Below are positions 1 through 64,000 of a DNA stretch of 64,000 bases, in pieces. The stretch is from positions 306,813,429 to 306,877,428 of the forward strand of contig OY821518.1 of assembly GCA_963682025.1 (NCBI GenBank), read 5' to 3'. The first letter of the stretch is position 1. The number at the start of each line of letters is the position of its first letter. This DNA is from Cordilura impudica (lineage: Eukaryota; Arthropoda; Insecta; Diptera; Scathophagidae). The notes beneath the pieces were generated by a model. It was not told where the DNA came from. It was given only the letters and a program-made list of their open reading frames with translations, and did no database searches. Both the position numbers and the translations under genes were made by a program.

Positions 1-960
1 CGACCTTCTTGGCCAAACTTTTAACTCTATATACTCTTTCGCAGATGACAGCAGCATTTGTCATTCATTTTCCTTTAATTGTAGGCCAAACCTCTTGGAG
101 GTTGGGGGCAAGAGGCGGACAATGAATGACACACTCAATCAAGACCTCTTAACAATCTCTGATTGGGGTAAAGCGAATAGGGTTGATTTCAATGCGCTGA
201 AGACTCAATGTTGTATGTTGACCCATAGGGCCATGGAATCAACAATGTCATCTGTATGGATGGTATAGGTATTAAGGAATCGGATACTCTTGATGTTCTG
301 GGCATGAGAATTCAATGTGATGTTCGTTGGAACGAGCATGTTTTTCAAGTGTCGAAAGAAGCATTCAAGTGTCTTGGTTTTCTAAAACGGTGTAGAAATT
401 ACTTCACTCCTTCTGATCTCCTTAAAATCTATACCACTTACATCCGACCGAAAATGGAATACAACTCCCATATATGGGCAGGGGCTTCAAAGTCTATTTT
501 GGAGCTACTGGACCGTGTGCAAAGGAGGGCGTTGGCGCACAGTAGGGTATCCAATTCTATTGATTCATTGGAACACCGTCGGAATGTGGGTTGTGTAGCA
601 CTGTTCTATAGATATTACCATGGGAAATGTTCTTCTGAGATTAGCGAACTTATTCCAAGTGCCCGAGTTTCGGTTCGCTCTACCCGCTTCACATCCGTTT
701 GTAGTCTATTGTCCAGTTGACCGCACAACGCATTACAGAGAGAATTCGTTTATCAGTCGAGCTAACCGTATGTGGAATAAACTCCCCGCAGAGGTCTTTC
801 CTGACAGTTATAATCTAATAAAATTTAAGTCAAATATCCACAAACACTACTCCCTCTCTCCTCCTTCCCATAACCTATTTTCCTGAAATCAACACAATAC
901 ACTGCATTTGTAGGGGGCATCCCCTGAGTGTTGGTTAAAAAAAAAAAAAACATTGTATAT
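1..960 (+). pseudogene. Non-LTR retrotransposon reverse transcriptase, C-terminal part, frameshifted
   Basis: This is the C-terminal half of a LINE reverse transcriptase, which copies element RNA at a nicked chromosomal target. Reading frame 2 opens at the window edge and contains FADD at 38-49, the catalytic motif C of the RT. It hits a stop near 253. The similarity then continues in frame 1 (256-720; FLKRCRNYFT, YIRPKMEYNSHIW, LDRVQRRA) and jumps back to frame 2 (620-886; NSFISRANRMWNKLP, then FKSNIHKHY near the end). So there are at least two frameshifts. The 5' part lies outside the window, and an A-run follows at 938-951. The thumb and C-terminal phrasing is that of arthropod non-LTR RTs. 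I cannot assign the clade safely. It is a dead fragment. Confidence 0.88.
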
Positions 961-1119
961 TTTAGTTTATACCTCCCGTAATTTTTATTTTTTTCTCCTA
1001 CGGTTTTTTTTTCTCAGAGTAGCTTGGTAATTGGTAACTAGTCTTATTTGATTGCACATGTAAAATTTTTTTTTTCTGTAATTTAATTGGTATTCGGAAT
1101 TAATGGCTCAGTATAGGCA

Positions 1120-1225
1120 AAAATTTTAATGTGGTATCCGTACTCAACATTGGGTGTAATATTGAGTTTATGACGCAGGTGGATGGTATCAAAAAATGCG
1201 GCACAGCCTAATTTAACACTCTTAT
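1120..1225 (+). repeat. Dispersed repeat fragment (family C end)
   Basis: The stretch with CAGGTGGATGGTATC and CACAGCCTAATTTAACACTCTTA closely matches the right end of the 36837-37258 element. It ends in a T-run instead of the usual CTTACTTGTTTTT. It is an end fragment of a short dispersed element. Confidence 0.6.
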
Positions 1226-1339
1226 TTTTTTTTTTTTTTTTTTGTAAACTTCAAAGTAAAATAAAAATAATTAGAAAAGCAACCATTCATTACTTTATGT
1301 ATTATTATTAAAGTTGTATTTTTGATCCGAAAATGACTA

Positions 1340-1500
1340 TGACTATATCAGGCCAACTCCTCTACTTTTCATCAGTTTGGTCTTTACTAAGGCCCAATAC
1401 CTCTCAATCGACCAATATTGTCAAACATTTTGAGGATTCACTTCTTTTATTACATCTCCATATTATTTGAGTTCATTCTGTTGATTCTGTGTAAATCGCA
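1340..1500 (-). pseudogene. Tc1/mariner-superfamily transposase fragment
   Basis: The minus strand reads about 30 residues: EVNPQNV, a stop, then QYWSIERYWALVKTKLMKS. This resembles the region before the last catalytic residue of Tc1/mariner/IS630-type transposases, where a 'PxNCPxxRPIExxWALVK' pattern is usual. The same pattern is visible in the relic at 12310-13140 (VKRYWILVKVELKSTKKV). No terminal repeats were found and the rest of the gene is gone. The match is short, so confidence is moderate. Confidence 0.45.
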
Positions 1501-1689
1501 AAAATATAATTAGAAAATAATTTTGTGGCATTTTGATTTTTTTTTTTTTTTTTTTGTTTGTTTTTATAATAGTATTGATTGCAGATTACTTGCAAATTTA
1601 CAAATAAATTTCGTTATTTGTATATATGTTAAAAAAATTAATGTTACACACAAATACAAACTACCTATGTAAACATTAATAGGGTAGAA

Positions 1690-2390
1690 GTGGGATCATT
1701 TGCCACTTTTTTTAATGCTGTTGTAACTAAACCCTATAGGTACCACGATGTGGTGAGATTATAATGAGTTTGTGCTAATGTTTGTAACTACCAAAAATGT
1801 TTGACCTAGACCCACCCATCAACTCGGAATCACTTTCTGAGTCAATTTAGCTATGTACGTCCGACCATCTACAGGTCGCAAATATATAAATTTATTTTTA
1901 TGAAATTTGGTACATGAATAAGCTTTTGAAAATTGGCTCATGTTCAGACCTAGCTTTTATTATATATATAAAGTCCAAAAAGAAATCCTGTGGCACCATT
2001 TTTAGCTATAGTTCCCATTTAAAGCTGCTTCCCGAAATTCTCTTAAATCTATAAAAAAAAAAAACAAAATATTGCATATCTCTAATAGTCCTATTAGACA
2101 TATTGCAATTAATATGCAATTTTTTTGATTTTGTATTCAGTGGTGCGTGGTAGAGCATAAGAAAGCATATATTTCTAAAAATTCACAACTACACTGTATT
2201 CTTAATCGGACCGGTTTCTGGCATATCTCTTTCTCAAATTTGATAAGTAAAGATCGGTCCATTTTTTGACCGATATGAACTTCTCATTTTCTATATCCAA
2301 TTATGACCTCAACAAAGTTGGATCTAAGAACATTTCTCGAAACTTATGGTATAGGGCATCGTATAGTCGACTTTAATTTCTTTCATGTTA
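1690..2390 (+). repeat. Dispersed repeat family A, copy 1 (interrupted)
   Basis: The copy starts near ACCCTATAGGTACCACGATGT and continues through CTACAGGTCGCAAATAT, GAAATTTGGTAC and AAAGCTGCTTCCCGA. It ends at GGTATAGGGCATCGTATAGT. The same order of blocks occurs at 60555-61417 (plus) and 22756-23405 (minus). It has no coding capacity. At about 2107-2217 an unrelated block is inserted that recurs at 48111-48220. Confidence 0.75.
2107..2217 (+). repeat. Repeat D copy, inserted in family A
   Basis: This block, with AATTAATATGCAA, GGTGCGTGGTAG, AGAAAGCATATA and GACCGGTTTCT, recurs at 48111-48220. It interrupts family A copy 1, since the uninterrupted copy near 61080-61200 lacks it. The ACCGGTTTC phrase, with TTCATCAG nearby in the other copy, recalls ends of Penelope-like elements, but that assignment is a guess. 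Confidence 0.55.
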
Positions 2391-3530
2391 TTTCTTTATT
2401 TCGCAGCAACCTGAACAACACAAAAGCATGTCTTTCCGCCATCACATATCAAATTGTTAAAGATGGAGGTGTAAATGATGATCGGTAACAAATAATTGCT
2501 TGTTACAATTGATTAGCTTTCTTAAATTTAGAAATAGGTCTCAGTCGCGGTCACGGGGCTAGATCTAAATCGTTTTAAGGAAATCATAGATAATTAGGGG
2601 CAATGAATACTCCCCCTTTCTACCCTACATTGTACATGAATATGATATTTTTATGTAGACATTTTCCAATTAGTGTGTAATTTTTTAAGTTTAGTTAAAA
2701 AGGGGATGCTGTGATGTTCCATGTGCTGTCGGCAAATGTAGTGGGTGTTAAACAAGTTGCTGTGATATCTATTACATATTCTCGGTATTTAATTTACAAT
2801 TAACGTATGTTTATGTATACTGGCTATTCGGTAAATTAGTCTGTGAGTGATGGTGTTCTGTGGTGTACCGCACCACTTAACTTCTACAATAATAATTCAG
2901 GTGGGTTTATTTTGTAAGATGGTTGCCTAGCAGCAAAGGGATCGATGATAGAAGCTTTTGCTGGGTAAATGACTGGCTGCTTAACATTATTGAGTTACTT
3001 ATTTGCCCGAAATTGCTGCATGTTTTCGTATAAAACCTTCAAGTGTTGTTGTGTTGTGAGTAATGGGGGTGTTGAGGTAGCAACAATCATCTTGAAAGCA
3101 TACACATAATACCCAATTAGCTGGATTTACGTGCGCATGTTACTAAAACCCCAGAATAATTTAATACACACGCGTTGGTTTGCTGCAATGCTTTTTTAGT
3201 CCTTTTTATTTTCGTCACTCATTCATCTTTTTCCAATCAAGCCATAAACCAATATTTAGGCATTTAAATCTCATCCTCATAATGGACAATTTAACATTAT
3301 ACCTAATAACACAGACTGGATGGTTGGTTGACTAAATACTTCGTTAGTTGGTTTAGGTTTGTTGGCCTAAAGCTTATTAGGCTACTCCATTATAAAGAAG
3401 CATTGGTTACTTGTTAATTTGTGTTCGTATGCATGCTGGTATTTAGCTTGTTAGAGTTTTTTTGTAAGTTAATGATGTTGCCAGTCAGTCTCTGGCAACA
3501 GATAACTCTACCTGCTCTTGCTAACCATTT
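2391..3530. other. No gene seen
   Basis: AT-rich unique-looking sequence without an open frame, splice-bounded exon or terminal repeat that I can support. Confidence 0.5.
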
Positions 3531-3532
3531 AT

Positions 3533-3754
3533 ACCCAGCAAACAAGAGAAGAACTGTTTCCAAATGCATACAGTTTTTCTAACACATAACAAGCTCTTCT
3601 CCTGATTTGAAGTACAGTTACTGTGGACTTACATTAAGAATTTTTCTAATTTTGTATGGAATACAAAATAATAAATTTATTAAAATCTCATATAAAAACT
3701 AACGTTTATAATCATTCATGGATATCGAATAACGTATACAAATTTTTGCTGGGT
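3533..3754. mobile_element. Short MITE with CCCAGCAAA ends
   Basis: The terminal inverted repeat CCCAGCAAA / TTTGCTGGG is flanked on both sides by TA. That is the pattern expected of a Tc1/mariner-derived MITE (TA duplication). It is about 220 bp, AT-rich and non-coding. The inverted repeat is short, so chance is not excluded. A single matching half site (TTTTGCTGGGTAA) occurs near 2957. Confidence 0.5.
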
Positions 3755-3756
3755 AT

Positions 3757-4279
3757 TGAGCGCATTCTAAGAACGTTGGCAGTAGAGAGAGAACAATACA
3801 AGTGTAAAGAAACAAATATTTGAAATTACTGTCTTAATTCTTTTTTATTCTCCAAAATTGCTATATGAAAAATGGTTTAAACGATCGTTCCTTTTTGTGA
3901 CTACAGCGACGTCGTTATGTCTGTTAGATTTTTGGCTATAAAAGAGTGTGCATGTGTGCGTAACTGACTGAAATGTTTAGAAGTATCTGCTGGCTCAGCA
4001 TGACATGTCAGCCTACGTTAGGGATTTTTGTTATTTATTTGATTTTTTTTTTTCTTCTTAAAAATGAGTTGCATTAACTTTTTTATGACTATTTGTTGTT
4101 GTTTTCATTTGATTGCCTTTGTGGTAGTAATGGTGATACATTCGAATCAAGATGCTTGCATGAGAATCCCTCCAGTGAGGTTAGTTTTCGTTTTTTTTTT
4201 ATTTCTGTTAAAGAAATGAAAATATTCAATCATAAACTCCTGATGGCTATAATAAATAATACCAATAAAAACGTGTTAT
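3757..4279. other. No gene seen
   Basis: AT-rich sequence between the short MITE and the foldback element. No supported coding or RNA feature. Confidence 0.5.
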
Positions 4280-4287
4280 ATATACAT
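4280..4287. repeat. Target-site duplication, left (ATATACAT)
   Basis: The octamer is identical to 7121-7128 and flanks the TAGGGTG/CACCCTA ends. Confidence 0.9.
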
Positions 4288-7120
4288 TAGGGTGCCCCTT
4301 AATAAAAAAAAGTGTTCAAACTGTCGGTCTCACCCCCTAGAAATATGCGAATAGCAAAAAAACTGAGAAATACAAAGTTTTGGGCCAATCAAAAAACGTT
4401 TAGTCGTGGCGTGGCGCAAAGCGATTGAAAATTTCAAGTGTGTTTATATGACTTTTTTTCAGATTTTACGAAAATTTCGTTCTATAATTTAATTTTTCCG
4501 ACTAGCTGTTACATAATTCGGGATCAGTATTAAATTATCCTTTCAAAAGGCTATAAAACTTCAAAATCGTATGAAACCTCGCCAAGAAATAGCAAATGCC
4601 CCAGACCACTTTTGTGCCAAAAAAAACTTGGTCATGAAATTTGATGGCATTTTTTTCAACTTTGAGAAATTGATTAAAGCCATCATTCTTCTTTGGTCTC
4701 TATACTTATAAGTACTCAGATATGAAGTATTGTTTTATTACCACGTTGTTAACCTATTGCGCATTGAGACCGAAAATTGGAAATTTTTTGATAAAATTTT
4801 TAAAACTCCTTTTTCAAGTTTGAAAAAATTTTCTTAAACAAAATTTAAAAAAATTAATATATAACTTTAAGGTTTTATTAAATACCTGCCAGAATTTTTT
4901 TGACAAGGATTTTATTTTTGCGGATTTCGAGAAAACTTGGATTTTTGTGAAATATTCTGTAAATGTACTCTTTCTAAATACTCTGTATCAAAAATTCATC
5001 ACTTTTCTACTTTTAAATGTTATATTTTATCTTAATAGCCTAGGGTTTCGGAAAAAAATAATATGACTCCATTAACCCTTTTGGAATTGGGGTCACATAT
5101 GACCCCAAGCTAATAAAAGACAATTTATGCAAAAAATACAAATATTTGGTAAGTGCTGTCCAATTTTTAGATGCGGCGCTTAAAATGTAATAACCAAATG
5201 TATAGCAGTTTCGTTCCGAAAATTTGGGATAAATCCGAGAACATTAACCCATTATTTGCCAAAGCCAGATTTAGATTTTAAGATATTTTTAAATAAAAAT
5301 TACCGAAAACGAGTTTTTCTATTAAACCCGTTGATACCACTATTTAGAATTTAAGAAAAATAATTCGGTTAATTTTTATTTATTTAACCCTTCAGTGCTC
5401 CTGAGATCAAAATTATCCATTGTGATATATCTCTGGTGCAATTATCTGCTTATTGCTCGCGAATATAAATTAACACAACTTGGGTCATATGTCTCAAAAA
5501 TAGGACGTTTTTTGAAATTCACTTTGATTTAGTTTTGTAATTTATTCCATTAAGAGTAGTATTAATTTAATATTAACTTTTATATATATTATTATATTTG
5601 AAATTTACTTTTATTTAATAAACTATTTAAAACTGGGAAATAAAATGTTAGTAGTTTGAAAAGATGTAGGTGACATTGAAGAAATATAAAGCGACCGATT
5701 ATTAAAAATCAAAAATGTCAACCATTATAAGTAATGGCATCTTCACCGATTGACCTGAATTTTTTTTTTTTGCGTTTTTTATCAATATCCACCAAATTGG
5801 TGAGTGAGACCGCAAGATATGCAACTATTACTTTATTATATAAAGTAATTTTATAACAAAATTGATTAAAAGTTGTTTTAATATATATTCGCGAGCAATA
5901 AGCAGATAATTGCACCAGAGATATATCACAATGGATAATTTTGATCTCAAGAGCACTGAAGGGTTAAGTAAATAAAAATTAACCGAATTATTTTTCTTAA
6001 ATTATAAATAGTGGTATCAACGAGTTTAAAAGAAAAACTCGTTTTCGGTAATTTTTATTTAAAAATATCTTAAAATCCAAATCTGGCCTTGGCAAATAAT
6101 GGGTTAACGTTCTCGGATTTATCCCAAATTTGCGGAACGAAACTTCTACACATTTGGTTATTATATTTTAGGCGCCGCATCTAAAAATTGGACAGTACTT
6201 ACCAAATATTTGATTTTTTTGCATAAATTGTCTTTTATTAGCTTGGGGTCATATGTGACCCCAATTCCAAAAGGGTTAATGGAGTCATGTTATTTTTTTC
6301 CGAAACCCTAGGCTATTAAGATAAAATATAACATTTAAAAGTAAAAAAGTGATGAATTTTTGATACAAAGTATTTAGAAAGAGTACATTTACAGAATATT
6401 TCACAAAAATCCAAGTTTTCTCGAAATCCGCAAAAATAAAATCCTTGTCAAAAAAAATTCTGGCAGAGGGAATTACTTAAAAATTCACAAAGTTAATCAG
6501 CAACATGAAGTTAATAAAACCTTAAAGTAATATATTAATTTTTTTAAATTTTGTTTAAGAAAATTTTTTCAAACTTGAAAAAGGAGTTTTAAAAATTTTA
6601 TCAAAAAATTTCTAATTTTCGGTCTCAATGCGCAATAGGTTAACAACGTGGTAATAAAACAATACTTCATATCTGAGTACTTATAAGTATAGAGACCAAA
6701 AAAGAATGATGGCTTTAATCAATTTCTCAAAGTTGAAAAAAATGCCATCAAATTTCATGACCTAGTTTTTTTTGGCACAAAAGTGGTCTGGGGCATTTGC
6801 TATTTCTTGGCGAGGTTTCATACGATTTTGAAGTTTTATAGCCTTTTGAAAGGATAATTTAATACTGATCCGGAATTATGTAACACCTTGTCGGAGAAAT
6901 TAAATTATAGAACGAAATTTTCGTAAAATCTGAAAAAAAGTCATATTTTCCCCATATAAACACTTGAAATTTTCAATCGCTTTGCGCCACGACTAAACGT
7001 TTTTTGATTGGCCCAAAACTTTGTATTTCTCAGTTTTTTTGCTATTCGCATATTTCTAAGGGGTGAGACCGATAGTTTGAACACTTTTTTTTTTCCTCCA
7101 TTTAACGAAGGACCACCCTA
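4288..7120. mobile_element. 2.8-kb foldback transposon, hAT-like ends
   Basis: This is a nearly complete palindrome. The left arm (4288-5467) pairs with the right arm (5884-7120) over almost its whole length with scattered mismatches, around an unpaired core of about 415 bp. The outer ends are TAGGGTG and CACCCTA. The flanking octamer ATATACAT is identical at 4280-4287 and 7121-7128, so the element boundaries are exact. An 8-bp duplication with a TAGGG-type terminus is what hAT elements show. No transposase is encoded; the short frames inside are chance. Each arm contains the small palindrome GGGGTCACATATGACCCC (5089-5106, and a near copy at about 6245-6262). The right arm has an extra segment of about 44 bp at 6467-6510. 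Transcription through it would give a very long hairpin RNA. Confidence 0.93.
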
Positions 7121-7128
7121 ATATACAT
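7121..7128. repeat. Target-site duplication, right (ATATACAT)
   Basis: The octamer is identical to 4280-4287. Confidence 0.9.
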
Positions 7129-8140
7129 ACATATGTTTCAGGCTGAAATCACCGCATGGAGGCATATAGACATTAAATGTCAAAATCGTATTAAATGTTT
7201 TCAAGTTAAAATCAATAAAAAGGAATTACATGTGTCAAAGTTATGTACATACATAAATAAAGGTCTTGTTTGTGAGAATTTAACCAAGAATACATTTTTG
7301 TGCAAGAGAACTAAGGTAACTGATAAAATAAAATTTGCCAGACATAGTGTCTGTCGTCTTTCAAGGCCGTTTTCCGAAAGCGTTGAAAACTAATTTTCTA
7401 CATTTTCCAGCATTGATTAGAGCATTACTACGAGTATTCGGCATAAACCTGCTTGCTGTTGCTGGCAGACAACCTGACGCATTTGCTAATAACAGACGAA
7501 AACACCTGCGTCCAGTACTCTTAGTCAAACATATTTCTCAGTTTAGCATGCTGCGTACAAATTTGTAACAAAACTGCGTGACGAAAATATAACGCAAAAT
7601 CCTTATACCAGCCCTGAATGTGTATTTTTCTTCTCTTCGGCGACTGAATGTCTACTTTGAAAGGTGTGTTCTTACAGTTATCCCGCTGTTACTAGTCTTG
7701 CTATACGTACATGTGAACTAAGGTATTTTACTTTAGTAAATAATATATTATTTAATTTAAAAATATATATGTATATATATATATTTCTTTCAATAGCCAC
7801 TTTCACGTTCAGACACAATTTATACCAAATTAAATTTTTACCAAATAAAATGCGTACAACAATTTAAAAAAATATATATTTTAAAATTTACTTATCATTT
7901 TCACATAGTGCGAATTCTACTTCATTCATATATAAAAAATCAAAAATTGAACAAGTGTTAAATTCCACCTGGGTTAATCTGCACTACTTATAACAAATGT
8001 AAACAAAATACACACTGTTAGCATGTTTTATTTTTTTATTTATTTATTTTTTATTTAAATTAAATTAGTCAATGGATAAATACTTACAGACTATTATAAA
8101 AAAATTAAATAGTAAACTAAACTAAAAGCAATAATTATGA
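7129..8140. other. No recognised gene; one open frame of unknown meaning
   Basis: A 77-codon plus-strand frame at 7335-7568 (ALLRVFGINLLAVAGRQPDAF) is less AT-rich than its surroundings. It has no recognisable domain, clear splice sites or homologue here. The rest is low-complexity AT-rich DNA. Confidence 0.35.
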
Positions 8141-8149
8141 GTTTCAATA

Positions 8150-10335
8150 CATTATTAAATTATGTTTTATTACATTTCGTGGCAATGAAAAATCTATATA
8201 ACTATATAGGATTTTAAAATCGCAACACATTCTTCTGAATGGATCCGCAAGAGCATAGTTTGATTGGAAAAATTTAACATTTAGTGGTTCGAAATGCCTT
8301 ACAAAACGTTGAGGGACATTAAAACAAATTTTATTTAATAGAAATTCAGAACTGACTTCCCCTTGAATTAGATTGATCACAAACGAAACTTTCAACATGA
8401 TTCTACGATTTTTTAATGTCGGCAATTTTATTAACGCAAGCCTATCTGTGTACAAAAAACGGTAAAAATTGCTTCTGAACAGATTCAACATGTTGTTGAT
8501 GAATTTTATAATAGGGATCCCAAATTATAGAGCCATATTCCAGAATCGGTCTTATTGGAGTCGTAAGTAGCTGTTTCGTAGTATAAGGATCGACAAATTC
8601 CTTAGCCCTATGTTTGACAGCCTTGTTGCCAGTCAAGGTTACGTGTGGTACAAAACTAAGTTTTGTATCAAGTAGTATACCAAGATCAAGAAATGTATCG
8701 ACCAATTCTAGTTGGTATCCACCCAATGAATAAATAACAGTGAGGAAGTTGTTTCTGGAAAAGCGCATGCATTTACATTTTTTTAAATGAAGTTCCGATT
8801 GCATCACAAAAAGAAGTTGTTCGAATCTGATTGAATGTAGGCATGTTCAGCATATTGATTGTAGCAGTAGCAAATTTTCACATCATCAGCGTAAATTGGA
8901 ATATTACTGAAGTTTATAACTTTGAGGAGATCATTTATAAAACAAAAGAAAAAAGAATTGGTCCCAAATGGCTGCCTTGAGGAACGCCAGGTGAAATATT
9001 AAGAGCTTTTATTTTTCAATCATACCTTTGCTTTTTATCCGTGAGATATGACTTTATCCAATTTAAACTGAGAGGTGATAATCCAAGTAAATCTAACTTT
9101 AAAAGTTACAGTCGATGGTTTACCTTGTCAAATGCTTTGCTAAAATCTGTGTAAACAGCAACAGTTTATTTTCCAAGCACAAAGCCATTATTAATTAAAG
9201 TTGTAAAATGAAGCACTAATCGCACAAAGTTTGGCAATACATCTATAATTTCAAATTTCTGACTTATCTCCAGATTTGTATAGCGGGATTACAAGAATTT
9301 CTCCAGAGCTTTGGAAAGTATCCATATTTTATTGAAGCATTATACAAAAGGGCTAAAGATGAAGCACAGTTTCTCAGGAAACAGGTAGGCACGCCGTCGG
9401 CCCACAATTATATGAAACCTTAAATTTTTGAAGACTTCAGAATGTAGAAATTATCTATGGAAGGAAAACAGATAGCTTGATTTATGAAGATTTGATATGG
9501 GTATTCTTTGAAGTCGTCGTATTGATCGTTTGAATAACTACTTGCAAAAAAAATTCGCAAACATATAGCTAATAACATCATCATCACCGGATTCAAGATT
9601 ATGAAGTTTCATAGCAGATGGATAACCACTGCATTTTCTTTTCGAATTTACAAAGCTATGAAATTATTTCGGATCCCTTTTAAAATAGTTTTTAAATTTT
9701 TTTTAATAATTAATACAAAGAATTGTTGAGAATATTGTATTTCGCACGACTGACAGAGTATTTGCTATAATCATCAAGCAACCCAAATTTTTTATATATT
9801 TTATATCGCTTGTTCTTTACATTTTTAAGATTAGATAATTGTTTGTTGCTCCATGGAGGGCTAGTATGTTTATAAACATTTTCCTTTTGGTACACATTTA
9901 TCCATATAAGTGTGAATAGTTTATAAAATTTCTCGAGCATTCTATCGATTGAGTTTGAGCTGCGATCGTAAGGAAATAACAGATTGTTTCAATTGGTATT
10001 TGAAATAAGATTATTAAGTGCATCATAATAAGTTTTTTTTGAAGCAAAACATATGTTTATTAGAGCGTTCTTTAGGCTCACTATCCAAAATAAAATTATA
10101 ACTGATTTAAGTAGAGGGGTGATGAAGATCCTCATGTAGAGTTATGGGATCTGAACGAGTTACAAAGCAATCACCACGGACATTAACAAACACAAGATCT
10201 AGAAATTTGCCATTCGAATTATGAATATCTCTCACTTGGTAAAGCGAAAGGTCAAAAATTACATTCTTAAATTTATTTATCATCAGAATTTTTAGTCATA
10301 GATCACATCTTGGTGCAATGATGCCCGATTTACCC
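8150..10335 (-). pseudogene. Jockey-like LINE ORF2 relic (endonuclease and reverse transcriptase)
   Basis: Read on the minus strand, this is one decayed ORF2. The end of an endonuclease domain comes first (NSNGKFLDLVFVN, then a DLHHPST-like block near 10110-10200). The linker follows (9710-9940: PPWSNKQLSNLKNVKNK, DYSKYSVSRAKYN). Then come RT motifs: AVYTDFSKAFDKVNHR near 9130-9170, SPGVPQGSHLGPILF near 8940-8995, and the catalytic YADD at 8882-8893. The palm and thumb are at 8442-8807 (LDLGILLDTKLSF, PILEYGSIIWDPYY, VESVQKQFL), and the C-terminal region (FNVPQRF, ALADPFRRMC) is at 8144-8491. Many stops and frameshifts break it. ORF1, the 5' end and a clear poly(A) tail are not seen. The relic at 53790-54960 belongs to the same group. 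Confidence 0.88.
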
Positions 10336-10384
10336 TCTTTTGAATACCAACCTGTTCGAAATAATGACAAGCAATATTATCCTA

Positions 10385-10592
10385 AGTCTATGCAGGTAAA
10401 TGGTAAATTTTGTGAATGAGCGTGATTTCAACAGACAGACGTACATACGGTAAGACGAACAACGCTATATCGACTCGAGTTGTTATAAAGATCAAGAATA
10501 TATATTCTTCGAGAGTCGCAAATTCATTTTTCGATGCGTTAAAAACGGAATGATAAACGGATATATACCCTCTGCACAGTGGGTATAAAAAT
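10385..10592 (-). repeat. Dispersed repeat family B, copy 1
   Basis: On the minus strand it begins TTTTTATACCCACTGTGCAG and contains ATCATTCCGTTTTTAACG, GATCTTTATAACAACTCGAG and TGTCTGTTGAAATCACG. The copy at 32838-33320 has the same blocks (CCAGTGTGCAGAGGGTAT, GTCATTCCGTTTGTAA, GTCTGTCCGTCTGT). It is a short non-coding dispersed repeat. The 70-codon frame through it is a by-product. Confidence 0.75.
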
Positions 10593-10599
10593 TGGCACA

Positions 10600-11540
10600 A
10601 AGTGGTTTAAACTTCTTAATATTACAACCCTACTAGTTGTGAAAGTCATACGTACTGGTCCTATGATCTGACATTTTTACGTGGCGTTGTAGGCTGAGTA
10701 AATTGGCCGCTTGTGACCTGTCACACAAGTAATCGTAGACATGTCGCAAGGGAGCACGTAGGGAAGTAAAAACTTTATTGAGCATATGAGAATGGTTTTC
10801 GCAGTTCTTAAAATTTGTTATTAACAACATAAAATCGGATATGGAATAACAGTTATTCAATGCATTTTCTTCTCTTATTGTAAATAATAAAAAATTATAT
10901 TTACATATATTTTTTTTTTAATACGAGTAACGTATTAATTTCTTCATTTAATTTGTTTATATTTGTATCTAATGTTTATAGATAATAATATCTGTTTGAT
11001 TTAAAGCTTATAACATGGTTGTTAAAATCAAATAAACGCGCAATTATTTCATGTGCGTGTCTTTACATTCATTATAGTGACCAAACACAATATTAGACGA
11101 AAGCACATATTGTTTTATATACTAATGTTGAGGAAACTGAGGAGACTTCATTATTGGCTTTAGCGATTTTTTAGTATTGAAATAACGAATACCTTCCCAT
11201 CCATATCAAATTTTATTTCCGGTTTTTATCCAACTGCAGTCCTGCAGAAACCCTTTTCTTTATTCGCTTAAAAAAAATTAAAATATTTACTTCAAACTTC
11301 AACGCATTCTATATAGATCGCATTCACCCAGTAGAACTCTTTCAGCAATCACGAAAAAGTAATAACTCGTAACTTTCCTACATACTAATTCAAATCCCCA
11401 TTTAATTTAATGATAATGCTTTTTTTCATAAATAATACGTAAAGAACTAATTACATTTAAGAGAAACTTATGCGATATGTGCTTTTCCGGTAGGACAAAT
11501 CCAATATTAACCCACTTTTGAATCAACATACGTATGTCAT
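10600..11540. other. No gene seen
   Basis: AT-rich non-coding sequence. The 75-codon minus-strand frame at 10633-10860 has no recognisable domain. Confidence 0.45.
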
Positions 11541-11542
11541 TC

Positions 11543-11967
11543 TATATCTGTGGTCACAAGCGATAACCGCCTAAGTCGACATAAGTACGATTTAAGTTAT
11601 GTATGCTATCATATTCTACTAAAAACTTCCTTATATTTACGTGAAATTTCCAATTCTCTAACACTGTTTAATAAAAAGTTATTAATGAAAACATACTGAC
11701 CTAAGTCGTAATGAAGCCCCATTACATTTGCATAAGAAGTCATTTTTCTCAAAAGCATGGTATTCGACGATTTGGGTTATCTTTGCTGTCATGTTCTACT
11801 AATAACGCTTTATATTTACGTGAAATCCCCATTTCTCTAACACTGTTTAATAAAAAGTTATTAATGAAGACATTCTGACCTAAGTCGTAATGAAGCCCCA
11901 TTACATTTATATATAAAATTATTTTTCTCAAAAGCATGATTTTCGACTTAGGAGGACCACAGATATA
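11543..11967. mobile_element. Small inverted-repeat element with internal tandem duplication
   Basis: The ends TATATCTGTGGTC (11543) and GGACCACAGATATA (ending 11967) are inverted. CCTAAGTCGA just inside the left end is mirrored by TCGACTTAGG just inside the right end. The interior is two head-to-tail copies of a unit of about 180 bp (about 11588-11765 and 11766-11945), sharing CTCTAACACTGTTTAATAAA and TGACCTAAGTCGTAATGAAG. It is non-coding and probably a MITE. No convincing target duplication was found. Confidence 0.65.
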
Positions 11968-12309
11968 TAAGAAACTTTGAATTTTTATAAAGAAAAAAAC
12001 AACAAAAATATTTCCTACATTCGTTGTCATTTTCTTTAAAAAAAATTTACGAAAATCAAAAAAAAAATTAAGGAATGTGAAAATGATTTTTTTAAGCCAA
12101 AAGTCCAATTATAAGAACCGTTGAAGTTATATTCCTGTTTCTAATTTTTAATGTTAAAAAATCGAATAAATGCCATATATATTTGTAAAAAATGCAATAG
12201 ACATCAACAACTAGCAATTTATATGGAGTGAGTTTGAAAAAATCTTAACATACATAAAATGTAATGATTAGGAAACCGTTGAACCTAGAGTTTTAATTTT
12301 TTTTATTTA
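11968..12309. other. No gene seen
   Basis: A- and T-runs. The minus-strand frame 11749-12108 straddling this area is low complexity (F, K and L runs) and crosses the tandem repeat. Confidence 0.5.
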
Positions 12310-13140
12310 AATGAAGCTACACTAAAGCGTACAAAAATAGATAATTTTTATAGTTGTAATAATAACTTATAAACTTCTGGACCATTTCCGGAAATCCGTC
12401 CATTAGAGATTTTATAGTGGTATTTCTCTCTTTCTTGGAACAGGTAGTCCAGCTCTGTTCAAAATCATCTACATTTTGGGACACCTTTTTTGTGCTCTTC
12501 AATTCCACTTTCACAAGGATCCAATATCTCTTCACTGAGTCCGGACAGTTCAGAGGATTTGCCTTCCTTGATACAAATCACTCAAGAGCTTCCTTACCGT
12601 AGTGACAGGATGCCAAATAGGACCAAAAATATGTGGACACATTGTGTTGGCTTATGAATGGCCCAGGAACTTTTTTGCGTCCTAAACTTATCTTCGACAT
12701 TTCTAGCATAAAAATTTTGACCCGGAAGCTGCCAAAAATCCGCCACTACGTATGTTTCGTCTTCCATAAGCATCAGGAGTATTTTTTATGAAGTATTATT
12801 TCAATTTCCATGCTCTGTGTTTGGCCTCTAAATTTATTACAGCTTCCTGTCTTGAACTTTTTTGACTTTGTATGTTTTCAAACCTGCATTGGCTTTAGCT
12901 TTTCGCTCCAACTACTCGGAGCACTGAGCTAGCCGGGCTGCATTTCTACCGGATGTATTGGGAACTATTTTCAATTTCTTTTTCTTTGGCCTTACAAACA
13001 TCATATGTTTCCTTTCAATGGTTAAATTCCCCCCATTGTTTCTAATAACATTGAGAACATATTGATGGTAGACCGTTGATTCTTGGGCCAACTTCTTGTA
13101 GGACCAAGTTGGATTTTGTCGTCATAACATTTGTTGTTGG
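12310..13140 (-). pseudogene. Tc1/mariner (IS630-type) transposase relic
   Basis: The minus strand carries a decayed cut-and-paste transposase. In order come an N-terminal DNA-binding remnant (AGLKTYKVKKVQDRKL near 12850-12895), then MEDETYVVADFWQLPGQNFY near 12700-12770. The D of MEDETYV sits where the first catalytic aspartate of the family is found. Then comes ISQHNVSTYFWSYLASCHYG, then KEALE, a stop, FVSRKANPLNCPDSVKRYW near 12530-12600. The end is an open frame 12317-12535 (LVKVELKSTKKVSQNVDDF, TIKSLMDGFPEMVQKF). Several stops and frameshifts are present. Terminal repeats are not visible. The fragment at 1340-1500 is a possible relative. Confidence 0.82.
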
Positions 13141-15161
13141 TTTGATTAATCTTTATTTTTTTTTTAATCAATAGTACTTAAAGATTTTCTTCTCATTTAG
13201 GACTAAAGTTAGTCATTGCATTTCTGATTTTCAGAATATGGAATATCGGAAAATACTGATACTTTCAAATTTAATTAAAAAGAAGCATCCAAAATTTATA
13301 ATGCAGGAAATGTAATGAATGGTAATGAAGTTTTTAAACATTTAGTTAAAAAACTGATGTTAGTAATGGTAATGCCCATAACTGCAATTGACATTGACAT
13401 CAATTACCTTTCAACTATAGAGTTCTCCTAAGTATCTTAACTTACATTTTTAAGAGGGTTTGCCAAATTTCAAGATAACCGGGAATTTATCTTGAAAATT
13501 TTAAAGATATTTCACTCAAATCCTAAAAGTAGCTTAGCAGTTCTGTTAAACTGTACCGATTTGTTCCAAATATCTCATTTCTTTTAGTTTACTTGGCTTA
13601 TTTTTAAGTATACATAAATATGTGTATGTTTGCTTACTAATTTCATAAAAAATATTGAAAAATTTTTTAAATATTCATACATATTCGTACATATGCGTAC
13701 CATCAACAATTGACTTATTAACGGACTGACTAACGTGTTTGGTGTTTGCTCATATGTGAATCTTTTACTTGGATAGTCCAAGTGTTGTGTTTTTTTTTAT
13801 TTTTATTATTTATTTATGTGCGTGTTTAGTGTCAACAGTTGCATGTTTATAAAAAATTGTTTCCGTTTCGGTGAGACTTTGAACAGTCAAAAATTTGTGT
13901 TTTTAAAATGCACGTGTCAGTGTTTTTTAATTCTGAATTGCGAACCACTCATACGTCTTATATCACATTACTAGCTCGTTTAATACTTTAAAAGTACATA
14001 CCAATTGGACTACCTGTACCAATTGGATTAAATTCAGACCTAAAAGTTTAAATAAAAAAATTGCATAATTTTATATTAATTAAGAATACTGTTATGTTTA
14101 ATGTTTGATTGATAACACAGACTGAAAAACGAAATGCGAATATTGAAAACCAAAACTTAATTACATATTCAAAGTATTTTTATGTTATTGTTAAAAAAGT
14201 AACAAAAAATAGACACCTACATATATACACTCGTATATAGTTATGTATTTACATATGTACATCGATATGAATGCTTTGTTCTTGCTCACATTTCATCAAA
14301 TGTAATAGTCGAATAATTAAAAACTAATCGAATTGTTTCAGACACTTTTTTCATTTATTTTATGACTAGTTTTATGATTTAGCTATAGATAAAAAAGATC
14401 ATAATTTACATAAATTATTTAAGGATTTCAATACATAGATTTTGGAGACCTATATTGGTTTAAAAAAAATAAATTTAAAAAAACTATAAAATTGGTTTCT
14501 TTCTTGAAAGCCGAATTACATTTGTTTTGAAAGACTTCAAGACTTAATCGATCAGACAGGTTTCATTTAGGTTTTTTTAAACCAGCACGCGTATTCGTTT
14601 TTTTTTTATTTTACGACTTTGAAGCTGCTGCTTAGAAAGCATTTATTATACAAACGAGGCGTTTTAAATTTTACGACTTTAAAAAAATCAACAAAAATTC
14701 ATAATCATCTAATAAAATGTGAGTATTTTACTAAAATCGTTGTATTATTGTCATAAACGATCGTTTATTTTGACACTTACCAAATGAAAAAAACCTGCTG
14801 CTGATGCCTTTCGATATCCGTTATAGGCATTCAAATATGATTGCAATGAATTGGGTGGTCGTCAATTTCAATAATAAAGTGTTACTTTGTTATCTTATGT
14901 CGAATTTAGTATATACTTAAGCATTGTTTTAAATTATTCAACTATTTGATAACAAAATTTAGAGAGAACACATGAGGGAAAGGGGCTGTTCTATCAGACG
15001 AAATCCAAAAACTTAAAAATATTTGGCATTTATCCATTCTGTTAAATCCCACCTTATACAAGTTAAACATATTTCAGCCAAAGACCACATACTTTGATTT
15101 TTGTGTTAGAATGTTTCAAGGATCTAGAATGGATTTATAAATATATACTTCATTCATTATA
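13141..15161. other. No gene seen
   Basis: AT-rich DNA with simple repeats (T-runs near 13785-13815). I see no open frame with recognisable content and no terminal repeats. Confidence 0.5.
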
Positions 15162-15163
15162 TA

Positions 15164-15843
15164 CTACATGGAGTGAAAAGTACGTGGCCTCACATAGGGA
15201 TGGCGTTACAAGTGCAAATTTTTTTAGAAAATTTTTTAGAAAAATTGTGTCAAAATTTCATGACATTTCATTAATTAAAAAAAAAGTTACCGTTATAAAA
15301 GCGGCCAAAGACTCAAAAATCGGCTGGAAAGGTAAAGGCCAGTGTTTTTTGGGATGCCCTTGGTATAATATTCATTGATTGCGTAGAGAAAGGAAAAACA
15401 ATAACTGCCAAGTACTATGTTGAGTTATTGAACAGATTGGATGAAGAAATCATGAAAAAAACGACCCCACTTAAATAAGAAAAAAATCTTGCACCATCAT
15501 GACAGTGCACCGGCGCATTCATCTGCTTTGGCTTCAGAAAAATTGAAGTCTGTACATTACGAATGCTTCCACACCCACCGTGTTTTCCAGATCTGGCTTC
15601 CAGCAATTATTATTGTTTCCAAACTTGAGGAAAGAGATTTCCCACAAATGAGGAAGTCATAAAAGAGACGGAAGCCTATTTTGAAGAGCTTGACAAATCT
15701 TATTATTTCAAGGGTATCAGGTTAGAGGATCGTTGGAAGAAGTGTGTTTCACTTAACGGAGATTACGTTGAAGAGTAAAATTGATTTCAAATCCAAAAAA
15801 CTGGTTTTTCATTGTTAGGCCACGGAGTTTTCACTCCATGTAG
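15164..15843 (+). mobile_element. Internally deleted mariner element
   Basis: The inverted ends CTACATGGAGTGAAAA (15164) and TTTTCACTCCATGTAG (ending 15843) continue inwards as GTGGCCTCAC / GTTAGGCCAC. They are flanked by TA at 15162-15163 and 15844-15845, as expected for mariner. At 680 bp it is about half the usual length. Only the C-terminal part of the transposase remains, split over frames: KASVFWDALGIIFIDCVEKG, TITAKYYVELLNRLDEEI, LPHPPCFPDLASSNYY (the usual form is SPDLAPSDY, with the third catalytic Asp), then YFEELDKSYYFKGI and WKKCVSLNGDYVEE. The N-terminus and the HQDNAPAH-type motif are lost or broken. It is non-functional but could be mobilised in trans. Confidence 0.9.
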
Positions 15844-15849
15844 TATATA

Positions 15850-17190
15850 CAAGTGATACACTAGGCGAAATTTCAATAGACGCATTAAAATTTTTTTATT
15901 TTAACATTATTGTTCTTTTTTTATTTTAGGAATAATTAAACACAAGCTTTATAATTTTCATAAAAGAAATTTTATTCCCTTTCTTTAAGAAAATTGAAGT
16001 GTGAGTTTTTTCATGTTTATATTGTGGAAAAGAAAAAAACACAAATAATAATTTAAATTTAAAGTACTGAGAAAAAATAAGTCGAGTAATGATTATAATT
16101 AAAATTTCATTTTTTGTTTTATTGTTTTTTAATTTCAAGTTCTATCGGCATTAAAAAACTTTATATACATTATTGAAAAACATCAAGAAAACTAAAACAT
16201 TTTCCCACAAATAAAGAACAAGGAAATACATACCGAAAAAATATGAGCTGGAAATCGGTTACTATTAGAAAAATTTATTTAGATAAAAATTATTTTTCTT
16301 GTTATTACTTAATATTTAAGAATACAACAGATTTTCTTCAACAACAAACATAATCCCTCTATCGTTAAAGTATATCTAACAATAAAATTAGTTCCGTTTG
16401 TCAATCAAGATCTCTATATAAATTACTAAACTACTTAAATTGAGGCAACTTAATTAAATGAAATATAGCATGATTTCAAGGTGTAATCAAGTACTTGAAA
16501 AAGTTCTGGATTGTTACATAACAACAGATCAATACGTCCATTCGGCAACAACTCCTGACTTAGCAACGCAAATTCAACACTTGGCACTTGACAAGTAAGA
16601 GAACACACGTAACCTGCAATCTGATATGATTCGTGATATGATTCGGCTTTGACCAGATGAAAAGTGTATTCTAGATGCTTTTCACTGCTTCTCTCGGTTA
16701 TAATGCCTCCTTATATATTGTAAGGCTGTCTTTGTGTCACGCATGACTCTGTAAGTATTCTAGTCTAGGAAAGTAAGATACACTGGTATACATTAACATC
16801 AGTTCATAAAATACGCAAATTAGACTGCAAATATTCACATGCAATGTAAGAAATTTTAGAACTTTAACTGGAATAACGCAAGATCACAAAACCTTTATTT
16901 CATCGTCTGCCCGAATTTGAAGCCCGAATTTGAGGGGAACGGAAAATAATATATCACCGTAAACGATATAGAAGTAGCGATTTTCTAAGCATGAGATATG
17001 GAGCTTAGCACACTTCAAATTCCAAGTGTTTGATGTCATACAAAATAGACTAAATATTTGCATATTAACTATAAACATTTAAATTTTCGCATCATTTTTT
17101 GTATTTGTGTTTAGGTTTTAAAACTGAAGTGTTTATATTTTTAAATTCTTTCTTTTAACTCACACTCTCTGTCTGTCTGTCTGCCGTGGG
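15850..17190. other. No gene seen
   Basis: AT-rich. 16500-16760 is somewhat less AT-rich and unique-looking, but I can read no exon or RNA there. Confidence 0.5.
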
Positions 17191-17194
17191 TGGA

Positions 17195-17690
17195 CCCCAT
17201 TCCCCCTTATCCAAATGATCTGAAACTTGGCCCATAGTCTTGTCGTGACTACAGATTAATTTTGGGGTAGTCACGCGTGCTCACGCACAGTCACGGAGTG
17301 ATCTAAATGGCATTTTCCCTCATCCGATCGATCTGAAACTTGGTCCATACACTTGCTGTGAAAAAAGATTAACTTTGACTTAGTCACGCCCAGTCACGCA
17401 CAGTCACGGAGTGATCTAAATGTCATTTCCCCTCATCCGACCGATCTGTAACTTGGTCGATATACTTGCTGTAAAGAAAGATCAACTTCGACATAATCAC
17501 GCGTAGTCACGCATAGTCACGGAGTGATTTAAAACCCATTTTCCCTTATCCGATCGATGTAAAACTTGGTCGATAGAGTTGCTATGAAAAAAGATTAACT
17601 TTGACATAGTCACGCACAGTCACGGAGAGATTAAAACCCCACTTCCCCTCATCCGATGGATCTGAAACTTTGTCCATACTTTATTATAAT
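17195..17690 (+). repeat. Tandem satellite, 113-bp unit, about 4.5 copies
   Basis: The start of the ATCC(G)A..GATCTGAAACTTGG block falls at 17209, 17322, 17435, 17548 and 17651, that is spacings of 113, 113, 113 and 103. Each unit ends in AGTCACGGAGTGAT, preceded by AGTCACGC sub-repeats. The last unit has lost about 10 bp from its CACGC sub-repeat. The array is preceded by GTCTGTCTGTCTG. It is non-coding and markedly less AT-rich than its flanks. Confidence 0.92.
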
Positions 17691-20600
17691 TTCGTTCAAA
17701 CGAAACGATAAAATGATTACTACCCGATTTCGTTGTAGACGGTATAAAAGAGAATGTCAAATGAAAGCAATATTAAAGCGTAAACGTGCAGTCTGGAAGG
17801 TTGAGCGAAAAATCATCTTTATGCATTTTCACATTTCCTTAATTTTCAGTGAAAATGTAGATATCCTTGTTGTAATTAAACGTCGCTTTGGTTTGGTGTA
17901 TTGGTGTGCTAGAAGGTCAGTTGCTTCGTACGGTAATACTCGAAAACATTTGTCTTCAGTTCATTAGTATTTGTACTGGTTGTTTACATTTGATTCAATT
18001 AGTGACCTGACAACGCTAAGAAAAACACTTGGATTGCTTGCAACAACGTGTTGACACAAAAAAAAAACATACACACACTAACACCCCCATGCCACGGACA
18101 AATAAAAATAGACGAAAATAAATATGTACTTGTAGAAAAATACTATAGTAAATATTACACCAAGTTCATTTGTTTATTTCTTGTCAAACGACCCCCGAAC
18201 AAAGTGTCGATTTACTGTATAACGAATCCTCCCACTCACTCACTCACTCACTCACTCACCCACCGAACTAACTAACCAACCAACCACTTACATGTGTTTA
18301 GTGGACATTCAAAAGATGACATGAAACACGAAACTTGTTTACACAAACAGATTGATAATTATTTACTAAGGGATATTGAACCATTAATGCGAAGGTATTC
18401 TTTTAATGTTCATATGAAGACACATTGGTGTGAATGGGTAATGGGTGTATAGATTTGATAAAAAAAAAAAAACTAAAAATGATAACATTTTTACATCACT
18501 TTGTACACAGTCATATGGTAAGCCTTCTTCGCAGTTTTATCATTGATATTGTCAATTTAGGTGGAGGGAAAAGTCATGCAGAGCATTTGAAACAACTTCG
18601 ACAGACGGAAACAGGAAACAGGAAGTCCATCTTGCTCATAGTAGCGACAACGAAGATATTTTTACGCTTCATGCAAGTTGAAGTTAAGTTTAAACATGGT
18701 GGGGTACATACACACACATCATAATATTAAGAAACATACATCATAAACAGCCTCCTTTGCCACAACCACCCTGTCGATTATTTTTTATTTTTTAGACTCT
18801 GTTAAAGAAGCAAAACTCCTCCACCCAAATAACACCTACTTTGAGCATACAAACACACACTCACACACACACACACAGAGACAACCATTATCAGCTCTCT
18901 ACAACATGAACGTTATCGGAACAGTAGTCGTCAACATAAGCAGCATCCAGAACGACAACGACAACAACAGTAACAATAACAACACCATCATCATAATCAT
19001 CAACATCATGTTACGGAAACAGATAACGCATGGACTGGCGGACAGACTGGAGAAATATAAAAAAAGCATTGGTTTGTTGCTTGCCTCAGGCCATGTACTG
19101 GATGTATACTTAAATGGGTACAGCTTCTATTTTCCTTTCCTTCTTCCACAAGGGCTATACGAATCAATGAAGCATAAGCGAATTACATTTTTTCAAATCA
19201 TTTTAGGTTTTTTTTTCTAATCCATGCAGGACATCATCGAGTAACAAGGGAAGTAGTCTTGAATGTTGGGACGACATTGAAAAACTTTTTTAAGGAATGT
19301 GTGAAGTGCACAACTACAATTTTTTTTTTGTGGACTTAATAAAAATGTTACAAATTGTATTTGTTTACGTTTCGTCGTTTTTTCCATGATCCATGTTATT
19401 TAGTCGTCCCTGTTATTAGAAGAAGAAAGAAATTCCTTTACAGTTGAAATTCTATTTTTGTAGATATGAGTAGTCCTTGTACAAATTTAAATATGTATGT
19501 GTACATCTAGTCGTACATTTTGCCGAGAAAAATTATCTGTTAGTTGCGATTAGAGTAGCACATCATCAGAGAATGTAATGAAATAAATGACTTAAGCTTG
19601 TTCCTTGTTGCTTTAATGTTTGCAACTGCAATACTCCAGGATACATAATGCAGTGTTGGCAGCATTTAAAGCTCAACATTATTTTACAAAAGTAGTGATG
19701 TGTATATATGTGAGTTGGATCGTAGTATTGTTGTGTCTGAGTTGGCCTGATGGTTAAATTACCATGAAAAATGCCTTATCACTATGCCTGGTTGCCGCCA
19801 CTACTCTGCTTTCAATGTAACATACATATTTATTTATGTAGAAATACAAACATACAAATGTATGTATGCAGATATTGAGTATGTGTATGCATATGTTTCC
19901 AACAAACCAACCTGAAACTGTCATAGACATTAAGTTGCCGGTGGTGTCAGTGTAAATTGTTGGTATGTTCATAATCAACGACATCGTTGTTGTTTTGTTC
20001 TGTCCTTTCTTTTGGCCTTGTGAATAATGTTTTGCACTGCTGTGCAGTCGTTAGAGTTGAGTTTAGTTTAGTTCAAGTCAACAAGAGCCAGAATTGAACA
20101 CCTGAACATTTTCATATTCATATTAAAGTGAAACAGGTGCTACAATGTACTATAGAAAATAGTATAGGACACACATATTTGTGTCCTATGTCTAAATCTG
20201 TATGCATTGGCATTTACAGTGGTGTGGGTGTACAAGCAGGTACTAATGTGACACTTAAGGCAAAAGTACCAAACAAGTACTGCTAAAAGTTCAAAGTGAT
20301 ATGAGAAATAAAAAAAAAAATAATAAACAAACTCTAAGATGTGCATATAAACAAATTTAAAAATTAATTCTTGTATCATCATTATTCCGTTTCCAGTTTC
20401 GCCAGGCTGTCTGCAAAATTATTTCTAAGTGTAGTGAAAAAGTCTTAAAACTGCGGGTGTTTGTCTTCGAGCGAAGAACGTAGTGAGTGAGTATCCTTGA
20501 GTCCTTAGGCTTAAACCATAAATAGGAAGGAACATTTAAAAGACAAAAACACAAGGTTAATGCGATCGATATGCAATAATTAATCGGAATTTTTTTTGGC

Positions 20601-22740
20601 TTAACACATTGACACAATCAAGTGTTTAGAGAAGAAGGTGAGATAAATCGAAAAATAGCAATAGAGAGTTTGTCCGCCTGCAGCGTAGCTATTGTATGAA
20701 TGTGTGAATTTTTGAATTTTCTTAAAATCACACCTCTATCGCGCCCTCCTCAACCAACCTCTTGCTGTGCTGCAATATGACATTCTCAGAAATGTCCATT
20801 AAAGTCTATTGCGTGGGAATGACTGTCAATTTATTATTCCATTCAGTTTGGCTTATACCTACAATATACATACATAAGTATGTATGTATATAAAATATTT
20901 TTAATTAAATTGATTTTGCAATATAACTTTTTCGATATGAAAAACGCATATATTTAAAAATTTAATAAAGTCTTCATAATTATGATCCTTTACACACGTT
21001 TCATATTAATGTTGAATATTATCTGGGGGGGTTGGAAGGATAATTATAACCACATCTAGATTAAAATAACGCTGGCTTGTTGTAGCTGGTGACCACAGTT
21101 GATGGTCACTATATACGAAACATATGGAATTGCGGTCATAGTGACAGATGCTGTCACATCCTGCTAAATAAATTTTCCCCAGTTGTCCATTGTGTGAAAA
21201 TGAGAGAATGCATTTGTAGATATTGCACGCGTACCCATTAATTATGAACGTATTAATATTGGATACAAACGCAAGCACGCACACATACACATACAAATAC
21301 ACACATACACATGCTGGTTTACATATACACTATAACTCGGTTATAACAAACTCCTCCATACACAATAATTATGTAAACAAAAATCTGAAAATTTATTGCA
21401 AATTTAAAAATTATTTTTTTCACATTAACCAAAAATTTATTATAGCTGTGCCTTACTGTATATTAATATATCCATAGATATGTATTCACATACATATTTA
21501 CATATAAACACATACATACATACATGGATTATTTGCCATCATATACCATACATTTATGCAGTTATAATTTATTACTTGTGCAAAATCGAAAAAAGCCAAC
21601 ATCGTTATTAAAAATGGCGTTTGCCTGATGATGAGTTGATATTGTTGTAGTTGTAGTTTTAGTTGTCGTTCTCGTTGTTTTTAGTTAGTAGCAGTTGCTG
21701 GTGCTGTTATTTGATAGAATCTATGTCCAAAGAGGTATATCTCTGTGCGTGTGTGTGTGTGTGTGTATGAACTGTTGTCTGTTTGTTTGTTTGTATGTGT
21801 GTTGTTGACGACAACGATGATTTGTGAATATTTGCTGGTCAGGAATGGTTCTACTGGCTGTTCTTCTATTATACCTTCTCCACTCCTTCTTATCAATTTC
21901 AGTACCGAACTTATTACATTGAAGACTGCTGACTAGCCAACGTGCCAGTCATTCTCTATGTTGTTTATCATGGTTGAATTCAAAAGATTCTTGCCAGTTT
22001 GTTTGTGTATAAAAAGGTATTTGGTAATAAGTTGTTCACTCACTACATTAAATTTATGGAATTTGATTGACATAGTTTTTATTAAATACTAAACTTGAAA
22101 TAATATTCGTATTTGTATTTGTTTAAAGGCAGAACATAATCCTGTGCAAAACACTTAATTCAAGTTGGTCTAATGAAAGATTTCATTAATAAATTCAACA
22201 AAGTCATTACAAATCAGCATTTTTTTTATTTTATTTTCTATGTTTTCGATTACATTAATAAATTTAGGACGAGTTCAATTTTTTGATTTGAAATTTTTAC
22301 AAATCCATAATAATTACTGAAATTCTAATATAAAAAGATCTTTCGGTCTTTATCATTTAATAATTGAATTAGAAATTAATCTGGCCCTTGATCAATATTT
22401 TTTTAGTTTAATTAAAACAAAGACGTTTGTTTAAAAAAATGCACTTTAGAATATGGAAAAATTTTAAAGTGCTTTAAGTTAGATCAATTAGTATTCAAAA
22501 TTCCACTTTAAGTTTACAATTTATAAAATTCATAAAGAAACCCCGTCAAAAATTAAAAACTAAATTGTTAGCCATTTTAAGGACATGGGATTAACAAAAT
22601 CTTTCATCTATAAGACAGATTAATTGGTAGAGAATAATGTAATAGTAAAAATGAAAACATGGGCGGGAAATGTCAGAAGAAATAAAGATCTGAAATCCAT
22701 TGAGTTCGGAAGCAAATTCGAATGCCACAAACACACCATC
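17691..22740. other. Gene-free 5-kb stretch with many microsatellites
   Basis: No gene is supported here. Simple repeats include (CACT)n at 18233-18262, (CA)n at 18850-18880, AAC/ATC triplets at 18950-19010, (CA)n near 21275-21310 and (GT)n at 21748-21768. Several frames of 75-104 codons on either strand are repeat-driven or lack any domain. The texture resembles a fly intron or intergenic spacer. Confidence 0.55.
18935..19010 (+). repeat. Imperfect AAC/ATC triplet repeat
   Basis: A run of GACAAC, AACAGT, AACAAT and ATCATC triplets. It causes an apparent poly-Asn/poly-Ile frame with no other support. Confidence 0.8.
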
Positions 22741-22755
22741 AAACAAGTTGGAAAA

Positions 22756-23405
22756 TTATAGTCGGTCTAGGCAGACTTAAGATACCCTACACCATTTGTT
22801 TATAGAAGGGGGTCTTAGGTTCAGCTAATTGGATTTAGGAAATAAGCCAATAAACCAAAGTTTAGTGGCATTTCTATTAATTTTTTTTTTTTTGCCTGCA
22901 GATATGAAAAAGTTCATATCGGATGCTGTATTTATATGGGGACTAGGTTGACAAATGGACTGCTTCTGACCATATTTGGTACAGCCATTTATTTTATGCA
23001 ACAACATGTACAAACCAAATTTAAGAAAAATCTGTGCAATATTTTGGTTTTTTTGATAGATTTAAGAAAAAATCGGATAGCAGCTTTATATAAGAATTGT
23101 CCTACAGGGTTGATTTTTGGACTACTGATTAATGAATGTAATAAACATATACAAGCCAAATTTGACCGAGATCTATATGATAATTTGATCCTCATAGTAG
23201 TCATTTGTAAGGGCACCAGGTCTGAAAATTCACCGATTTTCACCAATTTCAATAGCGTTTGTTTTATGACCGATAAAAACATATGTACCAAATTTTATCA
23301 AAAAAATATTTGCGACTTGTAGTTTGATTACAAGGTTTACATGGACATATAGATGGACAGACCAACTCAGAAAGTGATTCTGAGTCGATCGGGTACTAGA
23401 TAAAA
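22756..23405 (-). repeat. Dispersed repeat family A, copy 2
   Basis: The reverse complement runs in the same order as 60555-61417: CTCAGAATCACTTTCTGAG, CATGTAAACCTTGTAATCAA, CAAGTCGCAAATAT, AAATTTGGTACAT, TAGTCCCCATATA, TCCGATATGAACTTTTTCAT, and the end CTGCCTAGACCGACTAT at 22756. It is non-coding. Frames of 100-128 codons on both strands here are artefacts of the repeat. Confidence 0.8.
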
Positions 23406-23593
23406 TATTTTCGGGAGTTAATATCATCAGCACAAATTCATTATATAAAAATATCTAGAATCCATGGGCATTGCAAAAAAATAATAACTGGCCAGCTATC
23501 ACTGAGAGATAGTTGCAAAATAAATTCTGCACTCTCTGTCAATATGTGATGGATAACGAATCTTAATTTACAGTTGCAGTCGGTCAAAACATT

Positions 23594-23772
23594 GGGTACG
23601 TTCGTAAATGCAGTAAATTTGTGCATCACAACGGCAGTTATGCCAAGTTTTGTTGCTGATGCATGATCACTTGTTGCAGATGCTTTATAACTGCTCAACA
23701 ATTGCATAAAAAAACTTTTGACGGAAATCAGTGCTGCCGTGATGCATAACTATTGCATTTACGAACGTGCCC
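23594..23772. mobile_element. 179-bp MITE, GGGTACGTTCG ends, ATT duplication
   Basis: The left end GGGTACGTTCGTAAATGCA is mirrored by TGCATTTACGAACGTGCCC at the right. Weaker pairing extends inwards (GCATCAC and others). Both sides carry ATT (23591-23593, 23773-23775). A 3-bp duplication with G-rich ends would fit the PIF/Harbinger group. That assignment is an inference from two short cues. Confidence 0.75.
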
Positions 23773-23775
23773 ATT

Positions 23776-24780
23776 ATTTTGAGTCTTTCAGTTAAAAAGC
23801 ACCCGAAAAATCCAAATGTATTTATAAATCGAAGTTCTTAGGAGAGGTTTTATTATTGTGGGTCATAAGTGTAATAATAAAATGCGCAAGTTTATAACCT
23901 TCAGAAATTTGTAATAAAATTCAATACGTAAAAATTGAAATCAACGCCCTAATAAGTTTTGGCCAAATTTAAAGAGAAAGGTACATATATAGAAAAGCGT
24001 GCCCGTGCAAAAAATTTTAACTGCTTAATTTGCTGATACGAAAGCAATTCAAAGGTCCATTTCTAAAGCTTCGAAAAAAGTTTACTTTATTTGTTTTTTT
24101 CGGTTCAAAAAGTAAACCGATATAGGGTGTTTTTTTTTTTTTGTAAATTAAATACTATAGATAAATTAATATTTAATTGATAATGGTTTTTCTTCAATCC
24201 TTTTTCCATCTATCGCTTATCAAAAAATTTAATTTGTAATGACAAAAGGTAAAATAAAACCGTTTAGGTGAACAAAATATTTAATTTAGCTAAATTTCAG
24301 CATCCTAATATATTTTGAGCAGCTATTTGTAAAACAACATTATTTGCATTACATGTCCCAGTAAAATATGTCTTTTATTTTCATAATAATTGCTAGATTA
24401 TTCAAGACATTAAGGGACATTCGGTTTGTGGTAAAAAGGTTAATGGCGTAAGCTGTTCAAAATTCGTTACATTCGTATATACCACTTTCAAACCTTTCCT
24501 TATTGATTTTATGTTTCATTGTCTTCAAGAAAATATATTTAGTACCAAATTTACACATTGAGAGCAAACATTCAACATATTTTTAACTGAAAATACTTGT
24601 TAAAACAAAAGAGATTCATTTAAGGCCTTCTCCTTTTAATCACACTATTTTTTATTTAAAATGTTAATACAAGCAACTGACAAAAGTAGTACTAAACTCG
24701 TCTAATTTTGTTTTTTGCCTTTATTCATAATAATTATGTAAGTACATGTAATTAAAAGAAAGTTCACATAGTAGAACATA
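23776..24780. other. No gene seen
   Basis: AT-rich sequence without a supported feature. A T-run lies at 24129-24142. Confidence 0.5.
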
Positions 24781-24785
24781 GGGCA

Positions 24786-26810
24786 TCAACGAATCTTCTC
24801 CAGTTTACACGATCTGGGTCTGCGGAGAATATGACCTATCCAGGTCCATTTGCGTTTTAATATCTCCGTCGGAATAGGGGTCATGTTCGAGATTGATAGC
24901 AACTGTTCAGTCGTCACCCAATTTGGCCAAAAAATTTTATTTATTTGCCTTAGGCATCGGTTGAAGAAAACTTGCATCTTGGCCATTTGATGTTGTGTTG
25001 TATCCCAGGTTGTGCAAGAATACAGAAGGATTGACATCACACTGCAGTTGAATATGCGTATTTTCGTTTTTTTTTAGAAATATGGTTTGATCGCCATACT
25101 TTGTGTAGACTGTGGAATGCTATTCTAGCTTTGTTTATTCTGTTGGCTATATCATCTTCTGACCCTCCGTCTTTGGTTAAGATACTTCCGAGGTAACTGG
25201 AGGATTCAACGTCTTCGATGGCTACACCACATAGTGTAAGGGGAGTGGGGGTAACTGAACCAATACGAAGTAATTTGTTTTTTTTTATATTAATTTTTAG
25301 TCCTACTCCATTTGCATTTGTAGCGAGTTTGTGCAATATCGCAGAAGCGATGAGCCATTAGACAAAGATCATCCGCATAATCAACGTTATTTAGGTATTC
25401 GCTTAAATTCTAGCGGATTCCACGAGGAGAATCGATATTGGTTTGTTGCATAACCAAGTCAAGCAGGATCAGGAAGAGCGTGGCTGACAGGACACAGCCT
25501 TGTTTGACTCCATGTGTAGTTTGGAGTAGTTTACTCTCCTGGCCATTAAAACGTACGGCTGAGACAGAATCTATGTAGAGCTCTTTGGTGAGGTTTATAA
25601 TTTTTGTTGGTATACCCTTAGCAGCGAGTGCATCCCATAAAGCCTGTCGAGAAATTGTGTCGAAAGCTCGTTCGAAATCAATAAAAGAAGATATAGTTGT
25701 GAGTTGTATTCAATAGATTGTTCGATTATTAAGCGGAGTGTATTAATATGATCTGCGCATGACCGGTTTGGTCTAAAGCCAGCCTATTCCCTGCGCAACA
25801 ATGGTTCACTCACAGGGCTGATTCTTTCCAATATTGAGAGTGACATTATATTGCAGATGGTGTTTAGGAGTGCGATTCCCCTCCAGTTTTTGCACTGGTA
25901 TAGGTCAACTTTTTTGGGTACAGTTACAATCACTCCTTCTTTCCATGATTTAGGTATTTGATTGGTGTTCCAAGCTGTTCTTATAATCGGTGTAAGGGAT
26001 TGGGGAATTCTTCTGGCTCCGTACTTTAATAGCTCTGCGGGAATATTATCAGGACCGGGGGATTTTTGGTTCTTCAGACTTTTGAGGATCTTAACTATTT
26101 CATTTTGAGTGGGTGGTGTTGTGGATATTTCCCTTAAGTGGAGGTTCAGTTAAGAAATGTGGCGATATTTGGGTGGAGGTGGGTTCAGAAGAGAAGAAGC
26201 TATGCCATCTATTAAGCTGTTGGTCTATAGTAGTAAGAACAGTGCCGTTTTCATCTTTTAGTGCAGCAGTTGTACTAGCTTTCTTACTGCTTAATTGTTT
26301 TATTGCACTATACACATCGTGTAGGTTTCCCGTGTTTGCAGCTTTTTCGACATCACTGGCAATATTCACAGTCTATCTTCACCATATATTTCACTCAACG
26401 AGCGGCTAAGCGATAATCTACTTTGAGCCTTTGTTTCTCTTCATTTGTTTTTGAGTAATCGACGTTATGCTTTATTTGTCTGCGTATTTTTATCTGTTGC
26501 CAAGTTTGATCACTTAGCCATGGTTTATGTTTTCGTTTCTGGATACCTAGAGCGGATTTTGCGCTATCCGCACATATCTGTGCGATGTCCTGCCACTGAC
26601 AGTCAATAGCTGGGCTTAAGCTTTCTCTCAGTGCGTTGTTGTATTGGATATGAGTTTGTGGATTAGAGAACTTTGATAGATTATATTTTTGTAGTTTCGA
26701 ACTGTTCCTTTGTGTGCTAATGGGCGAAGCTTAAAAGTGCCAACCAGTAGCTGATGATCACTATAAATATCCGCACCACGGCAGGTTCTGACATCAAGCA
26801 AGCATCCAAT
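24786..26810 (-). pseudogene. RTE-type LINE relic, 5'-truncated
   Basis: The minus strand carries most of a single-ORF non-LTR element. The last residues of the endonuclease (DVRTCRGADIYSDHQLLVGTFKL) lie near 26735-26800. The linker follows (26100-26369: VYSAIKQLSSKKASTTAAL, DQQLNRWHSFF). Then comes the RT: KNQKSPGPDNIPAELLK, IALLNTICNIMSLSILERI, EQAGFRPNRSCADHI, ALWDALAAKGIPTKIINL, HGVKQGCVLSATLFLILLDL and catalytic DYADD at 25368-25382. The C-terminal part (VESSSYLGSIL, ILLYSCTTWDTT, RKWTWIGHILRRPRS) resembles RTE-clade proteins. It is broken by stops and frameshifts, one at an A-run near 25070. About 700 bp of 5' sequence coding most of the endonuclease is missing, as in the usual LINE 5' truncation. 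Confidence 0.92.
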
Positions 26811-27998
26811 AAATAATTTATTAACACACCACAACATTTTATAAACAGATAAAACTAAAACTAAGAATAATTCTAAAATCTCTATGAGTGTAGAAATATT
26901 TTTAAAAAAATACAAAAAAAAACTGCTGAAAAACAGCTGAAATTTGTAGGTCCGTTCTATGCACTAAAAAAAAAACTTAGATTAAATTTATTTTCCTAAT
27001 TAATTCATTTATCCTGTAGAATATAGAAAGAGTATTACTATAATTGCGAAAAACATAGAAAATTAGTTTTTTTTAATTCGAAATACAAATAACTCTTTTT
27101 CAAAGTGCTATTTTGAGATAGCTGCTGCGAAAATGCAACAGTGGCTATTTACCAGCGATGCCAATTTTTTCCAAAAAAAAAAGCACAAAACAGTAACCCA
27201 AAAAGCGCTAGAAGGCGCTAAATTAGAATGAAAGTAAAAGTAAAATAAAAAATAAAATTGTTTTTATTAGTTTTCAAAAAATGTATGTATTATTTGTATA
27301 TTTGAGATCATTTAGTATAAAATTAAACGTTTAAAGTGCATAGCAATAAAAAAAAAAATAGCTAAAAACTATTCTTATACCTCTTCATGTTCAGATAAAA
27401 TCGTGTTTTCTTCCTCATCTCCATGGTATTGTTTTAGTATAAGATTTTATTTTTTTACATATTTGAAGAGAATCAATGTTAATAAAAACATTTGATAGAA
27501 TTTTATAATATATACAACAGGCATTTTGAATCCTTAATCCAGATTTAATATGTATTGAGAATTTACACTGTTTAGATATTCCATTCCTGTTCCGACTTTG
27601 AGTTCGGTAAAGTCAATATATCAACAACGAAACTTGATAATCGAAAAATCTCCTTCGATTATTTTTTTTTTATCTTTTCCAAATTATTTTATATGAAAAA
27701 ATTTTGTTCACACTAAGTTAAGCCATTTTTTTTTTTTTGTAAAATTAAATGGCAATTTAGTTCTTAACTCATAAATAACAGATTTTAAGACCTCAACTAA
27801 CTTTTGTTTGATTAATTCTTCAATAGAGGCTATATAACAAATTTCATTATCATATCCTATTTGTGAAACTTTTTTATAACCGATATAAGTTATCAAAAAG
27901 TTCTATGTGGTCCGCATTTTAGGCTTCCAATGACAGATTCACATTTTCTACTTCTGATAAAATTCAGTACGTTATAGAAATATAGGAGTTTTGGATCA
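26811..27998. other. No gene seen; possible hAT-type end near 27153
   Basis: AT-rich. CAGCGATGCCAATTTTTTCC at about 27153 resembles hAT element termini of the CAGNG(T/A)TGCC type, and GCGCTAGAAGGCGCTAAATT follows. No matching opposite end or 8-bp duplication was found. Confidence 0.35.
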
Positions 27999-28637
27999 TC
28001 TATATATATAAAATGTAATGTGTGTTTGTTTATTTGTTTATTTGTTTATTTGTTTGTTTGTACCTTATAGGAGACCAAACCTCTGGACCAATCTTTCTGA
28101 AATTTTCACAGTATTTAACTGGGACTCTGGCATGATTAATAGGGTACTTTTTTTTGACCACGCCCACTTTTACGCCCACTTTTTTAAAATTATGTAATTG
28201 CTCCCATATAGTTTTTAACAGATTTACTTCAAATTGTATACACATTATACTCCAGGCGAGGTAGAAATAAACATTTCTTATGCCACGCCCCCTTTCACGC
28301 CCCTTTTCGCGCCAAATTTTGTTTGAAAGTTTCAAACTTTTTGTTCTTTGTACAAATTTGTTCCTTCCAACGGATTTTTTTTTTTTTTGGTAGTATATTG
28401 CTCTTAATGCTGTTAACGTCACCATATAACTATGAACCACGCCCACTTCACCGCCCCCTTTTTTAATTCAGTTACTTATACAACTAACAATGTTTGCTAT
28501 ACAAAATACTTTTTTGTAATATGTATTTACCTAAAGTTTTATACATTTTTTATCTACAGGTAAGGTTACATTTTTTTATTACCAAATCCCCCTTTTTCGC
28601 CCCATTTTACCTTAAATTATAATTAATCTGCTTTCAA
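27999..28637 (+). mobile_element. Helitron-like 5' end and non-autonomous body
   Basis: TCTATATATATAAAATG at 27999, preceded by A, is the characteristic 5' terminus of many insect Helitrons. It is followed by (TTTG/TTTA)n and a non-coding body with repeated CACGCCCACTTTT / CGCCCC phrases. No 3' CTAG end is seen before the next Helitron begins at 28638, so the copy is truncated or was interrupted by it. The frame on its minus strand is an artefact. Confidence 0.6.
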
Positions 28638-30069
28638 TCTGTATATATAAAAACGTTGGTGCATTTGTTTGTAACGAATGATCTCCGAAACCATAAGAGC
28701 TGTCGAGGTAAGATTTGCACCATAGGTTTGGTTCGAGCTCTTCTGTGTGTTTTTTTTAGTTTTAACCCTCTAGCTGGCGTTGGGGTCAAGTTATAAACAA
28801 AATTCTTATTTTCAGCGCGATTTGACTGCAATTCAGAATGTATGTATATGTTTCGTCATAAGAAATTTTTGTATGTGTAAATGGACCCGATAGGTGGCTC
28901 TGGGGTAAAGTTATTTCGAATATTCTTATTTACGGTGCGATTTTAATGAAACTAAGAATGTACATATATGTATGTTAGATGATGCCAAACATTTTTTTAT
29001 TGGTCCCGGTAGATGGCGCTGTCGTTCGAAAAATAATGAGTTGTCAAATTTATATAAATTTTATTAGTTAAAAAATTCACAAACGTTTTTATACATAAAT
29101 ATTCTAACCAAAAAGGAAGGAAAAAGCCGCTGCATTATTGCATGGTGGTCGTACAGCTCATTCAGCACTCAAATCACCATTAAACGTACAAACAAATGAA
29201 AATGGCGTCTGTAATATCAAAAAACATTCCAGTATGGCAAAAGTTCTGCAAAAATGCATTATTATTATTTGGGATGAATGTACCATGGCTCATAAACATT
29301 CCTTAGAAGCATTACATAGAACTTTAAAAGATTTGAAAGGCAATGAAAGACTTTTTGGTGGAGCTCTCATTTTATTATCTGGAGATCTTCGTCAAACATT
29401 GCCACTCATACCAAAATCAACCTATGCTGACGAAATAAATGCCTGCTGAAAATCATCAACATTATGGAGTAGCGTTCAAACTATAAAATTAACAACAAAC
29501 ATGCGAGTACGATTACAAAATGATCCAATGGCTGACCAATTTTCAAAACAACTACTTGATCTTGCCAATGGTAAAATCAATATTAACCCAACCAGTCAAA
29601 CTATTATGTTATTGAGGCCACAATTCTCAAAGGCAAATTTAAAGGAGAACATGTTTTGCTGCCAAGAATTCCTATGATTCCTACCGGCACACCGATAACA
29701 TTCAAATGATTGCAATTTCCGATCAGATTGGGCTTTGATCATTAATAAATCTCAAGGATAATCATTGCAAATAAGTGATTGCTATATGTGGCATGTTCCC
29801 CTGTCGGAAAGCCAGAAAATTTATTCATTTACTGTGAGAATAATGAAAGTAAAAATATTGTTCACTGTTTAGCATTACTATACAGAAATATATTGGTCAT
29901 TCTTATATGTTACAATAAATATTTATTTTCATTTTCATAATAAAACATGGTTTTTCTTTAACAGTTTTCAATTAATATTAACAAATGCACAAACATTTTT
30001 TTATATAGGTGTATACAGATTCTAACTAAAATAAAAAAATTAATTGAGGGCAAAACAACGTCCAGCTAG
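28638..30069 (+). mobile_element. Deleted autonomous Helitron
   Basis: The 5' end TCTGTATATATAAAA at 28638 is preceded by A. The 3' end CTAG at 30066-30069 is followed by T, matching Helitron insertion between A and T without duplication. The 5' part (28766-29040) holds about 2.3 copies of a 120-bp unit with GGTGGCTCTGGGG / GATGGCGCTG. The rest is the helicase relic described separately. At 1.4 kb it is far below the 5-6 kb or more of a full element. The Rep domain and helicase N-terminus are gone. Confidence 0.82.
29123..29890 (+). pseudogene. Helitron helicase (PIF1-like) C-terminal relic
   Basis: This is the remnant of the RepHel helicase domain that unwinds DNA during rolling-circle transposition. 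The open part (29138-29449) reads AAALLHGGRTAHSALKSPL just before the ATG and onward, then IIWDECTMAHKHSLEALHRT, the Walker B region with DE near 29273. Then come GGALILLSGDLRQTLPLIP and ADEINAC followed by a stop. After the stop the similarity continues over several frames: LWSSVQTIKLTTNMRV, PRIPMIPTGTPITFK, INKSQG, then GKPENLFIYCENNESKNIV. The Walker A P-loop should precede 29123 and is absent, so no active ATPase is possible. Confidence 0.9.
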
Positions 30070-31743
30070 TTTTATATAATCTTAAACAGCTTCGTCTCAA
30101 ACGATTTTTCACTAACAACGTTAAAATGATTTTCCAAACAAGTTTTTTATAATTTTACTTCAATAGATCTTTCTATAGAAATAGCTCTTTTTAAAGTTAG
30201 TGCTATCGTCGAAATTTTTCTAGACATATCGGAAACTTTGTTAATTAACTTAAATATCTTATTTTATAAGCGACAACTTAACGCTTTTTCTAATAGGTGC
30301 TAAGTGAAGAAATACGCTTTTTGGCGTGTTTTGAATGTAAAAAAATTAGTAAACTAAAAGAAATTCAAATTCTATGTATTTATATATTACTTTATAAATT
30401 TAACAATGTAGTTTCTGTTAACTTCAACAAAACTATTTTGACAAGTTTTCAAATGACTTTTTTGTGTGTAAACTCTATCAAGTAGTGATACAAAAAAAAA
30501 AAAACCGCTGAAAAATACAATGTATTCAACGGGTAACGAAATATTGAGCAAAAAAAATTTAAAGTTTTATAAAAGATAAAAGTTGTTTTTCTTAAGCAAC
30601 CCATTTAATTAATTAGTAAATATTGCAAAGCGATTAATATTTGTCGTTTAACGACGACCTCCTGTTGAATCATATGGAAATGTATTTTATAATTAATTTT
30701 TATTTGATTTGTTCATATTTACTTTTGTCAACCATGCAATCAAAACATTTACTCTCAAAGATCCCTTCCAAACCCATTCAGATTTCGTTTCATGTTTTAT
30801 TGATGACCTTTGAAAATTAATCTTGGTATTTTAATAAAGAAATCTTTGAAATTGAGGCTTACTTAAACCAATATATTGACGATATTGTTGTACATAGAGC
30901 TGCAATGGTTATAATTCAATTGAAGAGTTGAGAATAAAAGAAATAAACTTCATTGCAATAACACTAAACACTACATTGAATGAATGAACACATAAACATC
31001 TTGAGAATTATGTATGTATTAGTAAGACAATATGAAGAGAACGACGGTGGCATTGCGTGTTGAGTCAATTTAACATTTCATCCTTTCGTGCTGACATTAT
31101 CGATACAAAAGACAGGTATATCTACATACATACTCGTATAATACTCTTGCTACTGGGGTATGATCTGTTAAACGCACCTTTCTTTAGCTGCCTTACGAAT
31201 TACATACGTTCAAGTTCAGATAATAACATTTGTTGTCAGAATGAATTAAGTTTTGTTCAGGTCCTTACATAAACCGCAAAAGATGCGCGCAAAATGTCTT
31301 ATGTACATAAAAGAATGAATATGCATTCATATATTCTTACAACAGGCCTTAAAGAATACAATATTAATCGTATAAATGGGTGAATGGCTGCCTGGATGAA
31401 TGAATGATTGGATTGGTTTTGTTTTGTTTCGCCTGTTTTCTACAAAGCCTTGAAATAAACTCGTTCAAACGGTTTTTAAGTTTTTTTCTTATTCTTATTA
31501 TTAAATCCTTGCGACAGACAGTTTCATTCTGTAGATGTCTTCCTCAATGAATAAATGAATTGAGATTATTCGATATTTCAAAAAAATATATATAAAGAAA
31601 CATCAAGTTTGAGATTTACACATGTTATAATTGAAATTGCCAGATGTGACGTATTGTTAAAACATGGTTGTTGGTGGTTTATTAGAAAGAGTTGCCACCG
31701 ACTTGTTGTGTGTAATTGTATTGTTGTGTTTATATTTTTCTAG
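30070..31743. other. No gene seen
   Basis: AT-rich unique-looking DNA. Frames at 30297-30485 and 31057-31272 have no recognisable content. It would be intronic if the exon at 31744-31860 is real. Confidence 0.45.
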
Positions 31744-31860
31744 GATAGAACGTTTATTTGGATCTGGCAACTCTAGTCGAAGTCACGGCGGGATGAGCCG
31801 AAATATTAATAACTTTGATAAGATTTCATTGAAATCAATTCCATTCATGGGATTATTTAG
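31744..31860 (+). CDS. Candidate 117-bp internal exon of an unrecognised host gene
   Basis: A pyrimidine-rich tract ending TTTTTCTAG immediately precedes 31744, and GTAAAG follows 31860. These are good fly acceptor and donor sites. Between them one frame is open and clearly less AT-rich than its flanks. It encodes IERLFGSGNSSRSHGG, then MSRNINNFDKISLKSIPFMG and LF: a Gly/Ser/Arg linker followed by a basic and hydrophobic segment. The first base completes an incoming codon and the last two begin the next. At 117 bp (39 codons) it is a symmetric phase-2 exon that could be skipped without a frame change. I do not recognise the protein. No other exon of the same gene is evident in the window, so its introns would be long. 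It could also be a chance frame. Confidence 0.45.
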
Positions 31861-32834
31861 GTAAAGGGTTCCTTTATTTCTTTGTCCATGAAAAAAGAGG
31901 CTTACTGATGCAACAAGAATTAGAGTTACAAATTAATTGTGATGGTGCCAGTGTCTATTCAACATATACAATATGAATGTCAGCAAGTTTTCTTATTTTT
32001 GTCATACAAAGGAGTCCTGTCTACGTACATACACTAAGTATGTACAGGACATACATAAAGAATGTACACGAAAGTTTTGGGTGCCAAGCGAAGTGCTTCC
32101 CATTTATGAAGTAGTGCTACGCAACAAAAAAATCAATGACACTAACTATACTATCAACTATAACAAATGAGAAACAGGTTACAGCCTTTTGTTGGGGACG
32201 CCTTTAAGTAGGCTAAGCACTTTCAATTACATTAATTACAAAAACTTGATTTAATGCTTGTTAACCTTCACCTTTAGTTCTACGATCAGCAATTGCTGCT
32301 TAACGGTTAAACTTAATAAAATAATTTTTATACTTATACATATACAGCATAAATATTATTATACAGAAACTAATAATTCATATATGTACATATGTATGTT
32401 TGTATGTAAATATATTTTAAAAATGGAAAACATTGAAAATACCCTCTAGCCTTGTAAAATATTGTTTGGCTTATATCAAGCAACGTTTATTTTTTGCTTT
32501 AAAATGTGTGAAACAATGAAAGCACGTAGTCAATTACGACCAATCTGGATATACGTAATTTATTATGAGAGTTAATTTTTGTTATCCTGCCACCATAAAC
32601 AAATATATGCCAAATATATCTTTACTTAAAAATCTACCAAAATTACCAAAGGGAATTAATTGATTACATATTAATTTTTTTTTTGTTTTTTGTAGATATA
32701 GGGGAGTTTCATCTTTTTATTCTCAATTTTTATAACGCCAGATAAATGTTTTATTTTATTTGTATTTTGGCTGAGAATTTACATGTAACCTTGAAAGGTT
32801 ATTTCAACCTTCTATGTTGCACTTATTTTTAAGT
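31861..32834. other. No gene seen
   Basis: AT-rich. TATGTACATATGTATGT-type microsatellite lies near 32385-32410. No supported feature. Confidence 0.5.
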
Positions 32835-32837
32835 GTT

Positions 32838-33320
32838 GCATGTTTATACCCTCCACTCCAGTGTGCAGAGGGTATATATAAGTTTGTCATTCCGTTTGTA
32901 ATAATTAGAAAAAATCTGGACCCCATAAAATATATATATTTGTGATCCTTATAACAAGCGAAGTTGATATAGCGATGTCCGTCTGTCCGGCTGTCCGTCT
33001 GTCCGTCTGTGGAAATCACGATGACGGCTTCAATCGGGTAGCTCGGGTGCTCGTTGGTATAAAAAATGATTCACTAACATCCTGAGAAGTTTGCTATTTA
33101 AAATCGTCCAAATCGGTTAATGTGGTCCCGAGAATTGAACGAAGAAGTAAAAAAAGTCCTGAGAAAATATGATTTGAATATGTGTTCTTGTGATAACGCC
33201 CTCAATAGGACAGCTAGGGCACTCGTTTTTAGTGAGAATGATTCACTAACATCATGAGAAGGCTTCTGTTTTTAAATCATGACAATAGGTTTCATAGGTG
33301 GCGAGAAATCACTGAAAAGT
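32838..33320 (+). repeat. Dispersed repeat family B, copy 2
   Basis: It begins TTTATACCCTCCACTCCAGT and continues GCAGAGGGTATATATAAG, GTCATTCCGTTTGTAA, GATCCTTATAACAAGCG and (GTCC/GTCT)n at 32978-33010, then GAAATCACGATGACGG. Its second half contains a degenerate duplication: AATGATTCACTAACATC occurs twice, about 175 bp apart. It is non-coding. The minus-strand relative is at 10385-10592. Confidence 0.75.
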
Positions 33321-33857
33321 TAAAAAAAAATATGACGTTTTCCTATATTGTTTTCCTAAATTTTGTATTTTGTCATAGCTGTACATGTTGTTTTTGTGGT
33401 CGTTGTGTTAATAATATAAAAATTCATCAATATCAATATTTTTTGATGTAATATTTAAGTTAATTAATTAATAAAAGATACTATATAAAATCAATATCAA
33501 TATTCTGCGATTTTTATAACATCACAAAATGTTACAAATGTTGCCAATATCAAAATACTATAAATAATATTCATATATTATGTATATGTATATCCATAAT
33601 AAGCGCATATTAAAATAAATCGGTATTTTATTTTATTTATACAAAATTCTGAAATTTTTAGAGTTGCAAAAATAGTATGGTTTTAAGAGTTGTATTTTTA
33701 GTACATGTATAAACCCTGCATACTTGCATTCCAAAGTAGTAGGTAGGTAAACCATAAAACCCTGTAAAAAAATTGGTGTTTAGAAAAATACTATTTTTTG
33801 TCAGATGTTAAAAAAAGACGTTAATTACAATAAATTTTTAAAATTTGTTATTTAATG
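33321..33857. other. No gene seen
   Basis: AT-rich, with AATATCAATATT-type repeats. No supported feature. Confidence 0.5.
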
Positions 33858-33997
33858 TCGGGAACGGAGGCAAACGCCATTCCCAAAATTTTGTTTCAAG
33901 AGTTATCCACTTAAGAATAACCGCGGAGCGCAGCTCAATCAATATGCAATGATCGAGCCTTGCCCTGGGAAACATGCATTTATGCTTTTCTCAACAC
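33858..33997 (-). pseudogene. U1 snRNA-derived sequence, unit 1
   Basis: On the minus strand the U1 secondary-structure elements appear in order. A stem-loop II remnant (CCCAGGGCAAGGCTCG) carries loop CATTGCAT where U1 has the U1A-binding loop ATTGCAC. Stem-loop III is GGTTATTC / GGATAACTC. Next is an Sm-site-like AAAATTTTG, then stem-loop IV: GGGAATGGCGTTTGCC with CCGTTCCC pairing back. The 3' end GTTCCCGAC is at 33858. The 5' end that base-pairs with the 5' splice site (ACTTACCTG) and stem-loop I are not present. It is a truncated copy, most likely a pseudogene. No snRNA promoter element is visible upstream. Confidence 0.82.
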
Positions 33998-34132
33998 AAA
34001 CGCCATTCCCAACTACCAAAAATTTTAGACACGAGCTATTCACATTATGAAAAGTCGCGGAGCTCAACTCAATCAAAGTGCAATGATGAAGCTTCGCCCT
34101 GGGAAACATATATTCACGCTTTTCTTAGCACA
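33998..34132 (-). pseudogene. U1 snRNA-derived sequence, unit 2
   Basis: This is the second U1-like unit, head-to-tail with unit 1 at a period of 126 bp. The minus strand shows TTTCCCAGGGCGAAGC, the loop CATTGCAC (an intact U1A/SNF-type ATTGCAC), GAGTTGAGCTCCGCGA, AATGTGAATAGCTCGTG, the Sm-like AATTTTTGGTAG and GGGAATGGCGTTTGTG. Stem-loop IV is cut off where unit 1 begins. The 5' ACTTACCTG and stem-loop I are replaced by unrelated sequence. It is closer to fly U1 than unit 1 in stem-loop III and the Sm region. Confidence 0.85.
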
Positions 34133-34770
34133 AACCGAACTTCTTATGGCACATTAAAAATAAACTAATTGAGAAGTACAATTCATCATTACGCTGTATT
34201 ATAATACTATTTTCTTATTTTACTGGTAGCTAGTAAACAAAGTGATCGTATCGTTGTGAACGAAATAGAATTGAAATTGTGTGCAGATTTGTTTTACTTA
34301 AAAAACCTGTTTCTACAGATCGTGAATAAAATCCCAGTAAGCATTTTATGCAATAAATGATCATGTAGAGTCTTTTTCACTCATATGTGCTATTAAAACA
34401 GTCATAAATGCGCCCTTTTGCTGATCACAAAATATTCTTTTGTTGGGATTAAATATTACCTTACCCGCGAATCTTATTGAGAGTCCTTTTTATCCGCTTT
34501 TCTGATCAGTTTCGACATTTTTGAGTCTTATTTAATGTAATTTTTCTATAAATCACTTTTTAAGAGAAAGCAAAAATCATTTTCTAGTCTTTTTCTAATA
34601 AAGTGCTCGAAGAAGACACAGTAAGGTAATTTTTGTTAAAACAATCTTCGAAATGATGACTGGGATATCGTATATTTTTGTTAACACACAAACATATGCA
34701 TAGCAGCACGAGTAAACCGAACTCTAATCGGCTTCTTATATGTATACAAAAACGAAAATACTCACCAAAG
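34133..34770. other. No gene seen
   Basis: AT-rich DNA between the U1-like units and the MITE. No supported feature. Confidence 0.5.
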
Positions 34771-34774
34771 AGTA

Positions 34775-35072
34775 AAGGCCTAGTTAGCCACACGTTGCTA
34801 TAATTTATCCGTACCGTAAATGTAACGTTGACATTTAGTGCAATTATAGAAAGTAGAAAACGGATCAGCATGTTGCTGTGTAAAATTAACCAAACTTTAT
34901 CAGCTGTTCACAAATGTCACGTACAAACGTAACAAAAATCTATTTTCAACAGATAGGAACGTTCCGGTTACGTGACAATTGAGTTCGGTAACTGCTCTAA
35001 TTGCTTTTCATGTAACAGAAAAAAAAACAGCTGACACGTTTGGTTAAGGTTACGTGTGGCTAACTAGGCCTT
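34775..35072. mobile_element. 298-bp MITE with AAGGCCTAG ends
   Basis: The 21-bp perfect inverted termini lie at 34775-34795 and 35052-35072 (AAGGCCTAGTTAGCCACACG at the left). The interior is non-coding, with several ACGT- and CAGCTG-containing motifs. Flanks share only AAAG at the expected distance, so the target duplication and superfamily are unresolved. Confidence 0.75.
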
Positions 35073-35770
35073 AAAGTAAGCAACAATTTCATTCAGTCTT
35101 ATGGAAGTTTTTGAACAAAGCAAGTCTACATCGCGTTGTCTTGTGAATTTTTACATTGGTTTTTAATAGGTACTAGTGATGCCAGGAGATTTTTTCACAA
35201 ATCTCTACGCTTATGAAAAAATTCCCTTTTTTCCCTACACCCACTTTTATCCCTACACTACTTTTTTTAAAATTTATTTTTAATTTGTACATTTTCAATT
35301 TCAATTATGTAAAAATAACATAAAAACAAAGAAAAAAAAAATATAAAAAATAAGATAAAAATATCATGAGAATTACATAAGAATAATATAAAAAACATAC
35401 AGATATTATAAAAATATATATAAATGTATGTAATTATCAATGTTGTAATTTTTACAAATTATAAATAATTAAATTTTGTGATTGTATTATTGTTTTTAGT
35501 TTCTCCTGAAGATGAACATCGAAGATGTTCGAAATATCGAAAATTTAATAAATAATTTTTAAAAATAAAACATTAATATTTGGATTTTTATTTTTAATTG
35601 ATGACCTTGAGCCAAACAAAAAAACCCCCATCACATAAAAAAAAAATTTTACAATTCTGTATAATTCATCTTTTTGATAAGGCTAGATGTGCATTTAAAA
35701 TTTACACAATTAAAATGGCTTGCAAATGAGATGTTATAACTCAAACAGAATATTTGTTCCTGGTTTTCAG
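35073..35770. other. No gene seen; LINE/Penelope-like 3' motif possible near 35505
   Basis: AT-rich. CTCCTGAAGATGAACATCG followed by GATGTTCGAAATATCGAAA at about 35504-35545 resembles 3'-end motifs of some retroelements, but nothing coding supports this. GTGATGCCAGGAGATTTTT near 35177 resembles a hAT-type end without a partner. Confidence 0.3.
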
Positions 35771-36590
35771 TGTTGCCGTTTTAGCTTTTTAGTTGCTAGA
35801 TTTAGCAACTTTTTTTGTCGTTTAGCATCCAAAATTTATCAAAAGATGCTAACTTAGAATCCTTTATTAATAAAAAGTTGCTTTTAGCATATTTTTTTTT
35901 TGATATTTTTTTTCATTATTTTTGACTATATAATTTTAATGGTATGTTGCTCGTTTTAATGGTATTTTGCTCGTTTCTTTCAACAAATATAACAAAACAT
36001 TTTGAAATAGAAGAATGTAAACACCAACAACAGTTTTTAATGAATTAGAAAGTCGATTGCCAAAAAATATTATTGTATTAAAAAAATGCCAAAATTTTCA
36101 ATACAAAACACATTAAATCGGGTAAAAGAACAGATAACCAATATATTAGAAGAGTTTAAATTTATATCATCTGAAACCGAAAAAATTCAAATCCAATGGA
36201 GTTATATCACAGAACAAAACTGGGATACAACACTGAATACAACCTCTTTATGGATTGCAAAATTCTATTGGCGAAAATCCATTTAAGGAGTTATCAATAT
36301 TTGTATTGTCTATATTAATTTTGTCTTTCTCAAAAACCGAAGTTGAACGTTTGTTTAGTTTAATGGCTTTAGTTAAAAGTAAACTTCGAACAGAATAAAA
36401 TCCGAGTTGTTATGTTCTGTAATACTTATAAAAGAAGGATTGAAATTGAAAAATCGGTGCTGTCACACTTACAATATACCGAGCGATGTCGTTGATAAAA
36501 GTCGATCGTCAGAAAAATATCAGAACCAAGAAGAACTTGAAGATGAAGACATCACAGAAATGTTAGATTCCATAAACCAATTATTCTAAT
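35771..36590 (+). mobile_element. hAT transposon relic
   Basis: CAGTGTTGCCGTTTTAGC near 35770 has the form of a hAT 5' terminus (CAGNGNTGCC). About 300 bp further on, the C-terminal part of a hAT transposase follows, described separately. The bulk of the transposase gene between the end and the dimerisation domain is deleted. No 3' inverted repeat or 8-bp duplication could be confirmed. Confidence 0.6.
36086..36589 (+). pseudogene. hAT transposase C-terminal (dimerisation) domain, frameshifted
   Basis: Three frames tile one protein. The first (36086-36286) has ILEEFKFISSETEKIQIQW and WDTTLNTTSLWIAKFY. A frameshift near 36260 leads into NSIGENPFKELSIFVLSIL, then SFSKTEVERLFSLMALVKSK. This is the hATC motif; intact relatives have LPFSNAEVERVFSxMNxVKxKLRN. 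A second frameshift near 36395 leads into 36407-36589 (ILIKEGLKLKNRCCHTYNIP, then an acidic tail ending INQLF). The domain mediates multimerisation of the transposase. The zinc finger and catalytic core are absent. Confidence 0.88.
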
Positions 36591-36836
36591 ATAATCGTAT
36601 CTTTTGATAATGTAATTTCTGTTTTCGATTTAAAAACCAAGTACGTTTAAAAAAATTATGCGATATTTAACAAATACATTCAAAATAGTTTTGACTGAAA
36701 TTTTTGGCAGTTTTAGTTTTGCCTTGTATCAGTAAAATGTTCAGATATTAACTAAAAAAAAAAAAACAATTTGTTAAATATTATCATCTTAATTATCTCA
36801 ATTAATTTAAAGACACAAAGATAGATTTAATACAAT

Positions 36837-37258
36837 AAAAACAAGTAAGAGTTGAAAGTTGATCTATGCGGACTCACAAATGTGCCCTATAAAATATATA
36901 AAAAATAAAATGCACCTTTATATTAAAAAATTTAAATTAAAAAGAAAATTACAAAATAAACCATTTACCTGGCTAAACTTAAAATTGTTTGTAATTATCT
37001 TGATCAGGTTAGTATTTAATTGTCATTGTGCCAATTTATGACCTAAAATATGTAGACACCTCTATAAAATGCTGAAAACTCAGAGCATTTGTTGTAATAA
37101 TTCAGTAATAGGTTTATCAAAGTGTTTACATATTCAAATATTTTATATACATTTGTTACAAATAGTGCAAGAAGTCCACATATTAATGTAAACGTAAAAC
37201 CCAGGTGGAGGATATCAAAGATTCGGCATAGCCTAATTTAACACTCTTACTTGTTTTT
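36837..37258. mobile_element. Short element with AAAACAAGTAAGAGT ends (family C)
   Basis: AAAACAAGTAAGAGT at 36837 is mirrored by ACTCTTACTTGTTTT ending near 37256. The right portion (CCAGGTGGAGGATATC, GCATAGCCTAATTTAACACT) recurs at 1120-1225. The outer CTTACTTGTTT also ends family A copy 3 at 61417, so these dispersed repeats share terminal motifs. It is non-coding. Confidence 0.65.
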
Positions 37259-37259
37259 A

Positions 37260-38480
37260 CATTATTTTTTTTTTATTTGGTTGAAAATAAGGACGTGGGT
37301 GTTAAAATTTCTGAGGCAATGGAAATCATTAGTTGATCGATACAAACAGATTGCCGTCAAATTAAAACATATTAGTGGTTTATAAAAAAGAAATTTATCT
37401 TCTCTTCAAATGGAAAGCTACTCGACCTCTAATTTCTGTCATATCACTAGACATGATGTGAATAAGTTGTGCTCTATTTTTTTTATTAATTCAGTTTGAA
37501 TAAAACGTATGCCTGAGGTTTATTTTAGCAGTCTTAAACGAATATATTTTTATTCGAACGTGCGAATTTTTGTATTTTTGGGACTTCGTATACGACAACG
37601 AATAACATGTCACGAAATTTCCGATTCTAGGATTCGATAACGAATGAACGAGTATTGAAATGCAATCTTGCGAAATTTTACTCGTTAGCAAAATAGCAAG
37701 CGAAAAGAAGTTTTTCCCCAAAATTTACCCAGGAAGATTCGTGACAGCTTTTCCCAAGAGTATTTTGCTGAATACTTTACAAGAAACTATGGCAGCGTCG
37801 TATTCTTTTTTCGCATGATTTTGAGATTCTGATTCTCATCGGAATCAGATGACGAATAAAAAAAAAACAAATTCTGATACATTTTATTAATATTTTATTC
37901 TTTCTAAAGTCTCACTTTTTTCAATTTTAGAATAAGCATATATTTTTTGTTTACATTTTCTCTTTAATTTGTTACATTTATGCAGTGTTGTAAAACACAT
38001 TTATTTCCGTCTCTTACAATACTCAAACAATAAATCGTTTCGTTTCATAACGAATAAGGAAATTTGAAATATTCGGAATTATTTCGATCACTTCTGCTTT
38101 TCACTATATCATTTTCAAAGCCAATTGTTGTCAGTTGTATGAAAACGGGTTGTAATACGGTGTAATTTGCAACATATTGCAAGATTTAACATCTGAAATA
38201 TAATTGTCATGTTGAAAATTTAATATCGTTTTGACAGCCGATCAGTTTATAAGAAGTGATGAAAACATAATTGGCTGAAAATTACTACATAGATGTCAGT
38301 TCAGACAATTTCTTTTTGTGAGCGAATATGACATATTGAATCGAATTTTCAATTCGATTTTATTTGTCACATTTGTTCCAAGCCCATGCCATGTTATTTC
38401 AAGTCTGACGTTCAATAGCAAAATTCCAATTATAAAGGTCCGCAATAACAATTGAATTATTTAAATAATACTATAAATAT
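37260..38480. other. No gene seen
   Basis: AT-rich. A short perfect-looking hairpin, GAATCGAATTTTCAATTCGATT, lies near 38338-38361. No supported gene. Confidence 0.45.
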
Positions 38481-38481
38481 T

Positions 38482-39716
38482 CAGGGTGGCCCAAATGTCA
38501 CGCCTGCGTGTAAAAATTGAATAACTTTTTTGTTTATTATTATTTTCTATTGTTTTCTTTTTTTTTTTAAATATAATATTAGCTTTGTTCGATCTAAATT
38601 TTAATTATGAAAAATAATATCAGATACGCCATTGGGCTCTTAAAGAGGCCTATTGCATAACTGCACGCAAAGTTTCAGGCTCTATTGCCCTGATCTCAGC
38701 TTCAGTGTTGTGCTTTAGCTGCTCTATAGTTTGGGGCTTGTTAACATACACTCGTTGTTTGAGATAACCCCATAGAAAATAATCAGGGGCAGTTAAGTCT
38801 AGTGAACGTGCTGGCCAATTGAATTCTGAATTTCTTGAGATAATTCGGTCTTCAAAAATTTCATTTAAAAGACTAATTGTTGCACTGGCCGTGTGTGCTG
38901 TTGCTCCTTCCTGCTGGAATCACTTATTAGCTGCCACAGGTCGTACAAAATTATTAATCATAGTACGATACCTATCCCCATTCACCGTCACTGCATTACC
39001 AACTTCATTTTCGAAGAAGTATGGCCCTATAACTCTTTCTGATGTCATTCACACCATACCGCACACTTGAGCGAGTGCAATTGGCGATGATGAACAACTC
39101 TGGGGTTTGCAGTGCCCCAAAATCGCATATTCGCATAAACTCGTTATTTTCTATGCATAACTCCAAGAAGCGTGTTGCCCAAATTCGTCTTTGATGGTAG
39201 TCAACTGGTAAAAGTTGTTGGGCCAATTGGACCTTGTATGGATACATGTGTAAATGACGTGATAAAATGCGTTGAAGTGATGTTCTAGCGATGCCCAGTT
39301 GTCCAGAACGTCTTCGCGTTGAAGTTTCTGGATATTGATTGAGTTTCTGTATATTCTTCAACACTGTCCCGTATACGATCAATGTTCACTTGGTTCTGTA
39401 CTATTCTCGGTCTTCCTGATCGTGGCAAGTCTGACACTGCACCTTGTTGTCGGAACCGTGCAATTAAACGATTAATTGCGGTTTGGCTAGGTGCATTTCT
39501 GGTGTTGAAATAATTTCGATATACTCGTTGCGCCAGCAAAATTGAATGCCCATTGGAAAAGTAAAATTCTACCACTTTGGTTCGTTGCTCGGTCGTTAAA
39601 TTTTGCATGGTGGTGTAACTCGGTTTGAATAAAATCTAGAAAAAACAATATAAAATAATAATAAACAAAAAAGTAATTCAATTTTTACACGCAGGCGTGA
39701 CTTTTGGGCCACCCTG
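38482..39716 (-). mobile_element. Full-length IS630/mariner-type element, broken transposase
   Basis: Inverted termini of about 40 bp (CAGGGTGGCCCAAA, then GTCACGCCTGCGTG and AAAAATTGAAT) bound 1235 bp, the usual size for Tc1/mariner-superfamily elements. TA follows the right end; the left flank is TATT, so the TA duplication is only partly preserved. The transposase relic on the minus strand is described separately. The two termini differ at few positions, which suggests modest age. Confidence 0.87.
38610..39608 (-). pseudogene. IS630/mariner-type transposase, broken
   Basis: The N-terminus is an open frame (39285-39608) starting MQNLTTEQRTKVVEFYFSNG, a helix-turn-helix, with AINRLIARFRQQGAV, then LPRSGRPRIV. 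A frameshift near 39330 leads into STRRRSGQLGIARTSLQRIL, RHLHMYPYKVQLAQQL and RIWATRFLELCIENNEF. At that point the segment that should contain the first catalytic Asp (SDEAHF-like) is missing, and another frame resumes with VIGPYFFENEVGNAVTVNGD. Further on come QQEGATAHTA (the family has QDGATAHTA, so the second Asp is changed), WPARSLDLTAPDYFLWGYLK and VYVNKPQTIEQLK. Catalysis is impossible. The family is widespread in insects. Confidence 0.9.
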
Positions 39717-41400
39717 TATAATAGAACGTAATAAGAGTTTGAAATCGAAATGACAAAATGGTAAAATTCGATATCCATCCAATACCAGATTTTGGAGTTA
39801 TAGATTTTAAAACTATTGTAACGTATTTTTAAATAAAAAAGAAAATAGAAAAGTACTGAGCAAAATGTTCGGCTCTGACGAATAATTTACAATGCATACT
39901 CGTACGTACATCCATAATTAGCTGAGATAAATGATTTATAATATGAGCAAAAAAGAAAATGCTCGAGGGTAAGTGAAAAACTCAGGATAGATTTGTAGAA
40001 TTGCAGCATTATATTGCAGTTGTTACACTTTCACATTCTTGACAAACAATTAAGAAATTCGATACAACTGGGAATTGTCGATTTAAATTCCTCTAGGCAT
40101 TTATTCTTTGTGCCTGCCTTGCACTCTGTTTGATTTAGTTGTCTGGTAACTGGTTTGTAATGTTGTGTTTGTTGTCATAAGAGGGTATTTTGTGGAAAAT
40201 ACAAATACAAACAATTTTCAACTCGATTTGTAATCAGGTTATATTTTTATGTTGATTACAAATCAAGTTGAAAATTGTTGGCAAAACAACACAAAAAGTA
40301 GCGAGGCGATATTTATCATTAAACAGAACATCATGTTCCCCTTTTAAGTAGTTACCTACAGTAAGTGTGAGTAAATCTTGTGGTTACAGCATTAAGTTAC
40401 CAAAGTAAATGATTTAAATTGTTCGAATGGATGGTGCTTAAATAAAATACAGGTCCGTAATACATATATTTAGTATTAATTAAAAGGCTTTTTTTACTAC
40501 AAAACATAGCACGATATAAAACTACAATTGAAATTGCAGTCGGTTCTCATGTTTCAGAGTTCTGGTAATTGAATTAATGTTATCTCAAAAGTGTTTGTGT
40601 TGAGGGCCATAACGTTTGTTTTTACCCTGAGTGACGTACCCTTCAAGTGACAATTTTCATCTTAGTATTGTTTTTCTTTTTTTTTTTTTTTTGTATACAT
40701 ATATATATTACAATATATGTATTAACAAGTTCACGCTTGAGAAAATTTTTGGTGTTTTTTTTTTATGTTATCATTGAAATGTATTCCAATTCCTGTACCC
40801 GTACATGTCCTTCATACTATGTTGTTGCTATGCTTACTTAAGCTATCTTATGCGTTACGTATGAAAGTAATGAAATCGTTTGTTCAGGGGTTTCGGAAGC
40901 TGTGGTTGCAATGTCATTTCCTTTGGCATGTAACATTATAAGTTGTCAAAGTACGAGTGCAGTTTTGATTGTAACCATAAAGGTTAATGTTTTTACATAT
41001 TAAACTCGTTTACTTACATGCATACATATGTACGAGTATATTGCAACGTTAAGGTATTTTTATTTTGATGGCTTATCAATTTGTAAGTCTAATGAATGTC
41101 GGGCAAGTAGTTAGGGTCGGCATGTGTCTTCTTCACGAGTTACCCATAAACATTTCTGCTTGTGTATCCTTGTCAAATTTTTATTTTTTTGTTCCTTTAC
41201 TTGTGAGAGAAAACCCAATTCAACCACAAATTAATGCATTTATTTGTCAGTTAACTTTAATACATTTTTACTTACCTAATAATTTTTTGCGGTAATATAC
41301 TTTTTTTATGCCACAGCGGGCGATCGTTCCTTTTCTAAGTGAATATATTTTAAAGTTAGTGATTTAATAATTTCGATTTCAATTACTTACTGACATTGCT
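39717..41400. other. No gene seen apart from a hairpin
   Basis: Unique-looking AT-rich DNA. T-runs and TATATA tracts lie at 40670-40710. The hairpin at 40211-40278 is listed separately. Confidence 0.45.
40211..40278. repeat. Compact perfect-type hairpin (26-bp stem, 16-nt loop)
   Basis: ACAATTTTCAACTCGATTTG plus TAATCA at 40211-40236 pairs with 40253-40278 over 26 bp with a single C/T mismatch, across a loop of 16 nt. The size is in the range of a microRNA precursor or the two ends of a collapsed inverted-repeat element. The surrounding sequence gives no further clue. Confidence 0.7.
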
Positions 41401-41405
41401 AGATA

Positions 41406-41618
41406 TTATATTTTATTGCTTCTTTTTCTGTAATGTGATATCTTTTCAAAGGGAAATATCGCATGCGTTACATTACACAGGCCAACACTGTGTTTAAACA
41501 ATTGGAGAACGCAAATCTGGTAACCGTTTTTGTAGGTCAGCTCTAGTTTGGAGTCTTTATTTACCAACATCCAGTCGTCGACCTTGGATATGCCAGGTAG
41601 CTGATTCCAGAAATACCG
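41406..41618 (-). CDS. Unrecognised 70-codon open frame
   Basis: The minus strand is open between stops from 41618 to 41406 in a patch less AT-rich than its flanks. It includes WNQLPGISKVDDWMLVNKDS, KLELTYKNGYQICVLQLFKH and SVGLCNVTHAIFPF. The first Met is internal. I see no domain and no convincing splice sites. It could be an old exon, a transposon fragment or chance. Confidence 0.2.
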   Translation of the reverse strand, partial: RYFWNQLPGISKVDDWMLVNKDSKLELTYKNGYQICVLQLFKHSVGLCNVTHAIFPFEKISHYRKRSNKI

Positions 41619-41621
41619 TTA

Positions 41622-43117
41622 CATTTTCTGTTGCTTTATAGTCGATAGAAAGTTTAAGAACTATTATTTAGGTTTTTTTTATCTTTGCCGCTAAGCACGA
41701 TTTATCACTTTACTAAAGATACGAGATATGTTATATTAAACTTAGAGAAAAAAATTAAAGATTTATAATTATTTGTGAAACGAATAACTCGTAAACGAAA
41801 GCTTTCAGAAAAATTAATACCAGATTTGGAATCCTCGCATCCAGTATAATTGAATGCATGCTAAATATTGAGGAACTAAAAGAAGTGTTGGAAATTATAG
41901 TCTAGCACTTCTTCGAATTTTCAACGCGATGAAAAAAAATAGGAAACGTCTTTGGAATCTATGTCAAACAATCATATCAAGTTAATTCTGATAAGTCTAA
42001 TTTCCTCGAGCTTGTTTTTTCGTAGTTCCATTTAGATATATTTTAAACCTACTTCTTTAGCTAATAAGTAGCAACAAATAGTTTTAGTTCTCCAAACTAG
42101 TTGTCTTTGCAATGTTCAAATCACCATCAAGCCCACAATAGGATGATTTTATTATGTTACAAAATGATTATTTTTTTTTTCAATTCTGTTTATCATTTAG
42201 AAAAAATATACGCAAAACTTTTACAAATTTTAAATTTTATCTAGCAAAGTTATTAATGATGTTAATATATTTTATATTTCTCGATTCGTAGATTTTGTGA
42301 CATCAGTAATCAAAATAGCAACACTACTTAGGATGGCCGCTGATAGCTTCTAAACGAAAATTGATTGAAAATTTTTAACATGATCCCTCACTAATTAATA
42401 TTCATTAGCTCTCAACAGAGATGATGCCAGAAAATCAAAATCATGACATAAACCAGATTAAAACAACCGCTTTACATATTTACAAATCAATCGAATATTT
42501 ATTTATTTTAGTATAGTTTTGTTCTTATGTCGTTACAGCAAACCATCATAAAATCAGCTGTAAAAAGCATTTCATTAATCGAAACTGTAGTAATTTATTA
42601 TTTACAATTCAGAGTTTAACAAAATCATGCTATAAAATAATTTATCAAAATTCATCGATAAATCAAATTTATTTTTGTAATTTTATATACTCCTACTAAA
42701 AAAATGAGTTGACATGACTATAATTTGTTTTATATAAATCTCAACTTAAATTCGCTCGATACTTTTACAATAACTGGCAACTTTTAAAATTGAATTCATT
42801 CAAAAATATTGGAGTATAATTTTATTTAAATTTCAATGCCGGAGTAGTTTGTTTTTTTTTTTTTTTTTTGTACTAAAAAATTAATATTTTCAATACACTT
42901 TTTTATAATACTTAAAATTTTTATTACTTATAACATTTCAAAAATAATTCAAGTAACTAATAAATGTTAATAAATTGTAATGTAATTTATTTATAAAATA
43001 ATCAAAAAAAAAAAATTAATTAGTAATATAAAATAAAAAAGATTTAAAAAATTTATATTTTCTCTTTTATTTAATATTTTTAAATCGATTTTCTATATAT
43101 ATTATATCATTAAAATC
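41622..43117. other. No gene seen
   Basis: Very AT-rich, with T-run at 42850-42869 and A/T tracts to 43120. No supported feature. Confidence 0.5.
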
Positions 43118-43492
43118 GATCCAGTAGTTAAATTTTTTTCATACATGCATGGCATGCATGTGTGTGTGTGTCAATTTCAATTTTTGCTAAAAAGACAAAA
43201 TTACCAGGCGAACAGAACTCAGCAGCAGGGTGCATTTATAATTTTTTTACAAAAAAGAAAAATCAGCACATACTTTTAGGCTGCAAAAAGTATTTGAATC
43301 ACCTTATAATATGTTTCGATACAGGGCGACTCGTATAAGTAATATTATTTTGCGCCTAAAAATATGTGTTGCTTTTTTTTTTTTTCATAACAAATACACC
43401 TTGCTGTAGCATTCTGTTCGCCTGGTATTTTCGTCTTTTTTTAAAAACGACAGAAATTTTACGCAAACTCAAAAAAAAAAACTACTGGATGG
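43118..43492. mobile_element. Foldback-like MITE, about 375 bp
   Basis: ATCCAGTAGTT at 43118 is mirrored by ACTACTGGAT ending near 43492. Within the ends, ACCAGGCGAACAGAA (43203-43217) pairs exactly with TTCTGTTCGCCTGGT (43412-43426), followed by imperfect pairing of CAGCAGGGTGCATTT with AAATACACCTTGCTG. The arms are therefore about 115 bp with loops. It is non-coding and no target duplication was recognised. Confidence 0.65.
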
Positions 43493-45404
43493 AGGAATTA
43501 ACGAAATTTTAGGATAACGTTCTTTCTTGAATATATAAATTCAATCTCTGAAACTATTGCTTGTAATCAATTAATTAAAAGACAAAAACTTTGTTTCTCT
43601 TTAAATAATTTTATATATTATTTTTTAATAATTATTTTCGATAAAAGCTTTTGTATATCTAAAAATTAATTCTTTTCAATATTTCTTGCAAACAAAAATA
43701 ATTATTTGAACAATTTTTTAAACTATCTAGCTTATGCAACATATCGTAAAATATTGTATCAATAAGGCTTTTTAAAACATATTTCAGCGCATCGATTTTT
43801 TTTTATTTATCAGGACACAGAAATTGAGGGATTAATATATCCAAATGAATAAAAAAAAATACTTATGCAATAATGTGGATTAACAAAAAAGAAATTATTT
43901 TTAGACAAATTTGTTATAACTTATTCTTTCTTGCAATCAAGTTGTAGTACAGTGTAATTTTTATGTAACTCTTAAAATAGTATAATTTTACATTTGCTGA
44001 TTAAATATAAAGTAAATATTGTATTGTATCACGGATGTTCAAGTATCAAGTTAATATTTTTTATTTTAGTTATAATTAAAAAAATAAATAAATAAAACAT
44101 TTAAATAATAATAATTTTAAGGGTTACAGGAATATTTATATCTTTGCACTAATAAACATAAACGTTGTAATAATTGTAGTTTCAATTATATTTATATCAG
44201 AGTATGATTTGATTAGCGAAGATTTGTATACATATAATTGTGTTAATCATCTCTTTGGAATTGTATTGAACAGTAGACTGCTGCACGTTAATTCAAAATC
44301 CATTCGTTATGCTGAAAAAACAAGAAAATCATCTTTGAGTTGAAGTTATTTATCTCTTAAAAAAAAAAAATAAATAAAATTTGAGAGAAAAATTTTATTT
44401 ACAGTTTTATACACTGATGCATAATTAATTCAGATTTCAAAATGCTTCAGAGTAAATATAATATAAATATACATAGCACCATGACAGGATCATTCGGTTG
44501 CCACAACCGAACGAATGTACTACATGCATTTAAATCTATTCATAACATTTCAGAAAAGTTATTTGCTCTCTATTCAAGTGACTATAATTGTATTTATGTG
44601 GTACGTATGTTCATCACGATGGGTCGATTTCATAATTGCACCCCTCCTACTTTGATTAAACTTTAGATTATTTCATTATGATTGAAAAAAATTTTCGGCT
44701 CTCGATAACCACCGAAGGGTTTTATTTATTAGTTTTATTTAAATTTTGTTTATATTTCTTCCAAAGAAACCTAATGTAGATATCTATCATGTGAAAGGAT
44801 TTTTTGGGGACGCATCTAACGTTATGATGGACATGTCCGGTCATGTCCGCGTATTAGACATATTCAACAAGAGTTATCAATATTAATATGTTTTGTTCAG
44901 ATATTTTAGAACATAATTACATAATTTAATCTTTATTCACAATATGACTTGTTTCGCCAATTTTAGACATTAAAATTCGTTAATTTGAGACTTTGTCATA
45001 GAAGATATGTTAAAAGATAATGTTTTTTTCTTATAAAATTATTTTTTTTATAAGTTGCTATGTTAAAATTTCCAGATCATCAGATTTCGCAGCTTTTTAT
45101 CAGCTTTCAAACGACATACAACATCATATATGTTACACAGCGTGGCAACTCTATGTGTATTGACACTGTGATCCTTCTCGTGTGCGGTTTTCGAAGTACT
45201 TATCGAAACTCCATTTTGGGTTTTACTAGTTTAGCTGTAGTTCGGATTTTATGGCCACATGTATATCTTGGCCAAAACTTGATTTTTCCGTAGAACTTAT
45301 TATTATTCTCACGACTATATCTCGGTAACCAACTTGAATATTGTTTTCCTGCCTTCGGCAGAATTGTAGCTATAGACTTAGAGAAAAAACTGAAACCGAA
45401 AAAA
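43493..45404. other. No gene seen
   Basis: Extremely AT-rich to about 44400. 45060-45400 is less AT-rich and contains CTATATCTCGGTAACC, which resembles the satellite that follows. The frames at 44442-44666 and 45060-45293 have no recognisable content. Confidence 0.45.
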
Positions 45405-47520
45405 ATATGGTTACAGGTTTTGCTCTATATCTTCTAGTTTTCGAGATATGGTCCATTTTATATTTTGGACACCCATTTTCGAACTAAAATTTTTTTGATA
45501 TGTAAAACTTTATGCCAGTTTTTAGTAAGAGAAAAGTTTAAACATCATAAAAGTGAGCAAGCAAACAAAAAAACGCAAGTGAGAAATTTTATCCCTTTTT
45601 AGGGAAGGGCACTAGGGACTTAGGGACGGCATATTTGAGAAGTACACATATGGTTACAGGGGTTGAGCGTACTTAAGGGGTGTTGAAATTTCGTCCGTTT
45701 TGCTCTATCTCTTCTAGTTTTCGCGATATGGTCCATTTTATGCCAGTTTTAAGAGAAAAGTTTAAGCATCATTATGAGAGTGAGCAGCAAACAAAAAAAC
45801 GCAAGTGAGAAATTTTATCCCTTTTTAGGGAAAGGCACTAGGGCCTTAGGGACGGAATATTTGAGAAGTACACATATGGTTACAGGAGTTGTGTGTACTT
45901 ACGGGGTGTTGAAAATTCGTCCGTTTTGCTCTATCTCTATCTCTTCTAGTTTTCGAGATATGGTCCATTTTATGCCAGTTTTAAGAGAAAAGTTTAAACA
46001 TCATTATGAGAGTGAGCAGCAAACAAAAAAAACGCAAGTGAGAAATTTTATCCCTTTTTAGGGAAAGGCCTTAGGGACGGAATATTTGAGAAGTACACAT
46101 ATGGTTACAGGGGTTGTGTGTACTTAAGGGGTGTTGAAAATTCGTCCGTTTTGCTCTATCTCTTCGAGATATGGTCCATTTTATGCCAGTTTTAAGAAAG
46201 TGAGCAGCAAATAAAAAAACGTAAGTGAGAAATTTTATCCCTTTTTAGGGAATGGCACTAGGGCCTTAGGGACGGCATATTTGAGAAGTACACATATGGT
46301 TACAGGGGTGTTAAAATTTCGTCCGTTTTGCTCTCTCTTCTAGTTTTCGAGATATGGTTCATTTTATGCCAGTTTTAAGAGAAAAGTTTAGGGACGGCAT
46401 ATTTGAGAAGTACACATATGGTTACAGCGTTTGTATGTACTTAAGGGGTGTTGAAATTTCGTCCATTTTGCTATATCTCTTCTAGTTTTCGAGATATGGT
46501 CCATTTTATATTTTGGACACCCATTTCCGAACTAAAATTTTTTTTGATATGTGAAACTTTATGCCAGTTTTTAGTAAGAGAAAAGTTTAAACATCATCAT
46601 AAAAGTGAGCAAGCAAACAAAAAAACGCAAGTGAGAAATTTTATCCCTTTTTAGGGAAGGGCACTAGGGACTTAGGGATGGCATATTTGAGAAGTACACA
46701 TATGGTTACAGGGGTTGTGCGCACTTAAGGGGTGTTGAAATTTCGTCCGTTTTGCTCTATCTCTTCTAATTTTCGAGATATGGTCCATTTTATGCCAGTT
46801 TTAAGAGAAAAGTTTAAGCATCATTATGAGAGTGAGCAGCAAATAAAAAAACGCAAGTGAGAAATTTTATCCCTTTTTAGGGAAGGGCACTAGGGCCTTA
46901 GGGACGGAATATTTGAGAAGTACACATATGCTTACAGGGGTTGTGTGTACTTAAGGGGTGTTGAAAATTCGTCCGTTTTGCTTTATCTCTATCTCTTCTA
47001 GTTTACGAGATATGGTCCATTTTATGCCAGTTTTAAGAGAGTGAGCAGCAAATAAAAAAACGTAAGTGAGAAATTTTATCCCTTTTTAGGGAATGGCACT
47101 AAACACTTAGGAACGGCATATTTTAGAAGTAAACATATGGTTACAGGGGTTGTGGAGTGTTGAAATTTCGTCCGTTTTTCTCTATCTCTTAGTTTTCGAG
47201 ATATGGTCCATTTTATATTTTGGACACCCATTTTCGAACTAAATTTTTTTTTGATATGTAAAACTTTATGCCAGTTTTTAGTAAGAGAAAAGTTTAAGCA
47301 TCATCATGAAAGTGAGCAGCAAACAAAAAAACGCAAGTAACATCGTGAGAAATATTATCCCTTTTTAGGCACTTAGGGACGGCATATTTGAGAAGTACAC
47401 ATATGGTTACAGGCTACTTAAGGGGTGTTGAAATTTCGTCCGTTTTGCTTTATCTCTTCTAGTTTTCGAGATATGGTCCATTTTATTATTGGGACACCCA
47501 TTTTCGAACTAAAATCCCTA
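45405..47520 (+). repeat. 2.1-kb degenerate satellite array with nested units
   Basis: The block TCTAGTTTTCGAGATATGGT occurs about ten times, near 45440, 45722, 45953, 46166, 46348, 46489, 46775, 47006, 47196 and 47467. Spacings are roughly 280, 231, 213, 182, 141, 286, 231, 190 and 271. A typical unit also has TTATGCCAGTTTTAAGAG, GTGAGCAGCAAACAAAAA, GAGAAATTTTATCCCTTTTT, then AGGGACGGCATATTTGAGAA, GTACACATATGGTTACAG and GGGGTGTTGAAATTTCGTCC. Longer units add a TTTTGGACACCCATTTTCGA segment. TCCCTTTTTAGGGA in most units can form a short hairpin. Frames through it are repeat artefacts. Confidence 0.93.
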
Positions 47521-47553
47521 AAATGTTGAAAAATTTTCATTTTATAATATCGC

Positions 47554-47925
47554 AAAGTGAGTCAACTCAAAATTTACAAATTTTCAGTAGAGGCAAAAAA
47601 CGGTTTTTTTTAATATTTACTATAAAATTTAAAAACAGTTGTTTCATTGTAAAGAATTGCGAATAATAAGTATAGAACAGTATTTGTCTTTGCGATTTTT
47701 TCAGTGATCATCAAAAATAACAAGTTTTTTGGGTGGAACTCAAAATATGTCTTTTTAGTGGATTCTAAAGCTACTCTTATAACACAAAGAGGGTTACAAC
47801 TGTATTTTTTTTTTGCGCAATACTAGAAAAATCGATGTAAGATTTTTACAGTGGATAGATATGACCACTGTGTATCGTTTTCTTGCAAATAGTGAAAATT
47901 GAAAAATTTTGAGTTGACTCACTTT
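47554..47925. mobile_element. 372-bp inverted-repeat element
   Basis: A perfect 22-bp inverted repeat (AAAGTGAGTCAACTCAAAAT at the left, 47554-47575; mirror at 47904-47925) continues imperfectly inwards. It is non-coding. It starts about 35 bp after the satellite array ends. No target duplication was seen. The termini hold GAGTCAACTC, itself a short palindrome. Confidence 0.72.
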
Positions 47926-48443
47926 AGAGGTACAGGTGCGATATGGTGAAAAGAAATAGAAAGAAAAAATTGCGTAGTGATTCGGGTTATATTACATTTA
48001 TTTATTTTATTTTTTTTTTCAAAACATTTTACAAAATCAAATTAATAAGTATGATCAATATAATATGATATCAATTTTTTTCCGGTTTAACGTTTGCAAT
48101 TAATACTATAATTAATATGCAAATTTTGATTTTGTTTCAATGGTGCGTGGTAGCGAAAAAGAAAGCATATACTTCTAAAATTCATAACTACACTGTATTT
48201 TTAATCAGACCGGTTTCTATTATTTCTGACTTCATCAGTGATACGTGTATTAAGATCTTTTCGATCTCACTCTATATTTTGTGTTTAAATGAATTCCAAA
48301 CTGTCTTTGTTGCAACAATTTACTCAATTAATGTTGCTATTCAATATTCGTAGATGCACAAAATCTTTTGAAAAAATTTTTCAACATGCAAACATTAGTT
48401 ATATTGGTGATCTGATCTCTCTATTTTGTATTTTGTTTTGATA
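47926..48443. other. No gene; contains repeat D copy
   Basis: Non-coding. 48111-48220 matches 2107-2217. The frame at 48117-48353 is an artefact of that repeat. Confidence 0.5.
48111..48220 (+). repeat. Repeat D copy 2
   Basis: AATTAATATGCAAATTTTGA, GGTGCGTGGTAGCG, AGAAAGCATATACTTC and CAGACCGGTTTCT match 2107-2217. Here the sequence goes on with CTGACTTCATCAGTG, a pairing of motifs (CCGGTTTC followed by TTCATCAG) seen near the ends of Penelope-like elements. That identity is uncertain. Confidence 0.6.
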
Positions 48444-48739
48444 ATGCATGAAACACATAGACGACAGCGGCTACACGAACACACGGTTACAAACAATATA
48501 AACAGCTGTTTTTATACAAATGCATTTTTATCTCAGTAGTGCCAATTATATTTTTTTTTACTTTATTAAAATAGAAAAACATGCATGATTCTGTATAAAC
48601 TTGACTTAAATATACAATTACTTATTTATAATGCATTATTATAACGTAAAAATAAATAAATAAATTTACTTAATCACTTGTATTTTATTTTTGATAGGCT
48701 GTAGTCGTGTAGCCGCTGTCGTCTATGTGTTTCATGCAT
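48444..48739. mobile_element. 296-bp MITE with perfect 35-bp terminal inverted repeats
   Basis: 48444-48478 and 48705-48739 are exact reverse complements over 35 bp (left end ATGCATGAAACACATAGACG). The perfect identity in a window full of decayed relics points to recent insertion or constraint. The interior is AT-rich and non-coding. Flanks TTTTGATA and AACACTTC show no duplication. Confidence 0.8.
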
Positions 48740-50606
48740 AACACTTCAGCCAACAACCACAGCTGCATTTATAAGTATGTGTTGTTACTAAGAATAATTT
48801 TGAATATGTTAAGAATAGAATTGTAACTTTTGAATTTCAATAATTCCTTTACAATATCAAAAAACCAAACCCTTCTTTCTGCTTTATTTACTCATTTCCT
48901 TTTTCGTGAGTTCAAACTCGTTTAGAATTGTTTATTATTTTGGCGTTTGTTTTCATTTCTTGTTTTTCTTTTGCCAGCAAATGACTTTTTCTTTATCATA
49001 GTCTAAATTGGAACCAACACTTTTATTCCTTTATAATGCTTGAAGATCTCATGCCATTTTGAACAATTATTAACATAAAGCAAATGAAGTTATTATATCA
49101 ACAATTGGCCATGAAGTTTAAATAAGTAGGATCGCTTAAAAACACAATGGATATACGTACACGCTTACATACATAAGTATATCGCATAAATGACAAGGCG
49201 GGGTTTTTACAATAAATGACATTAAAAGTTCTTGTAACAGAATGAAAAATATATAATTTTCTGTAATGACCATAAGAGGCCTAGGGGAAAATGAAAAAAA
49301 TACAGAATAATGTTTGTACAGTAAAATCAATCAAGTGCTAACGCTCTTGAAAACGGACTTCTATTGATATCAGATTTTGATTAAAATATCAATCGATTAA
49401 CACGATTCATGGGACTGTAAGAAAATTCGATAAACTACCATCTAAATTTATATAAAATTTGGCTGTTATTTGTTATTAATTTTGAATCAAGTGCAATTCA
49501 GAAATTTTTAGCTCTTTAAACACATAGTTTAATTCTTTGGAATAAAGCAGCTGAAATGTCTTCCCTTGACAACATTTGAATTTGTTGATACTATTCGAAA
49601 CAAATAAACCTTACACCCTAGAATGTAAACACAAAAATGATTAGAAACTATTTATACAACTATTTATATGCTATAGATAATTAACCCTTATATCGGTCAT
49701 CAAATCAAAGTGGCATTTCTGTTTGTTGTCAGGTCAATGTCTTTATTCTTGAATTTTAACTAACTCGGAAAATTTTGCTAAGAACTAAAATAATTACAAT
49801 TTAAATCCTTTAAGTTCTCCTTTTTTTCATAGAAAGTTAATTTTCTGGGTATTCTTGATGTTGCCTAAAATGATTTTGATATTCAAGTCATGTTTTGTTT
49901 AAAAAAAAAACTAGATCACTCATATCTACCGTTTTGTTTTAAATAAAAAACACAGTTGAATGTTTATAACAAGATCAAACTTTAAATAATGCAATCACAT
50001 CAAGGGGGAGAAAAAAACCAATGGAAACGCGTAACAAAATGCAAAAGTCCATCAGAACAACAGCTGCAAGAACAAATAAAATAATAACTCGCTAACCAAC
50101 CAACCCAACCCACTTAAAAGCCTTAAAACGCGAAATTCATAAAACTTGTTAAATATCTCACACGTCTCATTTCCATGCCCAAATATATAATATTTGAGAC
50201 ATATTTATGCACCCTTTAACGAGATTTGATGAAAAGAATATGATCTTAAAGTAAACATGTTGTAATACGGAACGCGAAGAAACTCGCTAAAAAATGGTCA
50301 GTGAAATTACGCTCATAAACACACACACACACACACACACCCAACACCATGAACTTCTTCGGCAGCTTCAACTTTTAGTAGAATGTGTTGCGATATCATA
50401 TCATACCGGATTTCCTAAAGACATCAATGCTTGCCACTCTGTCTGTTGGCATTTTATCACGGTTAATGCAATCAAGATATCCTTATAACGAATAAATCTG
50501 TATGTATGTGTATGTGTGTTTATATGTACAATACATGCTAGTAGTTATATTTGTACACAAATTTAGATCCTTGACCGTTTTGTAGTTTATGCTCTTGTAT
50601 GTTTGC

Positions 50607-50641
<35 letters not shown>

Positions 50642-52219
50642 CGTTTGCATAATTATGTAGATATCCATGAGACTATAAAAAAAATTAAAAAAGAAAAAAA
50701 ATCGTGAGAAAGCACACAAAATAATGCGAGTGTGCGATTGTCTTTCAATGAAATTGAAGTGGTGGTATTGAAATAATGTGGTTCACAATTGCAATTAAAA
50801 ATAATAATATTCAGTGATATTTTTCGTTGTAATATCGCGTACACAGGGGAGGAAATTCAATGAGCTCATGTTGTATTCAAAATTGTTAGTTTTCACCCCA
50901 AAAATAATAGCGCGCGAAGGTGATTTCCATAAATGTGTAGGTATCTTGATAACTTGTAATGTGATGTAATGAAATGTACGGTCAGTCAACGTCATTTGCA
51001 TTCTGCGCGGAAGCAGTTTTTCTCGTTAGATTTTAATCTTAAATCATTGGCGACTTGATTTTATTTTCAGCAGGGTGGCAACTTTTGACGGTCATGGGAA
51101 AATATTAGTTCGTAACACATTTTTAACGAAAGTTAAAGTTATATTTAATCTATATATAGCTATATGTATGTATGTATGTATGTTTATGTGTATTTGAATC
51201 GTGATACATAAAAATTAATTTTAAAAAAAGTAAATGAAGTTTTAAAAAGGATTCGTTTTTTAAATCTATTTCAAATATATAACTGACTTAAAATAGCGAG
51301 TAATATTTCTAGTCAAACATGCTGTTAAATAATTTGAGGGAACAAGATCAAATAGCAAACCAAAATTCTTAAAAATATGTTTCAGATATTTTCAAACTGC
51401 ATCTCGATCCGAAATATACAAATATTAAGCAATATTTTGAAATTATTATTGATAATTTATTTTTTTTTTCCAATATATCCAAAAAAAATTGTTGAAAGAA
51501 ATATTGAAATTTTGTTTAAAAATATGGAAAATTGTTATTTCTATGTTAAAACTAATTAACGATTTGTGAAATTAACATATTAACATTAACTGATAATAAA
51601 TATAAGAACATATTATTATGTTGCTTTGAGATTTTTAAAAATACATCACGAAATCTCGAGCCCCTTTTTCTGGTCTATAAATATTTGAAAAGTTAGAACA
51701 AATAAACCGTTTTTTTTTTTGTATTATATAGTTTGCCAATCGAAAACTATTCTCTCTCTATTCTACTCTCAAATCTTTATCGATAATAAGGTTTAAATTT
51801 AAAACTTGTAATCAAATTGTTATACAATATTTTTCGATAACATATGTTTGTTGGCATAAAACCAGTTTGATTCTTTTCAAAATGTTACTCTTTTTGTCAA
51901 GGTTCCTCAAAAACTCAGAAATAAATTAGAAAAATAATGTGCAATAAAATATTTAATGTTTAACCATTTTGAACTCGACGCAAATGTACTTATTACTCGT
52001 AAACTGTTCGAAAAGCACAGAATGGCGGCAGTGAATTTTAAAATGCAGTAATAAGAAATAAACCTTTTAATCCAATATTTTTTTTAAGTTTTGGGTTCAA
52101 TAAACATCTGATTCCAATTTTGTAATGTCATTTTTTTTATTTTGGTTTTAAGGTTTCCGCATTTAAACAGCTTGTAATTGCACAAGTGGTTTTAATTGAT
52201 ATTTTTTTTATAAATTAAA
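48740..52219. other. Gene-free 3.5-kb stretch
   Basis: No gene supported. Microsatellites are (CA)n at 50322-50342, (GT)n at 50611-50639 and GTAT repeats at 51166-51182. Frames of 60-78 codons here are simple-repeat or AT-driven. Confidence 0.5.
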
Positions 52220-52227
52220 ATCTAGAC

Positions 52228-52881
52228 CAGAGCTCCCCAATACTCGAGCTGCTCGAGTAGTAAAAACTATAAATGTAAGTATTTAGTATAACAAATGTAT
52301 ACTTTTTGGAATCGAAACGCTTTGAAATTTTGAAAACATACTCTCTACATATATTCAGATTAAAATACTAAAAGCTTTTTCCAAGTGTTCTTGAAAATTT
52401 TTTGTAAATAGGCATCAAACATATACGAAGAACATATTTTCATACATATGAGTGGAAAGTGGACGATATTTTTCGAGTAGTAGTTAGCCCACTTTTATCG
52501 AGTAGTAGTTAGCCCCAGTTTTTATCAGAATGTTTCAGGAGAGTAATCTATCGGTATAACTAACTTCAAAATATATAAAATCATACCATGTATTTTGGAA
52601 AAAAATTTTTTTATATGAAGTCAAACATCTTTGAAGTGAATATTTTCATACATTTGTATGGAAAGTCGTCGAGCCTTTTTCGAGTAGTAGTTTGCCCTTG
52701 CAAGTAGGACAGTCCGATTCAAGTGAAATTTAAGGATAATATTTTTGGTATTTGTACGATTCCAAAAAGTATACATTTGTTATACTAAATACTTACATTT
52801 ATCTTTTTACATGCTTTCAAACATGAAAAATTTTAGTTTTTACTCGTTGAGCTGGAGTAGCTCATTAACTACTCGGCTCTG
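52228..52881. mobile_element. hAT-type foldback MITE with 8-bp target duplication
   Basis: The octamer ATCTAGAC flanks the element exactly on both sides (52220-52227 and 52882-52889). The ends are CAGAGCTCC at the left and GGCTCTG at the right, fitting the CAGNG terminus of hAT elements. The arms pair discontinuously. CTCGAGTAGTAAAAACT and the block ATAAATGTAAGTATTTAGTA through TTTTTGGAATCG (to about 52314) recur inverted at about 52760-52870, with an extra segment in the right arm. The core repeats TTCGAGTAGTAGTTAGCCC three times with variations (52470-52700). There is no transposase. Confidence 0.9.
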
Positions 52882-52889
52882 ATCTAGAC

Positions 52890-53789
52890 TATTCCTGTCA
52901 ACAAGCAAATATCTACATATGCGAGTACAGACAAACAAACATTTTCAACATTAACGGAAACTTTGATTGAAAAACAAAACAAAACAATTTTCGTACGCAG
53001 CATATTAAAGGAAATATGAAAGACAAGAAAATGCTGTTGCTTTCGAAAATTCTCAACACGAATCAGAATCAGCAACAGAAAAAGATATTAATAATTTGAA
53101 TAAAAAACAATAAAAACAATTCATTGTTTAATGTGCTGACAAAAAGATAGACTGCAAATATGTATGGTGTTGATGATGTTGTTGCTGTTATTATTATTGT
53201 TGTTTGCATTCGTACTGCTACTGCTGCTGCTGTTGCTAGCGGTGGTGGTCGGGGAATCGGTATATATTGTCTTGTGTGAGTACATGCCGTGTGTTTACTC
53301 AATTGGAATGTGTATACATTTTTGTGCAAAACATTTTATTCTTAAATATGTGCAAATATCTATACAGTGGGCGACAAAATTATACAAACTTTATAGATCT
53401 TCTGTAAATGTTGACATAATTTTTACTCGATTTTTTTAGAGGTAAAAAAAATTAAACCATCACATTACTACTCTGAAAATTGCAGAAAATATGAGGGAAC
53501 TGTTAAAAAAAATTGATAGTTCTAAAACGTTAAAAACTTAAAAAAGGGAAGTATTAAAAAAAAATTAAATTAAATAAGAAGAGCCTAAACGTACCATAAC
53601 TATTAAATATAAAACTTCAATTTGAATGTAAGCATACCGCCGCCGGACTTTGCTGTTTTCGACAATTTTCAAATGTTTTTTTTTGCCCCTTCAAAAATAT
53701 ATATATATATTTTTTTTTTTAGCTGGAACACAAATTTAATATTGAGTCTATGAATACAATATGATCCTTCCAGACTAGCAGCTTATTAT
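52890..53789. other. No gene seen; triplet repeats
   Basis: TTG/CTG/ATT triplets at 53160-53245 give poly-Leu and poly-Ala/Val frames on the two strands. T-rich tracts lie at 53690-53720. No gene supported. Confidence 0.5.
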
Positions 53790-54979
53790 TAATTTTACAT
53801 TGGTAGAAATACTAAATTCTAATTCATTACAAAGACTTAAATAATCTCATGGATTTGGTTAGAGGTTCATACGGCCATATTCAGTTCTATTAAACTCCAT
53901 TTGAAAATAATTGTTTCTTCTCGATGAAATTTGAGGAGCCAAAAATGTAAATAAATGTAAAAGATCAGAATAATCAATTAAGCCACAAATTATGGCACGC
54001 AAAAATGTTAATGAGTATATTTTCCTTCGAGATTCAAAAGATTTTATAAAAATCCAACTGCATCTGTGCTCATAAGATGTGAGAGGGGTTGAGAAATGTT
54101 GAGATGAAAAAGTAAACTTGAAAAATTTGACTTGAATTTTTATACACGATTTATATATTCCAATCTCTACCGTACAAAAGCCGAAAATATTAATTTTTTC
54201 GCATTATAATCAAACAGATTACCAATATTACGCCGAATAAAACCTAAAAGCGAATAAGAGCGAACACTAAAATCAAATGTCAAAGTATCAAATACTACAC
54301 CTATGTCCAAGAAAATAAAACTCCACCTCAAATATTATATTGACAAAACAAAACATGACATGACAACATGAAAAGTCATAAATCTACATTTAACAACATT
54401 AAAAGGAATGCCACTCAGAACACGAAACTACTCTATCCAAGTCATTCTGAAGATCAGCAATGTCCATTTTGTTATAAATAGACTTAAAAATTTTGAGATG
54501 ATCCGCATACAAAAGATATTTTGAATTTTTTAAATTAAGGACCGAAGATACTTCATTGTGGAATACCAATTTTAGACAGCTTTAATAGCAGCAATTCACA
54601 CGGTCAAAGCCTTAGCAAAATCGGTGCATATTGCGTCAATCTGAATACCCTTTGCAAACAGTGTTGGTTATACAATAAAAAATTTGTAGTAGTTGATCTA
54701 CCACCTAAAAAAAAAAAAACATGTTGAAAACAAGAGGTATAACGTTTCAGTTCGAAAAACATTTTAACATAAACTATATCTTCAAAAACTTTGGCAATAT
54801 TTGTTAATTTAGAAATTGCTTTGTAATTGAAACCCCGGCTTAAGAATAGGAAATGTTGCTGTATTTTCCAATCTTGTGAATAAAAAAAGCCTATTCCTAG
54901 AGAGTGATTAAAAATCATTTTAAGAGAATAAAGTAAATCTGAAACACATTGTTTCAACAAACGGTTTAATGAAAGTTAG

Positions 54980-56620
54980 GGAACAAGTCTCGTTTAGGTG
55001 CACCACCCCGATTTTTTTTTTTTTTTTTTTTTGGAAATAGGGGTATTTGAGGTGATTTAGAAAAAAAAATTTTTTTTTGGCGGAAACCCATATTTTCCGA
55101 GTTATGGACCTCCAAAGTTTTGACATTGATTTCGATATAACTTGAATAATTCTTATCGGATTGGAGCAATATATGTATCATTTGAAAGCTTATTAAATTG
55201 CCTTTATTTCAAAGTAAAAAAGTTCGAAATCCTTTAACCCATTGTGAACCTATTCAAGATTGTGCATTTTTGGTAAAGAGTTTTTTGCGAAAAGCTGTAA
55301 TTATCAGACGAAATTACGTATATAAGGTATGTATTTGCACATTTACAATAAAAGTAGGGATCACAAGCTATTTTTTGGTGTCTATTATGACTTTTTGACT
55401 CTTAATTGTTGTTGTTTTTTTGAAGTGTTAATATTGATTTGGGGGTTATGGAAATCGCGTGATTTTTAAAACAAAATTTTCATAATAGGACGGAGAAGAA
55501 ATGAGGGTATGCTTTAATAGCATGTGAGATAAGGCCATGATGGCTTTATCTTGTCTTATGTCTTCCCGGAGACACTAAAGTTAAGTATTGAAATCTGGCT
55601 TCGCATACTAAAGTTTTTCTGCGTGGCGGCCTGCGGCCGCGCTTAAGAGTTTTCTCCTCCAGTAGGACACGGCAGGTGGCTTCGCTGAATAAAGTTTTTC
55701 TGCGTACGTCACAAGGGAATTTCCCAACAAAATTTTCATAATAGGGCGGAGAAGAACTGAGGGGATGCTTTAATACCATGTGAGATAAGGCCATGATAGC
55801 TTTATCTTGTCTTATGTCTTCCCGGAGACACTAAAGTTAAGTATTGAAATCTGGCTTTACATACAAAAGTTTTTCTGCGTGGCGGCCTGTGGCCGCGCTT
55901 AAGGGTTTTCTCCTCCAGTAGGACACGGCAGGTGGCTTCGCTGAATAAAGTTTTTCTGCGTACGTCACAAGGGAATTTTCCAACAAAATTTTCATAATAG
56001 TCTCATTAAAAGTCAATAATATCTTCGGTCCTGGAGGGGTTAAGAGGACAAAATATGTATGTAGCAAAAAAAATTTCAATTTCTAGTTAGAATTGTAAAA
56101 TCGAATTTTGTAAGAAAGTGTTGTTTTTAGTGTTATGGTTTTTTGTTATTTGTGCAATAAAAAATACAAAGTTGTACCCCTAATATCTCCGGATCACAAA
56201 GGGTTAAAAGGTCAAACAATATCTTAAATAAAAGCTGTTAATCCTATGAATGTACTAATTAACATATATTTTGTTGTTGTAATAGCGTTTTGTTGAAATA
56301 AAATGAATTATTTACAAAAAACTGCATCCTAAAAAGAAAGAAAATTATTTTGGTCCATAATGGGTTAATGGATTTCGAACTTTTTGATATCAAATTAAAG
56401 GTACTTCAATAAGCTTTCATATGATATATATATTGCTAAAGTCCGATTGGAATTGTTCAAGTTATATCGAAATCAATGTCAAAACTTAGGAGGTCTATAA
56501 CTCGGGAAATATGGGGTTCCGCCAAAAAAAAAATATTTTGCTGGAATCGCATTAAGAAGTGGACCGAGTGGTGAAAATTTGGAACGGATCGGAGAGGTGC
56601 ACCTAAACGAGACTTAAGCC
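54980..56620. mobile_element. 1.64-kb foldback element with 8-bp target duplication
   Basis: The octamer AAAGTTAG is at 54972-54979 and again at 56621-56628. The ends are GGAACAAGTCTCGTTTAGGT and, inverted, GGCTTAAGTCTCGTTTAGGT. The arms pair over about 270 bp (54980-55248 with about 56353-56620), with a longer T-run in the left arm. They include GGACCTCCAAAGTTTTGACA and its inverted copy. The core holds a GC-rich 256-bp tandem repeat. There is no transposase. An 8-bp duplication is shared by hAT, P and Merlin elements; GG-starting ends fit Merlin better than hAT, but this is undecided. It sits inside a LINE relic, so it is the younger insertion. Confidence 0.88.
55471..55982. repeat. GC-rich tandem repeat, 256-bp unit, two copies
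   Basis: ACAAAATTTTCATAATAG begins at 55471, 55727 and 55983, exactly 256 bp apart. The two units between differ at few positions (for example CTGCGGCCGCGC against CTGTGGCCGCGC). They contain GTCTTCCCGGAGACACTAAA, GCGTGGCGGCC and AGTAGGACACGGCAGGTGGC. Their base composition is close to balanced in an AT-rich setting, suggesting a captured foreign segment. The minus-strand frames of 80-82 codons across the copies have no recognisable domain. Confidence 0.92.
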
Positions 56621-56700
56621 AAAGTTAGTTTTAGGTAACTCGGTTCTTGAAGGAAAAATTTGAAACCAACCCTATTTAATTTTTAAAAGTTTGCAATGTA

Positions 56701-57908
56701 TTGATGCATACTGTACAGCAAAAAAAAAAAAAAAATCACACAGCTTTTGTCAGTAGACAGAAAAAACAATATCAAGCATCCACTAGGTAGGTAGTAGATG
56801 ACAGTAAAGTACATTGACACAATTTTGATGCGGTTGTTGTATTTTTTTTAAGCTTTGTTGTTTCAGTTTTTGCTTTTTTAATTTTAATATTCACCACAAA
56901 ACGAAAATTAAAACTGAAACCACTTTCGTCATAAAATAGTAATTCTGCAAAAAAAAAAATTAAATATGTAGCATAAACATACTGTACATCCACATCAAAA
57001 CATATAATCTACGCCCACCTATCAGATGAGCTCATCAAATAACGACAACCTGTCGATTGTATCGCAGATATGAGAACGAGAATACCATCTATTTTTATGC
57101 ATTACCGGTATTGTATAAATGTTACTTATACGACACCGATAGTAGTAACACTTTCTAAAAGTGATGTGATGTTAACACATCTTCGTATTGTATTGAAATA
57201 TCGTTTAAAAGCCATTAAATGCATTATTTCGATTCTTCAAAGATTCCAAACATAGACAAACACCGTCTACAACACAAACACACACACACACACACACACA
57301 CATACATACATACATACATTCAAATTCAATTTTAGTGGCAACTGTGTATGCCATTATATTGTTATTATTACCGTCGTCATAATCATCACCATTAACGTCA
57401 TTATTATTATGATTGTTGCTATTTCTCAAGCAACAATAACATGTTTTTATACGATAAATATGTTAAAATGAATCTAATATTTTTCATAAAAACGAATTGA
57501 TCGTTTAATATTATTTGAATGTGACACCTGTTATTTCAGTGTTCGTTCTATAGATTTATCGTTTTAGTTTCATAGTGTTCATAGTGTGATCGTTTTATAT
57601 CAATATTTATTAATATTTTTAGAATGTTTTGTTGTTTAAATCGTTGTTAAAATCATAAATCGTTTTTGGTTCATTTCTATACAGCGAAGATTTTATTATA
57701 AAAAGTATATAATTTATCTAATATAAAATAAAAAAAGTAATTAGTTTACAACCAATTTTGCTTTGATGATGACAATAACAATAATTTCACTTTTTCGCTA
57801 TTCGATCTTTAAATAACTTTTGTTGACAATTCAAATTTATGAATATTTAACAGCAAAAAAAAACATTTAAACAGAAATTGTATGTATTCGCTTCTGTTTT
57901 ATATTAAG
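56701..57908. other. No gene seen; microsatellites
   Basis: (CA)n at 57278-57302 is followed by (CATA)n to 57320. A-runs lie at 56720-56735. No supported gene. Confidence 0.5.
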
Positions 57909-58828
57909 CTAGCCCGATGCGCTTCGCTACATGCATCGATTTTTGGTTTTTGCGATTTTAGATTTTGGCATTTTTTGTTTTTGGCGATTTTTGTTTTTTG
58001 CGATTTTTGTTATTCACGATATTCGGTTGTGCAATTTTTGACTTAGCGATTTTTGGTTTTGGCGATTATAGCTTTTTTTTTTGGCGATTTTAGTTTTTTT
58101 TTTGCGATTTTTGATTTTGGCGATTCCGCAAACATTTTCCACGACTACTCACATTGGTAATTAATGTAGTTGTCGAATGTTTCCAGACTGACGCTTTCAA
58201 AATACTTCATATTTTTTGTATAGGAGGTGCCATGCCCACTAATCCTTGACCGCTCATTTTTGATCTAACTCCTCACACTAATATCTGATGGACTCGTACA
58301 AAGTGTCAATGCTTTCCCATTTATAGTACTCCAGTCCAGCTCACGCCCATTTACTCACATTATTAACTCATGAACTCACATTAATAACTCATGAACCAAG
58401 GCATTCACTATTATGGTACTAGAGTTATATGATATTAAATATTTACTTTGTATGGGAATGCCACTCCCACTTATCTGATCCCACCCATTTTTTTGCCCGA
58501 CTAACATTAATAACCTATGAACTCAAATAAAGTTCCAAGGCTTTTTCTAGTACTCTAGATATATAACACTAAAAATTTACTATGTATGGTGGGTGCCACG
58601 CCCATTGGCCCGATCCCGCCCATTTATTCCGCGACTCTTCAAATTAGTTAAATATGTACATGTACATAGTTTTAGAACTCCTGCGGTCGTCGTACTCCAG
58701 ATATTATATGTAAAAAAATCAATTTATATGGGAGGTGCCACGCCCACTAAAAAAATTCAAAAAATATATAGCCTATTTTTCAAGACGATCGGTTCAAACA
58801 TACAAAACTCAATTTTTTATATATAAGA
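57909..58828 (-). mobile_element. Non-autonomous Helitron, minus orientation
   Basis: Read on the minus strand, the 5' end is TCTTATATATAAAAAATTG (58828 downward, preceded by A). The 3' end is GTAGCGAAGCGCATCGGG followed by CTAG at 57912-57909. This fits common insect Helitrons. The base after CTAG is C instead of the usual T. The interior has repeated GGGAGGTGCCACGCCCACT phrases and a minisatellite near the 3' end. There is no Rep or helicase sequence. Confidence 0.75.
57935..58130. repeat. GCGATTTTTGTTTT minisatellite
   Basis: About ten imperfect repeats of GCGATTTTTG(G)TTTT, with 15-27 bp spacing, lie inside the Helitron next to its 3' terminus. Confidence 0.8.
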
Positions 58829-60550
58829 TAGACAAAACAAAACAAAAATACTTGTGTACAAAATTATAAAAACAAATTTAAATTAAATTCCATTTGAAAA
58901 GCTTGGTCTTTTTTCTATTATTACATTTATTGTTAGAATATTTTAAACCAGTCCTGTACCAGGCCTCAAAAAGGAAGTTAATCCAAGTTCTGTATTATGT
59001 CAATTAGAGATGGCTAATCTTTTTGTTTCCATATAAAAATGTTGTGTGTGTATTGTCATAAATCGACTCAGTTGCCGTGTAATTAATTGCAGTAAAATGA
59101 TTTATAGTCTTCAACTCAACCATGCTGTCATTTTGTGTCATAGCCATTGTTATTGTTATTGTTGTTGTTGCTCCATGCCAAACTCCCAAAACGATGACTG
59201 ACCTAGAACAGTTTACGCTTTTTTTCTATCTTTTACGTTATAAATCTATGTGTGTATATGTTTCTCAAACGTTTACGGATGTAAACCGGCTTAACCGGCA
59301 ACATTTACGTTGATTCTTTGTTCTCTAATGTTGATTTGAATAAGTACATTCGTGTCTGGATTTGTTAGTAGTATGACTGAAATTATTAGGAGGATCACAA
59401 GTAAGGCATAGGCATTTAAACATATCTGCATAAGCACCTACATACAAGCAAACATGAAAGAAAATGTGGTTTTTTTCAAATATGTTTATCATTGCAACTT
59501 TGTATGTAAATATATTGACAATTTAATTTTTGTTTAAGAGTACCAATAAAATAATGTACGCTTCTATAGAAAATACAGAAAAAAGTTTAAAAAATGTGGG
59601 CTTAACCGGAACCGGATATATTACTTATCTGCGCTATCTACCTGCTGCTCAACAACCTAACTGGAATTTGCCAAATGAAAGTTGTGTTGAACATAAAATA
59701 AATGTACCATATTACGAGTATTTACATGTGCATATACTATACATATGTACTCATCGTATATAGCGCAATTTCGTTACGCTTCGAATATCTTTATAGCTTT
59801 TTTTTCACGTAATACCAATTGTGTGTGAAAGGGTGTGGATTTCTAAAATTTGTATATCACCGATTATATAAATACGGTTATACGTAAGTTTCAAAAGATT
59901 CAATTCAGAGCAGAAAATTTAGCGTGGTCATTTAGGGTTTCAACTTGTTTCGTTAATTTTTCACATAACTTTCATATAACCGTTTGGAAATGAAAATTGT
60001 ATTTAATAAAATGAAAAATATTCTATATGAGTTCATGTAAGAAAATTTTTATTAAGTCTTTTCAAACATATGTTTACATATATACAACAACGACAGTATC
60101 AATATATGTATGTATATATTGCGCTTAGAACTATGATTGTTGTGTTTTAATAAACAATGAAATGGAGAAGCTACACGCTAAAATGCGAAGGAAGATGTAT
60201 GACTGTTTACATCATGAAAATGTTTAAAATATCATTTGCTCGCTACGCACAGTGGCGCCATTTGAGTTTTTTCGTTGCAAAAATCATATCTTTTGAACCG
60301 AATAACATAATTGAACAGTTTAAACAGCATATGATAGATAACTGTTCAGCCTATGAAATGAGCGTTTGGAAAGGGTGCTACGCTTTGTAGGGGCCTACTT
60401 ATGGGTTATCAAAGTTAAAATTTGTAGAAAAATCAATTTTATGGAAACTAAAAAAAATTATTTTTACATTTTTAGATTGTTTTTATTTTTTTTCTTTAGG
60501 GTTTTATGTTTTAAATTATTACCCAACAAATTAAAAAAAAAATTACTTCT
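58829..60550. other. No gene seen
   Basis: AT-rich. Frames at 59122-59313, 59530-59763 and 60157-60390 carry no recognisable domain or clear splice sites. Confidence 0.45.
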
Positions 60551-60554
60551 TTTT

Positions 60555-61417
60555 ATACCCTATACCACTATGTGGTTTGGGTATAATGACTTTGTGCTGC
60601 TATTTGTAACTACCAAAAATATCTGACCTAGACCTATCTTTAATTATACCAATCGAATCAGATAGTGATTCTGAATCAGATTCTGAATCGAATCACTATC
60701 TGATTCTGAATCAGATTCTGAATCAGAATCACTATCTGATTCGATTTAACGATGTCCGTCCGTCCGTCCGTCTGTGTGTCCATGTAAAGCTTGTAATCAA
60801 ACTGCAGGTCGCAAATATAAATATATTTTGATGAAATTTGGTACTTGATCTTTTATCGGCCATGGGATGAACGCTATTGAAATTGGTGAGAATCGGTCCA
60901 TGTTCAGACCTAGCCCCCATACAAATGACCCCTATGAAATCAACATAATTTACCATAAGATCCAAATTATCATACGAATCTTAGTCAAATTGGGTTTGTA
61001 TGTATATATTACATCCATTAATCAGTAGTCCAAAAATGATCCCTATTGGACAACTCTTAGTCATAGGCCCCATATAGAGCTGCTTCCCGATCTTCACTTA
61101 AATCTATCAAAAAACAAAAATATTGCACTGATTCTTCTCAAATTTTGTTTGTATATATTTTTGCAAAATACAAGAGACTTTGCCAACCATGGTCAGTATC
61201 GGTCCATTTTTGGGCCTAGTCCCCATATAGATATTTCATCCGATATGAACTTTTTCATATCTACAGCCGAAAAAATTAATAAAAATCCCACTCAAATTTG
61301 GTTTATGCTTATTCTATCTATATCCAGTTAGTTGGGTCTGAGAGATAGGGTCTCTAAACGCATGGTATAGGGCATCGTATAGTCGGTCTAGACCGACTAT
61401 AATGTTCTTACTTGTTT
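60555..61417 (+). repeat. Dispersed repeat family A, copy 3 (longest)
   Basis: It starts TACCCTATACCACTATGTGG and continues GTAACTACCAAAAATAT, (GTCC)n at 60753-60770, GCAGGTCGCAAATATAAATA, GAAATTTGGTACTTG and TAGCCCCCATACAAATG. It ends with CGGTCTAGACCG (a perfect palindrome) and TTCTTACTTGTTT. The block that reads CTCAGAATCACTTTCTGAG in copy 2 has here grown into a long inverted and tandem array (60651-60746). It is non-coding. Confidence 0.8.
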
Positions 61418-61499
61418 AAATTTATTTTTTCAATTTTCTGTAAAATATTCATCACAATTCGTAAGAGAAGGTATATCTAAAAGACTAATTTCTAAACTA

Positions 61500-63463
61500 T
61501 AATTATTTTCTAACTCTATTCGTCACTTCACATGCCGCAGGGAAGAAATAAGTGGATCGGAAGATGCTGCCAACATGTTGAAGAGGTCCTCATTTTGCCT
61601 TACCCTTGATGCTTTGAATGTGTTCTGCAATCTATATTTTTTATAAAATTTGTTAAGAGACTCCTGTGCTTCTTCAGAAAGCTCTCCAATTGGCAAAGAC
61701 TGGTACTCAATTATACTTAAATATTTTATGGACGGTCGGGGTCAACTTCTTCTGTGGATACATTTCTGCTAAAAGAGATGCAGTTTTCGATGCATATTCT
61801 CCATATTTTGTAGAATTGACATTTTCTTTGCAGTTTAAAACATTCAAGATCGTTCCCAATCTTTTCACGATTTGATTGTCAATTCCAGTGATTCTAGTTA
61901 CTGCCTCATCATTTTCAAAAAATCTCCTAGAAGTGTTTCCATCGTTTGAGTTACCGTATCCGTGCTTGGGACAGTCTACTTTTAGTCCAACTTGTTTAAA
62001 AAAAGCATCCTGTATTTGCTTCTTTCTGATATTTTCCTTATCCTTTATTGATGTATTTTCATCGAAGTTTTCCTCCTCTTGTGGTAGGGTATACGCCAGT
62101 TTTAGCAAGAACTCCATACACCTTATCCTTGTATTCGTAATTCTCCTCGTTTGTAGAATCGTTTAAATTACCAAAGTTCTTCTGACTCTTTTTGCAAATC
62201 GGGCATGACAATGTTGAGGTTGTTCCTGTCAGTTCGTTTACGACTTTTCCGTCAACCATGGTCAGGTGGAACTCGTAATTGCATTCAATATATTTTCCTT
62301 CTCCAATTTGCAGCTTTGTAGGCTTAATCTTGCTTATTTGTTCTTCAATGTCCTTCACCGTGGTCCTTATGAATTCTGCCGATTCCCTTGCAAACTGAAA
62401 CATTATTGGTCGGCAATAATGCACTGATGACGGACGTGGATTTTTCCAGTGTAGGGAAACATCAGATTTTAGCCGCAAAGGAACAACAGATGCCATAAAC
62501 ATATTTCCGTCCGATATTGTAGCGTCATCGGAAGATATCCTTTGCTTATAAACGCTTTGTCCGGATGATCCATCGCAGCCCCATTTGCTGATCAATGTCA
62601 GTTTCTCAGGAAGAATTTTCACCTCATTTTCAGGAAGACTCCCCAACAACCGTTTGGTGTATGGCCCATGAGATCCTGCAGATTGGCTTTCACAGAGACT
62701 TCCGTAAACTCCGTATGCAGTGGTCGTGAATTTATTTTGGCTTGCGTAATATGCTTGTATCCTGGTAAAACGTCAGCCCCGTGTCGTATCAAGGATGCCC
62801 GTAGTATCTCATATTTTTCATTGGAAAGTTGTAAGTCCATAAACAAGGCCAAGGCTTCTTCGGAACCATACTTTTTAATGTGTGCGTTTATGGGCGTGGG
62901 AATGCTTTCCTTAATCCTTTTTAGTCGCAGTGGGCTTGCATCAGCAACAGATTTTGTAATCTGCGACCTAACTCTTTCACTATCCTTTGTATATTTAATA
63001 GACAGCGCGTTCGATAAATGCTTCGTGGTCAAGTCATTGGTGGCATCGGCAAGTTTCCTCTTTCTTGTGAAAATTGAACACTCCTCAATACTTTTTTTGG
63101 CCTTCCTTTTGCTCCTCTGGTTGATGTGGTGGGTTTATCTACTGCCAATATATCCAGGATGGTATCTTCATTAAGCCAGTCCTCGTATTTGGAGTTGAAG
63201 TTCTGAATGGTTCGATTAGATTTCACCCATTTTGCCTTAATATTTGCATATATCAGATAAAAATTATTTTTTATAATTTCGCTTCTCTCAATATTTCCGT
63301 ATAAGCTATCAAGTTCTTCAAAAGCAGCTTCCGTGAAAAGCTTTGGTGTGGTTGACCTTCTAAACAGTTCAAATAATTTTAAATTGTTTAACGCCATGGT
63401 TTCAGTACTTGTTGCGCCAACTTTCAGTCGTAGACTAATCCAAGCATTATGCTTATTTTGCAA
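61500..63463 (-). pseudogene. Transib transposase relic (RAG1-related), frameshifted
   Basis: Transib transposases are DDE enzymes from whose lineage the RAG1 recombinase arose. Five minus-strand segments tile one protein of about 640 residues: 63463-63050 (N-terminal, ending in a basic patch), 63050-62650 (KLADATNDLTTKHLSNALSI, HIKKYGSEEALALFMDLQLS), 62650-62120, 62117-61715 and 61715-61528. The third holds KLTLISKWGCDGSSGQS (its Asp matches the first catalytic D), then CNYEFHLTMVDGKVV and CPICKK (the VDGK region is where the second D is expected). The fourth has GYGNSNDGNTSRRFF, like the NGNxAR motif of RAG1. The last has PIGELSEEAQESLNKFYKKY with the likely catalytic Glu (61661-61663) and ends SSDPLISSLRHVK. 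Four frameshifts separate them. Terminal repeats are not found; the right end may lie beyond the window. Confidence 0.9.
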
Positions 63464-64000
63464 TATATAGGCTTATGCTACCATGCCTAAAAATTGACCT
63501 GTTCCCTGCATACATATGGATTTAGGCTGAATTATGCAATTTTGATATTATGCTCGTGTCTAAATAAGATTTGTGCCTACCTGGAGGGACCATAAGTCAA
63601 TATTGTTCTTGACCATTTGTACTCCAAAGTAATTTTTAAGTGAGGTGCGTACCTGCGAATTTCAATGAATAGTTTTTTGTGCATCCTGTGTCTGTAACAG
63701 AATATTGGGAGTAGACTTTGGCAGAGGCTCACAGGTAGACAACCGACTTAAAATGCAATTTTTTATTTTCCGTCAAAGTTGAAAAATAGTGAAAAAACGG
63801 ATAGTTTTTAAATAGTGATTTACCAGGAGAAACACAAAGCAAATAAATACATCAATCAATACAAACAAAAAATAAGGCGATTCGTTACCTATTTTTCGTG
63901 ATATTACACCTGAAATCGCAACAAATTGACTAAAAATTGTTTTTTGAAAACCGAAAGTCGGTCAACTTTGAACGGTTATATCTTCTAAACTAAAAATGTG
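63464..64000. other. Probable Transib 5' region; no separate gene
   Basis: Non-coding sequence upstream of the Transib relic. No CACNNTG-type terminus with a 5-bp duplication is recognisable before the window ends. Confidence 0.35.

Follow-up and report, generated by a model that had tools for sequence, protein, structure and literature searches.

A window of 64,000 nucleotides of the scathophagid fly Cordilura impudica (contig OY821518.1) holds a locus that raises two questions, namely to which group of mobile elements a near-perfect palindrome of almost 3 kb belongs, and what its two inverted arms do to each other. The element spans 4288-7120 (2,833 bp), running from TAGGGTG to CACCCTA, and it is directly flanked by an exact 8-bp duplication, as the initial annotation had described. 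Its parts, and a related empty site in the same window, are as follows.

4280..4287 (no strand): left target-site duplication ATATACAT, exact copy of the right duplication
4288..4303 (+): left tip (L end, TAGGGTGCCCCTTAAT), not included in the long arm pairing; the majority columns of L and R diverge at this end
4304..5481 (+): left palindrome arm, from self-alignment
5482..5869 (+): core of 388 bp between the arms; other copies carry it in either orientation relative to the ends
5870..7092 (-): right palindrome arm, the left arm in reverse complement, from self-alignment
7093..7120 (-): right tip (R end), family form TAGGGTGGCCCTTCGTTATATGGAGG, from which the window copy deviates at 2 positions
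7121..7128 (no strand): right target-site duplication ATATACAT, exact copy of the left duplication
33553..33659 (+): paralogous empty site; the joined flanks of copy L023 match across the junction (88%), with the target single

Self-alignment pairs the outer arm halves (4304-4881 with 6511-7092) at 95.7% identity with 14 gap positions and the inner halves (4886-5481 with 5870-6466) at 96.3%, the inverted arms thus making up about 2.4 of the 2.8 kb, as befits a foldback element. The near-complete palindromic pairing claimed earlier is borne out, while the core measures 388 bp instead of 415 bp. Pairing at the very ends needs qualification, since about 13 bases are common to both tips (with 2 mismatches in the window copy; left TAGGGTGCCCCTTAATAAAAAAAA, right TAGGGTGGTCCTTCGTTAAATGGAGG), but the long homology begins only 16 bp inside the left end and 28 bp inside the right end. 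Because the tips diverge past these 13 or so bases, left (L) and right (R) ends can be distinguished. The arms hold only short direct repeats (19-25 nt) and no tandem subrepeats of the foldback kind. The longest open frame, among frames of 40 aa and more, has 65 aa, and the read-through of the element (one strand, one frame) matches no Pfam family. The left arm carries repeated TTAACC motifs at 4749, 5072, 5244 and 5384, which are mirrored on the right arm, suggesting nested piggyBac-like MITEs; beside this idea stands the identity of 96-100% among the scored core matches described below. A 22-bp palindrome, TTGGGGTCACATATGACCCCAA, lies at 5087-5108, with a 91% copy in the opposite arm at 6243-6264.

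A search of the 1.49-Gb genome for other copies, proposed in the initial annotation, yielded many, with target duplications of their own. The left arm gave 2,220 first-look candidates (40 scored, mostly 94-95% alike) and the core 1,435 (40 scored, 96-100% identical). The exact R tip has 604 + 570 = 1,174 genomic matches against 0 + 0 for the reversed control, a number that counts R tips and not complete copies. Apart from the window copy, 35 copies were sampled: 20 via the left arm (L009-L028), 7 via the core (L030-L036) and 8 via the R tip (L039-L046), the last drawn from the first 100 matches listed, all on C1. Both tips were recognisable in 16, 5 and 4 of these respectively, giving 26 two-tip copies with that of the window. 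The other ten (L010, L011, L014, L018, L031, L032 and L043-L046), in which an L or R tip was not recognisable, do not enter the tallies of duplications and core orientations; in L046, and possibly in further copies, the missing tip may lie beyond the sampled stretch. Cores are complete in 17 of the 26, partial in four, each in a single orientation (L012 and L016 +, L021 and L040 -), mixed in one (L022) and absent from four (L017, L020, L028 and L041). In L021 and L040, both of orientation -, the core is interrupted at core position ~70-73 by an insertion of ~0.15-0.2 kb. Two loci were set aside as progenitors: L038 (82% alike) seems to derive by deletion from an older wave, and L045, found via the R tip, is an older relative (77-83% alike).

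Among the 26 two-tip copies, 14 have exact 8-bp duplications, five exact 9-bp duplications (L017, L025, L027, L030 and L041), five 8-bp duplications with one mismatch (L021, L022, L034, L035 and L042) and two none (L015 and L028). The boundaries and the 8-bp duplication, on which the earlier description stood or fell, thus largely recur. All 19 exact duplications have T in second place and A in the last but one (nT(4-5)An), a pattern seen in 11.7% of background octamers, and in seven of them the duplication is ATATACAT or its complement, which accounts for 13 of 61,145 background octamers (rank 457). When the left flank of one copy was paired with the right flank of another as a control, in which the flanks of L030-L036 were mispositioned, 8 bases agreed in 22 of 506 pairs, because the copies share a favourite target. 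The empty-site survey comprised nine pairs, of which three were clear: the joined flanks of L030 match both L011 and L024 across the junction with a single target copy, and those of L023 match the window. The two pairs of L015 and that of L020 extend across the junction, each with a gap of one base, and those of L009, L013 and L019 gave ambiguous matches. L023 and L026 have common flanks (90-92% alike) and may represent one insertion event or two insertions into the same repeat type.

The superfamily is indicated by the ends. Short TIRs of hAT elements begin with T/C-A-G/A-N-G and their target duplications have 8 bp with an nTnnnnAn signature, 9 bp being unusual; TAGGGTG at both ends fits the former, and a signature of the latter type is present in 19 of 19 exact duplications. 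Furthermore, the element shares its first bases and target type with elements of the same genome that code for a hAT transposase of the Hermes fold, which backs the foldback architecture with hAT-like ends proposed earlier. The first transposase of this clade was found adjoining copy L028. The clade (L028/L047 on C4, P0001-P0122) has 725 homologues at E<=0.001, the named ones mostly from insects, and yet a Pfam scan of 45 members at E 0.1 gave no match to any hAT or DDE model; Pfam PF05699 would therefore probably miss it. Foldseek superposition on Hermes was poor (TM 0.41-0.45, rmsd 16). The 4,731-bp hAT element in L028 also contains a 364-aa frame (L028:2402-3493, -) with a DUF4817 helix-turn-helix (E 3.9e-14), either a nested element or a second gene. 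The autonomous hAT with the same ends expected by the initial annotation was found in part: the tips are shared with transposase-coding relatives, but these lack the arms of the foldback, and none was seen to combine arms and transposase. This, and the 9-bp length of five of the 19 exact duplications, count against the hAT reading. The element nevertheless has defined boundaries, hAT-type duplications of 8 (or 9) bp, empty sites and many copies, and no coding capacity was found in it. Its common tips and target type suggest that a hAT transposase from the Hermes-fold clade, which has open reading frames in the same genome, moves it in trans. We hold with considerable confidence that the element is a high-copy, non-coding hAT foldback that is probably moved in trans, whose arms convert each other and whose core has been inverted one or more times, probably repeatedly.

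Other assignments have to be weighed against this hAT foldback. Palindromes are hard to assemble, but an assembly artefact or a local inverted duplication that is not a mobile element is next to inconceivable, being refuted by the 1,174 exact right tips, the many distinct duplications and the empty sites; chance is thereby ruled out, as is faulty assembly, a doubt raised earlier. Most foldback elements described have been assigned to Mutator and Galileo to the P superfamily (PMC4079207 and PMC2775673, in the parts available). Membership of Mutator, with FB, Phantom, Tetris and Tm1, might be argued from the five 9-bp duplications, as Tetris (8-10 bp) and Tm1 (8-10 bp, mostly 9) are placed there (excerpts of PMC4079207 and PMC3169594). 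Like Drosophila FB/Tetris and nematode Tm1, most copies of which lack a transposase according to the same excerpts, the element has long inverted arms on either side of a middle section. The mostly 9-bp duplications without target consensus known from Tm1 are, however, not what this family has: 8 bp prevails (14/19), the consensus is strong, the tips differ, and a Hermes-fold transposase is encoded by the relatives that agree with the element in first bases and target type. Moreover, unlike Tm1, and unlike FB, whose arms consist of tandem subrepeats, the arms are free of internal tandem repeats. A Mutator foldback is therefore improbable. A P-superfamily foldback like Galileo appears more remote still: the long arms speak for it, and P-type elements, too, produce 7-8-bp target duplications, but the tips and target type fit the hAT clade. 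Galileo of Drosophila has long foldback-like TIRs, as here, but it has a P transposase and its TIRs are internally repetitive, unlike these arms, according to the available parts of PMC2775673 and PMC4168063 (the former for the repeats). Also close are hAT elements of the Hermes/hobo/Ac type, with which the family shares the short TAGGG TIR, the mostly 8-bp nTnnnnAn duplications and the fold of the relatives' transposase, but from which it departs in being non-coding and almost entirely two inverted arms, in the 9-bp length of a quarter of its exact duplications and in that the transposase of its relatives matches no hAT model of Pfam. No hAT foldback turned up in searches of the open-access literature on foldbacks (Galileo, Tetris, Tm1 and others), which leaves novelty unproven; if true, the same architecture would have arisen in a third superfamily besides Mutator and P.

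Where many palindromes offer a single locus for the study of arm conversion and inversion, the many copies of this family, with L- and R-specific tips and a centre marked by the core, make both processes readable from one genome. In 15 copies, compared by majority columns with internally deleted copies kept out, the L and R majority arms differ at 21 of 1,254 columns, 15 of which lie within the first 28 (the tips); the arms being otherwise near-identical, the family source was an almost perfect palindrome. On average, an individual arm deviates by 2.8% from the majority. Of mutations present in exactly two arms, 36 of 101 fall in the same copy where 3.5 are expected (30/86 with strict columns; 30/110 with 17 copies). 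Concerted evolution strong enough to bring the arms of one copy clearly closer together is weak in mean distance (4.4% within copies, against 4.5% for L-L and 5.2% for both R-R and L-R) and visible in the shared private variants.

Variants of the first 28 columns track the tips, and common variants near the core track the core side, with phi of 0.70-0.79 at column 1300 and 0.94 for a one-base indel at 1314. Farther out, phi is 0.46-0.61 at 1154-1230, 0.41-0.45 at 1148-1149 and 0.35-0.42 at 948-949, giving a gradient with a Spearman coefficient of 0.88 (14 sites, 15 copies) or 0.84 (17 sites, 17 copies). The gradient is uneven, as five sites between columns 977 and 1129 (phi 0-0.15) fall below site 949 (0.35), and rarer variants near the core (columns 1232 and 1242) have no linkage to it. 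Shuffled orientations matched the coefficient of 0.84 in 4 of 1,000 trials and the mean of the four innermost sites in 0 of 1,000; because neighbouring sites are not independent, the p-value exaggerates the significance. Same-copy mutations and core linkage together form the pattern to be expected from conversion and crossing over between the arms. The two arms would thus exchange sequence inside copies by gene conversion, and one or more crossovers between them, probably a series, would have turned the core round, hence the two isomers among the copies. Relative to the tips, complete cores are + in eight copies and - in nine. As regards the tips, L010:4301-7148 has two L tips without a duplication and L038:15-1262 has R-type tips on both sides, as if tips, too, could be converted.

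How often the core has turned is less certain. It is rather unlikely, though worth considering, that the orientations go back to a few old source elements, with only gene conversion frequent and no ongoing inversion. This reading concerns repeated inversion only, and it agrees with a well-supported older core subfamily whose four copies are all +, orientation thus partly tracking subfamily, with several core variants restricted to + copies and with the strongly supported branches of the core tree, which force only one orientation change. The tree as a whole needs five (shuffled labels 6.0, with 164 of 500 shuffles needing as few); a single change suffices in 0% of 200 bootstrap trees (5-95% range 4-5), the younger group mixes orientations (9 -, 4 +), and the core linkage fades along the arm, unevenly, without one clean step. 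Inversion that probably recurred is therefore preferred to a few old sources. Beyond it, we consider it possible, with chances a little short of even, that each copy is a self-homogenising inversion switch, with continued arm conversion, repeated core flips in the germ line, dispersed copies near a two-isomer equilibrium, and inverted homology available for chromosome inversions. For Galileo, inversions from recombination between copies are documented, and conversion between the arms of one copy was not found in the available parts of PMC2775673 and PMC4168063. A hAT foldback in whose arms a recombination gradient can be measured, if true, would constitute a natural assay for palindrome recombination.

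The arms were also thought to fold into a long hairpin RNA that could feed siRNA production. The predicted RNA fold has 1,153 arm-to-arm pairs (MFE -1,880 kcal/mol) and helices that run without a break for up to 171 bp, making a hairpin of the putative element RNA possible. Hairpin-RNA siRNAs in flies and transposon siRNAs in mosquitoes have reportedly been treated in published work.

Elsewhere in the window, a 154-aa open frame at 256-720 (+), without a Pfam match, resembles the terminal part of a reverse transcriptase from a non-LTR retrotransposon. A 196-aa open frame at 62059-62649 (-) resembles the PDB 6pqn DNA transposase (E 2.3e-25) and, weakly, RAG1; it is probably a Transib fragment. 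Positions 45526-47040 hold two blocks of a tandemly repeated 226-bp unit.
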